From the NCBI GenBank assembly GCA_028871815.1, contig JAGWMJ010000001.1, positions 124,001 through 188,000 on the forward strand: DNA of 64,000 bases, given 5' to 3'. Below the pieces are notes generated by a model. It had not been told where the DNA came from. It worked only from the letters and a program-made list of their open reading frames with translations, and made no database searches. This stretch comes from Armatimonadota bacterium. Its GTDB lineage: Bacteria; Armatimonadota; Chthonomonadetes; Chthonomonadales; Chthonomonadaceae. The position numbers and the translations under genes were made by a program. Below, piece by piece: positions 1 through 64,000 of the stretch (positions are counted from its first letter, which is position 1; each line of letters opens with the position of its first letter).

Positions 1-34
1 TCAAAATCAACATCTGCCCGATTGTGCAAAGCCA

Positions 35-2992
35 TCACCGTTCAATGGGCGCCCACTGCGTGGATAGTGTCGCGATTTCTCCACTGCCGATCGTTTCCGT
101 GCCGCTCAGAAGCCAGTAGACCATAGCGCCGGTAACCGTGTTGTGCCAGAGCAGATCGGGATGGTAATCGCCATTGAAATCGGCCAATCCGCATGCCGAC
201 CAATCGGCATCGAGACCCGTGGCCAGGTAACCGGATGCCAGCACGGAGAGGTTCTGCATAAAAAGGCAGGTCACGTCACCCGTGGAAGTGTTTTGAAACA
301 CCAGGTCTGGATATCCATCGCCGTTCAGATCGGCCGCTCCCACCAGTCGCAGCGAGGTTGGAAGCGATGGAAACAGCGTTCCCGTGTTGGTGACCTTTGT
401 GCCATTCAGGTGCCAGTAGACCACGGAGCCGGTACTGGCGTTCTGCCACAAGAGGTATGGATTGCCATTACCGTCCATATCAGCAATGGTGATGGGATTC
501 CACGCCAATCCCACGCCCGGCGTCAAGGTTCCACTTCCAGTTATCGTGGTTCCGTTCATCAACCAGTAGACCACAGCGCCGGTTTTGGTGTTGTGGAAGA
601 TGAGGTCCGGATGGCCGGAAAGCGTGAGATCGTAGCTGCATACCAGTTGCCACGATGGATCCAGTGAACTCGTTATGACTCCGCTGCCGGTCTTGACCAG
701 GCCGTTCATTGCCCAATAGACCACGTCGCCGGTAACGGTGTTCTGAAACAGGATGTCGGGATGAGCATCGCCGGTAACGTCGTGGTCGTGGAGGTTGAGG
801 TTGATGCGGAACATGGTGCCGGAGGCCCCGGCGACAGCCGGTGAGCCGCCGGACTGCGTGAGTCCGTACAAGTCGCCGCCAAGCTCACTGAGCGGACCGA
901 CGGGTGAGCCGCCATCGACGAAGAGTGAAAATGAGCGGAGCAGCCGGAAGTCTCCCGAAAGATCACATCGGTATACGGCGCCGACCGAATTCGCTCCTCC
1001 GTTTTGAGTCACGCCATAGAGCGCGCCGTCGGAGGCGGAAACGGCATAGCCGAGCGGAGAACCTTCAAACGCGGAGAAGTTATGCAGTACTGAGAACTGC
1101 GGCGAATTGCCGATTGTGGTTTGGAAGAGCACGCCGTTCAAGTTAGCGCCACCCGTGGTGCAGGCGCCGCTGATCGAACCGCTGTTTATCGCCACCACAC
1201 CGCTGGGGTACGCACCATCCGTTCCGTCAAAGGAGTGTACGGTGGTGATGGCGCCGGCCAGCGTTATTCGATAAACAACACCCAGATTGTCCAGACCGCC
1301 GAGATAGGTGGACCCGTACAGATTGTGATCGGATGCCTGCAGCACCTGTCCGGATGGCTCGTATCCCGTGAGATCACCGGGATTGAAAGTGTGCACCACC
1401 GAGAGAACACCCGCTGTTGTGAGCCGGTAGAGCGCAGAAACGGTGGATCCGGCACCAACCACAATCGAACCGCATCCGTAGAGGTTGCCATCGGACGCCA
1501 GTATCACGCCCGACGTGAGCTGGTTGCCTGCGGGAAACGTATAGAGCACAGAGTACACGCCTGCGGGGCTGATGCGATATACCACAGGAAACAGCGTGGA
1601 AGTGCTTGCCTGCGTTACGCCATAGACCGAACCGTCCTGCGCTCGGAAGAGCGGATAGCTGGGGTTAGCACCGTCGCCGGGTAACAGACTTTGCACCACA
1701 GTGACAGCCCCAGAGTGATCGATGCTATCTACTGAACCATATCCTGCCACACCACCCTGCAGCATGCTGGCGTAGAAGCTAGCCCCACCGGCAGACAGCA
1801 GTCCGGCAGCGGGCGGATAGCCCTCGGCATTACCATTGCCGAACGGTGTGATGGCCACAACCGGTCCACCGTTCCTGGCCGTCCAGAACAGACCGTCGGC
1901 GTCTGTGCCTCCGAGAGCGGTTACGCCGTTGTAAGAACCATCGGCGCCGAGCGTCACTCCGGCAAACGGAAACACGCCGGCACTGGCGGCAAAGCTTGAT
2001 ATCAGACTGAAAACTCCCGAGGTAGTGACTGAAAAGAGCTGCCCGCCTCCGGTGCTCGAGCCTTCCGCTGTTCCAACAAGGCTCGTTCCGTTGACCAGAA
2101 GCGGCGAGTGGACGATGCTGCCCTCCGCCGCCGTAAGTGTATGGAGAACCGTGAACGAACCGCCGATCGGCATCGTGAAGAGTTCTTCGCCACCTCGAGA
2201 CGCGCCACTGAGCGCATTACCGGGTCCATAGGTCAGACCCACCTGGGAGCCGGGATGCGCGCGCGTAAATGAATAGAAAACGGTCTCGTTCAGCGATGTG
2301 TCGATTTTGTAGATCGCGCCTACGCTGTTGGCGCCACCGGTTGAAGCCATGCCGTACAGCGAGCCATCGCTTGCCTGCACGGGAGCGCCTTGTGGCCGAC
2401 CTCCGTCCGGGGCGCCTCGAAAGGCATGCAGGAGCTGCGCAGCTCCCGTAGCGCTGACTTTAACGATAGAGCCCTGCGCTTGATTCGCAAAGTTCAGGGT
2501 GCAATAGAAGTTCCCATCGCGCGCCAAACAGATTCCGGTAGGCGTAGAGCCCTCCGCCGGTGTGAATGCGTGAACGAGGCTGAAGCTGCCCGCCAACGTC
2601 ACCCGGAACAGCAATCCGCCGCTCGTCGGCCCGCGTTGAGCCACGCCCCAGAGTGATGTGTCGGACGCCTGAACCAGTGGTACATTTGAGCCATATCCAT
2701 CATTGCCGTTAAAGGAGTGCACGATGGAAACGGCTCCGACCGGCGTAATCTTGTAGACGCAGCCGAGGCCATAAGCGCCGCCGAGGCCCGATATACCGTA
2801 AAAGTTGCCATCCGACCCCAGCGTCAAAGTGGCGTCCGTACCGGAGGGGTCCGTATCGCCGGCGCGGAAGGTATGCAGCGTCAGAACGGACTGGGCGGTT
2901 GCGCGTAACGGGCCGAAGAGGAGCGTTGCCGATGCCACGCCAACGCACGCAACCAGTCGCTTTGAGCAAACGAACGCGTTCCGATACCACAT
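35..2992 (-). CDS. Secreted GloVer-repeat and FG-GAP/VCBS-repeat protein
   Basis: About 985 residues. The start is the ATG at 2992: a GGAG lies 6 bases upstream (2999-3002), better spaced than the ATG at 2998 or the open frame back to 3040. The N-terminus is a signal peptide (SKRLVACVGVASATLLFGPL, then ATAQS). About residues 30-720 are tandem modules of roughly 45-60 residues with motifs such as ASDGxLYGVT, GGANSVGAVYR and VLHSF, which is the choice-of-anchor tandem-repeat GloVer type, probably beta-propeller-like. The last ~250 residues hold about five FG-GAP/VCBS-like repeats (HPDLLFQNTxTGxVVYWxMNG). It is probably an exported surface or matrix protein; no enzymatic motif is seen. It is divergent from moaC. 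Confidence 0.85.
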   Translation of the reverse strand: MWYRNAFVCSKRLVACVGVASATLLFGPLRATAQSVLTLHTFRAGDTDPSGTDATLTLGSDGNFYGISGLGGAYGLGCVYKITPVGAVSIVHSFNGNDGYGSNVPLVQASDTSLWGVAQRGPTSGGLLFRVTLAGSFSLVHAFTPAEGSTPTGICLARDGNFYCTLNFANQAQGSIVKVSATGAAQLLHAFRGAPDGGRPQGAPVQASDGSLYGMASTGGANSVGAIYKIDTSLNETVFYSFTRAHPGSQVGLTYGPGNALSGASRGGEELFTMPIGGSFTVLHTLTAAEGSIVHSPLLVNGTSLVGTAEGSSTGGGQLFSVTTSGVFSLISSFAASAGVFPFAGVTLGADGSYNGVTALGGTDADGLFWTARNGGPVVAITPFGNGNAEGYPPAAGLLSAGGASFYASMLQGGVAGYGSVDSIDHSGAVTVVQSLLPGDGANPSYPLFRAQDGSVYGVTQASTSTLFPVVYRISPAGVYSVLYTFPAGNQLTSGVILASDGNLYGCGSIVVGAGSTVSALYRLTTAGVLSVVHTFNPGDLTGYEPSGQVLQASDHNLYGSTYLGGLDNLGVVYRITLAGAITTVHSFDGTDGAYPSGVVAINSGSISGACTTGGANLNGVLFQTTIGNSPQFSVLHNFSAFEGSPLGYAVSASDGALYGVTQNGGANSVGAVYRCDLSGDFRLLRSFSLFVDGGSPVGPLSELGGDLYGLTQSGGSPAVAGASGTMFRINLNLHDHDVTGDAHPDILFQNTVTGDVVYWAMNGLVKTGSGVITSSLDPSWQLVCSYDLTLSGHPDLIFHNTKTGAVVYWLMNGTTITGSGTLTPGVGLAWNPITIADMDGNGNPYLLWQNASTGSVVYWHLNGTKVTNTGTLFPSLPTSLRLVGAADLNGDGYPDLVFQNTSTGDVTCLFMQNLSVLASGYLATGLDADWSACGLADFNGDYHPDLLWHNTVTGAMVYWLLSGTETIGSGEIATLSTQWAPIER

Positions 2993-3213
2993 ACTCATCT
3001 CCGCTCGGTCCCAAATCGCCGACCTGCCTGGGCAGGGCATTGCCGCATCAACCGGCGACGACCCATTCGAATGGGCAAGCGCATCCGTTTAACATTCAAT
3101 ATCGCCTGCCGGCCAACTTACACATTGTATCAAACTGGTTAGCGGTTGTCAAACCGGCTGGCGGGTACGCGGGTACCATAGAGTGTTCGCAGTGCAGCGG
3201 ATCAGGCAACGGA

Positions 3214-3699
3214 ATGCACGAACTTTCACATCTTGATGATCGTGGCAGCGCTCGCGTCGTGGATGTTGGACCCAAGGCGGTTACCGAGCGTCGCGCCATC
3301 GCCCGCGGACGCGTGCGCCTGCGGGCCGAAACGATAGCGTGCCTGCGCAGCAACACGCTGCCGAAAGGCGACGCGTTCGCTGTGGCCCGCGTCGCGGGAA
3401 TCCAGGGCGCGAAGCGATGCTCCGACCTGATACCGTTGTGCCATCCGCTGCCGATCAGTTCGATCCGCGTAGATATTGCGCTCGACGACATCGGCGCGCA
3501 GATTGAGGCGGAGGTGGCGGCAACCGCCAAGACCGGAGTGGAGATGGAAGCGCTTACCGCCGTGTCGCTGGCTGCGCTTGCACTGTACGACATGGTGAAG
3601 GCAATCGATCGGAGCGCCGAGATCACCGAGATTGCGCTGTACGAAAAGTCTGGCGGCGTCTCCGGCATCTTCATTCGCGGCGCGGACGCGGACGAGTAA
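3214..3699 (+). CDS. moaC: Cyclic pyranopterin monophosphate synthase MoaC
   Basis: 161 residues, the usual MoaC length. It acts in molybdenum cofactor biosynthesis, converting 3',8-cyclo-7,8-dihydro-GTP (the MoaA product) to cyclic pyranopterin monophosphate in the cytosol. Family motifs are intact: KGDAFAVARVAGIQGAKR, SDLIPLCHPLPI, TGVEMEALTAV and a C-terminal EKSGGVSG. The start is the ATG at 3214; the frame is open upstream to 2899, but that part reads as non-coding. No other Moco genes are in the window, so the gene is isolated here. It lies 46 bases upstream of a peroxiredoxin gene and is probably co-transcribed with it. Confidence 0.96.
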   Translation: MHELSHLDDRGSARVVDVGPKAVTERRAIARGRVRLRAETIACLRSNTLPKGDAFAVARVAGIQGAKRCSDLIPLCHPLPISSIRVDIALDDIGAQIEAEVAATAKTGVEMEALTAVSLAALALYDMVKAIDRSAEITEIALYEKSGGVSGIFIRGADADE

Positions 3700-3745
3700 C
3701 GGTGGCTTTCGGCGAGCAGCCGCCGCGAGTTCAGGAGCAATAAGC

Positions 3746-4294
3746 ATGTGTCTGGCCCAGGTTGGCAAGTCGGCGCCTGATTTCTCGATGCCGATAGCAT
3801 GTTTCGGCGAGGCGCCCGGCAAACGCCGTATGACGCTGAACGAGTTCTCGGGCCGCTGGCTGATCCTCTTCTTCTACCCGCTCGACTTCACCGACGTTTG
3901 CCCCACCGAGCTGATCTCGATGAGCGACCGGATCGAGGAGTTCTCGGAGCTTGGCGCGGAGGTCCTCGGTGTCTCCGTGGATTCGGTGCATGCGCATGCT
4001 GCCTGGATGAGCACGCCGCGGCTTCAGGGCGGTGTTGGCCCGCTCAAATACCCGCTTGCCAGCGACATGACACGAAGCGTATCGAGCAACTACGGAATCT
4101 TGAGCGATGAGGCATGCGTGGCGTTACGGGGGCTCTTCATCGTTGATCCGGAGGGCGTGCTGCAGTATGCCGCCGTCACGAACTTGAACGTTGGTCGGAG
4201 CACCGATGAGACACTTCGCGTGCTTCAGGCGCTGCAAACCGGAGGGTTGTGCCCGGCCGATTGGAAGCCCGGCAGCGCGATGGTCGGCATGTAG
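3746..4294 (+). CDS. 2-Cys peroxiredoxin (AhpC/TSA family)
   Basis: 182 residues. This is a thiol peroxidase that reduces hydrogen peroxide and alkyl hydroperoxides. The peroxidatic Cys sits in PLDFTDVCPTEL and the resolving Cys in GGLCPADWKPG near the C-terminus, so it is a typical 2-Cys (AhpC/Prx1-like) enzyme. The start at 3746 has AGGAG at 3733-3737, 8 bases upstream. No AhpF or thioredoxin reductase is adjacent. It is convergent with the RND pump gene downstream. Confidence 0.95.
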   Translation: MCLAQVGKSAPDFSMPIACFGEAPGKRRMTLNEFSGRWLILFFYPLDFTDVCPTELISMSDRIEEFSELGAEVLGVSVDSVHAHAAWMSTPRLQGGVGPLKYPLASDMTRSVSSNYGILSDEACVALRGLFIVDPEGVLQYAAVTNLNVGRSTDETLRVLQALQTGGLCPADWKPGSAMVGM

Positions 4295-4322
4295 GACGGC
4301 TATCGACGCCGTTCCCGTGCCT

Positions 4323-7300
4323 TCAGTCTGCTGCGACGACCGGTTGTCTCCTCGCCGACAGCGCGGCTGCTACCTCGCGCATGGTTGTATAGAGCGTAGG
4401 CGCCACCACGAGGTTGAGCAGCATTGAAAGAGATAGTCCGCCGATGACCGCGATAGCCAACGGCTGCTGCATCTCAGCGCCGGCGCCGATGCCCAGTGCC
4501 AGCGGCGCCAGGCCGAGGATGTCGGCAAGCGTGGTCATCAGAATGGGGCGCAGGCGCAACTGTCCCGCGCGTGCAATCGCTTCCCGTGGCGAGGCGCCGT
4601 CACGCTCTGCCCGCTGGGCCTGGTCCAACAGCAGGATTCCGTTCTTGACCACGATGCCGACCAGCATGATAGCTCCCATAAACGAGGAGACGTTGAAAGG
4701 CGTCCCGGTTAGCCACAGCGCCATCATCACGCCGAAGAGGCAGAGCGGCATAACCGACAGAATCACGATCGGCAGCGTGAACTCCCCGAATTTGAACAGC
4801 ATCACCGCGAATACAAGCACGATAGCCAGTCCAAGCACCATCGCGAGACTTTTGAATGAGCGCTGCTGGCTCTTGTACTGACCGCCCAACTCCCAGCGAA
4901 CGCCATTCGGAAGTGGCGTGGAGTTCATCATTCGGGTTACGTCACGCGAGACGCTCCCGAGGTCGCGGCCGCTCAGCTGCGCATCCACGGAGACCAGACG
5001 ACGCTGATCTTCGCGGGTTTGCTCGGTTGTGCCTGGAACCAGTCGCACCGTTGCGAGGTCCGCGAGCGGCAGCCATTCGCCGCCAGGGGTCCGGATCGGC
5101 AGCTCCTCGATGCGATCCAACCGATTCCGGTAGCGATCGGCATAGCGCACGCGAACGTCCATCGGCTTGTCATCGCTCAGGATTTGCGTGGCTACATCGC
5201 CGAACATGGCGGCGTTCACCTGTGCTGCCACGGCATCCGGCGTGAGGCCCACGCGGCCGGCCCGATCGGGATTAACATGGAAAACCAACTGCGGCCCGGC
5301 AGCCGGCGCGCTGGTTTTTACATCGGCTATACCGTCTATCTTCCTGATTTTGGTCTCGACCTGGTTTGCCAGCGCCACAAGCTGCTGCTGATCCGGGCCA
5401 TACAGTTTGACCTGCATAGGGGCCGGCGCGCCTGCCAGGTCGCCGATCAAATCCTGCAATACCTGGCTGAAGTCCACATCCACGCCGGGCACCTGCGCCG
5501 CGATGCGCTTACGGACTGAAGCGATCACGTCGTCAATCGGCCTGCGGTGGCCCTGCTTGAGCGTTACGGCAAAGTCACCACTGTTGGGCTCGGTGACGGC
5601 AAAGCCTAGTTCGGTACCGGTCCGCCGCGAAAAGGATTGCACATCGGGAGTTTGCCGCAAGATCGCCTCGATTTGCATCAGAACGCGGTTGCTCTCGGCA
5701 AGTGAAGTTCCTGGAGGCGTTACGTAGTCCAGGATGAATGCTCCCTCGTCCATCTCGGGCATAAACCCGGTCTTCATCCGGCCCGAGAGCCACACGGTGG
5801 AGGCAAGCAGCACGCCGCAGAACGCGGCTACCACCCAGCGTCGCCGCAGGGCAAAATCGAGGACGCGCTCATACAGCGTCAACAGTCTCTCGAACAGCGG
5901 TCCATGCTCGTGGCCACCGGATCGGCTGTGAAGAAACGCAGCGCAAAGGCTGGGACTTACGAGCAGCGCCAGGAAGAGGGAGGTGATCAGCGCCAGCACC
6001 AGCGTGATGGCCAGCGCCGAGAAGAAGGCGCCTTCGATGCCGGTTAGCAGCACGAGTGGCAGAAAGACCACGACCACTGTAAGCGTGGAGGATATCATTG
6101 CCGGTGCAATTTCGGAGGCCGCGGTTTGGACAGCCTTGACACGCTGCTCATTGTGGGCAAGATGCCGGAAGACGTTCTCAACCACCACGATCGCGTCATC
6201 GATCACCAGCCCGGTACCCACAGCCATCGCTCCAAGCGTCATCAGGTTGAGTGTCAGGCCGACCAGACGCATTAGCAGGAACGTGATCAGTACGGTTGAC
6301 GGAATGATGGCCGCCGTTACCAACGTCGCACGGATATTGCCAAGGAACATCAGCAGCACGATCACGGCGAGGCCGGCGCCGATCAGAACCGCGTCGCGGA
6401 CGCTGCCGATTGCCTCGTTCACCAGCTTGGACTGGTCGTAGAACACGCCAACGGATGTGCCGGCGGGAAGTGTCGACTTCATCTGCGCCAACTGTGCACG
6501 CACCGCGTCGGCCACCTGCACGGTGTTAGCGGCCGGCTGCCGAACGATGTTCATCAGTACCGCGCGGTGGCCATTCGCCGTTACGATGGTTGTGGCATCC
6601 TGCACCGATGGATAGACGTGGGCGACCATGGAGAGAGAAATCGGGATGCCGCCTCGCTGTGCCACAACGATCCTGCCGAGTTGATCCGGTGTGGTGGAGA
6701 GGCTGGAGACCAGGGCATCCATCTGCTGGTATTGCCGGTTCACCCGGCCGACAGCCTGAACCTGGTTACTGGCCGCAATCGCCTGCTCAATTTCTGGAAG
6801 CGAGAGGCCGAAGGCTGCGGCCCGAGCGGGATTGACATCCACGGCCATTTCGGGCACTGCACCGCCCTGGACAACGGCCCTGGCCACGCCGGGAACACGC
6901 GCCAGAATCGGACGCAGCGTATAGTTGGCGTAGGTCCACATTTCGGCCGGCGATACCCGCCTGGATTCCAGCGAGAGGCCGAGGATCGGAAACACCGTTG
7001 GGTTCATGCGCTCCGCGGAGACGCTGCTTCCGGCTGGGAGGTGCGCGCGCACGATGTTGATCTGGTTATAGACCAGCTGCAGCGCCGAGGCCATGTCGGT
7101 GCCCCAGTTGAAATCGACGGATATTTCGGCGCCGCCTCGCTCCATTCGGGTACGGATGTGGCGGACGCCCGGAACCGTTGCGATCGCCTCTTCCAGCGGC
7201 CGGGCCGCCTGCACGTCCACCACGCTGATGGGCTGTTCGCCGACGTCCACCAACACCATGATCCGCGGAAAGGTCACATCCGGCAGAATCGAGATCGGAA

Positions 7301-7394
7301 ATGTGGTTGTCGCGGCGGCGCCGACAAAGCAGAGCACCAGCGTGGCGAACACGATCGCCTTGATGTGCCGTGTGGCGAAGGTGCTGATGTTCAT
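4323..7394 (-). CDS. RND-family efflux pump permease (AcrB/HAE1-like)
   Basis: 1023 residues, normal for a hydrophobe/amphiphile-efflux RND permease of the inner membrane. TM1 is at the N-terminus (IKAIVFATLVLCFVGAAA), followed by the first large periplasmic loop, TM2-6, a second loop and TM7-12. The proton-relay residues are visible: Asp399-Asp400 in TM4 (GLVIDDAIVVVENV) and the TM10 Lys in GIVVKNGILLLDQA. The start at 7394 has AGGAG 7 bases upstream. It lies 34 bases after its periplasmic adapter, in an htrA-adapter-pump run. No TolC-like gene is present, so the outer-membrane partner must be elsewhere. The substrate cannot be read from sequence. Confidence 0.94.
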   Translation of the reverse strand: MNISTFATRHIKAIVFATLVLCFVGAAATTTFPISILPDVTFPRIMVLVDVGEQPISVVDVQAARPLEEAIATVPGVRHIRTRMERGGAEISVDFNWGTDMASALQLVYNQINIVRAHLPAGSSVSAERMNPTVFPILGLSLESRRVSPAEMWTYANYTLRPILARVPGVARAVVQGGAVPEMAVDVNPARAAAFGLSLPEIEQAIAASNQVQAVGRVNRQYQQMDALVSSLSTTPDQLGRIVVAQRGGIPISLSMVAHVYPSVQDATTIVTANGHRAVLMNIVRQPAANTVQVADAVRAQLAQMKSTLPAGTSVGVFYDQSKLVNEAIGSVRDAVLIGAGLAVIVLLMFLGNIRATLVTAAIIPSTVLITFLLMRLVGLTLNLMTLGAMAVGTGLVIDDAIVVVENVFRHLAHNEQRVKAVQTAASEIAPAMISSTLTVVVVFLPLVLLTGIEGAFFSALAITLVLALITSLFLALLVSPSLCAAFLHSRSGGHEHGPLFERLLTLYERVLDFALRRRWVVAAFCGVLLASTVWLSGRMKTGFMPEMDEGAFILDYVTPPGTSLAESNRVLMQIEAILRQTPDVQSFSRRTGTELGFAVTEPNSGDFAVTLKQGHRRPIDDVIASVRKRIAAQVPGVDVDFSQVLQDLIGDLAGAPAPMQVKLYGPDQQQLVALANQVETKIRKIDGIADVKTSAPAAGPQLVFHVNPDRAGRVGLTPDAVAAQVNAAMFGDVATQILSDDKPMDVRVRYADRYRNRLDRIEELPIRTPGGEWLPLADLATVRLVPGTTEQTREDQRRLVSVDAQLSGRDLGSVSRDVTRMMNSTPLPNGVRWELGGQYKSQQRSFKSLAMVLGLAIVLVFAVMLFKFGEFTLPIVILSVMPLCLFGVMMALWLTGTPFNVSSFMGAIMLVGIVVKNGILLLDQAQRAERDGASPREAIARAGQLRLRPILMTTLADILGLAPLALGIGAGAEMQQPLAIAVIGGLSLSMLLNLVVAPTLYTTMREVAAALSARRQPVVAAD

Positions 7395-7428
7395 GCGCGC
7401 GCTCCTGTAAAAGCAAGCCGTGGCGCCG

Positions 7429-9021
7429 TCAAGAGGCTGCGCGCTCCGGATTGGAGATAACGTGCGGCTGCACCTTCACGCCCTCATCCAGTTCCCATGC
7501 GCCGGTGGTCACAACCTGTTCACCGGCGCTTACTCCGCTCCTCACCTCCACGCCATTGCCTTGATCGGGCCCAAGCTGTACATCCCGGTGGTGCGCCGTA
7601 TTGTCTGCGCCGACAACAAATACGGCGGGCTGTCCGCCCGAATTGACGATCGCATTACGCGGCACCAGCACTCCGTGCGGGTTGATCTTCACCACGATCC
7701 GAGCCGTTGCAAACTGGCCGGATCGCAGCACGCCGGAGCGGTTGTCCACGCGGATCCTTACGCTCAGCAGCCCGGTCTGGGCATCCACCTGTCCCACAGT
7801 AGTTACAAGCCCTGCGACGGCGCTTTTGATTCCGTCTATCGAAACGCTTGCCTTTTGGCCGGGCGCCACAACCGACGCTTCGTCGGCCGGCAGGCTCGCC
7901 TGCAGATCGAGTGCCGTATCGGCGCCAATCTGGAGGATCGGTGTGCTGCTGTCGGCCATATCGCCGGGATTGAGGTATCGCTTTACCACAATGCCGCTGA
8001 GCGGCGCGCACACCTGGCAATATGAGTCCGCCACAGTCGCGGCCCTCATATCTGCTTGCTTCTGCGCTGCAGCGGAGGTCATCGCAATGACGTCCTGCTG
8101 CTTTACACGCACCTGCAGAGCGGCTTGATGCGCCTGAACCAGGGCTGCAGCCGCCTTTGCCACCTGCGCGCTACCATCTGCCTGTGCGGCCGCCAGCGCG
8201 GCTTCGGCCTGCTTGACCCGCAGCTTTGCCGCCTGGAGGTCTTCGGGCCGTGCACCGGCGCGGAGCAGTGCAAGCGCCTGTCGCGACGCGGCAAGGTTGG
8301 CGCCGGCGATGGTTTCGGCCGTCTTCGCATCATCCAGCTGCCGTTGAGAGTCGATTCCGCTGGTCAGCAGTGAGTGCACGCGCACTACTTCCGACGCAGT
8401 ACGGTCGCGCGTCGCCTGGTTCTGGAGCACCACCTGCTCTGCCTGCGCTATCTCCTGTGGTCGCGCGCCGGCCTCCGTCTTGTGAAGGTCGGTCTGGGCG
8501 GTATCCAGTGTCAGCCTTGCCTGGGCCACCGAATTGGCTCGATCTTTACGCGCAGCATCCAGCGCGAGCCCGGCCAGCCTTACCGACGATGCCTGGTCGG
8601 CCGCACCGGCCTTTGCGGCGAGCGCTGCTTCCTGCGCCTGGATGCTGGCGGTTTGTGCGGCCGCGGCCGCACTGGCGGTTTGGGCGTCCAGCGTAGCGTG
8701 ATCCATCACCGCAACAATCTCGCCGGCAGTTACATGCTCACCCTCTCGCACGTTCACGCTTTGGATGCGTCCGGAGAGCACGGGCGCCACACGCGCCGCA
8801 CCGCCCTGTACGGGTCCAAGCAGACCCTGGGCCGCCACCGTATCCTGCACGGGCCGGGCCACGGCCATTACGGTGTCTACGGAAACTGGGGGTGTCGAGG
8901 CTGGCGGATCTACCGCGGGATGACCGACACAGCCTGCGCCGGCAATGCCGAGACCGGCCGCAATAAGCGCCAGGGCCGCGCCGCGGTGCGAACGAGTCGA
9001 ATGGTTACTTCCTGACTTCAG
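7429..9021 (-). CDS. RND efflux periplasmic adapter (HlyD/MFP family), probable lipoprotein, start codon unclear
   Basis: The first ATG (8868) gives 479 residues with a split lipoyl/barrel-sandwich domain (RIQSVNVREGEHVTAGEIVAV), a long Ala-rich coiled-coil hairpin (about 60-260), a beta-barrel and a membrane-proximal domain. That form would lack any export signal. Reading upstream in frame from 8868 to 9021 gives a Lys/Arg-containing start, then RGAALALIAAGLGIAGAG followed by Cys and a Pro/Ser/Thr linker. This is a lipoprotein-type signal, although the lipobox is weak at position -3. No ATG, GTG or TTG exists in that stretch. The only candidate is CTG at 9021, which overlaps the htrA stop as CTGA. 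A sequencing error or a rare start is possible. It feeds the RND pump 34 bases downstream. Confidence 0.85.
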   Translation of the reverse strand: MKSGSNHSTRSHRGAALALIAAGLGIAGAGCVGHPAVDPPASTPPVSVDTVMAVARPVQDTVAAQGLLGPVQGGAARVAPVLSGRIQSVNVREGEHVTAGEIVAVMDHATLDAQTASAAAAAQTASIQAQEAALAAKAGAADQASSVRLAGLALDAARKDRANSVAQARLTLDTAQTDLHKTEAGARPQEIAQAEQVVLQNQATRDRTASEVVRVHSLLTSGIDSQRQLDDAKTAETIAGANLAASRQALALLRAGARPEDLQAAKLRVKQAEAALAAAQADGSAQVAKAAAALVQAHQAALQVRVKQQDVIAMTSAAAQKQADMRAATVADSYCQVCAPLSGIVVKRYLNPGDMADSSTPILQIGADTALDLQASLPADEASVVAPGQKASVSIDGIKSAVAGLVTTVGQVDAQTGLLSVRIRVDNRSGVLRSGQFATARIVVKINPHGVLVPRNAIVNSGGQPAVFVVGADNTAHHRDVQLGPDQGNGVEVRSGVSAGEQVVTTGAWELDEGVKVQPHVISNPERAAS

Positions 9022-10145
9022 CTTGGTGTCTCCCCCACGGTGATCGTTCCGGTGCCGACCGAGCCGGCCCTGTAGACCTGTACCGTTACCTTCTGCCCGA
9101 TCTTCAGCTTGCTTTCCTCGCCGGAGTACTCTTCGGCATCATGGATCCGCACGCCATCGATTCGCGTAATCACGTCGCCGGGTTGAAAGCCCGATTGGTC
9201 CGCGGGCCCGTTTGCCGGCGCAGAATCGACCACCACACCCGCAATGTCGGGGATCTCGTAATAGGCGGCTGTTTCTGCGGTGTTCGTAAAGACCACCATC
9301 CCCATCCAGGGCCGCCGAATGCGGCCGTACTTCTTCAGCTCGGAAGCAACGGCGAGCGCCGTGTCGATAGGAATGGCAAAGCCGATGTTGTTAGCGGCCT
9401 TCAGGATCATGGTGTTGATCCCGATAATGCGGCCGGAGAGATCCACGAGCGGTCCGCCCGAATTCCCGGGATTGATGGCGCAGTCGGTCTGGATCAGGTT
9501 TTTATACATTCGTCCTTCGGCCTGAACCGGGCGACCCAACGCGCTAACCACACCATGCGTTACCGTAAAGCCAAGGCCAAATGGATTGCCGATGGCAACG
9601 CACATCTGGCCGGGAACCAATCCACGCACGGTGCCCATTTTCGCAACCGGGAGGTTTGCGGCGCTCACATGCACCAGCGCCACATCGGTGAGGTGATCGG
9701 AACCCACAATCGTGCCTGGTATGGTGGTGCCGTTGGGGAGCGTAACGCGGATGCTCTTTCCCGGATTGGATCGACCGACCACGTGTTCGTTGGTGAGAAT
9801 ATCGCCGGTGCCGTCGATGACCACGCCACTGCCATGCGATTGCGTGTATTCCGGCGTGGTTCCATAGAAGAACTGCTGTGCGCCGGTGGGCGTGTACTCC
9901 TGCTGGGCATCGATATTGACGACCGACGGGCTGGCGATCCTGGCAGCACGCGCGTAAACCTCATTGGCGCCAAGGGGTTGTGGAGCTCCGGGCTTGAACG
10001 GATCGGCCCGACTTGCCGGTTCGCGCCAGGTGACGCGCAGATTCGGGAACAAAAGGAGTGCAGCGACGCACACGGCCGCCATTACGGTAAAAGCCAGGCG
10101 CCAGCTGCGCCGATCTCCAACTTGTCGCGAGGTATCAGAGTTCAT
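9018..10145 (-). CDS. HtrA/DegP-type S1C serine protease with one PDZ domain
   Basis: 375 residues from the ATG at 10145 (the frame is open to 10172). An N-terminal membrane anchor or signal (LAFTVMAAVCVAALLLF) precedes a trypsin-like domain with the triad His in TNEHVV, Asp in LTDVAL and Ser in GNSGGPL (H130, D163, S238 if counted from 10172). One C-terminal PDZ domain follows (SGFQPGDVITRIDGV), as in DegS-like or short HtrA proteases. It probably acts in envelope protein quality control. It is the first gene of a run with the adapter and RND pump, and its stop overlaps the candidate CTG start of the adapter. Confidence 0.93.
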   Translation of the reverse strand: MNSDTSRQVGDRRSWRLAFTVMAAVCVAALLLFPNLRVTWREPASRADPFKPGAPQPLGANEVYARAARIASPSVVNIDAQQEYTPTGAQQFFYGTTPEYTQSHGSGVVIDGTGDILTNEHVVGRSNPGKSIRVTLPNGTTIPGTIVGSDHLTDVALVHVSAANLPVAKMGTVRGLVPGQMCVAIGNPFGLGFTVTHGVVSALGRPVQAEGRMYKNLIQTDCAINPGNSGGPLVDLSGRIIGINTMILKAANNIGFAIPIDTALAVASELKKYGRIRRPWMGMVVFTNTAETAAYYEIPDIAGVVVDSAPANGPADQSGFQPGDVITRIDGVRIHDAEEYSGEESKLKIGQKVTVQVYRAGSVGTGTITVGETPS

Positions 10146-10309
10146 TTCACGCTCATCCTGTTCCAAAAGCATACTTCAGGCGATATGGCGACGCCTTTGG
10201 TGTCGCCTGTGATTGTTCTAACCCGTGCCAATTCTTTCGTCCGGTGGCTCTCCTACTCCTTACGAAATGGCTGCCCAGAGCCGTTGCCAACCGGCGGTGC
10301 AGCCGAGGG

Positions 10310-10711
10310 TCACTGCCGGCGATTGCCCGGTACGTCGGCTGCATGATGGCCCAGCGCGGCAAACGGCCACGGTACCGCCAGAAAGAACTGCAGCGGCCGA
10401 GCGATGTCGAAGTAGTTCCAAACGAGCGCCGGCGCGTGCGGCCAGGGGTGGATCTGCCACTCTCCGGCTGGCGGTAGCCCGAGCAGCACCGGGACCAGAC
10501 ACAAGCCGGCTAGCAGCAAGAGGAGGTAGATGACGAGCGGCTGCCGGGTGCGGGTAACGGCCGCCAACGAGGCGCCGAACAGCGCGCCGGAACCGGCTGC
10601 TACCGCGCCAACGCTCAAAGCAGGGCGGAGCGCACCTATTGGGGCGGCTGCAGCTGCCGTTGTTACGATGATGGCGCTGCACACCAACAGGAGATGCGGG
10701 TACTTTGGCAT
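10310..10711 (-). CDS. Small multi-spanning membrane protein of unknown function
   Basis: 133 residues with about four hydrophobic segments (LLLVCSAIIVTTAAAAA; VGAVAAGSGALFGASLAAV; LVIYLLLLLAGLCLVPVLLG; a weaker C-terminal one after IARPLQFFLAV). I recognise no family. It begins 25 bases after the hisC stop on the same strand, so it may be the last gene of the MFS-cinA-recA-apgM-hisC run. No good ribosome-binding site is seen before the ATG, and the true start could lie a little downstream. The coding call rests on the hydrophobic pattern and position. Confidence 0.55.
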   Translation of the reverse strand: MPKYPHLLLVCSAIIVTTAAAAAPIGALRPALSVGAVAAGSGALFGASLAAVTRTRQPLVIYLLLLLAGLCLVPVLLGLPPAGEWQIHPWPHAPALVWNYFDIARPLQFFLAVPWPFAALGHHAADVPGNRRQ

Positions 10712-10735
10712 GCCCGGGTACCAACACAGCAGGCT

Positions 10736-11902
10736 CTACAGGGCGCCTGCTCCACGCCCTGCTGCCAATGCAGCGGCAAGGGCAGCGCCAAAGACCTGCA
10801 TATGGGATTCCTCGCCGATCGTCACGCGCAGGTGTTGGGGCGCGCCGAAGTGCGCGCCGCTGCGAACAATCACGCCACGCTGAAGCAGCCGGCGGGCAAC
10901 TTCATCAGCCGACTCTCCGCAATCGAACCAAACGAAGTTGGCAGAGGAGGGTGGGCACTCCAGCCCGAGCGCGGCAAGCAACTGGACCACAATCTGCTTT
11001 CCGCGCCGGTTCATCTCGAGCGTCCGCCGCAGATGTTCAACGTCTTCAAGAGCGGCGATTGCGCCTGACTGAGCCGGCAAACTGACGCTGAATGGTTCGC
11101 GAACTCGGCGCAGCCACGAGAGCACGGTAGGCGGACCCAATGCGTAGCCGACGCGCAAACCGGCCAGTCCATACGCCTTGGAGAAGGTTCGCAGCGCGAC
11201 AACACCAGCTCCGCGGCGTATCCAGGCACGGCTGTCCGGAAAGCCGGGCGCCTCCGCGGCATACTCTCCATACGCTTCATCCAGAATCAGAAGAGCGCGC
11301 GGCGGCATCACCGCGAGCAGCTGCTCCATCTCATCGGAATCGATATGTCTGCCGGTGGGATTGTTGGGATTGGCAATAAAAACGAGGCGCGTGCGGGCTG
11401 TAACACGCCGGGCCATCGCCGGCACATCGTAGCGTCCGTCCGGCAGCAGGTCTACCGCGTGAAACGCAGCCCTGTTCAGAACGGCTGCGGCTTGATACCG
11501 GGCAAATGACGGTGTACCGGCTATCACCTCATCGCCAGGTTCCAGCAGCGTTACGCCAAGGAGATGTATCAGCTCGTCGGAACCATTGCCGGGAAGTATC
11601 GCCTCGCGTGGCAGCTCAAGGCGCCGGCTCAAAGCACTGGAGAGATTGAAGGCGTCCGGGTCCGGGTAAAGATGCATCTCGGCTGTGCTACGGCGGATCG
11701 CGTCAACCGCAAGCGGTGAAGGCCCCAGTACGTTTTCGTTGCTCGCAAGCTTTATGAACGAGCCGAGCCCCAGTTCACGCTGCGCCTGCTCCACAGATTT
11801 GCCCGGTTTGTACATCGCGAGGCTCTGGATTCGCTCGGCGACGGCCGACGCCTCCGCTGCGGCGGTCGCCTCGTTGGTTTTCCGGTTCGCATCGGTGACC
11901 AT
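10736..11902 (-). CDS. hisC: Histidinol-phosphate aminotransferase HisC
   Basis: 388 residues from the ATG at 11902; a GTG at 11905 overlaps the apgM stop as GTGA and is an alternative. It is a fold-type I PLP aminotransferase of histidine biosynthesis, converting imidazole-acetol phosphate and glutamate to histidinol phosphate. Seen are SNENVLGPSP, YPDPDAFNL, PGNGSDELI, NPNNPTG and the PLP lysine in TFSKAYGLAGLRVGY (Lys243 counting from the GTG). GAGGA lies 8 bases before the ATG. Coupling to apgM and recA is unusual for a his gene. A relaxed aromatic aminotransferase role cannot be excluded, but the motifs fit HisC. A PHP-type histidinol phosphatase is encoded at 33.5 kb. Confidence 0.93.
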   Translation of the reverse strand: MVTDANRKTNEATAAAEASAVAERIQSLAMYKPGKSVEQAQRELGLGSFIKLASNENVLGPSPLAVDAIRRSTAEMHLYPDPDAFNLSSALSRRLELPREAILPGNGSDELIHLLGVTLLEPGDEVIAGTPSFARYQAAAVLNRAAFHAVDLLPDGRYDVPAMARRVTARTRLVFIANPNNPTGRHIDSDEMEQLLAVMPPRALLILDEAYGEYAAEAPGFPDSRAWIRRGAGVVALRTFSKAYGLAGLRVGYALGPPTVLSWLRRVREPFSVSLPAQSGAIAALEDVEHLRRTLEMNRRGKQIVVQLLAALGLECPPSSANFVWFDCGESADEVARRLLQRGVIVRSGAHFGAPQHLRVTIGEESHMQVFGAALAAALAAGRGAGAL

Positions 11903-13107
11903 CACGCTGGTCCTCGCGGCGCGGAGAACAGCTCATCCATCAGCCGCCATCCCTCAGGCTGGAGGCGGCTAACATCATCCAGCGCCCGTTCATCAAAAGG
12001 CGCCCGGCCGGCGCCGCGCAGCATCTCGCGTGAATCGTAGAGCAGGTACGGGACCGGGCCGCGCGCGTGGCGGCGCGTGGCTATCGGTGTGGGATGATCC
12101 GGCACGCACAGAATGCGATAATCGGCGCTTTCGGATATGCCGGCAAGCAGCAGGCCTATGGTGAGCCGGTCGAAGTTCTCGATCGCGCGGATCTTTTCAT
12201 CCACGTCGCCGGCGTGGCCGGCTTCGTCCGGGCTCTCAACGTGAATCCAGACAAAGTCATGGCGCTGGAGCGCTTGAGCGGCGGCGCGGCCCTTTGCTGC
12301 GTAATCGGTGTCGAAGTATCCGGTGGCGCCCGGAACATCAATCACCTCGAGACCTGTCAACCGAGCCAAACCGCGCGCCACGTCCACGCCGGAAACCGCC
12401 GCGCCGGTAACGCCGCGGAGGGAAGTGAACGGTGGCAGGTGCGGCATCCGTCCCGGGCTCCATGGCCACAGCATATTTGCTGGCGGCTTGCCCTCGGACC
12501 GCCGATTCCGGTTGAAGGCAACTCCATCCAGCAGATTGATGGAATCCTCGATCCATGACCGGACTTTATCCTCCTGGTCGCCCCGCGGCCAGATGTCATC
12601 GAGGGCCGTACCGACGGACTCGTGAGGGGCGAAGGTTTCCAGTTCGGTAGGTCCATCGGACCACCGCAGGATGTTCCGATACGATACTCCCGGGAAAAGA
12701 CGGCGCCAACTGACGCCCAGTTTTTGATCCGCCAGCTCCACCAGCGGGCGTGCCTCTTCGGTGGTAATGTGGCCGGACGAGTAGTCGGTGAGGCGCTCGC
12801 AATCGGTAGAGACAAGCGAGCAGCGGAAGGCCACATCGCGCTGCTCCATTGGTATCTGCATTGCGGCGGCTTCAATCGGTCCGCGACCCGTGTAGTACTC
12901 GGCCGGGTTGTAGCCCAGCAGCGCCATATTGGCAGCATCGCTGCCCGGGTACATTTCGAGCGGGGTTACCTGGACTGAGCCGGTAAAACCACGCTCTGCC
13001 ATGCGGCTCAGATTGGGCGTACGAGCCGCCTGGAGGGGCGTTTTGCCGTCCAGGACTTCCAACGGCTCGTCGGCCGCGCCATCCGGAACGAGCAGGATGT
13101 ACTTCAT
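11902..13107 (-). CDS. apgM: Cofactor-independent phosphoglycerate mutase, archaeal (ApgM) type
   Basis: 401 residues. It interconverts 3- and 2-phosphoglycerate in glycolysis. It belongs to the alkaline-phosphatase superfamily in the short archaeal-type form: N-terminal [15 protein letters not shown], metal-binding/nucleophile Ser56 in [14 protein letters not shown], and C-terminal metal ligands in [13 protein letters not shown] and [12 protein letters not shown]. It overlaps recA upstream (ATGA at 13104-13107) and hisC downstream (GTGA), so the three are translationally coupled. ApgM is also annotated as a homoserine-kinase-like subgroup in some genomes. The motif set here fits phosphoglycerate mutase. 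Confidence 0.92.
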
Positions 13108-14144
13108 GCCTCTTCGTCGGGCGCAGTTACCGCAGCCGCGGTGGGAGCACCGCGCAGCTTTCCATCGAGTTCGTCCATAACGGCCGGATTCTCGTCCAGA
13201 TACTGACGCGCATTCTCGCGGCCCTGACCCAGCCGGATGTCGCCGTACGAGAAGTAGGCGCCGCTTTTTGTAATAATGCCGGTATCCACGCCCATGTCGA
13301 GAACGCTGCCGGAGCGTGAAATGCCCTTGCCGAACATAATGTCGAACTCCGCCTGTCGGAATGGCGGCGCCACTTTGTTCTTGACGATCTTGACCCGTAC
13401 GCGTGCCCCTACTGCATCGGTTCCGTTCTTCACCGTCTCAATTCGGCGAACGTCCATTCGGACGGAAGCATAGTACTTCAGCGCGAGGCCGCCACTTGTA
13501 GTCTCCGGGTTGCCGAACATTACGCCGATCTTCTGGCGAATCTGGTTGATAAAGATACACGCCGTGTTGGTGCGGTTGATGCTGCCGGCCACCTTTCGGA
13601 GCGCCTGCGACATCAAGCGCGCGTGCAGCCCTACGTGGCTATCGCCCATGTCACCCTCGAGCTCGGCCTTGGGTACCAGCGCCGCCACGCTGTCCAACAC
13701 GCACACATCCACCGCGCTGGAGCGGATAAGCGCATCCATTATGTCCAGCGCCTCCTCACCGGTGGCCGGTTGCGATATGTAGAGGTTATCCACATCCACA
13801 CCCAGCTTGCGCGCATATTCCGGGTCGATGGCGTGCTCCACATCCACGTAGGCGCACACTCCGCCGAGGCGCTGCGCCTGAGCAATGACCGTTAATGCAA
13901 TGGTGGTTTTTCCAGAGGATTCGGCTCCGTAGATTTCGGTGATCCGGCCTCGGGGTACGCCACCGACGCCGAGCGCCAGATCGAGGGCGATTGAGCCTGT
14001 GGAGATGGCGTCTACATTCAACCGTTCGGCTTGGCCGAGACGCACGATGCTTCCCTTGCCGAACTGCTTTTCGATGGATGTTACGGCTATTTCGAGCGCT
14101 TTCAGCTTCCGCGAATCCGCGGTCACCGGCTGGTCAAGGCTCAT
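13104..14144 (-). CDS. recA: Recombinase RecA
   Basis: 346 residues, normal length. It is the ATP-dependent strand-exchange protein of homologous recombination and the SOS response. Walker A is GAESSGKTT (about 73-81). The DNA-binding loop region is present ([19 protein letters not shown]), with [15 protein letters not shown] downstream. The family hallmark FIDAEHALDP reads [13 protein letters not shown] here, a mild variant. The start at 14144 has AAGGA 9 bases upstream. cinA lies 119 bases upstream, a common pairing, and apgM overlaps the 3' end, which is uncommon. No LexA box was found by eye. Confidence 0.98.
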
Positions 14145-14263
14145 GAGTGGATGTCCTTTCGTGGACCCATTATGTGGTTTCGGTTCGGCCCTCAGGTTAC
14201 CTCAAAGGCACGCTGCCTTCCCGCTACGGGGGCAGTTACCGACGTGCCGATCCTGGCGCTTGA

Positions 14264-15514
14264 CTAACCGCCCGCCTTGCGTCGTAACAGCTCCAGGCGG
14301 AGCAGATTCAGCGCAGTCTGCGAGGAGCGCCAACGAATACTATCGCGCTGGCCAATAAACCGGCACTCCTCGATGAGACCGCCTCCGGACCAGGCCAGTG
14401 AGATCCAGACCAGGCCGACGGGCTTCGCCTCGGTGCCGCCATCCGGGCCGGCGACTCCCGTAATTCCAATGCCGAAGTCGGTGTGGAAGCGATCGCGGGC
14501 GGCCGTGGCCAGCAACTCTGCAGTTTGGCGGCTGACCGCGCCGAAGCGGTGTAGCGTTTCTTCGGGAACTTCCAACAACTCGTGTTTGGCACGGTTGCTG
14601 TACGCCACTACACCGCCCGGAAAAGCACCGGAACTGCCTGGAATATCGGTGAGGCGCTTGGCGAGCAGCCCACCCGTACAGCTTTCGGCGGTTGCCGCCG
14701 TGGTACCCGCGTTCAGAAGCAGTTTCACCACAACTTCTTCCAGCGTGGTGGCATCCTCACCGTAGAGCGCCTCGCCGAGGCGTTCGTGAAGTTTTTGCGC
14801 CATCGCGTCGAGCATGGCGTTTGCCACCGTAATATCCGGCGCCCGTGCCGTGATGCGCAGATGAACTTCGGCGGGCTTGGCATACGGCGCTACCGTTGGG
14901 TTGTCGCCCAGCATCAGGTCGCGAACACGCTCTTCAACCGCACTTTCGCCCACGCCGGCGATTCTCAGCGTTCGCGAACGGATTACCTGCCCGGGCCCAG
15001 CGCGCGCCTGCAGCAGTGGGCGAACGTGATTGTCCACCATCGGAATGAACTCCGACGGAGGTCCCGGAAGCGCGATGGCCAGCTTACCGGGGTTTTCAAA
15101 AACCACGCCCGGCGCTGTGCCATTCGGATTATCGATCAGCCAGCCGCGTTCCGGCGCCAGGGCCTGACGCAGATTGCCCGTCAGCAGCGCGAGTTTTCGC
15201 TGAGCAAAGAACGCTTTGATGCGGTCGGCTGCAGCATCGTCCTGGTGCAGCGTTTGGCCAAAGGCCTCAGCCAGACCGTCGCGCGTGATGTCGTCCATCG
15301 TGGGGCCCAAGCCACCTATGGTCAACACCACGTCGGCATCGGCATAGGCCTGCTTGAGAGCCGCGACCAGGCGAGGCATATTATCGCCCACCGTGACGCG
15401 CCGGTAGACCGATACTCCAATCTCGGAGAGCGCTCTCGCGAGATAGGCGGCGTTGGTATCTACGATGTCGCCGAGCAGCAGCTCGGTACCAACCGACACG
15501 ATTTCAGCGCGCAC
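14264..15514 (-). CDS. cinA: CinA: competence/damage-inducible protein with C-terminal nicotinamide-nucleotide amidase
   Basis: 416 residues with a GTG start at 15514 and GGGAGG about 6 bases upstream. The N-terminal COG1058 (MoaB/MogA-like) domain carries SVGTELLLGDIVDTN and TIGGLGPTMDDITRD, a probable ADP-ribose/NMN pyrophosphatase. The C-terminal PncC domain carries AESCTGGLLAKRLTDIPGSS and GITGVAGPDGG, which deamidates NMN to nicotinate mononucleotide in pyridine nucleotide recycling. It is upstream of recA, the classical cinA-recA arrangement, and 29 bases downstream of the MFS gene stop. Confidence 0.95.
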   Translation of the reverse strand: MRAEIVSVGTELLLGDIVDTNAAYLARALSEIGVSVYRRVTVGDNMPRLVAALKQAYADADVVLTIGGLGPTMDDITRDGLAEAFGQTLHQDDAAADRIKAFFAQRKLALLTGNLRQALAPERGWLIDNPNGTAPGVVFENPGKLAIALPGPPSEFIPMVDNHVRPLLQARAGPGQVIRSRTLRIAGVGESAVEERVRDLMLGDNPTVAPYAKPAEVHLRITARAPDITVANAMLDAMAQKLHERLGEALYGEDATTLEEVVVKLLLNAGTTAATAESCTGGLLAKRLTDIPGSSGAFPGGVVAYSNRAKHELLEVPEETLHRFGAVSRQTAELLATAARDRFHTDFGIGITGVAGPDGGTEAKPVGLVWISLAWSGGGLIEECRFIGQRDSIRWRSSQTALNLLRLELLRRKAGG

Positions 15515-15543
15515 ACCGTCCCTCCCATTGCCGGCGCCGCGGC

Positions 15544-16950
15544 CTAAGGCGCCGCCTGCGCTCCGGCAGACTCGGCTTGGCCCTCGGCGTCGATAGCAGA
15601 CATCGGCTTGATGCCCAGGCTCAGAATGAATCCCGTTCCCATCAGCGCAGCCGATGCGTAAAACGGGATCCAGGTATGAACGGCAACGAGCCAGTTATTG
15701 AGCGGTGGCGCGGTCATGCGGGCCAGGCTGCCGAGGCCGCGCTGCGTTCCGGATATCTGACCACGCCGCTTCGGTCCGGCCGCATGCGTGATCATCGCGC
15801 TCATGGAGGGCTCGAGTACGCCCATTCCGACCGCGATTGCACAAGAAGCTATATAGAGCACCGCAAGGTTTCCGGTGTAACCCAATACGATCAGCGTAAT
15901 CGTAAGTACCAGAACGCCGAACGAGGCCAGAATGTGCTCTCCAACGCGCTGGGCGAGGCCGCGCATCACGAACCCCTGAGTAATGAGGAGGGCGACGCCC
16001 ACGATAGCGAATATCCGGCTGGTGACGGCGGTCTCGGCTCGCTCGATCAAGTCGTTCCTCAGTTTCGGCGCGAGAGCCGCGAAATGTGAGCGCGTAAAGA
16101 GGGCCCAGTCGACATGTGCCGGGGCCAAAGCACGGATATCTGCCGGAATGCGCGCGGTCGGCATGGACGCAAAGCCCCGCCACAACTGCTGCGCGTTGAC
16201 GACCATTTGTGGATGTAAGCGGAGGATTACCAGCCAGCTGAAGCTGGACTCCACGGCAGTAAAAGCAAATGTGATGAATACATTTACCGTCAGCAGCCGC
16301 GAGACGGTGGGATCGCGAAAGGCACGAGCGATTGCCGGAAACGCATCCAGCGCGCTGCGCTTCTCCTGGGTGACGGATCGGTCGGTATGGCTCTCCGGTA
16401 AGAGTCGCCACGCCAGAAACCAGTTGCCCACGGCAAGGCCGGCCGCAACGAGAGCCGGTGTTGCCAGCGCGGGAAGTCCGAATAGGGAGTACCGTCCGAG
16501 CACGCCGCCGAGGAGCGGACCGAAAGCGAATCCCAGTCCAAAGCTGGCTCCGAGCATGGCCATTCCGCTCGAGCGCTTCTCAGGTGGAGTAACGTCGGCG
16601 ACGTAGGCCTGAGATGTGGGAAGGCTGGCTGCGGTAAGGATGCCGGAGGCGGCGCGCGCCAGAAACAGCACGGCCAGATTTGGCGCAGCGCCGAAGAAGA
16701 AGTACGAAACCGCGGAGCCGCCCAGGCCCACCAGGATCACAGGTCGGCGGCCCGTGAAATCGGACCGGCGGCCCCAGATCGGCGCGAAAACGAACTGCAT
16801 CAGGGAGAAGGTGGCCATCAGCGCCCCACCCACCCATGGCGCGCCGCCGTAGTGCGTGATGTACACCGGCAGCAGCGGCATGATGAATCCGAACCCCAAC
16901 ATATCCAGGAACAGCGTGAGGCACAGGATAAGGAGGGGCGTTCGTTTCAT
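15544..16950 (-). CDS. MFS transporter, TetA-like drug/proton antiporter family
   Basis: 468 residues from the ATG at 16950 (frame open to 16998). It has twelve membrane segments. TM1 is LLILCLTLFLDMLGFGFIMP, and motif A after TM2 reads GRRSDFTGRRPVI. Motif C lies in the TM5 region (GMAMLGASFGLGFAFGPLLGG), the antiporter signature of 12-14 TM drug/H+ exporters. Unusual is an insertion of about 80 residues between TM7 (LTVNVFITFAFTAVESSF) and TM8 (IFAIVGVALLITQGFV), rich in Ala, Arg and Pro, in what is normally a short loop. It is first in the run with cinA and recA. The substrate is not predictable. Confidence 0.9.
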   Translation of the reverse strand: MKRTPLLILCLTLFLDMLGFGFIMPLLPVYITHYGGAPWVGGALMATFSLMQFVFAPIWGRRSDFTGRRPVILVGLGGSAVSYFFFGAAPNLAVLFLARAASGILTAASLPTSQAYVADVTPPEKRSSGMAMLGASFGLGFAFGPLLGGVLGRYSLFGLPALATPALVAAGLAVGNWFLAWRLLPESHTDRSVTQEKRSALDAFPAIARAFRDPTVSRLLTVNVFITFAFTAVESSFSWLVILRLHPQMVVNAQQLWRGFASMPTARIPADIRALAPAHVDWALFTRSHFAALAPKLRNDLIERAETAVTSRIFAIVGVALLITQGFVMRGLAQRVGEHILASFGVLVLTITLIVLGYTGNLAVLYIASCAIAVGMGVLEPSMSAMITHAAGPKRRGQISGTQRGLGSLARMTAPPLNNWLVAVHTWIPFYASAALMGTGFILSLGIKPMSAIDAEGQAESAGAQAAP

Positions 16951-17035
16951 GAGTGAGGGCCGGTCTGTCAGTATGGCACGGGCGGGTTCCTGCGTCAACG
17001 CGCTCCGTGAGGGCGAGGCGACCCAGCCGGGAAGG

Positions 17036-17041
17036 TATCAT
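17036..17041 (+). promoter_or_regulatory. Candidate -10 element (TATCAT) for metF
   Basis: GGTATCAT sits with its last base 13 bases before the metF ATG, which would leave an untranslated leader of about 6 bases. There is no convincing -35 hexamer 17 bases upstream. Assigned by eye from the recurring GGTANNNT pattern in this window. Confidence 0.35.
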
Positions 17042-17053
17042 ACGGCGCAAGCC

Positions 17054-17980
17054 ATGCATATTCACGATATATTTGCAGCTCAAACCACGACCTTCAGCTT
17101 CGAGTTCAGCCCTCCCAAAACCGACGATGCGGCGGGAGCCCTGTTCGCAGCAATCCGGCGTCTGGAGCGGCTGCAGCCCAGCTTCGTTTCGGTGACGTAC
17201 GGCGCCGGCGGCTCAACGCGTGGCAGGACTCAGGATCTGGTGGTGCGCATCAAGCGCGAAACATCGTGCGATGCCGTGCCACACCTTACCTGCGTCTGCC
17301 ACAGTGAGGCGGATATTCGCGCGATGCTGCAGCGATATGCCGAAAACGGCATATCGAATCTCCATGCGCTGGGCGGCGATGTACCGTTGGACCGTGCCGG
17401 TTACGACCGGGGGCAGGATGCCTTTCGTTATGCCACCGATCTGGTGGCGTATATACGGCGCTTCAACGAGAGCGGCGTACATCCGGACCGTCGCGGCTTT
17501 GGTATCGGAGTCGCCGGCTTTCCAGAGGGGCACCCAGCAACACCGAACCGTCTGCTGGAGATGGACTACCTGAAGGCGAAGGTGGATGCCGGCGCCGATT
17601 ACATCGTGACCCAGCTGTTCTTCGACAATCGCGATTTCTTTGACTTCCGGGAGCGGTGCCAACTTGCCGGGATCAACGTACCGATCATCGCCGGTCTGAT
17701 GCCGGTCACCTCGATGCAGGGGCTGAAGCGGATGGCCGAGCTCGCGCTGGGGTGTCGGTTTCCGGCACGGTTGATCAGATTGCTCAACCGGTGCGCCGAT
17801 GATGACGGCATTCGCCGCGCCGGGGTTCACTGGGCAACCGAGCAGTGCCGCGATCTGCTGGATGGCGGAGTACGCGGTATCCACTTCTACACCCTGAACC
17901 GCTCGCACGCAACCACGGAAATCTACGCCGGCCTCGGCGTGCAGAACTCGCGCCAGTTGCTGGAGCCGCGTGCAGGATGA
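17054..17980 (+). CDS. metF: Methylenetetrahydrofolate reductase MetF
   Basis: 308 residues. It is the FAD-dependent reductase that makes 5-methyl-THF from 5,10-methylene-THF for methionine synthesis. TIM-barrel family motifs are present: TFSFEFSPPKTDDAA, SVTYGAGGSTRGRTQDLV, HLTCV near residue 80, NGISNLHALGGDVP, DYIVTQLFFDN, and VPIIAGLMPVTS. The start at 17054 is chosen because the frame upstream (open to 16856) overlaps the divergent MFS gene. No Shine-Dalgarno is seen, but a -10-like TATCAT lies just before the ATG. No SAM or T-box riboswitch was recognised upstream. Confidence 0.95.
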   Translation: MHIHDIFAAQTTTFSFEFSPPKTDDAAGALFAAIRRLERLQPSFVSVTYGAGGSTRGRTQDLVVRIKRETSCDAVPHLTCVCHSEADIRAMLQRYAENGISNLHALGGDVPLDRAGYDRGQDAFRYATDLVAYIRRFNESGVHPDRRGFGIGVAGFPEGHPATPNRLLEMDYLKAKVDAGADYIVTQLFFDNRDFFDFRERCQLAGINVPIIAGLMPVTSMQGLKRMAELALGCRFPARLIRLLNRCADDDGIRRAGVHWATEQCRDLLDGGVRGIHFYTLNRSHATTEIYAGLGVQNSRQLLEPRAG

Positions 17981-18423
17981 GGCTTGTCCGGCTCGCGAAA
18001 GCGGTACCGGGCTGGCGGACTCCAGAAGGCCCCCGGCTTTTGGCCGGACATGGGCCGGTTGAGCGCCTTGTGCTGGTGGAGCTGCGCGGCCATGTGGCTG
18101 CAGTCTAATCGGTACTTCTCGGCCCTCAGGCGGACGTAGCGGCAAACGACTCTGGTGAGTTACGACAACGTGCATTGCATTGCTGAGATGGCGCGCCTCC
18201 GCGGTTTTGTGACGCGGACGGTACCGGGGAAAAGCACCCATCACAGTCGCCAGCCGGAACTACCGGTCGCCCGGGACTTTGGGTGGCGCGACGGCCCGGA
18301 AAGCTCCAAACGCAGTAAGTTCGGTGCAAAGCCGGATCTCGACAACGTTCCGGCCGGCACGACGCACAGGCTCATAGCGGTCGAGCGTTCGCTCCGCACC
18401 GGTCTGGCGCTCCAAGCCGGCCG
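17981..18423. other. 443-base stretch without a confident gene
   Basis: This lies between metF and the zinc-ribbon microprotein gene. A 43-codon ORF starts in the metF stop (ATGA at 17977) and ends at 18108; it has no recognisable features. A longer plus-strand ORF (18155-18490) overlaps the microprotein gene antisense and reads as low-complexity Arg/Ser-rich sequence. No riboswitch or RNA gene was recognised. Confidence 0.4.
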
Positions 18424-18600
18424 TCAATGGTTGAGCATGTGGACGAGCAGCACGGTGGCGGCTGTGACACCAAGGACGAGCAGGAGGTAGTACTGAAAGT
18501 GCCGCCCCGGCACCGCAGCGCGGCAGCGCTCACAGTTGACCACAATAGGCGTCAATTTGTGGCCGCAACTCTTGCAGCGACGCGTTTGAAATAAATGCAA
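18424..18600 (-). CDS. 58-residue zinc-ribbon protein with C-terminal membrane helix
   Basis: This short ORF begins with TTG at 18600, preceded by AGGAG at 18609-18613 with ideal 8-base spacing. It reads RRCKSCGHKLTPIVVNCERC: two CxxC knuckles (CKSC and CERC) separated by 10 residues, a rubredoxin-like zinc ribbon. It then runs into a single hydrophobic helix (YYLLLVLGVTAATVLLVHML) and ends. It is in the same frame as, and 48 bases downstream of, the rhamnosidase gene stop, so it is probably the last gene of that operon. Tail-anchored zinc-ribbon microproteins are common but functionally obscure. The role is unknown. Confidence 0.6.
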   Translation of the reverse strand: MHLFQTRRCKSCGHKLTPIVVNCERCRAAVPGRHFQYYLLLVLGVTAATVLLVHMLNH

Positions 18601-18648
18601 ATCGTTCGCTCCTGATGCCGACAGCTCACAGGCAGCGGCATTCGCGGA

Positions 18649-21423
18649 TCATCCCTCCGGTTGCTGGGTAAAGCTAAAACTCCAGGTACCGGATGCGACC
18701 CGGTAAACCGGTTCACCGGCGCGATTGCCCAGATACCGGGGCAAGCTCCGCGCACCCACGGGCAGCGCCCTCGCGCGGCAATTGCGAACGCCACGCGTGG
18801 GCACGACCACATCCCCCGTACAGTTGGCGGGAATCTGCACAGTGAGCCGAACGCGGCTGCCCGTGCGCTTCCAACCACTTCGAATCGCACCCGAGGCGCT
18901 ATTGAAGCGGGCCACAACATACCGAAGTTGCGGGGCTATCCATGGCTGTATGACGATACGGCAGTATCCGCACGTTCCCGCAGGCTGTGAGATACCTGCC
19001 AGAAAGCGCTCATACCACTCCTCGATGTGGCCCATCATAAAGTGGTTTTGAGAAGCGCCGCTGGTCGGCCCATCCCAATTCTCGGTGAGTGTAGTGGCGC
19101 CGTGCGTCACCTGGTAGCCGTAACTCGGGCTTGCAGTCTGCAGCGCCATTTTCGTGACTACATCGGAGCGACCACCTTCGGCCAGTGCTCGCAACACAAA
19201 GCGATTGCCCACATCACCCGCCGTGGTGTGCCAGCCGCGCTGTTGGATGGCATCCACCAGCTTGTGAAGGATGCCGGCCCGCAGATTGTGCGGGATCAAG
19301 TGGCAGCAGAGGGCTATTGCGTTAGCGGCATCGCTGTCTTCGGCAATGGTCCCGCTTGCGGCATCGAGCCACGTGGCATCGAATGCGCGCCTCAGCGTGC
19401 GGTACCTGGCAGCATATTGCGCAGAGTCGGCCGGCCTTCCCACCAGTCTGGCGATGGCCGCCATAAGCTGCAGGTCCAGGCAGAAGGTTGCTGTGGCCGT
19501 GAGGCCAAGAGGCGTATTATGCGGCGCCCAATCTGCCCAGTCGCCGAGGCCATACCGCAGTACCCGTCCCCGCGAAAGCGACCATAGGTAGTTGGCATAC
19601 CGACGCATGGTGGTGTAACTGCGGGCCAGTATCCTCCGATCTCCATACGTCCGCCACGCCTCCCAGGGTCCACAGATACACGCGCTGCCCCACTCGGGCG
19701 AATCCCGGAACCCATCTCCGAATTTCACGTACTCCGGTGCGATATCCGGAATCAGGCCGCCTGGCGTCTGGCTCGCGGCCATATCTCGCTCAATCTTCTC
19801 GTACAGTGGAGCACAGCCAAAGTTGAACATCACGCCCGGCCCCATCAGCCAATCCTGCTCCAGCCAGCCGAGCCGTTCACGGTGCGGACAGTCGGTGAGA
19901 ATGCTCTTCATGTTGCTGCGGATTGCCCAAACGATCAGGTGGTGGACCTGATTGAGCAGCGTGCTGGAACAGCGAAACCAGCCGGTTTGTGGGGCCGCGG
20001 GCGTGAGTACCTCGGCCCTGACGCCGAGAACCACCGGCTCGCCATCCTTCTGCAGACCTGCGGGCGCCGCGCCGGTCACCTGCAGATAGCGGAAGCCACC
20101 GTAGCCAAACAGCGGTCGCCAGACCTCCGGCCGCTTCCCTCGCAGTGTGACCTGGTAGTAGACCGGGGCGCCTGTCTGGCTCTGGTCGGGCCGGCCATTC
20201 TTCAGCAGTTCGGACGGCGTGAGCCTTACGACGCTGCCGGGTGCACCCGACACTTCGATCCAGGGCACAGCCGAGCTGTTCTGGCCGAAGTCGTAAACCC
20301 AACCGTCGAGGTGCCGATCCGCCGCGGCGTCGTTTGATGCTTGGCCGAGCAGCGGCTGCGGAGGCTTCACAGGAGTCAGAACCCGATAGACGCGTTCAGG
20401 TGGCGTCATTTCGGCCTCCAGCCGTCCGCCTGGGCCATGTGTCCGGACGGCAGGATGCCAACGTTGATCCGGCTTGTATCCTGGATGCTTCCATCCGGAC
20501 GGCGTTAGCCGCGCGTCGTAATCCTCGCCACCATAGATGCTGGAGAACGTAATGGGACCTGGGGCGGCCAACCATCCCTTGCTGGTTCCAATGTAGCGTG
20601 TTGCGCCATCCGGCATGTGGAGAGTGAGCTCGGCGATCAGCTTCGGCGGACCGAAGCTCCCGAGAAACTTTGAGTACCGGCCCGGTTGAACGTTGTACAT
20701 GCCGTTACCCAGCATCACCGCGATCGAATTCGCGCCTCTCTGCACAAGCCGCGTCACGTCAAAGGTCCGGTACAGATCGGTCTTGCGGTAGTTCGTCCAT
20801 CCCGGCTGCAGGAGGTTCCGCCCAGCGCTGTGCCCGCTCACCCACGCGGCGAACTGCCCGAGGCCGCAGATGCGCAGCGTAGCCCTTACCGGTTGTGCGG
20901 CCAGGTGGAATGCGTAGCGGAAAAGCGGCAGAGGTCCGGTTTCCGAGGCGCTCTGCTCAATCCAATGCGCGTGCCATTGGTCCCGCCGCAGCAGACCCAC
21001 GCCAAACATGGCAACCGGCGACCACCGGGATACCGTGCCGCTGCGATCGCGCACCTGAACGCGCCAGCAAACTCGTTCGCGGGAATGCAGGGCACGGCCG
21101 CAATACACCAACTGATTCTGCTGGGCCGACGGTATCCAGCCACTGCTCCACAGTTTCGCCCTGCTCCGGGGGAAGCCGGCGGCTGCGTCCGCGCAATCGA
21201 TCCGCCACGCGGTTTGGATCAGATTATGCGCGTTTGCCCGCGTAGGCGCCAGCTGCCAGCTAAAGCGTGGGTGGCGTGTATTGAGCGCAGCGGGGTTAGA
21301 GAGAAACTCGGTTCGCAGGTGAATGGGCCGGACGGTGCACGGCTGAGGCGCTGCTACCGCGGCCGTCACCACGGAAAAAGCCGCAGTCATGGCGATCAAG
21401 AGTGCCGGCCATTTGCGTGTCAC
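18649..21423 (-). CDS. Secreted alpha-L-rhamnosidase (GH78)
   Basis: 924 residues with a signal peptide (WPALLIAMTAAFSVVTAAVA, then APQP). It would hydrolyse terminal alpha-L-rhamnose from plant glycosides or polysaccharides outside the cytoplasm. Domain order follows bacterial GH78: N-terminal beta-sandwich domains (PRFSWQL), a rhamnose-binding region (RATLRICGLGQFAAWVSG), the (alpha/alpha)6 catalytic domain with LTDCPHRERLGWLEQDW, GDWADWAP and TLTENWDG, and a C-terminal beta-sandwich. The acidic residues in the DCPHRERLGW and TENWDG regions are candidates for the catalytic pair by family comparison. It overlaps the upstream DUF1801 gene by 4 bases (ATGA). Confidence 0.92.
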   Translation of the reverse strand: MTRKWPALLIAMTAAFSVVTAAVAAPQPCTVRPIHLRTEFLSNPAALNTRHPRFSWQLAPTRANAHNLIQTAWRIDCADAAAGFPRSRAKLWSSGWIPSAQQNQLVYCGRALHSRERVCWRVQVRDRSGTVSRWSPVAMFGVGLLRRDQWHAHWIEQSASETGPLPLFRYAFHLAAQPVRATLRICGLGQFAAWVSGHSAGRNLLQPGWTNYRKTDLYRTFDVTRLVQRGANSIAVMLGNGMYNVQPGRYSKFLGSFGPPKLIAELTLHMPDGATRYIGTSKGWLAAPGPITFSSIYGGEDYDARLTPSGWKHPGYKPDQRWHPAVRTHGPGGRLEAEMTPPERVYRVLTPVKPPQPLLGQASNDAAADRHLDGWVYDFGQNSSAVPWIEVSGAPGSVVRLTPSELLKNGRPDQSQTGAPVYYQVTLRGKRPEVWRPLFGYGGFRYLQVTGAAPAGLQKDGEPVVLGVRAEVLTPAAPQTGWFRCSSTLLNQVHHLIVWAIRSNMKSILTDCPHRERLGWLEQDWLMGPGVMFNFGCAPLYEKIERDMAASQTPGGLIPDIAPEYVKFGDGFRDSPEWGSACICGPWEAWRTYGDRRILARSYTTMRRYANYLWSLSRGRVLRYGLGDWADWAPHNTPLGLTATATFCLDLQLMAAIARLVGRPADSAQYAARYRTLRRAFDATWLDAASGTIAEDSDAANAIALCCHLIPHNLRAGILHKLVDAIQQRGWHTTAGDVGNRFVLRALAEGGRSDVVTKMALQTASPSYGYQVTHGATTLTENWDGPTSGASQNHFMMGHIEEWYERFLAGISQPAGTCGYCRIVIQPWIAPQLRYVVARFNSASGAIRSGWKRTGSRVRLTVQIPANCTGDVVVPTRGVRNCRARALPVGARSLPRYLGNRAGEPVYRVASGTWSFSFTQQPEG

Positions 21424-21794
21424 TCGGCGGTCAGGCTCCGGTTGTAGGTTACCGCGTTCAATAGCAGCTCGCGCATTTCCGGTCGCTGAAGATCGGCTTG
21501 CGACTTCACTTTTACGTGGCGGCAGCTCTTGCCGGTACCCTCGAGGAGCGCTGCCGGGTCATGCACGAAGTTACCGCGTACGAACAGGAATGTAATGTGG
21601 CGGGTTGCTATCTGAAAGCCGCACAGCGGGCCGTGTGCGTTGTATTCGGGCACCGACCACGGGTTCAGTTTTTCGGTGCAATCCGGGACGACTTCCTGGA
21701 TGAATCCGCGCACGGCCCGCGCCAGAGCCTGCATTTCGGCGGGGCCGGAGTTGATGTACTCGTCCACCGTTTCAGGTTTGCCTTCTGCCGCCAT
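21420..21794 (-). CDS. DUF1801 (YdhG-like) family protein
   Basis: 124 residues from the ATG at 21794, with GAGGAGG about 12 bases upstream (frame open to 21830). It has the DUF1801 pattern: TVDEYINSGPAEMQALARA, then CTEKLNPWSVPEYNAHGPLC, FQIATRHITFLFVRG, and GKSCRHVKV. The family has a frataxin-like fold and no established biochemical function. It is translationally coupled to the GH78 gene (ATGA overlap). A shared role with the rhamnosidase is not obvious. Confidence 0.85.
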   Translation of the reverse strand: MAAEGKPETVDEYINSGPAEMQALARAVRGFIQEVVPDCTEKLNPWSVPEYNAHGPLCGFQIATRHITFLFVRGNFVHDPAALLEGTGKSCRHVKVKSQADLQRPEMRELLLNAVTYNRSLTAE

Positions 21795-21844
21795 GGTCTC
21801 GATCTGCCTCCTCGTCCCGGCTCTTTGCACCGGTCGGCCTGGGT

Positions 21845-21850
21845 TACAAT
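21845..21850 (+). promoter_or_regulatory. Candidate -10 element (TACAAT) for the BNR-like gene, leaderless
   Basis: GGGTTACAAT ends 5 bases before the in-frame GTG at 21856, so transcription would begin at or next to the start codon. There is no Shine-Dalgarno. The -35 is unclear: TTGCAC at 21825-21830 is only 14 bases away. Confidence 0.4.
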
Positions 21851-21855
21851 GGGTT

Positions 21856-23031
21856 GTGGATCACTACCTCGCCGAGTTCCGCAGCTTTGGCCGGCGTTGG
21901 GGCTTTGTGGCGCTGACTGCGCTGCTTCTCGCGCCTGCCGGCGGCCAGACTTTGCCGCGGGTGATCTGCCAGCGTCTTCAGTCCGGCGCCATCCAGCCGC
22001 AGTCAGCCGTGGATTCGAGCGGGCGCGTTCATGTGGTGTTTTACCGCGGCCCGGCACAGGCCGGCAACCTCTATTATGAACGCCTTGCGCAGGATGGCGC
22101 GGTGCAGGTCGGCCCAATCCGGGTCAATTCCGTACCGGGCACTGCCCTTGCCACCGGGACGGTACGCGCTGCACAGATTGCGGTTGGGCGAGGCGGAGCC
22201 GTCTACGTGGCGTTCAACGGCCTTGGGCCGAAGTCGGCGGCCGGCTATCCGGAAATGTACGAGGCGTTTACGCGTATACCTGCCGGGGGCAGCTCTTTCC
22301 TGCCGCAGCGGAACCTGGTATCTCGCGCCGGCGGGCTGGATGGTGGCGGCTCGGTAGCGGCCGACGGGCGTGGAAACGTTTGGGTTGCCTGGCATGCGCT
22401 GGCTGGCGCCCGCAGCGAAGCTCGCGCCGGAGTCTGGCTGGCGCATTCGCACGACGACGGCATAACCTTTTCACCGGAACACAGGATCGATCCTGGCGAA
22501 TTGGGCGCCTGCGGGTGCTGCGGAATGCGAATGCTGGCGGGAGGAAACGGCCTGTTGGCTGTGCTGTATCGCACGGCGCGCGCCGGTGTGGAACGCGATA
22601 CGATGCTCCTGGTTTCGCACGATGACGGCGCGTCTTTCAGCGCCAACATCCTGGACCGTTGGCGAATTAGCGCGTGCCCGATGAGCACCTACAGCCTGTT
22701 ACTGTCCGCCGGAAGGCTGTTTGCCGCGTGGGAGACGCACGGGCAGGTACGCATGGCGCGAATAGGCGCAAATGGTCGCGCTGCGTATGCACCGGTGGGC
22801 CCAGCGTCCGATTCTGCCAGGCACCCGGTACTCGCGGCGGCACCCGATGGCACGATACTGCTCGCGTGGGCCCAGGGTTCCGGCTGGGAACAGGGCGGGA
22901 GCGTGGGCTGGCAGCTTTACCGACCGGATGGTACGCCATTGGGCGCGGCAGGCAGTGCTGCAGGCCTTCCGGTGTGGGGCATCGCGACCGGCTGGTACGA
23001 CGGCAGTTCCGGCTTCCGACTGCTCTGGTGA
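21856..23031 (+). CDS. Secreted BNR/sialidase-fold-like protein
   Basis: 391 residues starting from GTG at 21856. The frame is open upstream to 21640 but overlaps the divergent DUF1801 gene, and the signal peptide (RWGFVALTALLLAPAGGQ) begins just after the GTG. Repeated Asp-box-like elements recur (SHDDGITFSPEHRI, SHDDGASFSANIL), with the pattern AVDSSGRVHVVFYR and AADGRGNVWVAWH, suggesting a six-bladed sialidase-like propeller. The classical sialidase Arg triad and Tyr nucleophile could not be assigned, so enzymatic activity is uncertain. A Cys-rich GACGCCGMRM loop is unusual. It lies 3' to 3' with the lipoprotein gene, only 4 bases apart. Confidence 0.75.
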   Translation: MDHYLAEFRSFGRRWGFVALTALLLAPAGGQTLPRVICQRLQSGAIQPQSAVDSSGRVHVVFYRGPAQAGNLYYERLAQDGAVQVGPIRVNSVPGTALATGTVRAAQIAVGRGGAVYVAFNGLGPKSAAGYPEMYEAFTRIPAGGSSFLPQRNLVSRAGGLDGGGSVAADGRGNVWVAWHALAGARSEARAGVWLAHSHDDGITFSPEHRIDPGELGACGCCGMRMLAGGNGLLAVLYRTARAGVERDTMLLVSHDDGASFSANILDRWRISACPMSTYSLLLSAGRLFAAWETHGQVRMARIGANGRAAYAPVGPASDSARHPVLAAAPDGTILLAWAQGSGWEQGGSVGWQLYRPDGTPLGAAGSAAGLPVWGIATGWYDGSSGFRLLW

Positions 23032-23035
23032 CCGG

Positions 23036-23266
23036 CTAGTGTCCGCCGTGCATCCTGTGCATCAACTGACCGCGCATCCGACCGCCCGCCTGTCGGTTCT
23101 GCGCGGCCTGGAGCGTCAGCTGACGCCCTTGCGGAGTTAAGCCTTGAATGTTCTGGAGGCGAGCGCTTACGGTGGATGGCGTAGCCGTGCCGCCCTTGCC
23201 ACCACAACCGGAGGCAAGGGCGATTGAGAGAAGCAGCCCGGCTGCTATGCAGCGCGTTCTTATCAC
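23036..23266 (-). CDS. Small lipoprotein, unknown function
   Basis: 76 residues with a GTG start at 23266. The signal reads RCIAAGLLLSIALASGCGGKG with a good lipobox (L-A-S-G-C shortened to ASGC), so it is probably lipid-anchored. The mature part is Gln/Arg-rich (SARLQNIQGLTPQGRQLTLQ, then AAQNRQ) and ends in a Met/His/Gly-rich tail (QLMHRMHGGH) that could bind metal. It starts 4 bases after the prepilin-like gene stop and is probably co-translated with it. I do not recognise a characterised family. Confidence 0.7.
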   Translation of the reverse strand: MIRTRCIAAGLLLSIALASGCGGKGGTATPSTVSARLQNIQGLTPQGRQLTLQAAQNRQAGGRMRGQLMHRMHGGH

Positions 23267-23270
23267 GGCT

Positions 23271-24110
23271 TCAGTACGGCGGGGGCATCAGCCCGGCCAC
23301 GTAGATGTTCTTGTACCAGTTCAACTGCCCTCGCGCCATCGACTTGGTGTGCCCGTCGCAGAAGGTGAAGTTGGAAGAGTTGGTGTGCCGGTAGCGCGGG
23401 TAGGTACCGCAACCGCCATACGTGCCGTTACCGATAGCGATTTGGGCCGGCGTAGCGTCACAGTCACCGTAAATCAGATCGTAATGCTGGCCGTTCACGG
23501 AGCCCGGCGGGTTGCCCACGGTATCGGTCCATAGGTCCTCTTCCGGATAGAACATGCCGTACGTCCACTGGGCGTCATTCACGCCCTGCTCGTCCAGCTC
23601 TACGGTATCCGAGGGCGTCTGCAGATCGGCCAGACGGCCGGGCGGCGTAAGGGCCGTGCCGAAAGTCCAGCTCATAAGGCCGTCGGGCATCAGGGCGTAG
23701 TTGCCACCATAGGGCACGCCATAGATCGGCTGTGGGTAGGAGGGGCAAACGTAGACGCCGTCGACACCCCAGGTGTAGTTGCCGTACCGGTCACCATTCT
23801 TGATGTACGGATAGAGAACATCGGTCCAAAAGATCAGCGATGTATCGTCGGGCGCGCCGCCCGTCATATACGCGTCGTACTGATCCATGGGGAACGTTTC
23901 GTCGTAGTCTTCCACATACAGGCCAAACGCAAGTCCAAGTTCCTTCTCGTTGGAGAGGCAAACAGTCTGTCGGGCCTTTTCTCGGGCTTGTGCAAACACG
24001 GGAAACAGGATTGCCGCTAATATAGCAATAATAGCTATAACTACTAGTAATTCGATGAGTGTGAAGCCGGCACGCCGGCGGGGAGAAATGACCTGCTGCG
24101 CTGCAGCCAT
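23271..24110 (-). CDS. Prepilin-type N-terminal methylation protein with H-X9-DG C-terminal motif
   Basis: 279 residues. The N-terminus is a type IV prepilin/pseudopilin signal: [19 protein letters not shown] with Glu at +5, cleaved after Gly by prepilin peptidase. [20 protein letters not shown] follows, the style found again and again in Armatimonadota and Planctomycetota multi-copy pseudopilin-like proteins. The C-terminus has [14 protein letters not shown], a perfect H-X9-DG motif. A candidate -10 (TACTAT, 24132-24137) and an AAAGGG Shine-Dalgarno lie upstream of the ATG. It is probably an exported, inner-membrane-anchored protein. Its function is unknown beyond the pilin-like fold. Confidence 0.9.
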
Positions 24111-24515
24111 AGTTTTGCCCTTTCAATGCCGATAGTACTGCCGACCACGGTGCGTGGTTGCCGCGCACTACGCGCCGCAACCGTGTGGACGATACCACAT
24201 CCGAAGCGTTTCATCAGAGACGAAGTATTGTGGCGATCCATCGCGGCCGCTGGGAGCGGCTCGCTGAGGGGTATGGCTGCGCATTGGGAGGGTATGCCGG
24301 CTGCCGCGGCGCCGGCTCTACCGCCTACCGCAGCGTTTTGAAATCGCGGAATACCGGCTTGGGGAGCCAGGAGGACATGTGCGTTGGTATACGGTCCCGC
24401 GTTACGGCAATACCCGGACGACCGTTTGCAGGCCGACTACCAACACAGCGGGCGACAACGGTACGGACTCTCGCTTGCAACCCGGCAGGCTCAATCGATC
24501 CGTAGAGAACAAAAG
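24111..24515. other. 405-base stretch without a gene between the prepilin-like gene and tRNA-Asp
   Basis: The part next to the prepilin-like gene carries its candidate promoter and leader. The remaining ~350 bases contain only short ORFs in shifting frames with no recognisable protein or RNA features. Confidence 0.4.
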
Positions 24516-24589
24516 CGGGGATGACGGGATTTGAACCCGCGACTTCCTGCGTGACAGGCAGGCACTCTAAACCGCTGAGCTACACCCCC
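24516..24589 (-). tRNA. tRNA-Asp (GTC)
   Basis: On the minus strand the acceptor GGGGGTG pairs with CATCCCC (one G-T pair). The D arm starts TAGCTCAG. The anticodon stem is CCTGC/GCAGG with loop CTGTCAC, giving anticodon GTC. The T arm has GGGTTCAAATCCC. The discriminator is G73, as expected for tRNA-Asp, and CCA is not encoded. Confidence 0.97.
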
Positions 24590-24646
24590 ACAGTGCGAGC
24601 GATAGTATACCGCGAAGCGGTTCTGCAGGGTCAACGCCTGCATCTG

Positions 24647-25396
24647 CTAATGCGTTCGAAATGCTGCTGACGCTGCTTCATCCACCAGCCACACCAGGTC
24701 GCCCGCTTGTGGCATCACGCCGCAGGCCGGATGGAGCTCGGGGTTACAGGGCCCGTTGACCACCTGGTTGACAATACGCGCTTTAGCGGCGCCGGTCACC
24801 AACAGTACTACGCAGGTTGCGGCGTTGATGAGCGGATAGGTGAACGTGATCCGATCAACCGGCGGCGGCAGTGTTCCCGGTGCAGAGGCCACAACCCAGC
24901 GGTCGGTGACATTCAGCGATGGGTTGCCTGGAAAGAGCGATGCGGTGTGGCCGTCATCTCCCAACCCGAGAAAAATGAGGTCAAACGATGGCGCGGGTCC
25001 CGGCGGCAAGCCGAACTCCTCACCGATTTCACGTTCGTAGCGAGCGGCAAGTTGCTCCGGCGACTGCTGCGGTACCCAGGCAGGATGCAGGTTTTCGGGT
25101 GGGACCTGAAGGCTATTGACAAACAGCGCGGCTGCTGCGCCCCAATTGCTCTCCGGCTGACTGATGGGCACGCACCGCTCATCACTGACGAAGATGTGCG
25201 TGCGTGACCAATCGATTTGCGATGCGACCTCCGGCCTGGCCAGCGTGCGATACATGGCGCGCGGGGCATTACCACCGGATAGTGCGAGGCGGAAGCTACC
25301 ACGCGCGGCGATCGCTTCCGCAGCCAGTTCGGCAACCAGCTCGACGGCGGAGTCGGCGACCTCTTGCAATGTGGGCGAAACAACGACCCGTTTCAT
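24647..25396 (-). CDS. pgl: 6-phosphogluconolactonase (DevB type)
   Basis: 249 residues. It hydrolyses 6-phosphogluconolactone to 6-phosphogluconate in the oxidative pentose phosphate pathway. It has the NagB-fold family pattern: LALSGGNAPRAMYRTL, FVSDERCVPISQPESN, LIFLGLGDDGHTASLFPG and VTGAAKARIVNQVV. No zwf or gnd is adjacent. No Shine-Dalgarno is present. Instead a -10 hexamer (TATAGT) ends 8 bases before the ATG, suggesting a leaderless transcript. It is divergent from the TlpA-like gene. Confidence 0.95.
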   Translation of the reverse strand: MKRVVVSPTLQEVADSAVELVAELAAEAIAARGSFRLALSGGNAPRAMYRTLARPEVASQIDWSRTHIFVSDERCVPISQPESNWGAAAALFVNSLQVPPENLHPAWVPQQSPEQLAARYEREIGEEFGLPPGPAPSFDLIFLGLGDDGHTASLFPGNPSLNVTDRWVVASAPGTLPPPVDRITFTYPLINAATCVVLLVTGAAKARIVNQVVNGPCNPELHPACGVMPQAGDLVWLVDEAASAAFRTH

Positions 25397-25403
25397 GAAT
25401 GCG

Positions 25404-25409
25404 ACTATA
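25404..25409 (-). promoter_or_regulatory. Candidate -10 element (TATAGT) for pgl, leaderless
   Basis: GGGTATAGT reads leftwards on the minus strand, followed by 7 bases and then the pgl ATG at 25396. Transcription would start at the start codon. The -35 region is not consensus. Confidence 0.45.
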
Positions 25410-25522
25410 CCCGGAGGCGCTCAGAGAGCGAACCCATCGGTGTGCGCGAACATCCAAACTACCTGCAGGGCGCGTGACGGCGCGCGTGTGCGGCATTTCC
25501 GAACGCAATTCGCGATACCGGG

Positions 25523-25528
25523 TACACT
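25523..25528 (+). promoter_or_regulatory. Candidate -10 element (TACACT) for the TlpA/M1 cluster
   Basis: GGGTACACT lies about 75 bases before the first gene of the cluster (ATG 25604), in the divergent intergenic region with pgl. No clear -35 element is seen. Confidence 0.4.
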
Positions 25529-25603
25529 CGGCGCCAGTCTGTATCTCGGCTGGCGACGCCTGCGGGCACGGCAGCGATGTGACACGTCGAAAGGACCGTT
25601 TTT

Positions 25604-26701
25604 ATGCGACTCAAGCTTTTCCCGCTGTTTGCCTGCGCCGCGCTGGCCGCTTCGGCCGCAGCGCTGGCAAGCAACACGCTCAATGTAGGCGACATCGCCC
25701 CACCGCTCAAGGTGATCAAGTGGGTGAAGGGCACTCCGTTCACCAGTTTCCAGCCGGGCAAAGTATACGTGGTGGAGTTTTGGGCCACGTGGTGCGGGCC
25801 GTGCAAGGAATCGATTCCGCACATCACGCAGCTGGCTGCACAGTACAAGGGAAAGGTGACCTTCACCGGTGTGGATTCGTTTGAGCACCTGAAGGATCAG
25901 GCAACCACGCTGAGCACCGTCACCAAGTTTGTGGACAGCATGGGCGCCAAGATGAACTACAACGTAGCCGTAGACGGCATGGATGGCTACATGGGGAAGA
26001 ACTGGATGGTAGCTGCCGGCGAGAACGGCATACCCACAGCATTTGTTGTGGGACGCACCGGCAAGATTGCCTGGATCGGCCATCCGATGAATCTCGGCCC
26101 GGTACTGCCGAAGATCCTGGACGGCACGTTCGATTCAAAGGCATTCGCCGCGCAGCGCACGGCCGAGCACCAGAAGGAGCAGGAGTTTACCGACGCGATG
26201 AAGCCGGTTGGCCAGTTCGCGGGTTCAAATCAGCCACAGCAGGCGCTGGACGCGCTGAACAAGGTGCTGGCGGAGCACCCGGACTACGCCGACCGGGTGG
26301 CGCCATTCAAGTACTCGCTGCTGCTCCACACCAACGAGGCAGGCGCCTACGCATTTGCGCGCCAGCTGGAAGCGGGCACTTACAAGGATAGCGCCGGCGG
26401 ATTGAATATGCTGGCGGCCAACATCGTTGCCGACCCCTCGCTCAAGACTCCAGACTACAACCTGGCGCTGGAGTTGATCCAAAAGGCGGATGGGTTAACC
26501 ACGCACAGCAATCCGGGAGTATTGATGACGCTGGCTGCCACCTACTCCAAGCTGGGCCAGAACGACAAGGCCGTAACGGCGCAGCAGGACGCAATCAAAG
26601 CGCTCGATGCTTCCGGACAGGCGACTGCGGATGACAAGGCTCAGTTCGCCGCAACTCTGAAGCAGTATCAGGACGCCGCGTCCAAGACGCACACGAAGTA
26701 A
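25604..26701 (+). CDS. Secreted TlpA/ResA-like thioredoxin-fold protein with helical C-terminal region
   Basis: 365 residues. A signal peptide (LKLFPLFACAALAASAAALA) precedes a TlpA-type redoxin domain with the active site EFWATWCGPCKESIPHI (Cys64, Cys67) and the cis-Pro region GIPTAFVVGRTGKIAWIG. Residues ~190-365 are alpha-helical, with TPR-like pairs (NQPQQALDALNKVLAEHP; GQNDKAVTAQQDAIKAL). It probably acts as an extracytoplasmic thiol-disulfide reductase or isomerase; the membrane electron donor is not in the window. It is 17 bases upstream of a paralogue with the same architecture. Confidence 0.9.
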   Translation: MRLKLFPLFACAALAASAAALASNTLNVGDIAPPLKVIKWVKGTPFTSFQPGKVYVVEFWATWCGPCKESIPHITQLAAQYKGKVTFTGVDSFEHLKDQATTLSTVTKFVDSMGAKMNYNVAVDGMDGYMGKNWMVAAGENGIPTAFVVGRTGKIAWIGHPMNLGPVLPKILDGTFDSKAFAAQRTAEHQKEQEFTDAMKPVGQFAGSNQPQQALDALNKVLAEHPDYADRVAPFKYSLLLHTNEAGAYAFARQLEAGTYKDSAGGLNMLAANIVADPSLKTPDYNLALELIQKADGLTTHSNPGVLMTLAATYSKLGQNDKAVTAQQDAIKALDASGQATADDKAQFAATLKQYQDAASKTHTK

Positions 26702-26718
26702 CGGCTCTGGTACGTGGC

Positions 26719-27882
26719 ATGAGAATGATGCGAAGGGCGGGGCCAGCGGCACTTTTGCTATCGGCGCCCGCCCTTTGCATGGGTCTCGCCCACTCGCGCA
26801 TTGCCGCGCCACCCACGCTGAACATCGGTTCGCAGGCGCCCGCGATCAGCGGCGTTACGTGGCTGCATGGCGGGCCGGTAACGCGTTATGTGCCGGGTCA
26901 CATCTACGTGCTCGAGTTCTGGGCAACCTGGTGCGAGCCATGCAGGCAGACGTTTCCCTATCTCGCCGCTCTTGCTTCCCGGTACCACGGCAAGCTCACC
27001 GTGGTCGCCGTCGACTCCTTCGAGCGCGTCACGCCGGGCGGCGCTTCGGCGCCCGCGCTGGTCAAGCGATTTGCCTCCGGCATTTCGGGCGGCATGCCAT
27101 ACCCCATCGCGATCGATGGCCCAGAACGCACGATGGCGCGGCAGTGGCTGCTGCGCTCCGGTGAGACCGCCATTCCGGTGGCGTTCGTTGTGGATGGGCG
27201 TGGGAGGCTGGCATGGGTCGGCTTTCCGATGAATGTAGGGCCCGTTGTGCAGGCAATGGCCGCAGGTACCTGGAACCTGGCGGCGTTTGCCCGGCAGCGC
27301 AACGCGGCGAACGCAGAGGACGCCGCAAAGCAGAGCGTACTGACGGCTGTAGCCGTACTGGTACGTGCAAACAAACCCGGTCCGGCGCTGGCGACGCTGA
27401 ACCGTGGAATCACAGCGCACCCCGCACTGGCGCCTGGTTTCGGCCTCCTGAAGTTTCATCTGATGCTGATGGCAGGCGATCCGAACGCCTGCAACTTTGG
27501 CCTGAAGCTGGCGGAAAGCCAATACGCGGCCGACGCCAACACGCTGGACCAGATTGGCACCGCGATTGTAAAAAGCCGGCGAGTAAAGAATGCCAACTAC
27601 AAGATTGCGGTGGAGATTGAGGACCAGGCGAACCAGTTGAGTGGGCGCACCAGCTGCGTAATGCTGGATGACCTGGCGGCGGCACGGTTCAAGGCCGGCG
27701 ACGCAGCAGGCGCAGCCGCGGCGGAGCGCGAGGCGCTGGATCGGGCCGGGGCCATCCAGGTGGTCGGCCAGCCGTCCGGCGGTAGCGGCAAGTCTGAGGC
27801 TGAGGACCTTGCCATACAGATTCGGCAGCACTTCACCAACCGGCTCAACTTCTATCTTGCCGCCGCACGATCGCGAAAGTGA
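26719..27882 (+). CDS. Second secreted TlpA-like thioredoxin-fold protein (paralogue)
   Basis: 387 residues. Signal peptide (AGPAALLLSAPALCMGLAH), redoxin domain with EFWATWCEPCRQTFPYL (Cys72, Cys75) and IPVAFVVDGRGRLAWVGFPM, and a C-terminal helical region with the same boundaries as the upstream gene (ANKPGPALATLNRGITAHP). The CEPC dipeptide differs from CGPC in the first copy, which should change redox potential. Clearly a tandem duplicate that has diverged. It is 7 bases upstream of an M1 aminopeptidase lipoprotein gene, so they are probably co-transcribed. Confidence 0.9.
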   Translation: MRMMRRAGPAALLLSAPALCMGLAHSRIAAPPTLNIGSQAPAISGVTWLHGGPVTRYVPGHIYVLEFWATWCEPCRQTFPYLAALASRYHGKLTVVAVDSFERVTPGGASAPALVKRFASGISGGMPYPIAIDGPERTMARQWLLRSGETAIPVAFVVDGRGRLAWVGFPMNVGPVVQAMAAGTWNLAAFARQRNAANAEDAAKQSVLTAVAVLVRANKPGPALATLNRGITAHPALAPGFGLLKFHLMLMAGDPNACNFGLKLAESQYAADANTLDQIGTAIVKSRRVKNANYKIAVEIEDQANQLSGRTSCVMLDDLAAARFKAGDAAGAAAAEREALDRAGAIQVVGQPSGGSGKSEAEDLAIQIRQHFTNRLNFYLAAARSRK

Positions 27883-27889
27883 AGAAACG

Positions 27890-29671
27890 ATGACTTCTCC
27901 CGTCCATCGAGGCTCTGCCTGGCTGCGCCTCCTCGCCGCACTACTGCTCGCCCCGGCTTGTGGGTTGACGCTTCAGGGCTGTGGCGCACCGGCGTCGGCC
28001 GGAACGCGGCAGACCGTACCGCCCGGAGAGTCGCAATGGCTGCCCCCAATCGCGACCTTGCACCCGCCATTCGTCCCGACGTTCCACGACGAGCACATCG
28101 CACTTCGCATTGACGTCGACCCAGCGGGCGAGACGATCACCGGCGCGGCCAGCCATACCATTACTGCGCTGGCGACGCCGCTTTCGCGGATCCAGCTGGA
28201 TGCCGGCGCCGAACTACAGATCCGATCCTGCGCGATTGATGGACGCCCCGTACCGTTTGTTCACCAGCAGGAGAGCCTCGTTGTCAAGCCGGTACGGCCG
28301 ATTCCGGCCGGCCACTCTGTAACGCTCCATATCGCGTGGACGCTCACCGGCGGACCTGCGAACGCCGGGCCAAACGGTACGCTCGGCTGGAAGTGGGTTG
28401 AGCCGGGGCTGCGATCGGGGGTAGCCGCGGTTGGGTTCTGGACTCAGGGTGAAACGAACGGGAATCACCTGTGGGCGCCGATGGTCGACCATCCCAATGT
28501 GAAGACCACCGTGGATGAGATCGTTACCGTGCCGGCCGGCTGGGCGTGCATCGGGAACGGCAGTCTGGTCAGCGACGTGTCGCATCGCGGAGCGGGCACG
28601 CACACCATCCACTGGCAGTTGAAGGAGCCTATCGCAACATATTTGATCTCGCTGGCAGGCGGCGCGATGGACGAGAAGCACACCGAGTGGCATGGCATCC
28701 CGTTGACCTACGCCGTTCCGGCCGGCCAGGGCGCGGCGCTGGATGCCTCCTTCGGCAACACGCCCGACATTCTCTCGTTCTACACCGGCGTGCTGCATGT
28801 GGCGTTTCCGTGGCCAAAACTGGCTCAGACGGCTGTCCCCGGGTTCAACGGCGGCATGGAAAACGCAAGCGCCATCACGTACGGCACGTCCATACTCTCG
28901 AGGCCGGGCGCGGCCAACTACCCGTCCTCGTACTTCACGTCGCACGAAATCGCGCATCAGTGGTTTGGCGACCTGGTCACCTGCAAGGATTGGGGCGATA
29001 TCTGGCTGAACGAGGGTTTTGCCACCTTTATGCAGCTGCAGTACTTCCGGCACGCGTTTGGTAAGGCCGCATTTGACGGTGCACGCGAAAACGACCTCAG
29101 GACGGTGCTCGCGGAAGCCACCCGGTACGAGAGACCGCTGAGCTGCCTGACCTACAGACAGCGAGATATGCTCTTTGACTCGTGCTCCTACCAGAAGGGC
29201 GCGCTGGTTCTGGACTTGCTGCGGCGCACAATGGGTGACACCAGATTCTGGCACGCCATACGACTGTACTTGACCCGTTACCGGTTCGGCAATGCCAATT
29301 CGCGCGATTTCGAGCGTGCAATGGCACAGGGCGGGGGCATGGATCTCAGCACATTCTTCCGCCAATGGGTGTTTCTGCCCGGTCATCCAATCATTTCCGG
29401 CGAATGGACATGGAACGCTGCCACCGGCCACGTGGTTGTAACGGCGGAGCAGCGCACCAGCATTGCATCCGGTCCGGCAGTCTGGAACGTGCCTCTGAAG
29501 ATCGCCGTCGATACCGCTGGCGGCAAAACCGCCGAATTCACGGAGACCTTTGACCAGGACAACCAGAGTTGGTCGCTACCGGTAGGCGCGCACCCAACCG
29601 CGGTACGGCTGGACCCGGACCACATCCTGCCGGGCGAAGTGGAGCAGCCGAAAGAAGGCGCCGCCGGCTGA
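27890..29671 (+). CDS. M1-family zinc metallopeptidase, lipoprotein
   Basis: 593 residues from the ATG at 27890; the frame is open upstream, but that part overlaps the TlpA-like gene. The signal has a lipobox LTLQGC (Cys31), so it is probably lipid-anchored. The gluzincin catalytic site is intact: GGMEN at 321-325, HEIAH (His352, Glu353, His356) and the third ligand Glu375 in WLNEGFATF. The N-terminal beta-saddle domain precedes the catalytic domain. There is no ERAP-like C-terminal domain, so it is a short M1 enzyme. It probably trims N-terminal residues of exported or environmental peptides. Confidence 0.93.
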   Translation: MTSPVHRGSAWLRLLAALLLAPACGLTLQGCGAPASAGTRQTVPPGESQWLPPIATLHPPFVPTFHDEHIALRIDVDPAGETITGAASHTITALATPLSRIQLDAGAELQIRSCAIDGRPVPFVHQQESLVVKPVRPIPAGHSVTLHIAWTLTGGPANAGPNGTLGWKWVEPGLRSGVAAVGFWTQGETNGNHLWAPMVDHPNVKTTVDEIVTVPAGWACIGNGSLVSDVSHRGAGTHTIHWQLKEPIATYLISLAGGAMDEKHTEWHGIPLTYAVPAGQGAALDASFGNTPDILSFYTGVLHVAFPWPKLAQTAVPGFNGGMENASAITYGTSILSRPGAANYPSSYFTSHEIAHQWFGDLVTCKDWGDIWLNEGFATFMQLQYFRHAFGKAAFDGARENDLRTVLAEATRYERPLSCLTYRQRDMLFDSCSYQKGALVLDLLRRTMGDTRFWHAIRLYLTRYRFGNANSRDFERAMAQGGGMDLSTFFRQWVFLPGHPIISGEWTWNAATGHVVVTAEQRTSIASGPAVWNVPLKIAVDTAGGKTAEFTETFDQDNQSWSLPVGAHPTAVRLDPDHILPGEVEQPKEGAAG

Positions 29672-29807
29672 TGCCGGTTCGGGCGGCTCGGTTGGAGGAT
29701 ATAGGCGCGCGTTTGCCGAACTCGGTGGCATCAGCGCGCGTCTTTGTACCGCCGCATTCGTTAACCGCAACCGGCTTGAGGGTTGCTTGCTTCAAGGAAG
29801 TACCGCT

Positions 29808-32345
29808 ATGTTCAACCGCATTTCCAGAGCTGCCTTGTGTGTTGGGGCCGTGTGGCTTGCTGCCGGCATGGCGGCGCCGGCTTCCGCCCAGTTTATGGGT
29901 CCAAGTGGCCAGAAGCCATGGGAGCCGCCGTTGGCGCATCTGCACTACGCTCGCAACCGTGATTACCATGACAAGCATCTGAAACTCGTTCTCACGGTGA
30001 ACCCGGCCTCGCACTCCATCTCAGGTGTTGTAACGCACACGCTGGCGCCGCTGCGCGGCGGGCTAAGCAAGGTGGAGATTGACGCGGGCGACGATCTGAA
30101 TATCCTCAAGTGCTCCATCAACGGCGCTTCAAAGCCATTTGTTCATCAAGACAATCAGCTGATCATCGACAACGGCTCGGCTCTTCAGCGTGCGCAGTAT
30201 GTGACGGTAGGCGTGCGCTACACCATGACGAAAATGGGCGTTCGTGGCGGGCCGAGCGGCTTTTTTGGATGGTATTGGATCGATCGGGATCCCTCGCAGC
30301 CCACACGCGTTCCGGGCTTCTGGACGCAGGGTGAAACCGACGGCAACCATCTGTGGGTTCCGCTTTACGACTATCCCAACGACAAATTGACTTCCGACGA
30401 GATTGTGACGACACCGGCGAACTACGAGTGCATCGGAAACGGAGCTCTCGTCAGTGATACGGTAAACGCCGCCGCGCACACGCGCACGGTACATTGGCAG
30501 ATGAAGCTGCCGCATGCCACCTATCTGCTTTCGCTGGTTGGCGGCGAGTTCGATATTCAGCATGCGGTCTGGCGTGGCGTGCCGCTCTACTACGTTGTGC
30601 CGAAGGGAATGGGCTGGATGATTCCGGGCAGCTTTGGCAATGTGCCCGATATTCTCAGCTTCTACAGCGACACGTTGGGATATAAGTATCCCTGGCCGAA
30701 GCTCGCCTGCGATGCAATGCTCGATTTTGGCGGCGGCATGGAGAATGTCAGCGCGATCACTTTTGAAGCGAACGCGCTCAGCGGCATGCGCTCCGGCCAC
30801 TACGCAATGTCGAGCCTGACATCGCACGAGATCGCGCATCAGTGGTTCGGCGATACCGTTACGTGCAAGGACTGGGGCGACATCTGGCTGAACGAGAGCT
30901 TTGCCACATTTATGCAAATCTCGTACACCCGGCACCTGGATGGCAAGGACGCCTTCGATATCGACCTCAACAACAACGTGAACGAGTATCTGGCGGTTGC
31001 GCATCGCTACCAGCGACCGCTGCGCGATCTGATGTACTCCGACAAGAACATGATGTTCGATGGGTTCACCTATCCCAAGGGCGGTGTCATTCTCAACATG
31101 CTGCGGCTGTGGATGGGTAACGGACCATTCTGGCGCGGGCTTGGCTACTACCTGCGTACCAATCAGTTCACTCCCGTGGATACGCATGATCTGGAGAAGG
31201 CGCTTACCGTAAGCAGCGGCATCAACGTATCGCCGTTTTTCGACCAGTGGGTTTTTAAGCCGGGGCATCCGGTGCTGCAGTTCGATTGGTCGTACGACGA
31301 TTCGGCGCACACCGTGTCGGTTGATGTACAGCAACTGCAAAACACCGATGACGGTACACCAATCTACAACGTACCCCTCACCATTGGCCTGCTGGATGGC
31401 GCCACATGCCTGCGCAAGACCGTGACACTGGATCGGAAGCGGCAGACGTTTGAATTCTCAACGGCGACGCGCCCGGCGGCTGTGCTCCTGGACCCGGACC
31501 ACCACCTGCTCAAGGAGATGAAGTCGGATGGCTGGAGCGCCGACGAACTGGCGCCGATTCTGCTGCATGCGCCGTGCGTGGTGGATCGCATCGAAGCCGA
31601 GACGCAGCTCACCAACCCGAGCCAGGATGGCACGGCATCAGCGAAACTGCCAGATTCGGTAGCGCACCTGTTGGCCGAGGCTCTTAAGACCGAGACGAGC
31701 GATCACGCCGCGGCGATCTACCTGGTAACCTTGGGAGACAATGTCCAGCCATGGATGCGGCCCGTATTTCGCGCCGAAGCCCTCAAGACCGGTGCTCCTC
31801 AAACGGAGGCGACCGCGCTGGCGGCGCTAGGCAAGATGAGCCCAACGCCGGAGGATATCAAGTTAGAGCGCGCCGCAGCGATGAGCGATACGGCAACGTA
31901 CGGTGTGGTTGAGGCCGGCATCAATGCTCTGGGAAACTGGGATGCGCTGAACAACCTGGACGTGTTCCAGCATCAAGTGAATGTCCGCTCACCGTACGAT
32001 GCCCTGGCAAACACGGTGGTCAACATTCTTTCGAACAGCAACAGCGACCGCGAGGCTCCGATATTGATACCCGCTGCCGTGGGCGCCTTCCACTCGGTGA
32101 GCGTGCGATCCAACGCCATCAGCGCGCTGGCGCACCTGCCCAAAACCGACACGCGCATCAACTCCGCGCTGGTCTCGATGCTGAAGAGGTCGGAGCCGCC
32201 CGATATCGAGGTGAATGTGATTGACGCGCTGCGCATCCGGCGCGCGCGTTCTGCAATGCCGGCGATTCGTGCTTTAGCGGCGAAGACCACAGTACAAGCG
32301 GTCAAGGACTCGGCCCGGACCGCTCTGGACACGCTTTCCCGGTAG
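29808..32345 (+). CDS. Secreted M1-family aminopeptidase with C-terminal HEAT-like region
   Basis: 845 residues. The start at 29808 has AAGGAAG 7 bases upstream; an ATG at 29787 is less likely. It has a classical signal peptide (ALCVGAVWLAAGMAAPASAQ). The catalytic site is GGGMEN at 308-313, HEIAH (His340, Glu341, His344) and Glu363 in WLNESFATF. It is similar to the preceding M1 gene through the peptidase part. From about residue 560 it adds alpha-helical repeats (HEAT/PBS-like: SVRSNAISALAHLPKTDTR; DIEVNVIDALRIRRARSAMP), absent from the lipoprotein copy. This is a divergent tandem duplicate, soluble rather than lipidated. Confidence 0.92.
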   Translation: MFNRISRAALCVGAVWLAAGMAAPASAQFMGPSGQKPWEPPLAHLHYARNRDYHDKHLKLVLTVNPASHSISGVVTHTLAPLRGGLSKVEIDAGDDLNILKCSINGASKPFVHQDNQLIIDNGSALQRAQYVTVGVRYTMTKMGVRGGPSGFFGWYWIDRDPSQPTRVPGFWTQGETDGNHLWVPLYDYPNDKLTSDEIVTTPANYECIGNGALVSDTVNAAAHTRTVHWQMKLPHATYLLSLVGGEFDIQHAVWRGVPLYYVVPKGMGWMIPGSFGNVPDILSFYSDTLGYKYPWPKLACDAMLDFGGGMENVSAITFEANALSGMRSGHYAMSSLTSHEIAHQWFGDTVTCKDWGDIWLNESFATFMQISYTRHLDGKDAFDIDLNNNVNEYLAVAHRYQRPLRDLMYSDKNMMFDGFTYPKGGVILNMLRLWMGNGPFWRGLGYYLRTNQFTPVDTHDLEKALTVSSGINVSPFFDQWVFKPGHPVLQFDWSYDDSAHTVSVDVQQLQNTDDGTPIYNVPLTIGLLDGATCLRKTVTLDRKRQTFEFSTATRPAAVLLDPDHHLLKEMKSDGWSADELAPILLHAPCVVDRIEAETQLTNPSQDGTASAKLPDSVAHLLAEALKTETSDHAAAIYLVTLGDNVQPWMRPVFRAEALKTGAPQTEATALAALGKMSPTPEDIKLERAAAMSDTATYGVVEAGINALGNWDALNNLDVFQHQVNVRSPYDALANTVVNILSNSNSDREAPILIPAAVGAFHSVSVRSNAISALAHLPKTDTRINSALVSMLKRSEPPDIEVNVIDALRIRRARSAMPAIRALAAKTTVQAVKDSARTALDTLSR

Positions 32346-32543
32346 CGGCTGCTGGGCTGTTTGCCCACCCGCCGATGCGCGCAGTTGTGCCCAGCCGGCG
32401 TCATGCCAACTCGCCAACCGGTTCCCGGCGCCTGCTGCGTGGGCAGCGCAGCAGCCACGCCAGAGTCGGTCATGCGGTGTGATAAGATAGAAGTCGTTCT
32501 GCCGCGAGACGCAGGACCGTTGCTTTGCCGGGGAGGTCGCAAA

Positions 32544-33419
32544 ATGAACAGGGGATGGAGCTTTTTGGCGCTGCTTGCTTGCTGCGCGCCGGTGGGTTTG
32601 GCTCGTGGCGCGGCCGCGCCGCGGCCGCAGGCGAAGCTCAAGACCAACTTTACGTTCGTTGTCTACGGAGATACTCGGGGCGGATACGCCGTGCATCGGG
32701 CAATTGTTGCCGATATCGTGAAGCTGCACCCGGTGCTGGTACTGCAGACCGGCGACCTGGTTGCCGATGGCCGCAGCGCCCGGCTCTGGAGGATCTACGA
32801 TCAGATTGTGGCGCCACTGCATCAAAACCACATCCTCGTCTACCCAGCCAGGGGCAATCACGACCTGGGCGGCAATGGGTACGAAGAGCACGTCACCGAT
32901 CCGTTTACATCCGGCACGAAGCTGCACTACTCGCTGGACTACGGCAACTGCCACTTTGTATCGCTCGACAGTTTTGAAAAGTACGGCGCCGGCAGTCCGC
33001 AATACAAATGGCTGGAGAGCGATCTCGCTGCGGCCGACAAGGCTTCGCAGCACATCTTCGTCTTCTTCCACGTCTCATCCTGGTCGGTTGGCCTCCACGG
33101 CGACAGCCTGCCCGCACAGAAGTGGTTGGATCCTCTTTTTGAGAAGTACCACGTGCGGGCGGTGTTTTCGGGGCATGACCACATCTACTACCGCACGGTG
33201 CGTAACGGCATCACCTATGTGGTCACCGGTGGTGGCGGCGCGCCGCTTTACCCGGTGGATGCGGGCAAGGGAGAGATAACGGGCGACGTGGCTGAGAGCG
33301 TTCACAACTACGTGGTCTGCAAGGTGCGCGGAAACGTGATTGTGGTTACAGCGTACCGGCTCGACGGATCGGTCCTCGACGACTTCACGCTGCACGCTCC
33401 CGGAACCATCGGCTACTGA
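32544..33419 (+). CDS. Secreted calcineurin-like metallophosphoesterase
   Basis: 291 residues. GGGAGG lies 7 bases before the ATG at 32544. Signal peptide (WSFLALLACCAPVGLARGAA). All metal-ligand motifs of the family are visible in order: YGDTRGG, QTGDLVADG, ARGNHDLGG, FHVSSWS, and FSGHDHIYY. The length and simple architecture resemble purple-acid-phosphatase-like exported phosphoesterases; substrate unknown. It follows the TlpA/TlpA/M1/M1 cluster after about 200 bases and may have its own promoter (GTGATAAGAT near 32478). Confidence 0.9.
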   Translation: MNRGWSFLALLACCAPVGLARGAAAPRPQAKLKTNFTFVVYGDTRGGYAVHRAIVADIVKLHPVLVLQTGDLVADGRSARLWRIYDQIVAPLHQNHILVYPARGNHDLGGNGYEEHVTDPFTSGTKLHYSLDYGNCHFVSLDSFEKYGAGSPQYKWLESDLAAADKASQHIFVFFHVSSWSVGLHGDSLPAQKWLDPLFEKYHVRAVFSGHDHIYYRTVRNGITYVVTGGGGAPLYPVDAGKGEITGDVAESVHNYVVCKVRGNVIVVTAYRLDGSVLDDFTLHAPGTIGY

Positions 33420-33473
33420 CACTCCGCGGCGGCCGAATCGTAAACCGGAGAGTTGGACGTGCGCTGCCGGCAA

Positions 33474-34331
33474 TCACTCGGGCGCCGGTGGCGCCTTGCG
33501 TGAGTCTCGCGCTCCCGATGGCCTCAGTGGACGGATAAGCCGCTTGCGGTTCGACCAGGTGGTCACCGTAGTCAAGCCACAATCTATGGCGAGCTCTGCC
33601 ACGGTCTGGTATTTCCAGCCGAGCTGGTCGGGATGGTGGGCGTCGGAGCCGATTGAGAGCAGAGTGCCGCCCAGGTCCGCATAGCGGCGCACCGTATCGG
33701 CGCACGGATAGGTGACGCCGATACCCTGGTGCAGGCCGGCAGAGTTGATCTCGAGGGCGCAGCGCTTCTTCACGGCGAGGCGCAGCACGTCGTTGGTTTC
33801 GTCCTCCAGGCTGCCCGCTTCCGGCAGGCCCCAAACGGCCACTCCGCGACGGTTTGCATACTCCATGTGGCCAATGATATCGAACAGGCCGGCCGCCACC
33901 GAATCGCGCACCGCGGCGAGATAGTCGCGCCATGCCGTGTAGGCTGTTCGGCCGGCGTTGTACTCCGGCGTCATCAGCATCTTTCGATCGACGTAGTGCA
34001 CGCTGCCAATCACAAAGTCAAACGCGTGCTGCTGCAGCCAGATCCCGATCTCATCTTCAAACCAGCGTTGGTAGTCGATCTCGATACCGGCCCGGATCGT
34101 CAACCGGCCCTCATATCTCTCCCTGGCCTTCTGGATCGCTTTCATCCACAGCTGGTACTGGAAGTAATCCACAACAGGATCTTGCGGATCGAAGTCCTTA
34201 TGCTCGGAAAAGCCGATCTCATCCAGGCCTATTTCGATAGCTCGTCGGCAGTGCTGATCGATGGTGGCGCGGCCGTCGTGCGAGAACCGGCTGTGCACCT
34301 GATAATCGACAGCGGTGTAGTTACCTATCAT
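33474..34331 (-). CDS. PHP-domain histidinol-phosphatase (HisK-like)
   Basis: 285 residues. PHP-fold metallophosphatase, likely dephosphorylating histidinol phosphate in histidine biosynthesis. Metal-binding motifs: FSEHKDF, AGIEIDY, IGSVHYVD, IIGHMEY, and IGSDAHHPDQ. The N-terminal HxH motif reads DYQVHSRFSHDG, so the first His is Gln11 while His13 is kept. This may reduce or alter one metal site. A general PHP phosphoesterase is an alternative. hisC at 11 kb is the only other histidine gene here. It is 7 bases downstream of a small membrane-anchored protein gene. Confidence 0.82.
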   Translation of the reverse strand: MIGNYTAVDYQVHSRFSHDGRATIDQHCRRAIEIGLDEIGFSEHKDFDPQDPVVDYFQYQLWMKAIQKARERYEGRLTIRAGIEIDYQRWFEDEIGIWLQQHAFDFVIGSVHYVDRKMLMTPEYNAGRTAYTAWRDYLAAVRDSVAAGLFDIIGHMEYANRRGVAVWGLPEAGSLEDETNDVLRLAVKKRCALEINSAGLHQGIGVTYPCADTVRRYADLGGTLLSIGSDAHHPDQLGWKYQTVAELAIDCGLTTVTTWSNRKRLIRPLRPSGARDSRKAPPAPE

Positions 34332-34338
34332 CCTTCCG

Positions 34339-34851
34339 TTAGTAGTCGCCGAAATTCGCCGGATCGGGTCCGGTGGTATCGGCGCTCACGATACGCCACC
34401 TTCGCACCCGCACCAGGCCAAACCATGTGGCAACCGAGACGCGGCGCAGCCGAAGCACGATATGGCCGGTATAGTCCTGCGCCTGATACTCCTTCCGGCT
34501 TTCGTTGATGCCGAGGTCAAACTCTGCGATCATCTCCGGGCCGCTGGGCACAATCGAGATGTGGTTCATTTCAATCTGCAGCGTTCCGGCATCATTCATC
34601 CCGCGATCTACCAGCCTCTCGAATTGATCGCGGTTCATGCTGGTTACCCGCATGTTCGACTGCGTTGCGAAGGCGTTCATCACGCCGCCGGTATCCTTGT
34701 GCTCGGCTGCGGTTTTGAGGCGGCTCAGCAAAGCGCTGACCTGCTGCTGCGGCGTACCGCCGGAGCCGGCGCCGGCAATGCTATAACCCACGCCAAGGAT
34801 GACCGAGATGACGCCGGCGGCTGCCAACAGGAGCCAGGAGTTTCGTCGCAT
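34339..34851 (-). CDS. Membrane-anchored or secreted protein of unknown function
   Basis: 170 residues. One N-terminal hydrophobic helix (WLLLAAAGVISVILGVGYSI) is followed by a Gly/Gln linker and a ~130-residue soluble domain (QVSALLSRLKTAAEHKDTGG, ending RVRRWRIVSADTTG). The predicted alpha+beta pattern, with helices first and a mixed sheet later, is reminiscent of NTF2-like/SnoaL folds, but this is only a resemblance. AAGGG lies 6 bases before the ATG and a consensus promoter lies 40-68 bases upstream. It is probably co-transcribed with the PHP phosphatase gene. Confidence 0.75.
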   Translation of the reverse strand: MRRNSWLLLAAAGVISVILGVGYSIAGAGSGGTPQQQVSALLSRLKTAAEHKDTGGVMNAFATQSNMRVTSMNRDQFERLVDRGMNDAGTLQIEMNHISIVPSGPEMIAEFDLGINESRKEYQAQDYTGHIVLRLRRVSVATWFGLVRVRRWRIVSADTTGPDPANFGDY

Positions 34852-34890
34852 CGCTTACCCTTCAAGATCGAGCCGGACGGATCGCCAGCG

Positions 34891-34919
34891 ATTCTACACG
34901 CCGCGACACAGGGCGTCAA
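34891..34919 (-). promoter_or_regulatory. Sigma-70-type promoter TTGACG-N17-TAGAAT
   Basis: On the minus strand TTGACG (34919-34914) and TAGAAT (34896-34891) are separated by exactly 17 bases, with a TG dinucleotide just before the -10. The transcript would start about 35 bases before the ATG at 34851 and cover the small protein and PHP phosphatase genes. Confidence 0.65.
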
Positions 34920-35246
34920 GCGCACGCGTTGCCTCAGCCAAAACGTGACCGAACTGCAATCGTTGCACCATGTAAGAACCTGACCTTGCGCCAAAACGGT
35001 TTTGCGGTCTGACGGCAGGCAGCGCGGCACGCGCGACGCTTCGGAAGCACCTGCCCGGTCATCGCGCAATGAACATCGCGAGCGCACAGCGCATCAAAAG
35101 AGCGACGTAAACTCCGGATCGAGCAGAAGCGGACCATGAATTTGCCTAGCCTGACGGCGCGACAACCGGCGCCGCAGGAAGTTCAGCGTGCGAATCGGCT
35201 TCCATCAGCGGACAGCGCCGGCGTGACGCCTGGAAACGCCGGATGG

Positions 35247-35252
35247 TATGCT
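35247..35252 (+). promoter_or_regulatory. Candidate -10 element (TATGCT) for the ECF sigma gene, leaderless
   Basis: GGTATGCT ends 6 bases before the ATG at 35259, so the transcript would begin on the start codon. A weak -35-like GTGACG lies 18 bases upstream. No Shine-Dalgarno is seen. Confidence 0.45.
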
Positions 35253-35258
35253 TCGCGT

Positions 35259-35852
35259 ATGACCGACATGCCCGCGCCGCCGAGCCAGGCGGCTACCGAC
35301 GAGCAGCTTTTCCATCGCATCCGGAAGGGCGAGCAGCGGGCGTTCGGCGAGTTGGTGGATCGGTATGCCGACAAGATCTATCGCCTGACCCGGCGGTTCA
35401 CACAGAACGCGACCGAGGCGGAAGACCTGTCGCAAGACATTTTCATAGCTGTTTACACCGGTATCCCGCGGTTCCTTGGCCGAAGTACACCCGGAACGTG
35501 GATCTATCGGATTGCGATGAACCAGTGTTTGGAGTATCGCCGCAAGCGGCGAATCGAAACGCTCCCGCTGTTCGAGGAGGTAGCGCTCTCAGCCGCGGCT
35601 ACCGAAGCGGGACCGGAACAACTGGCGGAGAAATCGGAACTGCGCAGGCGTATCGAGCGTGCGCTGACGCACCTTTCGCCGCTTCACCAGCAGGTGATCC
35701 TGCTGCATGAACTGCACGAGCTGACATACCAGGAGGTGGCCGCGATGCTCGGTATACCGGTAGGGACCGTAAAGTCACGCCTGGCGAATGCCTTTCAAAA
35801 GCTCCGCCCGCTTCTGGCGGACTGCGCGGACGACGGAGACGAGTCAAGATGA
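35259..35852 (+). CDS. ECF-type RNA polymerase sigma factor
   Basis: 197 residues from the ATG at 35259. Sigma region 2: DEQLFHRIRKGEQRAFGELV, the core-binding DLSQDIFIAVY, and -10 recognition TPGTWIYRIAMNQCLEYRR. Sigma region 4 with HTH: LTHLSPLHQQVILLHELHEL and TYQEVAAMLGIPVGTVKSRL. It has no region 3 and no C-terminal extension. It overlaps the anti-sigma gene by 4 bases (ATGA), the usual arrangement for an ECF pair. The likely leaderless promoter right at the ATG could be autoregulated, but I could not match it to a specific ECF consensus. Confidence 0.94.
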   Translation: MTDMPAPPSQAATDEQLFHRIRKGEQRAFGELVDRYADKIYRLTRRFTQNATEAEDLSQDIFIAVYTGIPRFLGRSTPGTWIYRIAMNQCLEYRRKRRIETLPLFEEVALSAAATEAGPEQLAEKSELRRRIERALTHLSPLHQQVILLHELHELTYQEVAAMLGIPVGTVKSRLANAFQKLRPLLADCADDGDESR

Positions 35853-36829
35853 CACGCACGCAGGTTGGCGACAGCTGTCCGAACGGAATGGCGGCTGAGA
35901 TCAAGGCGCTTGCGGATGGAGAGCTGCACGGCAGGCGGCAGCGCCGCGCCGAGGCGCACCTTGAGCGATGTGAGGCGTGCCGCAGCTGGGACCAGTGGTT
36001 GCGCATGGCTGCCGTGGAGCTTCGCCGTACGGATACCGAAACCGCTTCCGCCGCGCTCCGAGCCCGCATTATTGCGGCCGCCCGCTCGCACCCGGCTGAG
36101 CGGCTTGCCGTGCAGCCGCGCCGTCGCGCGCTGCTTGCGGGCGCCGGCCTTGTGCTGGCAGCGGCCGCTGCTGTCGCTGCGCCTGGTTTAATCCATCGGC
36201 TGGCGCAGCGAACCCTGCCTGCGCACCGCACCGCAGCGCCGACCTCGCCGCTGCCGCCGGTGCGGGTTGCGCTCCCGTCGCGTGTTCCGCAGACGCCAAC
36301 GGCCCTCAGTCCGGATGAGGTCGCCGTCAACCGCGAAGCCGAGCGCCTGTACCGAGCGCGTATGCAGGCAGCCGCGCAAGCGGCAAACTCCGCAAGTCGC
36401 CCCGCGCCTCACCGTTACGCTTTTTCTGTACCGGTCTCCAGCGGCTCCGACGCTCGCGCCGCGCTCTTGGGCTGGGCAGCGCAAAGTGGGGCGCGGCTTG
36501 AGAGCATCCACTTCCAGCCGGCACGTCCGGCGGCATTGAACAGCGGAGGCATTGGTGCTCCGGCCGATATTCGGGTTCTAATGCGCACAAGCACGCGGCG
36601 ACTGCCGCAACTCCGGAAGTTGCTGGGGCAGCTTACGTTACCGGCGGCCGCGCCCGACAGCGCATCCCGTCCGCCGGTTTCGCCGGGACCGGCCCCCACG
36701 GCCGTCGTGGAGATTCCGCCGCCACACAGCGTAAAGGCGGCCGCTGTAGCCGCTGCACCGCGAGCGGGCGGGGGCCCGCCGATACGGGTCCTGGTAATCC
36801 TTCGCTTGCCGGTCGCGCCGGGCAAATAA
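35849..36829 (+). CDS. Transmembrane anti-sigma factor with HxxxCxxC zinc finger
   Basis: 326 residues. The N-terminal cytoplasmic anti-sigma domain has the ZAS motif His37-x3-Cys41-x2-Cys44 in HLERCEACRSW. A single TM helix follows (RRRALLAGAGLVLAAAAAVA, ~91-110), then a Pro/Ala-rich periplasmic stalk and a ~90-residue domain (YAFSVPVSSGSDARAALLGW, then GARLESIHF and DIRVLMRTSTRRLPQLRKLL), followed by another Pro-rich tail. The periplasmic domain presumably senses the signal or is a target of regulated proteolysis. It is coupled to the sigma gene by an ATGA overlap. Confidence 0.88.
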   Translation: MTRTQVGDSCPNGMAAEIKALADGELHGRRQRRAEAHLERCEACRSWDQWLRMAAVELRRTDTETASAALRARIIAAARSHPAERLAVQPRRRALLAGAGLVLAAAAAVAAPGLIHRLAQRTLPAHRTAAPTSPLPPVRVALPSRVPQTPTALSPDEVAVNREAERLYRARMQAAAQAANSASRPAPHRYAFSVPVSSGSDARAALLGWAAQSGARLESIHFQPARPAALNSGGIGAPADIRVLMRTSTRRLPQLRKLLGQLTLPAAAPDSASRPPVSPGPAPTAVVEIPPPHSVKAAAVAAAPRAGGGPPIRVLVILRLPVAPGK

Positions 36830-37092
36830 CGGCGCCAGGATGGAGCATCCCGGCACGCGATTGGAGGCGGCCGGTGCATGCGGGCCGCCACGGCAACATT
36901 TCAGACCGGGTACATAGGTAGCAGCCTGGCTCTGTTGCTTGCGCAGCGCCGATGTACCGAGCTCCTCACCGGCGCGGAAGTAGAAAGGCTACGCAGCGCG
37001 ATCGCGTTGAGACCGCGGGCAGGGGACCTAAGGCAAAGCTGCCGGCGCTGAGGCGAACCGGATGCGCCGGCAAAACAAAGTGCGGTGAGTCG

Positions 37093-37908
37093 TCAGTCCG
37101 CCGATTTGGGCGGACTGTGGATGGTGGTCGCCGGCGCGGCATCGCCGGCGGCTTTCTGCCGCGGCTGCCGCTGGAGCACACCGATTTTGCGCAGGATGCC
37201 GGCGACCGGGTCGAAATAGCTATCCACCACGCGCTCCTTCATCGGGATAATCGCGTTGTCGGTAATGTGGATATGTTCGGGACATACCTCCGTGCAGCAC
37301 TTTGTGATGTTGCAGTAGGCCACGCCCGCCTCGTTGTGCAGCTGCTGCCGGCGGTCCAGTGTATCCATCGGGTGCATTTCAAGCCCTGCGATACGACACA
37401 TCTGCCGAGGGCCAAAGAAGGCGTCGGTGCGCTGATGTTCACGCAGCACATGGCAGACATCCTGGCATAGGAAGCACTCAATACACTTGCGAAACTCCTG
37501 AACGCGCTCCACATCTTCCTGCTGCAGATCGAACGGCGCACCGCCTCGCGCCGGGTCGGGCCGCAGCGGAGGGATGCGGGCGTTTACCCGATAGTTCCAG
37601 CTTACATCGGTAACAAGGTCCCTCACGTGAGGAAAAGTGCGCATCGGCCCGACCGCGATGTCGCCTTCCGGAAAAAGATCGACGCGTGTTTTACACAGCA
37701 GCCCAGGCACGCCGTTGATCTCAGCGCTGCAGCTTCCGCACTTTGCCGCTTTGCAGTTCCAGCGGCATGCCAGCGTGCCATCCGTATGCGCCTGGATGTA
37801 GTGTATCGCATCCAACACCACCATGCCGGGTGTTACCGGCACCTCGTAGTCTGTGAGGCTGCCGACGCCGTGCGCGCCGCGAAACACGTGGAGGGTTATC
37901 GATTCCAT
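37093..37908 (-). CDS. sdhB: Succinate dehydrogenase/fumarate reductase iron-sulfur subunit
   Basis: 271 residues from the ATG at 37908 (an ATG at 37923 is an alternative). The [2Fe-2S] ligands lie in NCKAAKCGSCSAE and GLLCK (Cys52, 57, 60, 72). The C-terminal ferredoxin domain has CIECFLCQDVCHV and KCCTEVCPEHI for the [4Fe-4S] and [3Fe-4S] clusters. It carries electrons from the flavoprotein to quinone at the membrane subunit. It is the last gene of sdhCAB, 28 bases after sdhA. Its Pro/Ala-rich C-terminal tail is longer than usual. Confidence 0.95.
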   Translation of the reverse strand: MESITLHVFRGAHGVGSLTDYEVPVTPGMVVLDAIHYIQAHTDGTLACRWNCKAAKCGSCSAEINGVPGLLCKTRVDLFPEGDIAVGPMRTFPHVRDLVTDVSWNYRVNARIPPLRPDPARGGAPFDLQQEDVERVQEFRKCIECFLCQDVCHVLREHQRTDAFFGPRQMCRIAGLEMHPMDTLDRRQQLHNEAGVAYCNITKCCTEVCPEHIHITDNAIIPMKERVVDSYFDPVAGILRKIGVLQRQPRQKAAGDAAPATTIHSPPKSAD

Positions 37909-37936
37909 GAATATCCCTTTCAAACGGTCCGGTGTT

Positions 37937-39751
37937 TCAATGTTCCTGAAACAGCGCCTTCAGATGCTCCGGCATTGCAGGCAGCGGCGACTCGACAACG
38001 GCGGGCTGACCATCGCGCCGGTGGACGACCAGGTTTTTGGTCCCCCATCCTGCGTCGTCGCGTTCGGGGAAGTCGATTCGCCACTGTGCGCCCCGGCTCT
38101 CTTTGCGCTCCAGCGCACAGAGCACGATGATCTCAGAGACGGTGAGCATCGAGACCAGATCTCTGGTGGCATGCCACCCCGGGTTGTACTCACGGCCACC
38201 GGGGGCAGCCAGTCCCTCGGCTCTTTTCTGAAGCTCGCGGACTTTGTCCAGAGCGATCTTCAATCCGGCTTCCTCCCGTGCGATCATAGCGTTTTGCTGC
38301 ATCGTCTCCTGGAGTTCCGCGTGCAGTGCGTACGGGCTTTCGCCTCCAGACTTACCGAGCGGCTTCAGCATCTGCTCCTGTCCATCGGCGATCTGGGCGG
38401 GATCCAGTTCCGCCAGACTCTTTCCGGCGGCCCATGCAGCCGCTCCATCGCCCGCGCGCCGGCCAAAGACCAGTATGTCGGAGAGCGAGTTCCCGCCCAG
38501 GCGGTTGGCGCCGTGAAGGCCGCCGGCTACCTCACCGGCAGCGAAGAGCCCGGGAACGGTGGCAGCGGCGGTTTCCGGATCGACCCGAATGCCTCCCATG
38601 GTGTAGTGGACCGTTGGATATACTTCCATAGGTTCCACGGTGATATCCACGTCACCCAACGCGTGAAACTGGTCGTACATGCTGGGCAGCTTCGCCTTGA
38701 TATACTCGGCGCCGCGCTGCGAAACATCCAGGAAGACCCCACCATGTTCACAGCCGTTGCCCGCCTTCACCTCTCGATAGATGGCGCGTGAGACCACATC
38801 GCGGGGTAGAAGCTCGGGCGGACGACGGAACCGTTTCTTATCGTCGAGCCACCCGGCCGCCTCCTGCTCACTCTCGGCAAACTGGCCGCGATAGAGCTCG
38901 GGCATATACTCCGGCTTGAACATAAAGCGCTCACCGCGGCTGTTGCGCAAAATGCCGCCCTCGCCCCGCACGCCTTCGGTGACAAGGATGCCGCGCATGC
39001 CGGGCGGCCATATCATGCCGGTGGGGTGAAACTGCATCATCTCCATGTCGATGAGTTCGGCCCCTGCCTCGTACGCCAGGGTTACTCCGTCGCCGGTACC
39101 TTCCCACGAGTTACTGGTGAAGCGGAACATCCGGCCCCATCCACCGGTAGCCAACACAACTGCTTTAGCGCGAAAGGTTACAAAGCGCCCGGTTTCGCGG
39201 TGGTAACCGAGGGCGCCAACAACCACCCCGCCGGCGGTGAGCAGACGAACCAGCGTCACCTCCATGTGGACGTCCATGCCCGCGCCGACGGCTTTATCCT
39301 GCACGGTGCGAATCAACTCAAGGCCGGTGCGGTCACCTACGTGATTCAGGCGCCGGTACTTGTGTCCTCCGAACGGACGCTGCGCAATGCGGCCTTCCGG
39401 CGTACGATCGAATACCGCGCCGTACTGCTCCAGCTCAAAGACGCGGTCGATGGCTTCATGGGCAAATATCTCCACCATCCGCCAATTGTTCAGGAACGCG
39501 CCGCCCTTCATCGTGTCGACGAAGTGCGTCTCCCATCCATCGGGTTCCAACTCCCCGTCGCTGGAAACCATGTTGCCCAGCGCCGCGGCAACTCCGCCTT
39601 CGGCCATCACGGTGTGCGCTTTTCCCAAAAGCGATTTGCAAACCACACCAACCCGGCAACCGGCCTCGCGCGCGGCGATGACGGCTCGCAGCCCGGCGCC
39701 ACCGGCGCCCACCACCAGAATGTCGTAATCAAACGCTTCGCATGGTTCCAT
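37937..39751 (-). CDS. sdhA: Succinate dehydrogenase/fumarate reductase flavoprotein subunit
   Basis: 604 residues from the ATG at 39751, because the GXGXXG FAD motif (YDILVVGAGGAGLRAVIA) starts a few residues later; the frame is open to 39841 but would overlap sdhC. The covalent-FAD His region is in LLGKAHTVMAEGG. Substrate and catalytic motifs are HPTGMIWPPGMRG, VRGEGGILRNSRGERFM, PRDVVSRAI, VHYTMGGI, and HGANRLGGNSLSD. It oxidises succinate to fumarate in the TCA cycle; fumC is at 56 kb. It starts 5 bases after the sdhC stop. Confidence 0.97.
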   Translation of the reverse strand: MEPCEAFDYDILVVGAGGAGLRAVIAAREAGCRVGVVCKSLLGKAHTVMAEGGVAAALGNMVSSDGELEPDGWETHFVDTMKGGAFLNNWRMVEIFAHEAIDRVFELEQYGAVFDRTPEGRIAQRPFGGHKYRRLNHVGDRTGLELIRTVQDKAVGAGMDVHMEVTLVRLLTAGGVVVGALGYHRETGRFVTFRAKAVVLATGGWGRMFRFTSNSWEGTGDGVTLAYEAGAELIDMEMMQFHPTGMIWPPGMRGILVTEGVRGEGGILRNSRGERFMFKPEYMPELYRGQFAESEQEAAGWLDDKKRFRRPPELLPRDVVSRAIYREVKAGNGCEHGGVFLDVSQRGAEYIKAKLPSMYDQFHALGDVDITVEPMEVYPTVHYTMGGIRVDPETAAATVPGLFAAGEVAGGLHGANRLGGNSLSDILVFGRRAGDGAAAWAAGKSLAELDPAQIADGQEQMLKPLGKSGGESPYALHAELQETMQQNAMIAREEAGLKIALDKVRELQKRAEGLAAPGGREYNPGWHATRDLVSMLTVSEIIVLCALERKESRGAQWRIDFPERDDAGWGTKNLVVHRRDGQPAVVESPLPAMPEHLKALFQEH

Positions 39752-39756
39752 ATTGG

Positions 39757-40629
39757 CTAGAAGAACCTTATGTCGATAATGTGGCCCGTGCACACCAGCC
39801 AGATGTACAGGTCTGCCACGCCTACGGATACCAGGCTCCACATGGCAAATCGGCCGTGGCGCTCATTGAGAAAAGTCACCTTCTTCCACAGCCCGTGCCG
39901 TGTGTGGTTGGTGAGCTGGCACGAGAAGCAGTTGATGTTTCCGCCGATGAGGTGCCGCCAGGAGTGGCAGCCGAAAGTGTAGCCGCTCAGGAGGACGATG
40001 TTGGCGAGGAGCACCAGCGAGCCAACCCCGACGCCGAAGTGCAGGCCGCCGTTTGGGCCGGCGAAGATAAAGCCGTCCAGGGCGTCCTTCCACAGGATCA
40101 CAATGAAAACAACGGCTGCGTAGAAGGCGAAGCGGTGAAAGTTCTGGGCGATCAGCGGGAAGAACCGCTCGCCGGTGTACCGCTTGAACCTGCGCTTTCT
40201 CAGCGGCTCGGGCTCGGAGATCGCGCAACCGGCGGGATCGAGCAGGTAGGCGCGGTAGATCGAGCGCCGGTAGTAGTAGCAGCTCAACCGGAACGACAGC
40301 GGGAAGATGAGGATGAGCAGCGCGGGCGAGATGCCGAATCCGGCAAGGTGCCACGGCAGGTGGATCGTGGGCGAATAGAACGGCGAAAGGTAGTGGCTAA
40401 AGCCGGCGAACACATGGCGGAGCGAGTAAGAGGCCACCTGCATCTGGCCATCCGAGGGCTGGGTTCCGGTGGCGTAAAAATTATTCTGAAAGGCGCGGAA
40501 CGTGGTCCACACGCCGAATAAGCTGAATGCACAGAAGAACCAGAGTGTGCCGCCCCACCAATTGTCTTTCCGCTGGAGCGCATCGACAGGGCCCGCGGAG
40601 GCGGTATCCGGTACGGAAACGTCGCTCAT
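39757..40629 (-). CDS. sdhC: Succinate dehydrogenase membrane anchor/cytochrome b subunit
   Basis: 290 residues from the ATG at 40629, preceded by GAGGAG at 5 bases. About five TM helices: WWGGTLWFFCAFSLFGVW, LAGFGISPALLILIFPLSF, FYAAVVFIVILWKDAL, GVGSLVLLANIVLLSGYTF, and WSLVSVGVADLYIWLV. Several conserved-looking His residues (SLRHVFAGFSHYL, NFHRFAF, FGCHSWRHL) could ligate heme b. The long single-subunit anchor is like the forms in Actinobacteria and some Bacteroidota rather than the split SdhC/SdhD of Proteobacteria. First gene of sdhCAB, divergent from a LysR gene. Confidence 0.88.
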   Translation of the reverse strand: MSDVSVPDTASAGPVDALQRKDNWWGGTLWFFCAFSLFGVWTTFRAFQNNFYATGTQPSDGQMQVASYSLRHVFAGFSHYLSPFYSPTIHLPWHLAGFGISPALLILIFPLSFRLSCYYYRRSIYRAYLLDPAGCAISEPEPLRKRRFKRYTGERFFPLIAQNFHRFAFYAAVVFIVILWKDALDGFIFAGPNGGLHFGVGVGSLVLLANIVLLSGYTFGCHSWRHLIGGNINCFSCQLTNHTRHGLWKKVTFLNERHGRFAMWSLVSVGVADLYIWLVCTGHIIDIRFF

Positions 40630-40742
40630 AGCATCTCCTCGCCGAGCAAACACGGCCGCAGCGCGCTTGGGCGCGCCTCATAATACTCTATGCACGCGCG
40701 GTATGCTATTCTATTTCGTCATATCAGTTATTAGTGCGCCTA

Positions 40743-41648
40743 ATGGAATTACGCGATCTCAAACTTTTTTGCAAGCTGGTGGAGACGCGGTCGTTTACTA
40801 AAACGGCCGCTGCCAGCTGCGTCACGCAGTCGGCGGTCAGCCAGCGAATCCAGGCGTTGGAAGAGGAGCTGAAGCAGGCTCTGCTCATACGGCGTCGTGG
40901 ACGTGGGGCGGTCGGCATCACCGACGCCGGGCAGGCGCTGTACGATGATGCATCGCACGTGGTAGCCGGCGCCGAGCAGATTCTCGAACGGTTCAGGTCG
41001 AGCGACTCGCTGGGATCATCACAGATTCGCGTCGCCACGGTCTATTCCGTTGGGCTGCACGCTCTGCCTCCACGCATCAAGCCGTTTCTGCTGCGCAATC
41101 CCGATCTGAAGCTGCATCTGGAGTACAGCCGGACGGACCGGGTTTACGAAGCGGTGTTGGCCGGCAGCACCGACGTGGGAATCGTAGCGTGTCCGTCGGC
41201 ACGACAAGGCGTGGAAATCCGCTCGTTCGGCCTCGAAGAGATGGCGCTGGTCTGCCCGCCGGAGCATGAGCTTTCGCATCGCCACCACGTTGGGCTCTCG
41301 GACCTCGGGGGTCGGGCCTATGTGGCCTTTGCCGCCGATATTCCCACGAGGCGCCTGGTGGATGAGCGGCTTGCCGCCGCGGGGGTTCTTGTGAAGGTTG
41401 TGGCGGAGCTGGAGAATGTGGAGACGATCAAGAACCTCATTGAGATCGGCGCGGGAGTGGCGCTCCTGCCGGAAGTTACGGTGCGGCGCGAGGTTCGCGC
41501 AGGTGATCTGTGCCTGGTACCGCTGGCGGAAACCGATCGCTTTGCCCGTCCGACCGGTGCGCTGCTGCTGGCCTCCCGTTTTCGCAGCCGTGCAGTACAG
41601 GCCTTTCTGAAGGAGGTCTGTTCGCAGCAGCCGGCTCTACCGGATTGA
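40743..41648 (+). CDS. LysR-family transcriptional regulator
   Basis: 301 residues from the ATG at 40743 (a GTG at 40734 is in frame). The N-terminal winged HTH reads LRDLKLFCKLVETRSFTKTA and ASCVTQSAVSQRIQALEEEL. The effector-binding domain begins near residue 90 (IRVATVYSVGLHALPPRIK). It is divergent from sdhC with 113 bases between the start codons. LysR regulators usually control the divergent neighbour, so sdhCAB is the first candidate target. A candidate -10 (TATTCT, 40707-40712) precedes it. The inducer is unknown. Confidence 0.93.
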   Translation: MELRDLKLFCKLVETRSFTKTAAASCVTQSAVSQRIQALEEELKQALLIRRRGRGAVGITDAGQALYDDASHVVAGAEQILERFRSSDSLGSSQIRVATVYSVGLHALPPRIKPFLLRNPDLKLHLEYSRTDRVYEAVLAGSTDVGIVACPSARQGVEIRSFGLEEMALVCPPEHELSHRHHVGLSDLGGRAYVAFAADIPTRRLVDERLAAAGVLVKVVAELENVETIKNLIEIGAGVALLPEVTVRREVRAGDLCLVPLAETDRFARPTGALLLASRFRSRAVQAFLKEVCSQQPALPD

Positions 41649-41655
41649 CCCGGCC

Positions 41656-42483
41656 CTACAGAAGTCGCGGCCAATCGACCTGTTTGGCATCCATCACCGG
41701 GCCATCCCAGCAGGCGCGGAGCGCCACGCCGGAACTGGAAGCCACCGAACAGGCGTTGCAATAACCGATGCCGCACGGCATCGGCGCGCTTACGGAGACC
41801 TGGCAGGGAACCGCGCGCCGCGCCGCTACTTCCGCCACGGCGGCCAGCATCCGGTTAGGCCCACAAGCGGCAATCCTGGCAGAAGCCGGCGAGCCCTCAT
41901 CGAGCACCTCTTCCAGCACGCGCCGCCACGGGGCCGGATCGTTCTGCGACAGGTCGTCGGTTGCCGAACGCAGCGTCACCGGCATGCTGCCGAATTCCTC
42001 CATTGCCACCAGCGCTTCCAGCGAGCGTGCCGCATTGATGACGACGATGCGGTCCGCAGCGCGGTCCGAACGCGCAGCCAGAAAGTGTAGAGGCGCGGCG
42101 CCGGCGCCGCCGGCCACAAGAATCAGTCGCGTCGTGGCGTCAGGCGGCATCTGGAACGCGCGGCCAAGTGGACCGGTCACAGTGAGCAAAGCGCCCTGTT
42201 CCACCGTGGACAGCGCCGTTGTAAAGGGTCCTCGCGGCGCGTAGCGAATGGCAACCGATCCACGCGATATGTCGCTGTCAAAAATACTGAATGGCCGCCG
42301 GTATGCGCTGCCGTCAGGTTCGAAGCGGTGCAGGACGAGAAACTGACCCGGCAGCGCGGTTGCGGCTATCGCCGGCGCATCCAGCCAGAGCGTGTGGTGT
42401 CCGCGCTCGCCGCTGTTGCTGAGAACGCGGGTTTCCAGGTGATGCCGCTGTGCCGGCCCGCTGCGCCTCTCCGGCTGCGTCAT
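41656..42483 (-). CDS. pyrK: Dihydroorotate dehydrogenase electron transfer subunit (PyrK-like)
   Basis: 275 residues from the ATG at 42483 (20 bases after the stop of the upstream gene). It has a ferredoxin-reductase-like FAD domain with AYRRPFSIFD, an NAD-binding domain beginning LILVAGGAGAAPLHFLAA, and a C-terminal [2Fe-2S] cluster: CGIGYCNACSVA plus RACWDGPVMDAKQVDW, the PyrK signature. PyrK passes electrons from PyrD (class 1B) to NAD+. No pyrD lies next to it, so its partner is either elsewhere or this is a related electron-transfer subunit. It sits in an operon with an oxidoreductase and a metalloprotease gene. Confidence 0.88.
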   Translation of the reverse strand: MTQPERRSGPAQRHHLETRVLSNSGERGHHTLWLDAPAIAATALPGQFLVLHRFEPDGSAYRRPFSIFDSDISRGSVAIRYAPRGPFTTALSTVEQGALLTVTGPLGRAFQMPPDATTRLILVAGGAGAAPLHFLAARSDRAADRIVVINAARSLEALVAMEEFGSMPVTLRSATDDLSQNDPAPWRRVLEEVLDEGSPASARIAACGPNRMLAAVAEVAARRAVPCQVSVSAPMPCGIGYCNACSVASSSGVALRACWDGPVMDAKQVDWPRLL

Positions 42484-42502
42484 GATCCGCCCGAATAGCC
42501 GT

Positions 42503-43738
42503 TCATGGCGGCGTCGAGCCGGCACGGTTGAGCTGCAGCCACTCTCCCCCTGCGTGCTTACCGGCATCCAGGGTGATCATCTGCCAGCCTGGTACTGCGA
42601 CGGCAAGCGACGTCTGGCTGTTGACGTAGAGGCCCTTCACGCCATCCGGCAGCTGCCAATGGCGGATACCCGGCCCTTCACGCACCGCAAACTGACCGGC
42701 CGGCACGTAGACACTGAACTTGAGCCGGGCGCCGGGCGCGATGGTGGCGGGCGGCGTGATGCGCAGCACATTGGCGCCGGCAACGGCGAGTTTGGCGCCA
42801 CGCAGGAAGTCGATGGCATGCGGCTCTGCTTCTTCTCGCGTTGGCGCGGTCAGGGCGAGAGCGTTCAACAGCACCCGGCTGCCATACACCGCATCGATGT
42901 AACAGACCAGCCCGGTGTAGGCATCCATCCCTGCCGCGTCGCGCCGCTGCAGCGTGTGCTCGTCCGGTCCGGTGCGCATTTCATCGCGCAAAAGTGGCGT
43001 CACCTGCTTTTCGAGATAGCCGTTCAGTTGTGCCGGAGTAACAAACGGAATCTGGTCAGCCGGCAGCGCTCCGCTTGCAGCGTCCTGGGCTACCCACATC
43101 AGCAACAGACGCTGGCCGAGGTATCCGTTTGCCCACGCCTCGGGCGATGTGAAGCCGGTAATGCCCGGCAGCGCAAAGTGGCCGTACTCATGCGCGGTCT
43201 CTCGCGCCCACTCGGTAGGCGAGCGCTGGGCGAAGAGGTTGAACAGGTAGATCTGGTCCTTGAACTGCTCGCCACCGGTATCCTGAGCCAGGCCAACCTC
43301 GTCGGCGGCCGTGAGCCAGACGCTCACCGTCGGCTGGTCATCTGGATGATCCATGTGCAGGCGGCGGTAAATCTCGGCGTGGAGCAGCAGCAGCATCCGC
43401 GCGACGCTGTCGGCAATAGCGGCGCCGGAGGCATCGGGTGCGTGCACCACGAACCGCCGTGACCAGGATTGAGTCGCGCCACCGCCCGAATCCGGCTGCG
43501 GAGCGTAGACGCCTATTGCAACATGATACACCTGGCTGTACCGCGCATCCGAGGCCGGCGGCGAGCCCGTATCGGTGATCAGCAGCCCGCCGAAAGCGCC
43601 GGAAATCACGTGGGCTGCCGCGCCGAATCCAGCAAGGTCCGAGTGGGACACCGAGCCGGGGAGCTGCGCCACAACGGCAGATGGCATGGCAAGCGCAGCG
43701 GCCAGCAGTAGGGCTGTAGTCGCCAGACGTGGGTTCAC
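42503..43738 (-). CDS. Secreted putative zinc metalloprotease (HEYGH), unknown family
   Basis: 411 residues with a GTG start at 43738 that overlaps the Gfo/Idh gene stop (GTGA). Signal peptide (TTALLLAAALAMPSAVVAQ). The central motif ARETAHEYGHFALPG gives His183-Glu184-x-x-His187, the gluzincin/metzincin pattern, with Glu200 (TSPEAWANG) as a possible third ligand. The N-terminal half has helical (SVARMLLLLHAEIYRRL) and strand elements; the C-terminal ~80 residues look like a beta-sandwich (ARLKFSVYVPAGQFAVREGP). I do not recognise the family. Protease activity is inferred only from the zinc motif. Confidence 0.65.
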   Translation of the reverse strand: MNPRLATTALLLAAALAMPSAVVAQLPGSVSHSDLAGFGAAAHVISGAFGGLLITDTGSPPASDARYSQVYHVAIGVYAPQPDSGGGATQSWSRRFVVHAPDASGAAIADSVARMLLLLHAEIYRRLHMDHPDDQPTVSVWLTAADEVGLAQDTGGEQFKDQIYLFNLFAQRSPTEWARETAHEYGHFALPGITGFTSPEAWANGYLGQRLLLMWVAQDAASGALPADQIPFVTPAQLNGYLEKQVTPLLRDEMRTGPDEHTLQRRDAAGMDAYTGLVCYIDAVYGSRVLLNALALTAPTREEAEPHAIDFLRGAKLAVAGANVLRITPPATIAPGARLKFSVYVPAGQFAVREGPGIRHWQLPDGVKGLYVNSQTSLAVAVPGWQMITLDAGKHAGGEWLQLNRAGSTPP

Positions 43739-44808
43739 GTCGCGGCCGAACCGAAATCTGGAACGGGCATCGATTCGCCTCCGCGCAGCGCCGATTGGTG
43801 CGCCACGATGCCGGGAGCCGTGCAGGCCACCGCCTCATACACGTCGATCAGTGGGCGGCGGCCCTCGATGAGCGCGCTGATGAACTCGTGCGTGAGGTGT
43901 GGATGCGATCCGCCATGCCCGCTGTCGTGTCGCAGCGGCGCCGGCAGCCGGTCATAGAAATCCGGCACCGTCACCGCAGAGGCCTCGCGTCCAACGCAGC
44001 AGGTTGATGGCTGGCCGGTTGGTGAGGCCATTAACAACGACAACTGGTCTCCAAACCATGTGGCGCGCTCCACTTCCGGGTGACCCAGGTGCCAGCCGAC
44101 GATCATCCGCGCGGCATGTCCACGATCGGTTTCAAACAGCGCCACCTCATTCCAGAATGGGTTGTTGTAGGCGTTATCGGCCAGTATTGGGCTGTCATCG
44201 CCCCAACCGATGCACTGCACGCGCGACAGGCGTTCACCCGTGACGCACACCAGGAATGCTGTTGAGTGCGTTGGATAGTGCATCGGCGGGAGACCATATC
44301 GCCAGCTGCGTTCGCCTTGCGACCACATGTACTGCTGCTCCAGCCCTTCGTGCCAGTACTCGCCTTCCACGTAGAAGATCTCGCCGAACTTCCCCTCCCG
44401 GTACCAGTCGCGGGCCAGAATCACCTCACGACGATAGCAGCTCGTCTCGGCCATCATGTATGTGAGGCCGGTCTCGCGCACGGTGTCTACCAGCTCCTCG
44501 CACTCCTCCAGACTGAAGGCCGCCGGCACAGCGCACATCACGTGCTTGCCCGCCTTGAGCGCCTGAACCGCGTGCGGCCCATGCATCGGCGCGGGCGTGA
44601 AGATTGCCACGGCGTCTACGCCGCGATCTGCAAGCAGCGCTTCCATGGACCGGAACGGCCGGGCGCCGGGAAACTGCGCCTGCAGGAGGGCGAGACGGTC
44701 CTCCCGCTGCTCGGCGATTGCCGCCACGACGCAATCGGGATGCTCGTGAAACGAGAACTCACGGGCGAATCCGCCTCCTACGATTCCGATGTTTATTGGT
44801 CTGGACAT
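43735..44808 (-). CDS. Gfo/Idh/MocA-family NAD(P)-dependent oxidoreductase
   Basis: 357 residues from the ATG at 44808; the open frame upstream to 45021 overlaps the divergent mrp gene and is discarded. The Rossmann N-terminus reads INIGIVGGGFAREFSFHEHP. The second half of the nucleotide-binding fold has AIFTPAPMHGPHAVQALKAG, and KHVMCAVPAAF replaces the usual EKP motif (EKPxA), an unusual substitution of the catalytic-Lys motif. The C-terminal domain has YWHEGLEQQYMW. Probably acts on a sugar or inositol derivative if active. First gene of an operon with the HEYGH protein and PyrK. Confidence 0.87.
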   Translation of the reverse strand: MSRPINIGIVGGGFAREFSFHEHPDCVVAAIAEQREDRLALLQAQFPGARPFRSMEALLADRGVDAVAIFTPAPMHGPHAVQALKAGKHVMCAVPAAFSLEECEELVDTVRETGLTYMMAETSCYRREVILARDWYREGKFGEIFYVEGEYWHEGLEQQYMWSQGERSWRYGLPPMHYPTHSTAFLVCVTGERLSRVQCIGWGDDSPILADNAYNNPFWNEVALFETDRGHAARMIVGWHLGHPEVERATWFGDQLSLLMASPTGQPSTCCVGREASAVTVPDFYDRLPAPLRHDSGHGGSHPHLTHEFISALIEGRRPLIDVYEAVACTAPGIVAHQSALRGGESMPVPDFGSAAT

Positions 44809-44923
44809 AATGGGCGTTTCAGTGTACACCGCAGTTGGAGAATGCGGCGCGCAGCGGTTTCTATTCGCGCCGCATACCCTCCGGCCGCGGTACGGCGCAA
44901 GGGCGCGGCGGCCAGGCGCTGGG

Positions 44924-44929
44924 TACAAT
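44924..44929 (+). promoter_or_regulatory. Candidate -10 element (TACAAT) for mrp
   Basis: GGGTACAAT lies 52 bases before the mrp ATG, leaving a leader of about 46 bases. It lies in the divergent region between the Gfo/Idh gene and mrp. No -35 consensus is obvious. Confidence 0.45.
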
Positions 44930-44981
44930 GACGTGCGGTGCATGCTGAGCCACGAAGCCGGCAGCCGGGAGCGACGCGAAC

Positions 44982-46043
44982 ATGGCGGTTGAAGTGACGG
45001 AGGAGGCGGTAAAGAGCGCACTCCGCGGTGTTGTGGATCCCGATTTGCAGCGCGATATCATCACGCTGGGCTTCCTCAAGGAGACCCGAATCTGTGGTGG
45101 CGCGGTTGCCGTAACCATTGAGCTCACCACGCCCGCATGTCCCGTTCGGGACCAGATGAAGCAGCAGGCGCACGACCTGATCGCGGCGCTGGAAGGCGTG
45201 GAGGCCGTAACAATCGAGATGACGGCGCGCGTGCGCGAGCGGCCCCCAGATGTGGCCGACCTGATGCCGGGCGTGAGGACCGTGATCGCGGTGGCCAGCG
45301 GCAAGGGAGGCGTTGGCAAGAGCACGGTAGCCGCAAACCTGGCCGTACAGCTGGCGGCGACCGGAGCGACTGTGGGGCTGCTGGATGCCGACATCTACGG
45401 CCCCTCACAGCCCACGATGATGGGGACACGCAAGCGACCTCTGATGCAGGAATCGCCCACCGGACCCAAGATTGTGCCGATAATGGCGCACGGTGTGCTG
45501 ATGATGTCGCTGGGCTTTTTACTGGAGGATGAGAAGGCGGTGATCTGGCGAGGCCCGATGGTAGCCAGCGCGATTCGCCAACTGCTTGGAGATGTGCTCT
45601 GGGGCGACCGCGACTATCTGATTGTCGATCTGCCGCCCGGCACCGGCGACGCGCCACTGACGTTGGCGCAACTGGCGCCCGTGAGCGGCGTGGCGATTGT
45701 GATGACGCCGCAGCGCGTAGCGATTGAGATCGCGAACAAGAGCGTCCGCATGTTTCGCACGCTTGAGAAGTCGTTGAACCGGCCGATACCGATACTCGGC
45801 ATCATTGAGAATATGAGCGGTGGAGTGTTTGGCGAAGGCGGTGGCGCTGCAGCCGGAGAGCAGCTGGAAGTGCCATTTCTTGGCGCGATTCCGCTGGATG
45901 CCGAGATCAGCGAAGCCAGCGACAGCGGTGAACCGATTGTACTGCGGCGCCCCGACTCGGCGGCTGCTGCCGCGTACCGGCACGTGGCCAGCGCGCTCGC
46001 GGCGCGCGTGAGCATGGTGCAGTTTGAAGCCGGCGAGAAGTAG
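44982..46043 (+). CDS. mrp: Mrp/NBP35-type ATP-binding iron-sulfur carrier protein
   Basis: 353 residues. The N-terminal MIP18/DUF59 domain (VKSALRGVVDPDLQRDIITL and the Cys in TTPACPVRDQMK) is followed by a deviant-Walker-A P-loop ATPase domain (VASGKGGVGKSTVAANLA), a switch I DADIYGPSQPTMMG, and LPPGTGDAPLTLAQL. It is the predicted Fe-S cluster carrier or scaffold. The CPxC pair that usually follows IENMS is missing: the sequence goes IENMSGGVFGEGGGAAAG. CxxC-less Mrp proteins are known, for example in Actinobacteria, so this is a subtype rather than a defect. A repeat array follows the stop. Confidence 0.93.
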   Translation: MAVEVTEEAVKSALRGVVDPDLQRDIITLGFLKETRICGGAVAVTIELTTPACPVRDQMKQQAHDLIAALEGVEAVTIEMTARVRERPPDVADLMPGVRTVIAVASGKGGVGKSTVAANLAVQLAATGATVGLLDADIYGPSQPTMMGTRKRPLMQESPTGPKIVPIMAHGVLMMSLGFLLEDEKAVIWRGPMVASAIRQLLGDVLWGDRDYLIVDLPPGTGDAPLTLAQLAPVSGVAIVMTPQRVAIEIANKSVRMFRTLEKSLNRPIPILGIIENMSGGVFGEGGGAAAGEQLEVPFLGAIPLDAEISEASDSGEPIVLRRPDSAAAAAYRHVASALAARVSMVQFEAGEK

Positions 46044-46062
46044 CTGGAATGCCGCACAAGGT

Positions 46063-46997
46063 GTGCGCCAGACCTAGGCTCCCGCTTCCGCATATGTCTC
46101 ATACGCCCCATTGGTCGCATTTCAGCATGTGTCCCTCGCTGCCATCGCGATCGGCGCTTGGGTACGCGCCTACCAGATAGGACATATAGGTTCGCGCACA
46201 CGTGGCTAGTAAGCGGAGTAGCGGGCGCGCGCCGCGGATGAATCTCAGCGGGATGGTTCCGGCTGTGCGCCAGGCGCAGATTCCGGTGCCGCATAGGTCT
46301 CATATGTCCCATTGGTCGCATTTCAGCAAGCGTCCCGCGGTAGGGTGCGCGCTCACCACATGGGACCAATGCGACAACTAGGACATATAGGCTCGCGCAC
46401 ACGTGGCCGGCAAGCGGAGTAGCGGGCGCGCGCCGCGGATGAATCTGAGCGAGATGGTTCCGGCTGTGCGCCAGGCGCAGATTCCGGCTTCCGCATATGC
46501 CTTGTTTATCGCATTTCAGCAGGCGTCCCGCGGTGGGGTGCGCGCTCACCACATGGGACCAATGTGACAACTAGGACATATAGGTTCGCGCACACGTGGC
46601 TAGTAAGCGGAGCAGCGGCATCCGGCTGTGCGCCAGGCCTAGGCTCCCGCTTCCGCATATGTCTCATACGTCCCATTGGTCGCATTTCAGCAAGCGTCCC
46701 GCGGTGGCGTGCGCGCTCACCAAATGGGACCAATGCGACAACTAGGACATATAGGTTCGCGCACACGTGGCTAGTAAGCGGAGTAGCGGCCTCCGGCTGT
46801 GCGCCAGGCGCAGATTCCGGCTTTCGCATATGCCTTGTTTATCGCATTCAGCAGGCGTCCCGCGTTGGGGTGCGCGCTCACCACATGGGACCAATGTGAC
46901 AACTAGGACATATAGGTTCGCGCACACGTGGCGGGCAAGCGGAGTAGCGGGGGCGCGCCGCGCATCGTGGAAGAATCTCAGTGGAATGGTTCCGGCT
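46063..46997. repeat. Five-unit mosaic tandem repeat array (162-202 bp units)
   Basis: Five units starting at each GTGCGCCAG: 46063-46264, 46265-46465, 46466-46627, 46628-46798 and 46799-46997. Each holds a left arm near CATATGTCTCATACG / CCCATTGGTCGCATTT and most a right arm near ACATGGGACCAATG then CGACAACTAGGACATATAGG, which are inverted relative to each other with two mismatches over the core. The common tail is TTCGCGCACACGTGGC then AAGCGGAGTAGCGG. Units 1, 2 and 5 carry an extra ~40 bp (GCGCGCCGCG and GATGGTTCCGGCT parts), and units 3 and 5 have an alternative left arm (GCCTTGTTTATCGCATT). Unit 1 has lost most of its right arm. Open frames run through it on both strands but look like by-products of the repetition. 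Confidence 0.9.
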
Positions 46998-47014
46998 GGC
47001 GGCAGCGCGGCGCC

Positions 47015-47043
47015 TTGACTTCACCAGGCACCGGGTGTACACT
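47015..47043 (+). promoter_or_regulatory. Sigma-70-type promoter TTGACT-N17-TACACT
   Basis: TTGACT at 47015-47020 and TACACT at 47038-47043 are separated by 17 bases with a TG just before the -10. It starts 18 bases after the end of the repeat array and would give a leader of about 60 bases for the small ORF at 47112. Confidence 0.72.
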
Positions 47044-47111
47044 GGCAGACGTAGAATCGGTATCGGCACACTGATGTGCCGCTGCCACCGTGCCATAAGA
47101 GGAACGCTGCC

Positions 47112-47279
47112 ATGGAGCTGAAAGAGCCCGAGCGGAGGATCGAGGAGCCGGAGGGCCCGGCGCCTTCGAGGGATTTCATAACCGCTGTGGCCGAACTTCT
47201 GGAGATGGATCCGGAGGATATTCTGACGGAGATGGGCTATGAGCAACGGCACGAACCGGAGCTTGTGAGCCTGCGATAA
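47112..47279 (+). CDS. 55-residue acidic protein, unknown function
   Basis: Begins with ATG at 47112, preceded by AGAGGA at about 8 bases and by a consensus promoter. The protein is strongly acidic at both ends (MELKEPERRIEEPEG; EPELVSLR) with a central amphipathic helical part (SRDFITAVAELLEMDPEDIL, then TEMGYEQ). No Cys and no membrane segment. The promoter, ribosome-binding site and downstream hairpin form a complete transcription unit, which supports a real gene. No family recognised. A small adaptor or regulatory protein is one possibility. Confidence 0.65.
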   Translation: MELKEPERRIEEPEGPAPSRDFITAVAELLEMDPEDILTEMGYEQRHEPELVSLR

Positions 47280-47341
47280 CCGGCGGTATTGGGGCTCCGG
47301 CCTCACGATAAAGGCGGTCCATGCCCACACGGACCATTTGA

Positions 47342-47375
47342 AAGGAGCGACGGTGAGATTTCACCGCCGCTCCTT
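47342..47375. terminator. Strong bipartite hairpin, probable terminator
   Basis: AAGGAGCG (47342-47349) pairs with CGCTCCTT (47368-47375), and CGGTGA (47351-47356) pairs with TCACCG (47361-47366), with one A-C mismatch and a GATT loop. It lies between the convergent small acidic gene and GT-C gene and may serve both. There is no strong T-tract, so termination efficiency is uncertain. Confidence 0.55.
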
Positions 47376-47447
47376 AACGTTGGTGGCTGTGGATCCGTGC
47401 GGGTGGCGCAGTTTGCGGGCCGCCAGCCGTGCAACCCGGCGCGATGC

Positions 47448-48920
47448 TTACCGTCTCCGGTAGAGCCAGAACTGTGGACTCAGGCTGGGAAACCGCGCCG
47501 CGCGTACGTATGCCGAGGCAAGGCGTTGCGAAGCCGGCAAACCCAGTTCGTATCGCGTGAGTTGCGCGCGCTCGCCGGCCCGGAGCAGAATCCACTCCGG
47601 ATGGAACGCCTGCCAGATCGAATGGTACGGTGAGGGGTTTGCCGCGGAGTAGAACGGAAGTACCTGTGGCGAGACGATTCCCACGGTGTCCAGCACGCGC
47701 AGGTGGCTGTACCAGCCGATATAGCCGATCGGCTCCAGCATCACGGTATCGGCGGGCGCTGCGTGCGCACGCAGCCAGATGCCGATCGGTATCCGCACCT
47801 GGCGCTCGGCGCGCTGCGCCACGATCAGCGTGGCGGCTGCGCGCGGCAGGGTTACGCCAAGCAGCAGCGCGCATAGCGGCGCCGGCGCCCAGGTTGGGAT
47901 CCGCACCGGTGGCTTGAACCGCTGGATCATCCGCGCATAGCCCAGCGCCGACAGGCAGTACCAGACCGGGCTGGGCGGCACAAAGTACCAGCCGAACAGG
48001 AACACCTTGGAGAGCGCCATGGCGCCGTAGTAGAGCAGCAGCCATACGCCGGGCCACAGTTCCGGCTCGGCCCGGAAGCTCCGGCTGCGAATAACGGCTC
48101 CTGTACCAAATAGGGCCCATGCGACCACGCCGGCCGCGACTGCGAGATCGAGCGGGTTGTGAAGCATCTCGAAGAGAAACCGACCCAGCCATGGAAATCT
48201 GGATGCCGCATGCCATGCGTAGACGGTAAGTTTTGCATGCACCGAAACCGGCATCGGCGAACCGAAAAACGCGGTGGCATACAGCGTCCATGGCAGCACA
48301 CACACAGCGAAGAGTGCGAGGCCCTTCAGCGGCAGCCGCCGCTGATGCGCCAGGGTGGCGCCAGCAAGCACGATCGCCAATGCGAAGCCATCGATCCGAA
48401 GCAGAACCGTGATGGCAGCGGCGAACCATGCCAACGTACTGCGCCCCTGCAGCCACCATGCCCAGCACCAGACAGCGGATGCCGCCACCAGTCCAACTTC
48501 CATTCCCTTGGTGGCCCATACCAGGTTGATCGGGGCGGCTGCGCAGAGCGCTGCGGCCGCCAGGCCGGCGCGCGGATGGCCGCACGCCCGGCAAAAGGCG
48601 AATGCCCCGGCGGCCGCCAGGAGGTCGCCGGTGATCCCGGCCGCCCGCGCGGCCATAAGTGGATTGAGTCCAACCCGGATCACGGCGGCCAGAAACAGGG
48701 TGTAGAGCGGTGTTGTTGCTCCCAGAACGCGCTCGCCGCGGTTGTAGACGAACCCGTGGCCGTGCGCGATATTCGCGGCGTAGCGCAGCGTGATGAAGAA
48801 GTCTTCTTCGGCGGCGTGGGCCGTTCGCCACAATGCCAGCCGCGCAATGAGCGCCAGAAGAAGGATAACCGCCAGAGTCGACCAGCAATCCCGCGATGGA
48901 GCGCGTTCCGCTTGCATCAT
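47448..48920 (-). CDS. GT-C fold membrane glycosyltransferase
   Basis: 490 residues from the ATG at 48920 (M36 of a longer open frame; ATG 48917 is adjacent). About eleven TM helices. After TM1 (TLAVILLLALIARLALW) the first extracytoplasmic loop reads AAEEDFFITLRYAANIAHG, then GHGFVYNRGERVLGATTPLY. The acidic pair in EEDFF matches the catalytic/metal position of GT-C enzymes that use polyprenyl-phosphate sugars (GT39/GT87-like and arabinofuranosyltransferase-like). The C-terminal ~100 residues form a soluble domain (TVMLEPIGYIGWYSHLRVLD). It would transfer a sugar to an envelope glycan or lipid. It lies 25 bases downstream of a DUF2993 protein gene. Confidence 0.82.
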   Translation of the reverse strand: MMQAERAPSRDCWSTLAVILLLALIARLALWRTAHAAEEDFFITLRYAANIAHGHGFVYNRGERVLGATTPLYTLFLAAVIRVGLNPLMAARAAGITGDLLAAAGAFAFCRACGHPRAGLAAAALCAAAPINLVWATKGMEVGLVAASAVWCWAWWLQGRSTLAWFAAAITVLLRIDGFALAIVLAGATLAHQRRLPLKGLALFAVCVLPWTLYATAFFGSPMPVSVHAKLTVYAWHAASRFPWLGRFLFEMLHNPLDLAVAAGVVAWALFGTGAVIRSRSFRAEPELWPGVWLLLYYGAMALSKVFLFGWYFVPPSPVWYCLSALGYARMIQRFKPPVRIPTWAPAPLCALLLGVTLPRAAATLIVAQRAERQVRIPIGIWLRAHAAPADTVMLEPIGYIGWYSHLRVLDTVGIVSPQVLPFYSAANPSPYHSIWQAFHPEWILLRAGERAQLTRYELGLPASQRLASAYVRAARFPSLSPQFWLYRRR

Positions 48921-48945
48921 GCGCCGGCTGCGGGAGGCGCCGGCA

Positions 48946-49560
48946 TCAAACCCTGGATGGCGCCGCTTCCTGCCGCGCCGCGCCGTTGGTGACCTGCGCC
49001 TCCAGTGGCCAGTTGAGGCGCGCACTGCCCTTCAGCACAATGCGGCCCGGCTCGCAAATCGCCTCCGAGAGCCAGAGCGGCAGCGGCAAGTCGCGCAGAT
49101 CGAGCGTCAGCAAGCTCTTGAGCTGGTTCTCAATAAACTGAACGACGGCGCTGGGCAGGCCAATGCCGGCGGCCGTCATGGTTTGCCAGTCGGGCATGGC
49201 TCGAACGCCTGCCTCTATGCGGATGACGGCGTCAGCGGAGATCGGCAGCCCGATGCCCATCTTCACCACCTGGCCGGTGAGTCGAATCTTGCCGGTAAGC
49301 ACGGCAAGCCGCATGGAACGCACCGGCGCATCCGCGGGGATGCTGGCCTCCATGAGACGATTGAGGTTCACCTCGGAGATGATCGCAGTCACAGCTGCCT
49401 CTTTGGATGTGACCCGTACGTCGCCATCCGGCTGGACCGAGCCGCGGAGACCGACAATCTCTACCAACAATTCATCCACGGTGGTGTCGGCCCGCAGCTT
49501 CACGTTGCGCGCCGTCAGCGTGCCACTCTCAATACCAAATGCAAGGGCTTCGTCCGCCAT
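48946..49560 (-). CDS. LmeA/DUF2993-family lipid-binding protein
   Basis: 204 residues from the ATG at 49560, with AGAGG 6 bases upstream. The pattern fits DUF2993 (LmeA-like): SGTLTARNVKLRADTTVDEL, VTSKEAAVTAIISEVNLNRL, KIRLTGQVVKMGIGLPISAD, and IENQLKSLLTLDLRDLPLPL. Mycobacterial LmeA binds phospholipids and is needed for full lipomannan mannosylation (known biology). Pairing with a GT-C transferase is suggestive, but no signal peptide is obvious here, so a cytoplasmic or membrane-associated role is possible. Divergent from the ABC exporter genes. Confidence 0.75.
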   Translation of the reverse strand: MADEALAFGIESGTLTARNVKLRADTTVDELLVEIVGLRGSVQPDGDVRVTSKEAAVTAIISEVNLNRLMEASIPADAPVRSMRLAVLTGKIRLTGQVVKMGIGLPISADAVIRIEAGVRAMPDWQTMTAAGIGLPSAVVQFIENQLKSLLTLDLRDLPLPLWLSEAICEPGRIVLKGSARLNWPLEAQVTNGAARQEAAPSRV

Positions 49561-49691
49561 GTCCGGCCTCTCGCGCAAGAATATCGGCGGCGCATTGTAG
49601 CATAAGGCGCGAACCGGAGAGCCGCCGGGTATCTCCACACGAGCGGTCTGAGCCGCGGGCCGCGCCGCACCTATTCGCCAGGCCCGGCAGG

Positions 49692-49697
49692 TATACT
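49692..49697 (+). promoter_or_regulatory. Candidate -10 element (TATACT) for the ABC exporter operon
   Basis: GGTATACTTG lies about 110 bases before the first ABC gene ATG (49806). No -35 consensus was found 17 bases upstream. It lies in the 245-base divergent region with the DUF2993 gene. Confidence 0.4.
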
Positions 49698-49805
49698 TGG
49701 ATCACCACTACAAGAATGTATAGGGAAAGAGGTTGCCTTTGCGTTCGGCCTCCGGGCTGAAGCCGCAGAGGCATTGTTGTAAGAGGCTGGTTTCGAGCCT
49801 GCAAT

Positions 49806-51593
49806 ATGCGAAACTTCGTCCGTTTTCTCGGCGAAATCCGCGCCTACTGGCGCACGCTGGCGCTCATTGCGTGCCTTACAGTGTGTACGGCGGCGCTCAG
49901 CCTGCCGCCACCCCTCGTGATCCAGTACATCACGGATCACCTCTCCGATATCGCGCTTCACCGGCATCTGCCGATCAGCCTGGTCGGCGTCTTCGCAGCC
50001 GTCGTAGGCATCGCCGCCGCCAGCGCAATCCTCGGCTACTTCCTCTCGGTGGCGATCACATATCTCGGACAGCGCTTCAAGCAAGACATGCGCCGCAAAC
50101 TGTACGCGCACATGCAGTCGCTCTCGCTCGGTTTCTTTGAAAAGAACCAGACGGGCAAGCTGATGTCCAACATCACCAACGACGTGGCCACGCTGGACCA
50201 GTTGATCGGCGGCGGGTTCGTGACGGTGATTCAGGATTGCGTGACGCTGCTTGCCGTGATGTTCATCATCTTTCTGAAGAGCTGGACACTCTCGCTGGTA
50301 GCGTTAGCTGTTTTTCCAATCTACATCCTGAACTACCTGGCGTTCATCGGCAAAATCAAGATCACCAGCCACGAAATCCGCGAACAGCGCGACGTGATGC
50401 TGGGCGATCTTCAGGAGAAACTGGCCGGCGTTCAGGTTGTGAAGAGCTACGCTCGCGAACGGTACGAAGTGCATCAGTTTGTGGGCGAGACGCGCAACCT
50501 GCTCACCTTGAATGTGCGCATCTCGGCGATGTCGACCGGCTTGTGGACGATCGCGGAGTTCATCGGCGCGGTCGGCACGGCGCTCCTCTTGTGGTACGGC
50601 GGAAGATTGGTGATTCACGGCGCCATATCGGTCGGCTCGCTGGTGGCATTCTACGCCTATGTTGGCGGCTATCTGTATGGACCCGTTCTGCGGCTGATCC
50701 AGATCAACGACCAGGTCGCGCGCGTTAACGCGGCGCTGTGGCGCATCTTCAACACGTTGGATACCAAGCCGAATGTGAAGGACCGCGACGGGGCCGAGCC
50801 GCTGCCGAAGATCCGTGGCGATGTGCGGTTTGAGAAAGTGGTGTTCGAGTACGAGGCGGGTACGCCGGTGCTCAAGGGCATCGACCTTGCCGTGACGGCC
50901 GGGCAGCTTGTCGCGCTGGTTGGCGAATCGGGCTCGGGCAAAACCACCATGATCAACCTGCTGCAGCGGAACTACGACGTGACCTCGGGTGCGATCACCG
51001 TGGACGGGCGAGATGTGCGCGACGTGACTCTGGCTTCACTTCGCCGGCAGGTGGGAGTTGTGATCCAGGAGACCATCCTGTTCAACACCACGGTGCGTGA
51101 GAACATCCGGTATGGCCGGCTGGAGGCCACTGATGCCGAGGTAGAGGAGGCGGCGCGCGCAGCCAATATAGCCCATGTGATTGAGGCGCTGCCCCGTAAG
51201 TACGATACGCGAATCGGTGAGGACGGGGTCAAGTTGTCGGGCGGTGAGAAGCAGCGGGTCGCCATCGCCCGCGCCCTGCTCTCTGACCCGAGAATCCTCA
51301 TTCTGGACGAGGCGACGTCGGCTCTGGATTCCGAGACCGAAGCGATGATCCAGGAAGCTCTGGATCGCCTGCTTGCGGGCCGCACCAGCTTTGTGGTGGC
51401 GCACCGCCTGAGTACCATTGTTAAGGCCGACCAGATCGTGGTGATGGAGCAGGGCGAGATCAAGGAGATTGGCAGCCACACCGAGCTGCTCCAGCAGGGT
51501 GGCATGTACGCAGCGCTGTACACCCAGCAGTTCAAGGCGGCGCTGGAAGATTCCGACACGGCCAGGCAGCTGCTGGCGCCGGCACAGGGCTGA
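49806..51593 (+). CDS. ABC exporter half-transporter, subunit 1 (MsbA-like)
   Basis: 595 residues: an N-terminal six-TM exporter domain (LALIACLTVCTAALSL first) and a C-terminal NBD. Walker A GESGSGKTTMINL, Q-loop VVIQETILFN, signature LSGGEKQRVAIARAL, Walker B with catalytic Glu ILILDEATSALDSE, and H-loop FVVAHRLSTI. All catalytic residues are canonical. It is 6 bases upstream of the second half-transporter and probably heterodimerises with it. It could export lipids, peptides or drugs; substrate unknown. Confidence 0.94.
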   Translation: MRNFVRFLGEIRAYWRTLALIACLTVCTAALSLPPPLVIQYITDHLSDIALHRHLPISLVGVFAAVVGIAAASAILGYFLSVAITYLGQRFKQDMRRKLYAHMQSLSLGFFEKNQTGKLMSNITNDVATLDQLIGGGFVTVIQDCVTLLAVMFIIFLKSWTLSLVALAVFPIYILNYLAFIGKIKITSHEIREQRDVMLGDLQEKLAGVQVVKSYARERYEVHQFVGETRNLLTLNVRISAMSTGLWTIAEFIGAVGTALLLWYGGRLVIHGAISVGSLVAFYAYVGGYLYGPVLRLIQINDQVARVNAALWRIFNTLDTKPNVKDRDGAEPLPKIRGDVRFEKVVFEYEAGTPVLKGIDLAVTAGQLVALVGESGSGKTTMINLLQRNYDVTSGAITVDGRDVRDVTLASLRRQVGVVIQETILFNTTVRENIRYGRLEATDAEVEEAARAANIAHVIEALPRKYDTRIGEDGVKLSGGEKQRVAIARALLSDPRILILDEATSALDSETEAMIQEALDRLLAGRTSFVVAHRLSTIVKADQIVVMEQGEIKEIGSHTELLQQGGMYAALYTQQFKAALEDSDTARQLLAPAQG

Positions 51594-51599
51594 CGTAAA

Positions 51600-53354
51600 T
51601 TGAGAGAGTTTGCCCGTCTGCTGGGTTACCTTCGCCCATACCGTCGGCGCGTAGTCGGAGCCGTGCTGCTGCTGCTTGCCGTCACGTCTACGCCGATCGT
51701 GATGCCGATGATCCTGCGGTACACGATTGATTACGCCCTGCCGCACCACAGCTACCACGCGCTGAACATCGTCTTCTGGTCGACGGTCGGCCTATATGCC
51801 TTTCGCGGAGTCGTTTCGTTTTCGCTGAATTACCTCATCGGCTGGCTGGGCCAGCGGGTTGTGTTTGACCTGCGGTTTCAGAGCTACCGGCACCTGAACC
51901 GGCTTTCGCTGAGTTACTACGATACGCGCCAGACGGGCAAGATCATGGCCCGTCTCACGGGCGATATCGATACGGTTCAGTACATGCTCTCCGGTGGCTT
52001 CGTCACCTTTTTGGCCGACCTGTTCAGCGTGGTTGCGCTATTGATTGTGCTGTTTATCATGCAGTGGCGCCTGGCGGCAGTGGCCGTGGCCATTGTGCCG
52101 CTCTACGTGCTCAACTACAAGCTCTTTATCCGCTATATCCGGCCTATCAGTGAACAGCTGCGCGAGAAGTGGGACGCCATGCTGGGCGCGCTGCAGGAGA
52201 AGCTGACGGGTATTTCGGTGGTGAAGGCATTTGTGCGCGAGGAGTACGAAACCGAGAAGTTTATGGTGACCGTGCAGGACAACTTCCGGCTGGGCATGAC
52301 GCAGATGAAGCTCAATCGGCGGCTGGGAGCCATTGCGCAGATTATCCGCGCCGTGGGCACCGGCCTGGTGCTGTGGTATGGCGGAGCGATGGTTCTCCAC
52401 CGGCACATGCAGATCGGCGAGCTGCTGGCGTTCAACGGCTGGATCGCCTCGCTCTACGACCCGGCCGTGCGATTGGTGGATTTCAACGTGACCATGCAGT
52501 GGGCCGGCGCGGCCATCGACCGTGTATTTGAGACGCTGGATACCCGCCCGGAAGTGACCGACGCGCCCGGCGCCATCAATCCCAGCCACGTGGATGGCGC
52601 GGTAGAGTTTCGCAACGTAAGCTTTGGGTACAGCCGCGATCTACCCGTTCTGCACAACATCAACCTGCGCGTGGAACCGGGCGAATTCGTGGCCATTGTG
52701 GGACCATCCGGCGCCGGCAAGTCCACGCTGGTGAACCTGATTGCCCGCTTCTATGACGTAACCGACGGCCAGGTGCTGATAGACGGCCTCGATATCCGCT
52801 CGCTGCGCCTGGAATCGATCCGGCGGCAGATCGGCATCGTGGCGCAGGAGAGCCTGCTGTTTTCGGTGAGCATCCGCGAGAACATCAACTACGGAAACCA
52901 CGATGCGACGGCGCTGCAGATCATGCAGGCGGCGCACCATGCGGATGTTCATGGATTCATCCTGAATCTCTCCGATGGCTACGACACCAAAATCGGAGAA
53001 GACGGCATCAAGCTCTCGGTAGGGCAGAAGCAGCGGGTGAGCATCGCCCGGGCAACGCTCACCGATCCGCGGATCCTCATCCTGGACGATGCCACTTCGG
53101 CGCTGGACAGCCATACGGAGGCCCACGTCCAGGCCGCGCTGGATCGATTGATGCGCGGGCGCACCGCGTTTGCCATTGCGCACCGCCTCGCCACGATTAT
53201 GGAGGCCGACCGGATCGTGGTGCTGGATGCGGGGCGGATCGTGGATATCGGCACACATGCCGAGCTTGTGGCCCGCCCGGGCGTCTACCAGAATCTGTAC
53301 AACGAACAGTTCAAAAGCGCTCAGAGTGAGGCGATGACGGCGTTGTTGGGGTGA
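51600..53354 (+). CDS. ABC exporter half-transporter, subunit 2 (altered catalytic site)
   Basis: 584 residues with a TTG start at 51600, 6 bases after the stop of subunit 1. Six-TM domain and NBD. Walker A VGPSGAGKSTLVN, Q-loop IVAQESLLFS, signature LSVGQKQRVSIARAT instead of LSGGQ, Walker B ILILDDATSALDSHTEAH with Asp where the catalytic Glu is expected, H-loop AIAHRLATI. The Asp and the non-canonical signature suggest an asymmetric, heterodimeric exporter of the TM287/288 or LmrCD kind, with one degenerate ATP site. Here both deviations sit in the same polypeptide. Confidence 0.92.
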   Translation: MREFARLLGYLRPYRRRVVGAVLLLLAVTSTPIVMPMILRYTIDYALPHHSYHALNIVFWSTVGLYAFRGVVSFSLNYLIGWLGQRVVFDLRFQSYRHLNRLSLSYYDTRQTGKIMARLTGDIDTVQYMLSGGFVTFLADLFSVVALLIVLFIMQWRLAAVAVAIVPLYVLNYKLFIRYIRPISEQLREKWDAMLGALQEKLTGISVVKAFVREEYETEKFMVTVQDNFRLGMTQMKLNRRLGAIAQIIRAVGTGLVLWYGGAMVLHRHMQIGELLAFNGWIASLYDPAVRLVDFNVTMQWAGAAIDRVFETLDTRPEVTDAPGAINPSHVDGAVEFRNVSFGYSRDLPVLHNINLRVEPGEFVAIVGPSGAGKSTLVNLIARFYDVTDGQVLIDGLDIRSLRLESIRRQIGIVAQESLLFSVSIRENINYGNHDATALQIMQAAHHADVHGFILNLSDGYDTKIGEDGIKLSVGQKQRVSIARATLTDPRILILDDATSALDSHTEAHVQAALDRLMRGRTAFAIAHRLATIMEADRIVVLDAGRIVDIGTHAELVARPGVYQNLYNEQFKSAQSEAMTALLG

Positions 53355-53563
53355 GGTTCGTGTTGGTTGCGGGCTAGTCGCGTCGCCTGGAGGTAGGACG
53401 CGCGGCAAACCCGGCCGCGCCGCGAGCGCGATTCCGCATTTCGAGCGCGCCGGATAGTATGTATTGTGAACGTTTGAATGCTGCAGTGTGATTGAAGCAC
53501 CCACACTGAAGCCCCGGGGCGCGGAGCGTGAGGCGGCAGTAGCGAACCGGAAGGAGGCGTGGA

Positions 53564-53701
53564 TTGCCTGGCAAACTGATTGATCCGGCGCCGAAGTGGG
53601 CGATCGAAGCGGCCGTACCGGAGCGGCTTGAATACCACCTCACAACCATAACGCCGATGTTCGGCGGCGGCGCGATCGCACCCGGTCCTCGGACCGGGTG
53701 A
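53564..53701 (+). pseudogene. 5' fragment of a cmr1-like gene (type III-B CRISPR RAMP)
   Basis: TTG start at 53564 with AGGAGG 6 bases upstream, then 37 codons ending LEYHLTTITPMFGGGA. This is the N-terminal strand and Gly-rich loop of Cmr1 proteins (pattern like TxTPxFxGGA followed by a substrate loop). The reading frame then enters a 36-base CRISPR-like repeat and ends at TGA 53699-53701 (IAPGPRTG), so the rest of the ~300-450 residue gene is missing. The assignment rests on a short match and could be another RAMP protein. The adjacent CRISPR-like repeat supports it. Confidence 0.6.
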
Positions 53702-53711
53702 GGATTGAAAC
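53676..53711 (+). CRISPR. Solitary CRISPR-like repeat R1
   Basis: 36 bases beginning TCGCACCCGG, with the perfect palindrome ACCCGGTCC-TC-GGACCGGGT and ending GAGGATTGAAAC. The ATTGAAAC end is the classical crRNA 5' handle. It sits at the point where the cmr1-like fragment breaks off. 27 bases further, TCGCACCCG recurs (53739) as a possible decayed repeat. Confidence 0.55.
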
Positions 53712-54035
53712 TCAACAGCGGGACGGTGCGTGTACTCCTCGCACCCGACAGCGCAGCCGGGGCTAGACTGGCGGCACCAGGCTAATCTCCTTGTTCATAT
53801 GGACTCCCCGTGGACCGGAAGCGTTATCAAGCAGCGAGAGGGCAGGATCTGTCGCACCGGCCGGAAGAACCGGTGCCGCATGATCAACCTGCGGATGGCG
53901 GGAACGGTTGACGAGCACAAAGCGGCACTGGCGATGAAGAAAATCGCGGGCGAAGCGAGTGTCCTGACCGGCAGCGAAGCGGCTGCGTCCACGCATGGGC
54001 TATCGTATCAGGAACTGATGGCGATGCCGGATTGA
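53709..54035 (+). pseudogene. C-terminal fragment of a SNF2-type helicase
   Basis: The open frame 53709-54035 (first possible start GTG 53730) matches the end of superfamily 2 SNF2 helicases: motif V-like GLDWRHQANLLVHMDSPW, motif VI QREGRICRTGRK, then INLRMAGTVDEHKAALAMKK, the usual post-motif VI segment. Motifs I-IV are absent, as the frame begins just after repeat R1. It looks like a 5'-truncated helicase gene. It ends 10 bases before the topoisomerase ATG, so the two were probably one operon in the intact element. Confidence 0.65.
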
Positions 54036-54045
54036 CGAGGAAAGC

Positions 54046-55533
54046 ATGAAACGTACCATAAGAATTGCGGCGTCCGATCTTACTTATCTGGAATACTTGA
54101 CGTCATTGAGCCACCTTCTGCGACCGTCGGACCGCGCGGGCATGGGTCCCGAAGGCATTCGCGAGACGTTGCGCCTCGTGCTGAAGGGCGCCTCTCAGTT
54201 TGGTGAGGAACTGCCGGGCGTATGCGAGACTCTGATAGCCATGTACGGTGTGGCGGGCGAGCCGCTCCCCAAGGCGTCCAGCGTGGGCCGCGACGGCCGC
54301 GACGTTACCGGCGAGGCACGCGACGACAGTGGTCGATGGACGCTCGGTTCCCGTATCGTAGCGCCAAAGGCGAAACAGCCAGGATCCAGGGACCCGCGAC
54401 CAGTAAACAGAGGCGGCAGGCCGTTAGCACCATTCGCCGACTGGGCACGTATTGTGGAGAGCGGGATTAACATACCAAGGGAATCCTACGACATTCAGCC
54501 CGGCTCCGGCCACGCAGCTATCACCTATTACGATTACAACGACAAGCGCAAGATCGTGTATCCGCCGGAGTGGGTGGCGCAGCGAAAGGATCAAAAGTTG
54601 CTTCAATTGTGCGAGGTGAGCCAGCATTATGCCGCGATGACAGCATTTGCCAACAGCTTTACACCGGACGGGACGAGTGAGGAGAACGTGGCGAAGGCCG
54701 CGATGTGGCTCCTCGATAAAACAAATATGCGGATTGGTTCCGAGGCTCTTGTGGAGCGAAATGGCTCATACGGAGTCACCACACTGACGGCAGACCATAT
54801 TACGTTCGAGGGTACATCCGCCCGCATCGCGCTTTATGGTAAGTCCCGGGTGCAGTGGTATCTCAAGATTTCGAACCGCAAAATGGTGGCATTCCTGCGA
54901 GCGTGCAAAGCGCGCGACTGTGACACGCTGTTTTGCTATGAGCGAAATGGGCGACAGCACGGAATCACCGCGGCACAAGTGAATGAGCGGCTCCGCCGTT
55001 ACGGGATGACCGCCCGGGAACTGCGAACGTTTCATGCGACGCGCATGGCCGTGGACCAACTGTTGGAGATGCCGGAGCCAGCTGATCAACGTGCGGCAAA
55101 GCGAAACATCGCCGAGGCGATTAAAACGGTTGCGGCGCAATTGCACAACACGCCAGCGGTCTGCAAAGCCAGTTTCATCAACCCGACCGTCATGACGGCG
55201 TATGAGGCGGGTGCGCTGAGTGGCGAACACGCTTTGACGGTCGCGGAGGCCGGTGCGGTTGAAACCGATGCGGGTGCGGCTGAAACCGAGGCACATGAAG
55301 CCGCAAGCATCGCGAGGTTCCAGCGAATCCTATTGAAGTTCGCGAAGGCGGATGTGGCTGAAACAGACGCGGATGCGGCTGAAGCCGAGGCGGATGCGGC
55401 TGAAACCGAGGCGGATGTGGCTGAAGCCGAGGCGCGTGAAGCCGCAAGCATCGCGAGGTTCCAGCTTATCGTGGGGTTGGTTGGCCGTGCGCGCAACGCG
55501 TCGCACCCGGCCCTCGGACCGGATGAGGATTGA
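54046..55533 (+). CDS. Type IB topoisomerase homologue with catalytic Tyr replaced by Phe
   Basis: 495 residues with GAGGA upstream of the ATG. The core at ~130-390 is bacterial TopIB: IVYPPEWVAQRKDQ, WLLDKTNMRIGSE (Arg229), LYGKSRVQWYLKI (Lys266), ARELRTFHATR (Arg327) and LHNTPAVCKASFINPTV. In active enzymes the Tyr nucleophile lies in an S-Y-I/V-x-P context (compare NYLDP in eukaryotic Top1); here it is Phe377 (TTC at 55174-55176). If real, it cannot form the covalent 3'-phosphotyrosyl link. The ~130-residue N-terminal domain is unknown. The tail holds Ala/Glu/Asp heptads, and the stop TGA falls inside CRISPR-like repeat R2. Confidence 0.8.
   Translation: MKRTIRIAASDLTYLEYLTSLSHLLRPSDRAGMGPEGIRETLRLVLKGASQFGEELPGVCETLIAMYGVAGEPLPKASSVGRDGRDVTGEARDDSGRWTLGSRIVAPKAKQPGSRDPRPVNRGGRPLAPFADWARIVESGINIPRESYDIQPGSGHAAITYYDYNDKRKIVYPPEWVAQRKDQKLLQLCEVSQHYAAMTAFANSFTPDGTSEENVAKAAMWLLDKTNMRIGSEALVERNGSYGVTTLTADHITFEGTSARIALYGKSRVQWYLKISNRKMVAFLRACKARDCDTLFCYERNGRQHGITAAQVNERLRRYGMTARELRTFHATRMAVDQLLEMPEPADQRAAKRNIAEAIKTVAAQLHNTPAVCKASFINPTVMTAYEAGALSGEHALTVAEAGAVETDAGAAETEAHEAASIARFQRILLKFAKADVAETDADAAEAEADAAETEADVAEAEAREAASIARFQLIVGLVGRARNASHPALGPDED
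55348..55431 (+). repeat. Four tandem 21-bp repeats in the topoisomerase homologue tail
   Basis: Units at 55348, 55369, 55390 and 55411, each near GCGGATGYGGCTGAA then ACCGAG or similar, encoding ADVAETD / ADAAEAE / ADAAETE / ADVAEAE. They are flanked by two copies of a ~30-bp segment (GAAGCCGCAAGCATC then GCGAGGTTCCAG) at about 55298-55322 and 55439-55463, indicating slippage or duplication. Confidence 0.85.
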
Positions 55534-55610
55534 AACTCTGGAGGAGATACGAGGCCTGTCCGGTCGACGCCGTGCCGCACCCGGTCCTCGAACCGGGTGC
55601 GCATTACAAC
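55501..55610 (+). CRISPR. Minimal CRISPR-like array: R2, one 38-base spacer, decayed R3
   Basis: R2 (55501-55536) differs from R1 at two of 36 positions and keeps GAGGATTGAAAC. A 38-base spacer (55537-55574) follows, then R3 (55575-55610), which keeps the palindromic core CGCACCCGGTCCTCG but is decayed at the 3' end (CGCATTACAAC). Repeat length, spacer length and terminal-repeat decay all fit a remnant CRISPR array. No intact cas gene is in the window; the cmr1-like fragment is 1.8 kb upstream. Confidence 0.55.
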
Positions 55611-55911
55611 GCTGCCGGTGCCGATGCGTGGTCGGAAGCCATCGGTCGCAGCCAGCTGACCGATTGGCCGGCCATCGCAGCACGGCCGGACGAAATGCGT
55701 ACGGGGGCTCAGGAGACCGTCAGACGACCGCGAGGCGCGTCACGGTCAGCTTGAGTCGCGCTGGGTCGGAACACATGCGCCACTGGCGATCGCACAGTAG
55801 CGATGCTTCGGGTCGCAGACTATCGAAGCAACGCAATTACGGGGAGGACGCGCCGGTTTTCCATGCCGCCCGGACGCGCTCTCAGACGGCGTTACCGGCA
55901 TGTTAGGCGCC
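55611..55911. other. 301-base stretch without a gene
   Basis: Between the CRISPR-like remnant and fumC. A short frame continues from the repeat to 55754 but has no recognisable features. No further repeat copies were seen. Confidence 0.4.
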
Positions 55912-57321
55912 CTACGTCTCGTACGGGTGAGCCATGCGCTCGGGTTTGACCAGCGCATCGAACTCTTCGCCGGTGAGGTATCCAAGCGCGAGGCACGCCT
56001 CCTTGAGCGTGCCGTTGTGCTCATGCGCGTAGTGCGCCACCGCGGCGGCTTTGTCGTATCCGATCGTCGGGCTGAGCGCGGTCACCAGCATCAGTGAGTT
56101 CCGCACGTACGAGTCGATGCGAGCCGCGTCGATTTCGATACCGGCCACCAGGTTCTCCCTGAAGCTTCTGCAGGCATCGGTCAGCAAACGGACCGAATGC
56201 AGCAGATTGAACACCATCACCGGCTTGAAGACGTTCAGTTCAAAGTTTCCTTGCGAGCCGGCAAACTTGATGGCAGAGTCGTTCCCCATCACCTGCACGG
56301 CCACCATGGTCATGGCCTCGCACTGGGTTGGGTTCACCTTGCCCGGCATGATGGAGGAGCCGGGCTCGTTCTCGGGGATGCGCAGCTCGCCGAGGCCGCA
56401 GCGTGGCCCGGAGGCCAGCCAGCGGACGTCGTTTGCAATCTTCATCAACGATGCGGCAAGCGTAGCAAGCGCGCCGCTGGCGAAGACCACTTCGTCGTGC
56501 GCTGAAAGCGCGGCGAACTTGTTCGGATGCTCCCGGAACGGCATCCCGGTTGCGGCGGCAATCTGCACGCAGATCCTGGGAGCAAACTCCCGCGGCGCAT
56601 TCAGCCCGGTGCCAACCGCGGTGCCCCCTATCGCAAGGTCGCACAATCCGGTCACTGCCCGTCCAATTCGTTCCAGATCGCGATCCAAAAGGCTTACCCA
56701 GCCGGACATCTCCTGACCGACTGTGAGGGGCGTGGCGTCTTGCAGGTGCGTGCGCCCTATCTTCACCACCTCTGCAAACTCCTCGGCTTTCCGGGCAAGC
56801 GCAGCCCGGAGTTCGGTGACCGCCGGCAACAGCGCGCTGGAAATCTGGTGCACGGCGGCGATGTGCATCGCTGTTGGAAACGTGTCGTTGGAGGATTGCG
56901 ACATGTTCACATGGTCATTGGGATGAACGGGATTCTTGGAACCCATCACGCCGCCGGCAAGCTCTATGGCGCGGTTTGCGATAACTTCGTTGGCGTTCAT
57001 GTTCGTCTGCGTGCCGCTGCCGGTCTGCCAGACGCGCAGCGGAAAGTGATCATCCAGTTTCCCAGCCGCCGTTTCGTCTGCAGCGCAAACAACCAGGCGC
57101 GCCAGCTTTACCGGCAGCTTGCCAAGCTCCATGTTGACCTCGGCTGCGGCTCGCTTCAGAATGCCGAAGGCATGGATCACCTCGGCCGGCATCGTGTCTG
57201 CGCCAATATCAAAGTACTTGAGCGAGCGGGCCGTCTGCGCGCCCCAGTAGGCCCAGGCCGGCACGGGCACTTCGCCCATACTGTCGGATTCAAGGCGATA
57301 CTCTCCCGATGGATCTGTCAT
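55912..57321 (-). CDS. fumC: Class II fumarate hydratase FumC
   Basis: 469 residues from the ATG at 57321 (a TTG at 57327 is in frame; AGGAG is 10 bases before the ATG). It interconverts fumarate and malate in the TCA cycle, after sdhCAB at 37-40 kb. Family motifs: [52 protein letters not shown], and the superfamily signature [11 protein letters not shown]. The residues fit FumC rather than aspartase. Convergent with the CRISPR-island side and downstream of a DUF6941 gene. Confidence 0.96.
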
Positions 57322-57400
57322 CTGCAATCAACTCCTGGTAGAGGTTATGGCGCCGCATCGGCCCTTCATGGCGCCGGTTGCGGTCGGGCGCTGTGAGCGG

Positions 57401-57862
57401 CTACTGCTGCGGCGGCGCGCCGGGTCCGGGTCCAAGATTGAGCAGAACGGGATGCGTGGCGATCACAGCTCCGTTACAGAACAGCGCGGCTGTGTAGACT
57501 CCCAACGCCTTGAGGGGAATCTGGCGAAGATTGACGCCCATCTGCACTGCGGCAAAGCCCATTCGCTCCAGCCCCTGCTGCACGGCATCCCAGTTGTAAG
57601 GAATGGCAGGCGTGGTAAACACCACCTTGCCGTCCGGCCCGGTGAGCCTAAACGTGAGCTCGCGCGGTGTGGCCGATTGAACGCGCAGTCCGATGGCCAC
57701 CGAGAAGTTATGCACCACGGGCGCTTCGTCCGTCGGCAGCCGGTCGGTCATCAGCGCCGTGTAGATGCCGATAATCGATTGCTTGCTGCTTCCAGCTTCG
57801 GTGATGACCAGATCGCAGATTGCGAAATAGTTCACCTGAATCTCTTCCTGCTCCGTCGTCAT
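57401..57862 (-). CDS. DUF6941-like protein, unknown function
   Basis: 153 residues with AGAGGA 7 bases before the ATG. The pattern resembles DUF6941: an early strand around VNYFAICDLVITEAGSSKQS, then IIGIYTALMTDRLPTDEAP, FSVAIGLRVQSATPRELTFR and LTGPDGKVV, ending in a beta-rich domain. Soluble, no signal peptide or TM. Upstream of fumC on the same strand by 79 bases. The function of the family is not established. Confidence 0.65.
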   Translation of the reverse strand: MTTEQEEIQVNYFAICDLVITEAGSSKQSIIGIYTALMTDRLPTDEAPVVHNFSVAIGLRVQSATPRELTFRLTGPDGKVVFTTPAIPYNWDAVQQGLERMGFAAVQMGVNLRQIPLKALGVYTAALFCNGAVIATHPVLLNLGPGPGAPPQQ

Positions 57863-57967
57863 CCGTTGATCCTCTTCGTCCTCACGCCTGCCGGTTCATT
57901 GCGGCGACCCGTAGTAGGTTACCTGCCGGCGACCGGCCCATGCCCCGGTCGGCGCGGGGCTCTCGGG

Positions 57968-57973
57968 TATAAT
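57968..57973 (+). promoter_or_regulatory. Candidate -10 element (TATAAT) for the ferredoxin operon
   Basis: A perfect TATAAT in GGGTATAAT, 66 bases before the ferredoxin ATG (58040). The -35 region is GC-rich and non-consensus. Confidence 0.5.
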
Positions 57974-58039
57974 CCCGGTTGCGCAGGCGCGGTGCACCCG
58001 AGACCCGTCGCGATTGCGCGTTGAACCGCGGAGGAGAGT

Positions 58040-58306
58040 ATGGCGTACGTTATCACGGAGCCGTGCATCGGCGTTAAGGACAGGTCGTGCATCGACGTGT
58101 GTCCGGTGGATTGCATTCATGAGGGCGTGCACGAAGTTGACGGCGCCAAGCTGGACATGCTGTTCATCGATCCCAAGGAGTGCATCGACTGCGGGCTTTG
58201 CGAGCCGGAGTGCCCGGTGACGGCAATCTTTGCCGACAGCGACGTTCCCGAGCAGTTTGTACCGTACATCGGCATCAACGCCGATTTCTTCCTGATCAAG
58301 AAGTAG
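58040..58306 (+). CDS. 7Fe/8Fe-type bacterial ferredoxin
   Basis: 88 residues with GGAGGAGAG just upstream of the ATG. Two cluster motifs: EPCIGVKDRSCIDVCPVDCI (a C-x7-C-x3-C-x3-C spacing typical of FdxA-type, [3Fe-4S] plus [4Fe-4S]) and ECIDCGLCEPECPVTAIF. The C-terminal extension (FADSDVPEQFVPYIGINADF) is also typical of this group. Low-potential electron carrier. It is 13 bases upstream of the cob(I)alamin adenosyltransferase gene, possibly its reductant context. Confidence 0.94.
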   Translation: MAYVITEPCIGVKDRSCIDVCPVDCIHEGVHEVDGAKLDMLFIDPKECIDCGLCEPECPVTAIFADSDVPEQFVPYIGINADFFLIKK

Positions 58307-58319
58307 CCGAAGAGGCCCG

Positions 58320-58886
58320 ATGGCCACCCGGATCTATACACGCACCGGCGATGCCGGGCAGACCGGTTTGATGGGACCGGACCGCGTTTGGAAAGACGAC
58401 GCCCGCATTGAAGCTTGTGGCGCCATTGATGAGCTGAACGCGCGGCTTGGGGCTGCGCGCAATCAATCGCCGGATCCCGATATCGACGCGCATCTCGTGC
58501 GGCTGCAAAACACCCTGCTTCAGCTTGGCGCCGACGTGGCCACGCCCGCAGCGTCCGGCGTCGACCAGGGTGGCATTCACGTGGAGCGCGTTTCGGCGGA
58601 CCAGGTTCTCGGCGTGGAGCACGAGATTGACCGCTACGAGCAGGAGCTGTCGCCGCTGCACAACTTCATTCTGCCGGGCGGTGTGCCGCTGGCGTCGTCG
58701 CTGCACCTTGCGCGTACGGCATGCCGCCAGGCGGAGCGACGGCTGGTCACGCTGATGCGCCGACCCGACTCCGGTATAAATGGGCTGGCGTTGAAGTATG
58801 TGAACCGCCTGGCCGACCTGCTTTTTGTTATGGCGCGGCTCGCCAACCACCGCGCCAATGAGCAGGATGTGGTGTGGCGCGGATGA
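58320..58886 (+). CDS. Cob(I)alamin adenosyltransferase, PduO type
   Basis: 188 residues. It transfers adenosyl from ATP to cob(I)alamin to form coenzyme B12. PduO-type motifs: RIYTRTGDAGQTGLMG (ATP binding), ARIEACGAIDELNARLG, FILPGGVPLASSLHLART, CRQAERRLV and KYVNRLADLLFVMARLAN. No cobalamin riboswitch was recognised upstream. Its stop overlaps the start of the DUF2092 gene (ATGA). Confidence 0.95.
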   Translation: MATRIYTRTGDAGQTGLMGPDRVWKDDARIEACGAIDELNARLGAARNQSPDPDIDAHLVRLQNTLLQLGADVATPAASGVDQGGIHVERVSADQVLGVEHEIDRYEQELSPLHNFILPGGVPLASSLHLARTACRQAERRLVTLMRRPDSGINGLALKYVNRLADLLFVMARLANHRANEQDVVWRG

Positions 58887-59863
58887 CGCTCCGGGTTGCG
58901 CCGCTGATCTGCGCGATGACGCTCATGGCGCCGTGCAACAAGGTGTTGGCAGTCACGCGCACACGCCCCACGGGCATCGACCCGGCGGCTGTGGCGCTGC
59001 TGGACAGTATGGCGGCGGCGTACGGTGGTTTGCGCTATCTCGACCAGACGACAACCTTCACCAGCCAGGTGGTTTCCAGCAAAGGGGCTCCAGATGGCGG
59101 CAGCCTGGACAAGCCCACGCCGCTGAGCCGTGTCATCCGGCTTCAGTTCGCCCGGCCGAATCGGCTCAACCTCACGGCGACCGACAGTGGGCCGAACGGA
59201 GAGCCGGTGGTGAGCCGGTGGGTGTGCGACGGCAAAACGTTCTGGTCGTACCTTTCGGACAAGAAGAGCTACACCATCGAGAAGGCCCCGGGCAGCATCC
59301 ATCAGTTCGTCCGCCTGGATCATCTGCCGGACAGCAGCCTGGAGCTGTTGATGCTGATGGGCGTCAACCCATTCAAGGATGTAGCGCGTGCGGCCGACAG
59401 CGTGCGGCTGCTGAAGAGCGCCACGATCAGCGGCGTCGATACCGGCGTCGTGGAGCTGCGAACCACAACACCACAGGCGACCACCGTGGTGGATCTGTAC
59501 ATCGGCGCCGGCGACCATCTGCTTCACGAGTGCGCGGTCACCACGATTCCGGCCCGACAGAATGCTCATCCGGGGCTGGTCGGCGATGGTCTGGATGCCC
59601 TTGCCACCGATGGAGAGACCTCGCAGCCCGGCGCCCCGGCGCAGATCCTCGAGACCCGCCTGGCGTATGCCAACTCCTTTGTTGGCCAACCGTCGTTCAC
59701 CGGCCTGACATTCAGCTTCCAGCCGCCGGCCGGATCCTCTCTGTACGAACCATACGATGTGTCGGGAAAGATCGCGCGAGAGCAGTACAAGAACTTGCTG
59801 AAGAAGCTGATGGGTTCGAAGCCGGAGAAGAAACACCGCGGGCTGAAGGTGATTCACTACTGA
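58883..59863 (+). CDS. Secreted DUF2092-family protein (LolA-like fold)
   Basis: 326 residues from the ATG at 58883 (overlapping the adenosyltransferase stop; a GTG at 58874 is in frame). N-terminal signal (LRVAPLICAMTLMAPCNKVL, then AVT). Family pattern: AVALLDSMAAAYGGLRYLDQ, then TTFTSQVV, FARPNRLNLTATD, WVCDGKTFWSYLSDKKSY, and FQPPAGSSLYEPYD near the C-terminus. DUF2092 resembles the LolA/LolB periplasmic lipid- or lipoprotein-carrier fold, but the role is not established. Confidence 0.82.
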   Translation: MTLRVAPLICAMTLMAPCNKVLAVTRTRPTGIDPAAVALLDSMAAAYGGLRYLDQTTTFTSQVVSSKGAPDGGSLDKPTPLSRVIRLQFARPNRLNLTATDSGPNGEPVVSRWVCDGKTFWSYLSDKKSYTIEKAPGSIHQFVRLDHLPDSSLELLMLMGVNPFKDVARAADSVRLLKSATISGVDTGVVELRTTTPQATTVVDLYIGAGDHLLHECAVTTIPARQNAHPGLVGDGLDALATDGETSQPGAPAQILETRLAYANSFVGQPSFTGLTFSFQPPAGSSLYEPYDVSGKIAREQYKNLLKKLMGSKPEKKHRGLKVIHY

Positions 59864-60059
59864 GGCGCGACAAGCCGTAACCACGCTTGACAATCACGCG
59901 CGGCCGGTGCTAATCTTGCGCTCGCTGGCGCGCGTTCCCGAACCTGCTACCGCGAGCTTGATTTCCTGCGTGTTTCCCGGCGGCGCAGTCGTCTCTTTTG
60001 CCGGTCGCTCGCACCGATGATACTCTCCACGGACCGGCAGCGATCCAGCAGCTACAGCC

Positions 60060-61385
60060 ATGCCACCAGCACCCGCCCGCACCCCAACCATCAAGATCCC
60101 GGACTGGTGGGAGCGCGAGAAGCGCCGCCGCCAGGTCGTTTTCCTGATATTCCTCACCGGTCTGCTGATACTGATCGGCTACTACTACTGGGCCTCCATC
60201 ACCGGGCTGCATATCTCCGTTTCCGGCATCCATTTCAGCACGCGTGACTCCATCGCGTTTGTGCGGGAGGATCGCAAACCTGGGTCCACCAGCACCACCT
60301 CGACGCTCTACGACATCCGCGCCGACGGCACGGCGCTGCACCGGCTCACCGATCCCTCCGACATCTCGGACAAAAGCGCGCCGGCATGGACGGTAGATGG
60401 CAAGGAGATTCTGTACGCCTCAAATCGGGATGACGCCAGCGTGCGTCAGATATTCATCCTCGGTACCGGTGAGCCAAAGCAGCTGACGTACGGCAAAGCC
60501 AACAAGGATGCGCCCGAAGCCAGCCCCGATGGCAAGCACATCGCCTTCCTGGCGCAGGGCGCGGTCAAGACGGTCTACCTGAACGGTGAAGATGTGTATC
60601 AGGTCATGCCGACACCGCAGGCGGGCAACTCCGGATCGGACGACAGCGGCGGAGACGGCAGCGGTCTCCAGATGGGGAACGCGTTTCTTCGATGCGCGTT
60701 CTCATCGGACGGCACCGGAATCGCCGGCGTTCAGAATATGAACAGCGACGTGGGCGATATCAACATCGGAGGCGTTACGCAGCCCGCGGGTGACGAGGCG
60801 GTTACCGCGGTGCCGCCGCAAGGCACTCAAGCCCTGTTTCTGGAGACCGGCCACAGCGTGAGCTTTGCGTGGGACCAAACCGCGCCGCGGCTTCTCACCT
60901 CATTCACGGAGATTGAGGCGCCCGTTCAGGGCAAGATCCGCAACATCAGCGGCATTCGGGAGTGGGACCTCAGCAATCCGGATCACCCCGTGAGCAAGGC
61001 CCTGATCCTGTGCGTCGGCTCCGCTGTGGAGACCGAGCATATAGCACTTTCGCCCGACGGCAAGCGGCTGGCGTTTGAGGTTTGGAAGGTGGACAAGGCA
61101 GATAACCGCTCGCTGCTCGGCATCACCGTGGTTCAGGTACCCGACCAGACGGTGCAGCTGGATGCCGGCAACCTTTCCGGCATCCGCTTCCTGGTGCGTT
61201 CCAGCGCAAAAGGCGTTCCGGAGCGCCCGCAGTGGTCGCCCGATGGGACGCGAATTCTGTATCAGGTGCGCCGGCCACAGGGCGGCCACGACCTGTGGGT
61301 TGTGGATTCGGATGGAACCAATCCGATCAACCTGACGAACGGGGCGGGCGATAACACTCAGGCCGTATGGTCACCCTTAAAGTAA
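60060..61385 (+). CDS. Membrane-anchored PD40/TolB-like beta-propeller protein
   Basis: 441 residues. One N-terminal TM helix (VVFLIFLTGLLILIGYYYWA) with a basic cytoplasmic N-terminus, so the propeller faces outward. WD40-like PD40 repeats: YDIRADGTALHRLTDPSD, SAPAWTVDGKEILYASNRDD, APEASPDGKHIAFLA, IALSPDGKRLAFEVW, and RPQWSPDGTRILYQVRRPQG. TolB-like propellers often mediate protein interactions. It has no peptidase domain. It is 28 bases upstream of the NRAMP-like gene, on the same strand. Confidence 0.84.
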   Translation: MPPAPARTPTIKIPDWWEREKRRRQVVFLIFLTGLLILIGYYYWASITGLHISVSGIHFSTRDSIAFVREDRKPGSTSTTSTLYDIRADGTALHRLTDPSDISDKSAPAWTVDGKEILYASNRDDASVRQIFILGTGEPKQLTYGKANKDAPEASPDGKHIAFLAQGAVKTVYLNGEDVYQVMPTPQAGNSGSDDSGGDGSGLQMGNAFLRCAFSSDGTGIAGVQNMNSDVGDINIGGVTQPAGDEAVTAVPPQGTQALFLETGHSVSFAWDQTAPRLLTSFTEIEAPVQGKIRNISGIREWDLSNPDHPVSKALILCVGSAVETEHIALSPDGKRLAFEVWKVDKADNRSLLGITVVQVPDQTVQLDAGNLSGIRFLVRSSAKGVPERPQWSPDGTRILYQVRRPQGGHDLWVVDSDGTNPINLTNGAGDNTQAVWSPLK

Positions 61386-61412
61386 CTCGAAGCGAGAGAG
61401 GATTCCATAGCC

Positions 61413-62693
61413 ATGATGGCTCGCCTCGCCCGCTTCCGCATGCGGAAACGGCCGTCAAGCCAACTCTGGATACTGCTTGCTCTGATAGGTCCGGGCATTA
61501 TTGCGGCGAATGCCGACAACGATGCCGGCGGGATCTTCGCCTATTCGCTCGCCGGCGCGCAGTACGGTTACACGCTGCTTTGGGCGCTGGTACTGGTCAC
61601 GGTAAGTCTGGCGGTATGTCAGGAGATGGGCGCCCGGATGGGCGCCATAACCGGTAAAGGCCTGGCCGACCTCATCCGCGAAGAGTACGGCGTCAAGATG
61701 GCGCTCTTTGCAATGGCCACTCTTTTGGTGGCCAACTTTGCCACCACGGTTTCGGAGTTTGCGGGCATCTCCGCGGCTACACGACTATTCACACCCGGCT
61801 GGTCGCAATGGATCATAGTGCCCGGCTCCGCGGTGATCATCTGGCTTCTCGTCACACGCAGCTCCTACCGGCGCGTCACGCGGATTCTGCTTGCGGCCTC
61901 TGTTGTCTATCTGGCGTACTGCATCTCGGCGTTTCTCGCCCACCCGCCGTGGCTCACGGTGATGAAGCAGACGGTTTGGCCCGGCGCCATCCATCTGGAT
62001 CACGACTATGTGTTCATGGTGATCAACCTCATAGGCACCACGATCACGCCATGGGGCCAGTTCTACATCCAGTCGTCGGTGCGCGACAAGGCGATCAAGC
62101 CGGCTGAGTATCCCTACACGCGCATCGACGTGCTGTTCGGAGCCTTCTTCACCAACTTCATCGCATTCTTCATCATTGTCGCGTGCGGCGCCACGCTGTA
62201 CGCCGTCGGGCATCGTTCCGGCCTGGAAGATGCCGGGCAGGTGGCCGCTGCGCTGCGGCCGATCGCCGGCAGTCTGGCCACCGTCCTGTTTGCCGTCGGG
62301 CTGTTCAACGCCTCCTGCTTTGGGGCGATCACGGTTCCGCTCTCCACAGCGTACGCGGTCACGGAGTCGCTCGGCACCGAATCGGGGCTGGGTTACCGAC
62401 GCCAGGAAGCGCCGCTCTTCGTGGGCATTTTCACGCTGCTGCTTGCGGTGTCGGCAATCACTGTGCTGGTTGGCCGCAACTATCTCACCCTCCTCATCCT
62501 TCTGCCCAACGTAGTGGGCGGTGCGCTGCTGCCGATCATTCTCATTCTTACGCTTAAGCTCATCAACAACCCGCGCATCATGGGCAAGCACACCAACAGC
62601 CGCAGTTACAACGTGATTGCGTGGATCACAACGTGGTTGTTGATCGCACTGACCCTGGTCTTGATCATCACCACGCTGTTTCCTGGCCTTTGA
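61413..62693 (+). CDS. NRAMP-like divalent metal transporter with altered TM1/TM6 motifs
   Basis: 426 residues, about 11 TM helices with the LeuT-like NRAMP fold. TM1 has IAANADNDAGGI in place of the classical DPGN. The TM6 region has ITPWGQFYIQSS in place of MPHN/MPH. These changes resemble the NRAMP-related Mg2+ transporter (NRMT) clade rather than Mn/Fe NRAMPs, so the substrate may be Mg2+ or a broader metal range. AGAGAGG lies ~12 bases before the ATG. Followed 5 bases later by the nitronate monooxygenase gene. Confidence 0.86.
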   Translation: MMARLARFRMRKRPSSQLWILLALIGPGIIAANADNDAGGIFAYSLAGAQYGYTLLWALVLVTVSLAVCQEMGARMGAITGKGLADLIREEYGVKMALFAMATLLVANFATTVSEFAGISAATRLFTPGWSQWIIVPGSAVIIWLLVTRSSYRRVTRILLAASVVYLAYCISAFLAHPPWLTVMKQTVWPGAIHLDHDYVFMVINLIGTTITPWGQFYIQSSVRDKAIKPAEYPYTRIDVLFGAFFTNFIAFFIIVACGATLYAVGHRSGLEDAGQVAAALRPIAGSLATVLFAVGLFNASCFGAITVPLSTAYAVTESLGTESGLGYRRQEAPLFVGIFTLLLAVSAITVLVGRNYLTLLILLPNVVGGALLPIILILTLKLINNPRIMGKHTNSRSYNVIAWITTWLLIALTLVLIITTLFPGL

Positions 62694-62698
62694 TCACG

Positions 62699-63712
62699 AT
62701 GATGTCGATGAATGATCCTGCCGCTCGGCTGCGGCAACTGCTGGGTGGCGGCATGGAGCTGCCGGTGATGCAGGCGCCCACGGGGAGCATCGCGACGCCG
62801 GAACTGGCGGCCGCGGTGAGCGCGGCCGGCGGCATCGGCTCACTCGGCTTGACCTGGCATACGCCCGAAGCGGCGGCGGATGCCGTGCGAAGAACGCGGC
62901 TGCTGACGGTGGCGCCGTTTGTCGCCAACTTTGCGCTGGCCTTTGACCCGGTAGGTCTGCCGGCCGTTTTAGAGGCCGGCGTGCCTATTGTGTCGTTCTC
63001 GTGGGGTGATCCGGCGCCGTACGCGCCGCTGCTCAGGTCGGCGGGTGTGCCGTTCGGTGTCCAGGTGGGTTCGCGCCAGGAAGCCGCAGTCGCGCTGGGG
63101 AGCCGACCCGACTTCCTGATCTGCCAGGGCGTAGAAGCGGGCGGACACGTGCAGTCGAGCGCGTCACTCGGCAGCCTGATGAACGCCGTTGCTGCTTTGG
63201 GCAGCGACACGCCCCTGATTGCCGCAGGTGGGATCGCCGACGCGGAAGGCATCGCCGGGGCGCTGCTGGCCGGAGCCTGCGCGGTGATACTTGGCACCCG
63301 TTTTGTGGCGACGATCGAGAGCGGGGCGCACGAGGTGTACAAGCATCGCCTCACGACGGCCGACGGCAGCGATACCCGGTTGACATTCTGCTTCCGCGAC
63401 GGCTGGCCGGACGCGCGGCACCGGGTACTGCGCAACCAAACCCTGGAGATGTGGGAAGCGGCCGGATCGCCCCCGCCGCGCGAGCGTCCGGGCGAGGGCG
63501 ATGTTACCGCGATGCGTCCGGACGGCAGCCGCGTGCTGCGCTACGATGATGCCGCTCCGCGCGCCGATATGACGGGCGATGTCGAGGCCATGGCCATGTA
63601 CAGCGGCACCGGATGCGGCCGGATTCGCGAGGTGGTAAGCGCCGGCCCGCTTACCCGGGTGCTTGGCGAGGAGGCGCTGGAGCGGGCGCGATTACTGACT
63701 GCAAACGGGTGA
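62699..63712 (+). CDS. Nitronate monooxygenase (2-nitropropane dioxygenase family)
   Basis: 337 residues from the ATG at 62699 (ATGs at 62702 and 62708 also possible). FMN-dependent TIM-barrel enzyme. Motifs: PVMQAPTGSIATPELAAAV, VSAAGGIGSLGL, the catalytic His in QGVEAGGHVQSS, LIAAGGIADAEGIAGALLAG, and CAVILGTRFVAT, with ESGAHEVYKHR downstream. It oxidises alkyl nitronates to carbonyls and nitrite, or is an FMN-dependent enoyl-ACP-reductase-like relative. Probably co-transcribed with the NRAMP-like gene. Confidence 0.9.
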   Translation: MMSMNDPAARLRQLLGGGMELPVMQAPTGSIATPELAAAVSAAGGIGSLGLTWHTPEAAADAVRRTRLLTVAPFVANFALAFDPVGLPAVLEAGVPIVSFSWGDPAPYAPLLRSAGVPFGVQVGSRQEAAVALGSRPDFLICQGVEAGGHVQSSASLGSLMNAVAALGSDTPLIAAGGIADAEGIAGALLAGACAVILGTRFVATIESGAHEVYKHRLTTADGSDTRLTFCFRDGWPDARHRVLRNQTLEMWEAAGSPPPRERPGEGDVTAMRPDGSRVLRYDDAAPRADMTGDVEAMAMYSGTGCGRIREVVSAGPLTRVLGEEALERARLLTANG

Positions 63713-63769
63713 CGGGCCAAGCCGGCGCGAATTGCGCGCAGCGGCAACGTTATCGGGTCGTCAGCGCGG

Positions 63770-64000
63770 TCAAACCCGGTCAGCCGGGGCAGCCGCCCTT
63801 GACAGCCTGTCGTGAACAGCCAGCCAATCCTCGCCGGATGGCGGGTCATCCACAACGATGCGATCGACGCTCCGGGCGTCCAACGCGCGCAGCGCGGCGT
63901 ACAACAGATGCGCGTACCCGGCGGCGGCGTCAGGCATGCGAATGGCGTGCAGCCGCGCGGACGCCACAGCAGTCGAACCGGACATCGTGAGCCAGCCGAC
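63770..64000 (-). CDS. C-terminal part of a Sua5/TsaC-type L-threonylcarbamoyladenylate synthase (cut by window edge)
   Basis: The frame is open to the edge of the window (first codon at 64000-63998), so the start is missing. The visible ~76 residues match the C-terminal Sua5 domain: RMPDAAAGYAHLLYAALRAL, DARSVDRIVVDDPPS, and EDWLAVHDRLSRAA. Sua5 makes threonylcarbamoyl-AMP for tRNA t6A37. The catalytic YrdC domain would lie outside the window. Confidence 0.7.
   Translation of the reverse strand, partial: VGWLTMSGSTAVASARLHAIRMPDAAAGYAHLLYAALRALDARSVDRIVVDDPPSGEDWLAVHDRLSRAAAPADRV

Follow-up and report, generated by a model that had tools for sequence, protein, structure and literature searches.

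A cmr1 fragment fused to a CRISPR repeat, very probably left by the deletion of a type III-B (Cmr) locus in an Armatimonadota bacterium

How does a short reading frame that begins like Cmr1 come to end inside a CRISPR repeat? The question arises from a 64,000-nucleotide stretch of an Armatimonadota genome (assembly GCA_028871815.1, contig JAGWMJ010000001.1), hereafter the window. A TTG codon 6 nt past an AGGAGG Shine-Dalgarno sequence opens a frame of 45 codons (53564-53701), whose TGA stop (53699-53701) falls within the first of three CRISPR repeats, R1 (Table 1). An earlier, sequence-only reading of this DNA had described the TTG-started frame with its perfect AGGAGG, a Cmr1-style N-terminus, and the merging of the frame into a CRISPR-like repeat in which it ends, and had read the site as what is left of a Cmr locus that collapsed by recombination with its own array. 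Those observations hold, and our analysis likewise supports a collapsed Cmr locus, with recombination as the presumed event; it adds two further repeats (R2 and R3), a 37-nt spacer, a SNF2 helicase fragment abutting R1, and a topoisomerase IB (TopIB)-like gene. Because a cmr1 stump is fused to a repeat and the other CRISPR genes searched for have been lost, the site is very probably a deletion scar, left where an immune system was lost, specifically a type III-B (Cmr) locus in which cmr1 was joined at about codon 38 to a repeat of a downstream array.

Table 1. Features of the junction region (positions in the window) and solitary repeats in other Armatimonadota (positions in the named loci)
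Feature	Position	Strand	Evidence or context
Shine-Dalgarno AGGAGG of cmr1 stump	53552..53557	+	sequence
cmr1 5' end, codons 1-37 plus one base	53564..53675	+	HMM of relatives' Cmr1 N-termini; alignment
CRISPR repeat R1, intact, first base A not G	53675..53711	+	CRISPR-DR9 39.8 bits; hairpin
SNF2-type helicase C-terminal fragment (motifs V-VI), pseudogene	53711..54035	+	profile matches, alignment
Topoisomerase IB-like gene	54046..55533	+	Pfam Topoisom_I 1.6e-21; alignment; tandem repeats
CRISPR repeat R2, stem mutated, hairpin weakened	55500..55536	+	CRISPR-DR9 31.2 bits; fold z -0.4
Single remaining spacer, 37 nt	55537..55573	+	genome and phage match searches
CRISPR repeat R3, degenerate 3' end GCATTACAAC	55574..55610	+	sequence, repeat search
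Solitary repeat	L048:6270-6306	+	other Armatimonadota (G050/G058 set)
Solitary repeat	L049 about 7609-7645	-	other Armatimonadota (G050/G058 set)
Solitary repeat	L050 about 3405-3441	-	other Armatimonadota (G050/G058 set)

The stump is translated as LPGKLIDPAPKWAIEAAVPERLEYHLTTITPMFGGGA, and full Cmr1 proteins in the same phylum start with, for example, MSVRLVKDPAPAWSPPGADPDTSANYEIKVVTPLFGGGA and MSRIPSVRPPEWAPPKVPTREYKISVVTPMFGGGA. All residues invariant in an alignment of Cmr1 from nine relatives are present in it (P10, W12, T30, P31, F33, and G34-36), and it carries the strand-loop TPxFxGG(A/Y) preceded by P-x-W that characterizes the Cmr1 N-terminus. The profile search foreseen in the sequence-only reading succeeded with one kind of model and not with the other: a lineage-specific HMM built from ten Cmr1 N-termini of relatives, with the window sequence left out, recovers the frame with an E value of 2.4e-8 over the six-frame translation of the whole window (1709 peptides in all; 0.74 for the runner-up), while curated Pfam and NCBIfam models leave the 45-residue stump undetected. 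A weak PADLOC match of the 45-residue frame to a methyltransferase (0.066) was put down to chance. When 291 genomes of the phylum were searched with a profile that included the window row, only the window's frame is so short among the matches listed (52 codons from stop to stop); nearly all others listed are frames of 300-490 codons, the exceptions, at 125-214 codons, being a few frames that are short, split, or at a contig end. The starts in relatives that come closest to that of the stump lie on Cmr1 genes, and the same start was not seen on an intact unrelated gene. The earlier Cmr1 call was thus right. With its stop at codon 45 the frame is far from the roughly 400 aa of a complete RAMP protein; it encodes a piece of Cmr1 and no Cmr1 protein, being now without cas function and yielding, if translated, a 45-residue peptide.

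The repeat into which the stump runs is also real, although its unit, put at 36 bases in the sequence-only reading, is 37 nt and begins (G)TCGCACCC. R1 and R2 are full-length matches to the Rfam family CRISPR-DR9 (RF01322), at 39.8 bits (E 6.5e-7) and 31.2 bits (E 2.4e-4), respectively, against a gathering score of 45. The hairpin of R1 is strong (-21 kcal/mol, z -4.6) and R3 also folds strongly, while the fold of R2 is no better than those of shuffles. Three copies of the repeat, at 53676, 55501, and 55575, compare with 0.00 expected in shuffles, and a whole-genome search allowing up to 3 mismatches found these three only. R2 and R3, 1.8 kb downstream of R1, flank a unique 37-nt spacer with a period of 74, and so form a CRISPR array in the sense of at least two near-identical repeats with a unique spacer of regular length between them. 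The interval between R1 and R2 is irregular, and we dropped the notion of a giant spacer for this stretch of 1.8 kb, which holds an operon-like gene pair. Leader-distal terminal repeats are often degenerate (PMC8047081), and the most degenerate copy, R3, sits at the 3' end of the remnant, which favors the deletion scar.

The spacer has no match at 3 mismatches elsewhere in its own genome and no convincing phage match, so self-targeting as the trigger of the loss is unsupported. An exact match to the repeat core was not found in viral contigs, and a comparison of the whole region with plasmids at the DNA level returned short matches only, which span no more than 4% of the query. Single CRISPR repeats of similar type stand alone in other Armatimonadota (G050 and G058), where their surroundings yielded no second copy; one of these repeats lies upstream of a ferredoxin gene.

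In the genome as a whole (3.68 Mb in 22 contigs, 98.3% complete), no match was found for RAMPs (PF03787), Cmr1 (TIGR01894), Cmr2 (TIGR02577), Cas1 (PF01867), or Cas7 (PF05107). The search went family by family and covered these five; Cas1 is present in 15 of the 21 genomes included in the Cas1 search. The genome thus has no match to the cmr2/cas10 and other RAMP genes of a functional type III-B system, and the repeats are orphans, without the tested cas genes for processing or use. CRISPR arrays are repeats that break assemblies, and a misjoin at a collapsed array, or an error of binning, could have left the true Cmr locus out of the assembly. However, the contig is 717 kb long, R1, R2, and R3 differ from one another, the intervening stretch is unique, and a misjoin must also have lost every cas family searched; moreover, R2 and R3 are mutated, as expected of an old relic. 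We therefore consider such an artefact very unlikely.

The arrangement of the lost locus can be judged from relatives. In a genome of the same family (G013, locus L041), cas5c, cas7c, and cas4 come first, and cmr1, cmr2, cmr3, cmr4, cmr5, cmr6, and a ring-nuclease gene come next on the same strand; past these lie further frames and then an array (16704-17318). In another member of the order (G018, locus L042), cas4, cmr1-cmr6, a ring-nuclease gene, cas1c, and an array occur in sequence on one strand. Both of these Chthonomonadales loci contain a complete III-B cmr1-6 cassette after cas4 and one downstream array, with type I-C genes beside the cassette (cas5c and cas7c in L041, cas1c in L042). 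The collinear order and shared orientation of cmr1-cmr6 and array support a collapsed Cmr locus and its origin by deletion. As to whether it was a stand-alone III-B locus or a III-B cassette within a type I-C locus, we infer by analogy with these relatives that it was probably the latter.

A third relative, of the same family and with a single-contig genome (G002, locus L045), has cmr1 and cmr2 each split into separate frames and a truncated cmr3; cmr4-6 and Cas1 were not found there, nor was an array within the stretch read. This half-decayed locus is an intermediate of the same process, which likewise favors a deletion scar in the window. Counting against it, the array of G011, also of this family, lies upstream of cmr1, so the ancestral order is not uniform. 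No sister with the pre-deletion state was found among the neighbourhoods read either, and the fumarase of this ABC-transporter/fumarase site has only one other strong match in the family.

Starting from an order like that of G013 and G018, a deletion reaching from inside cmr1 to an array repeat would give exactly the junction of cmr1 start and repeat found here. It would have joined codon 38 or thereabouts to the 5' end of a same-orientation repeat in the downstream array, keeping the leader-distal array end but taking away what follows in cmr1, together with cmr2-cmr6, cas1/cas2, the leader, and the repeats nearest to it. The conservation of Cmr1 reaches Ala37 (53672-53674), and the repeat begins at 53675/53676. 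In the window, Ile38-Ala39 is encoded by ATC GCA; other Cmr1 proteins continue GGG-x-x-(A/P)-G, e.g., GGGAVAGQVD and GGGAVPGEND, so Ile38-Ala39 can be native cmr1 sequence. If it is, cmr1 and the start of the repeat would overlap by the 5 nt TCGCA. Since the native cmr1 sequence past codon 37 is lost, we infer this overlap, and a deletion via the short TCGCA microhomology is the most likely route on the left.

On its right side, R1 runs with no spacer into KLNSGTVRVLLAPDSAAG, and alignment by eye matches this sequence to SNF2 motif V (compare RLFNEGTVRFLVSTEAAGEGIDLQ in L061). This helicase fragment, starting at the R1 3' end, reads through motif V, a frame change near 53755, and motif VI, so that with the cmr1 piece on the left and the helicase piece on the right a single repeat is sandwiched between two gene fragments. 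In the TopIB-like gene that follows, comparison with a solved enzyme (2f4q) and four relatives places Phe at the position of the catalytic Tyr of topoisomerase IB (CKASFINP), and the protein is probably inactive as a topoisomerase. Its C-terminus is an Ala/Glu tail of tandem 7-codon repeats that reads into R2, and its N-terminal part of about 130 residues has no Pfam match. TopIB relatives occur in 5 of 61 genomes, its own included, and a direct protein scan of the genome contigs with TopIB found no relative. That the helicase-TopIB stretch is a known defence system found no support, as the helicase piece resembles SNF2 motif VI of many helicases to a similar degree (DrmD and HmaA among them) and relatives of TopIB are rare. 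Elsewhere in the window, tandem repeats of about 171-201 bp (46178-46950; 2-3 copies, 85-89% alike) lie downstream of an Mrp/ApbC-like gene.

A second event may have put the SNF2-helicase/topoisomerase IB segment between R1 and R2, through either another deletion, with its end in the helicase gene, or an insertion into the array remnant; R1 and R2-R3 may have been parts of one interrupted array or of two arrays. The left join of R1 is exact and the right one lies within about 2 nt, which is tighter than random deletion predicts and counts against the deletion scar. Cas1 acts at repeat ends in spacer integration, and the fragments meet R1 at just these ends (cmr1 at 53675/53676, the helicase at 53711). 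Cas1-Cas2, or a Cas1-like integrase, could thus have ligated gene fragments to both repeat ends, by aberrant integration or disintegration, before cas1 was lost. Yet no cas1 is left, this is a single case, and microhomology, with TCGCA at the cmr1 join and perhaps TGAAAC at the helicase join, is simpler for both edges, so we give the integrase route little chance. The broader proposition that Cas1-Cas2 ligated the broken gene ends to both repeat termini, and that the adaptation machinery of a CRISPR-Cas locus can in this way bring about the deletion of the locus itself, seems to us slightly more improbable again. Two microhomology deletions would explain both joins of R1 simply, Cas1-Cas2 joins being more exotic.

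The perfect Shine-Dalgarno sequence and the strongly folding R1, together with the solitary repeats of the same kind in other Armatimonadota, could also point to a functional mini-locus, in which the truncated cmr1 frame and the repeat are kept as a leader or regulatory unit, with the repeat processed in the mRNA, for example. However, no searched cas gene is left for repeat processing, R2 has a weaker hairpin, a frameshift breaks the helicase piece, and the TopIB-like protein lacks its catalytic Tyr; nor does the stump have a conserved copy in relatives, where its matches sit in longer cmr1 frames. Such a retained function is hardly credible. The deletion scar is accordingly our preferred reading: a clear fossil, left by an event of a kind already known, and no new system.

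This fossil is unusually legible, as one junction reveals the lost system, the array end that was cut, and the direction. The intact loci of G013 and G018, the half-decayed locus of G002, and the scar in the window make up a three-stage series of Cmr-locus loss in one Armatimonadota order, and a systematic search for repeat-adjacent cas stumps could measure where CRISPR-Cas deletions break.

Among known systems, the site most resembles the III-B (Cmr) loci in a I-C context in G013 and G018, with which it shares the P-W...TP(M/L)FGGG signature at the cmr1 N-terminus, a GC-rich hairpin repeat ending GAGGATTGAAAC, and an array collinear downstream of cmr1. Unlike them, it keeps 37 cmr1 codons and three repeats only, cmr2, other RAMP genes, cas1, and cas7 not being found here. 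With G002 it shares an eroding Cmr locus in a genome without a Cas1 match, but the G002 locus keeps pieces of cmr1, cmr2, and cmr3 and no array in the stretch read, whereas the window keeps repeats and almost no cas sequence. Loss of CRISPR-cas by large deletion has been documented, for example in Staphylococcus epidermidis under plasmid selection (PMC3784566), where the CRISPR-cas region was likewise deleted; ours is a single natural relic, seen as a sequence scar only, for which no selection is known. Orphan or isolated CRISPRs (PMC5294841) similarly consist of repeats without companion cas genes, but here the stump of a cas gene still marks the type of the system that was lost.
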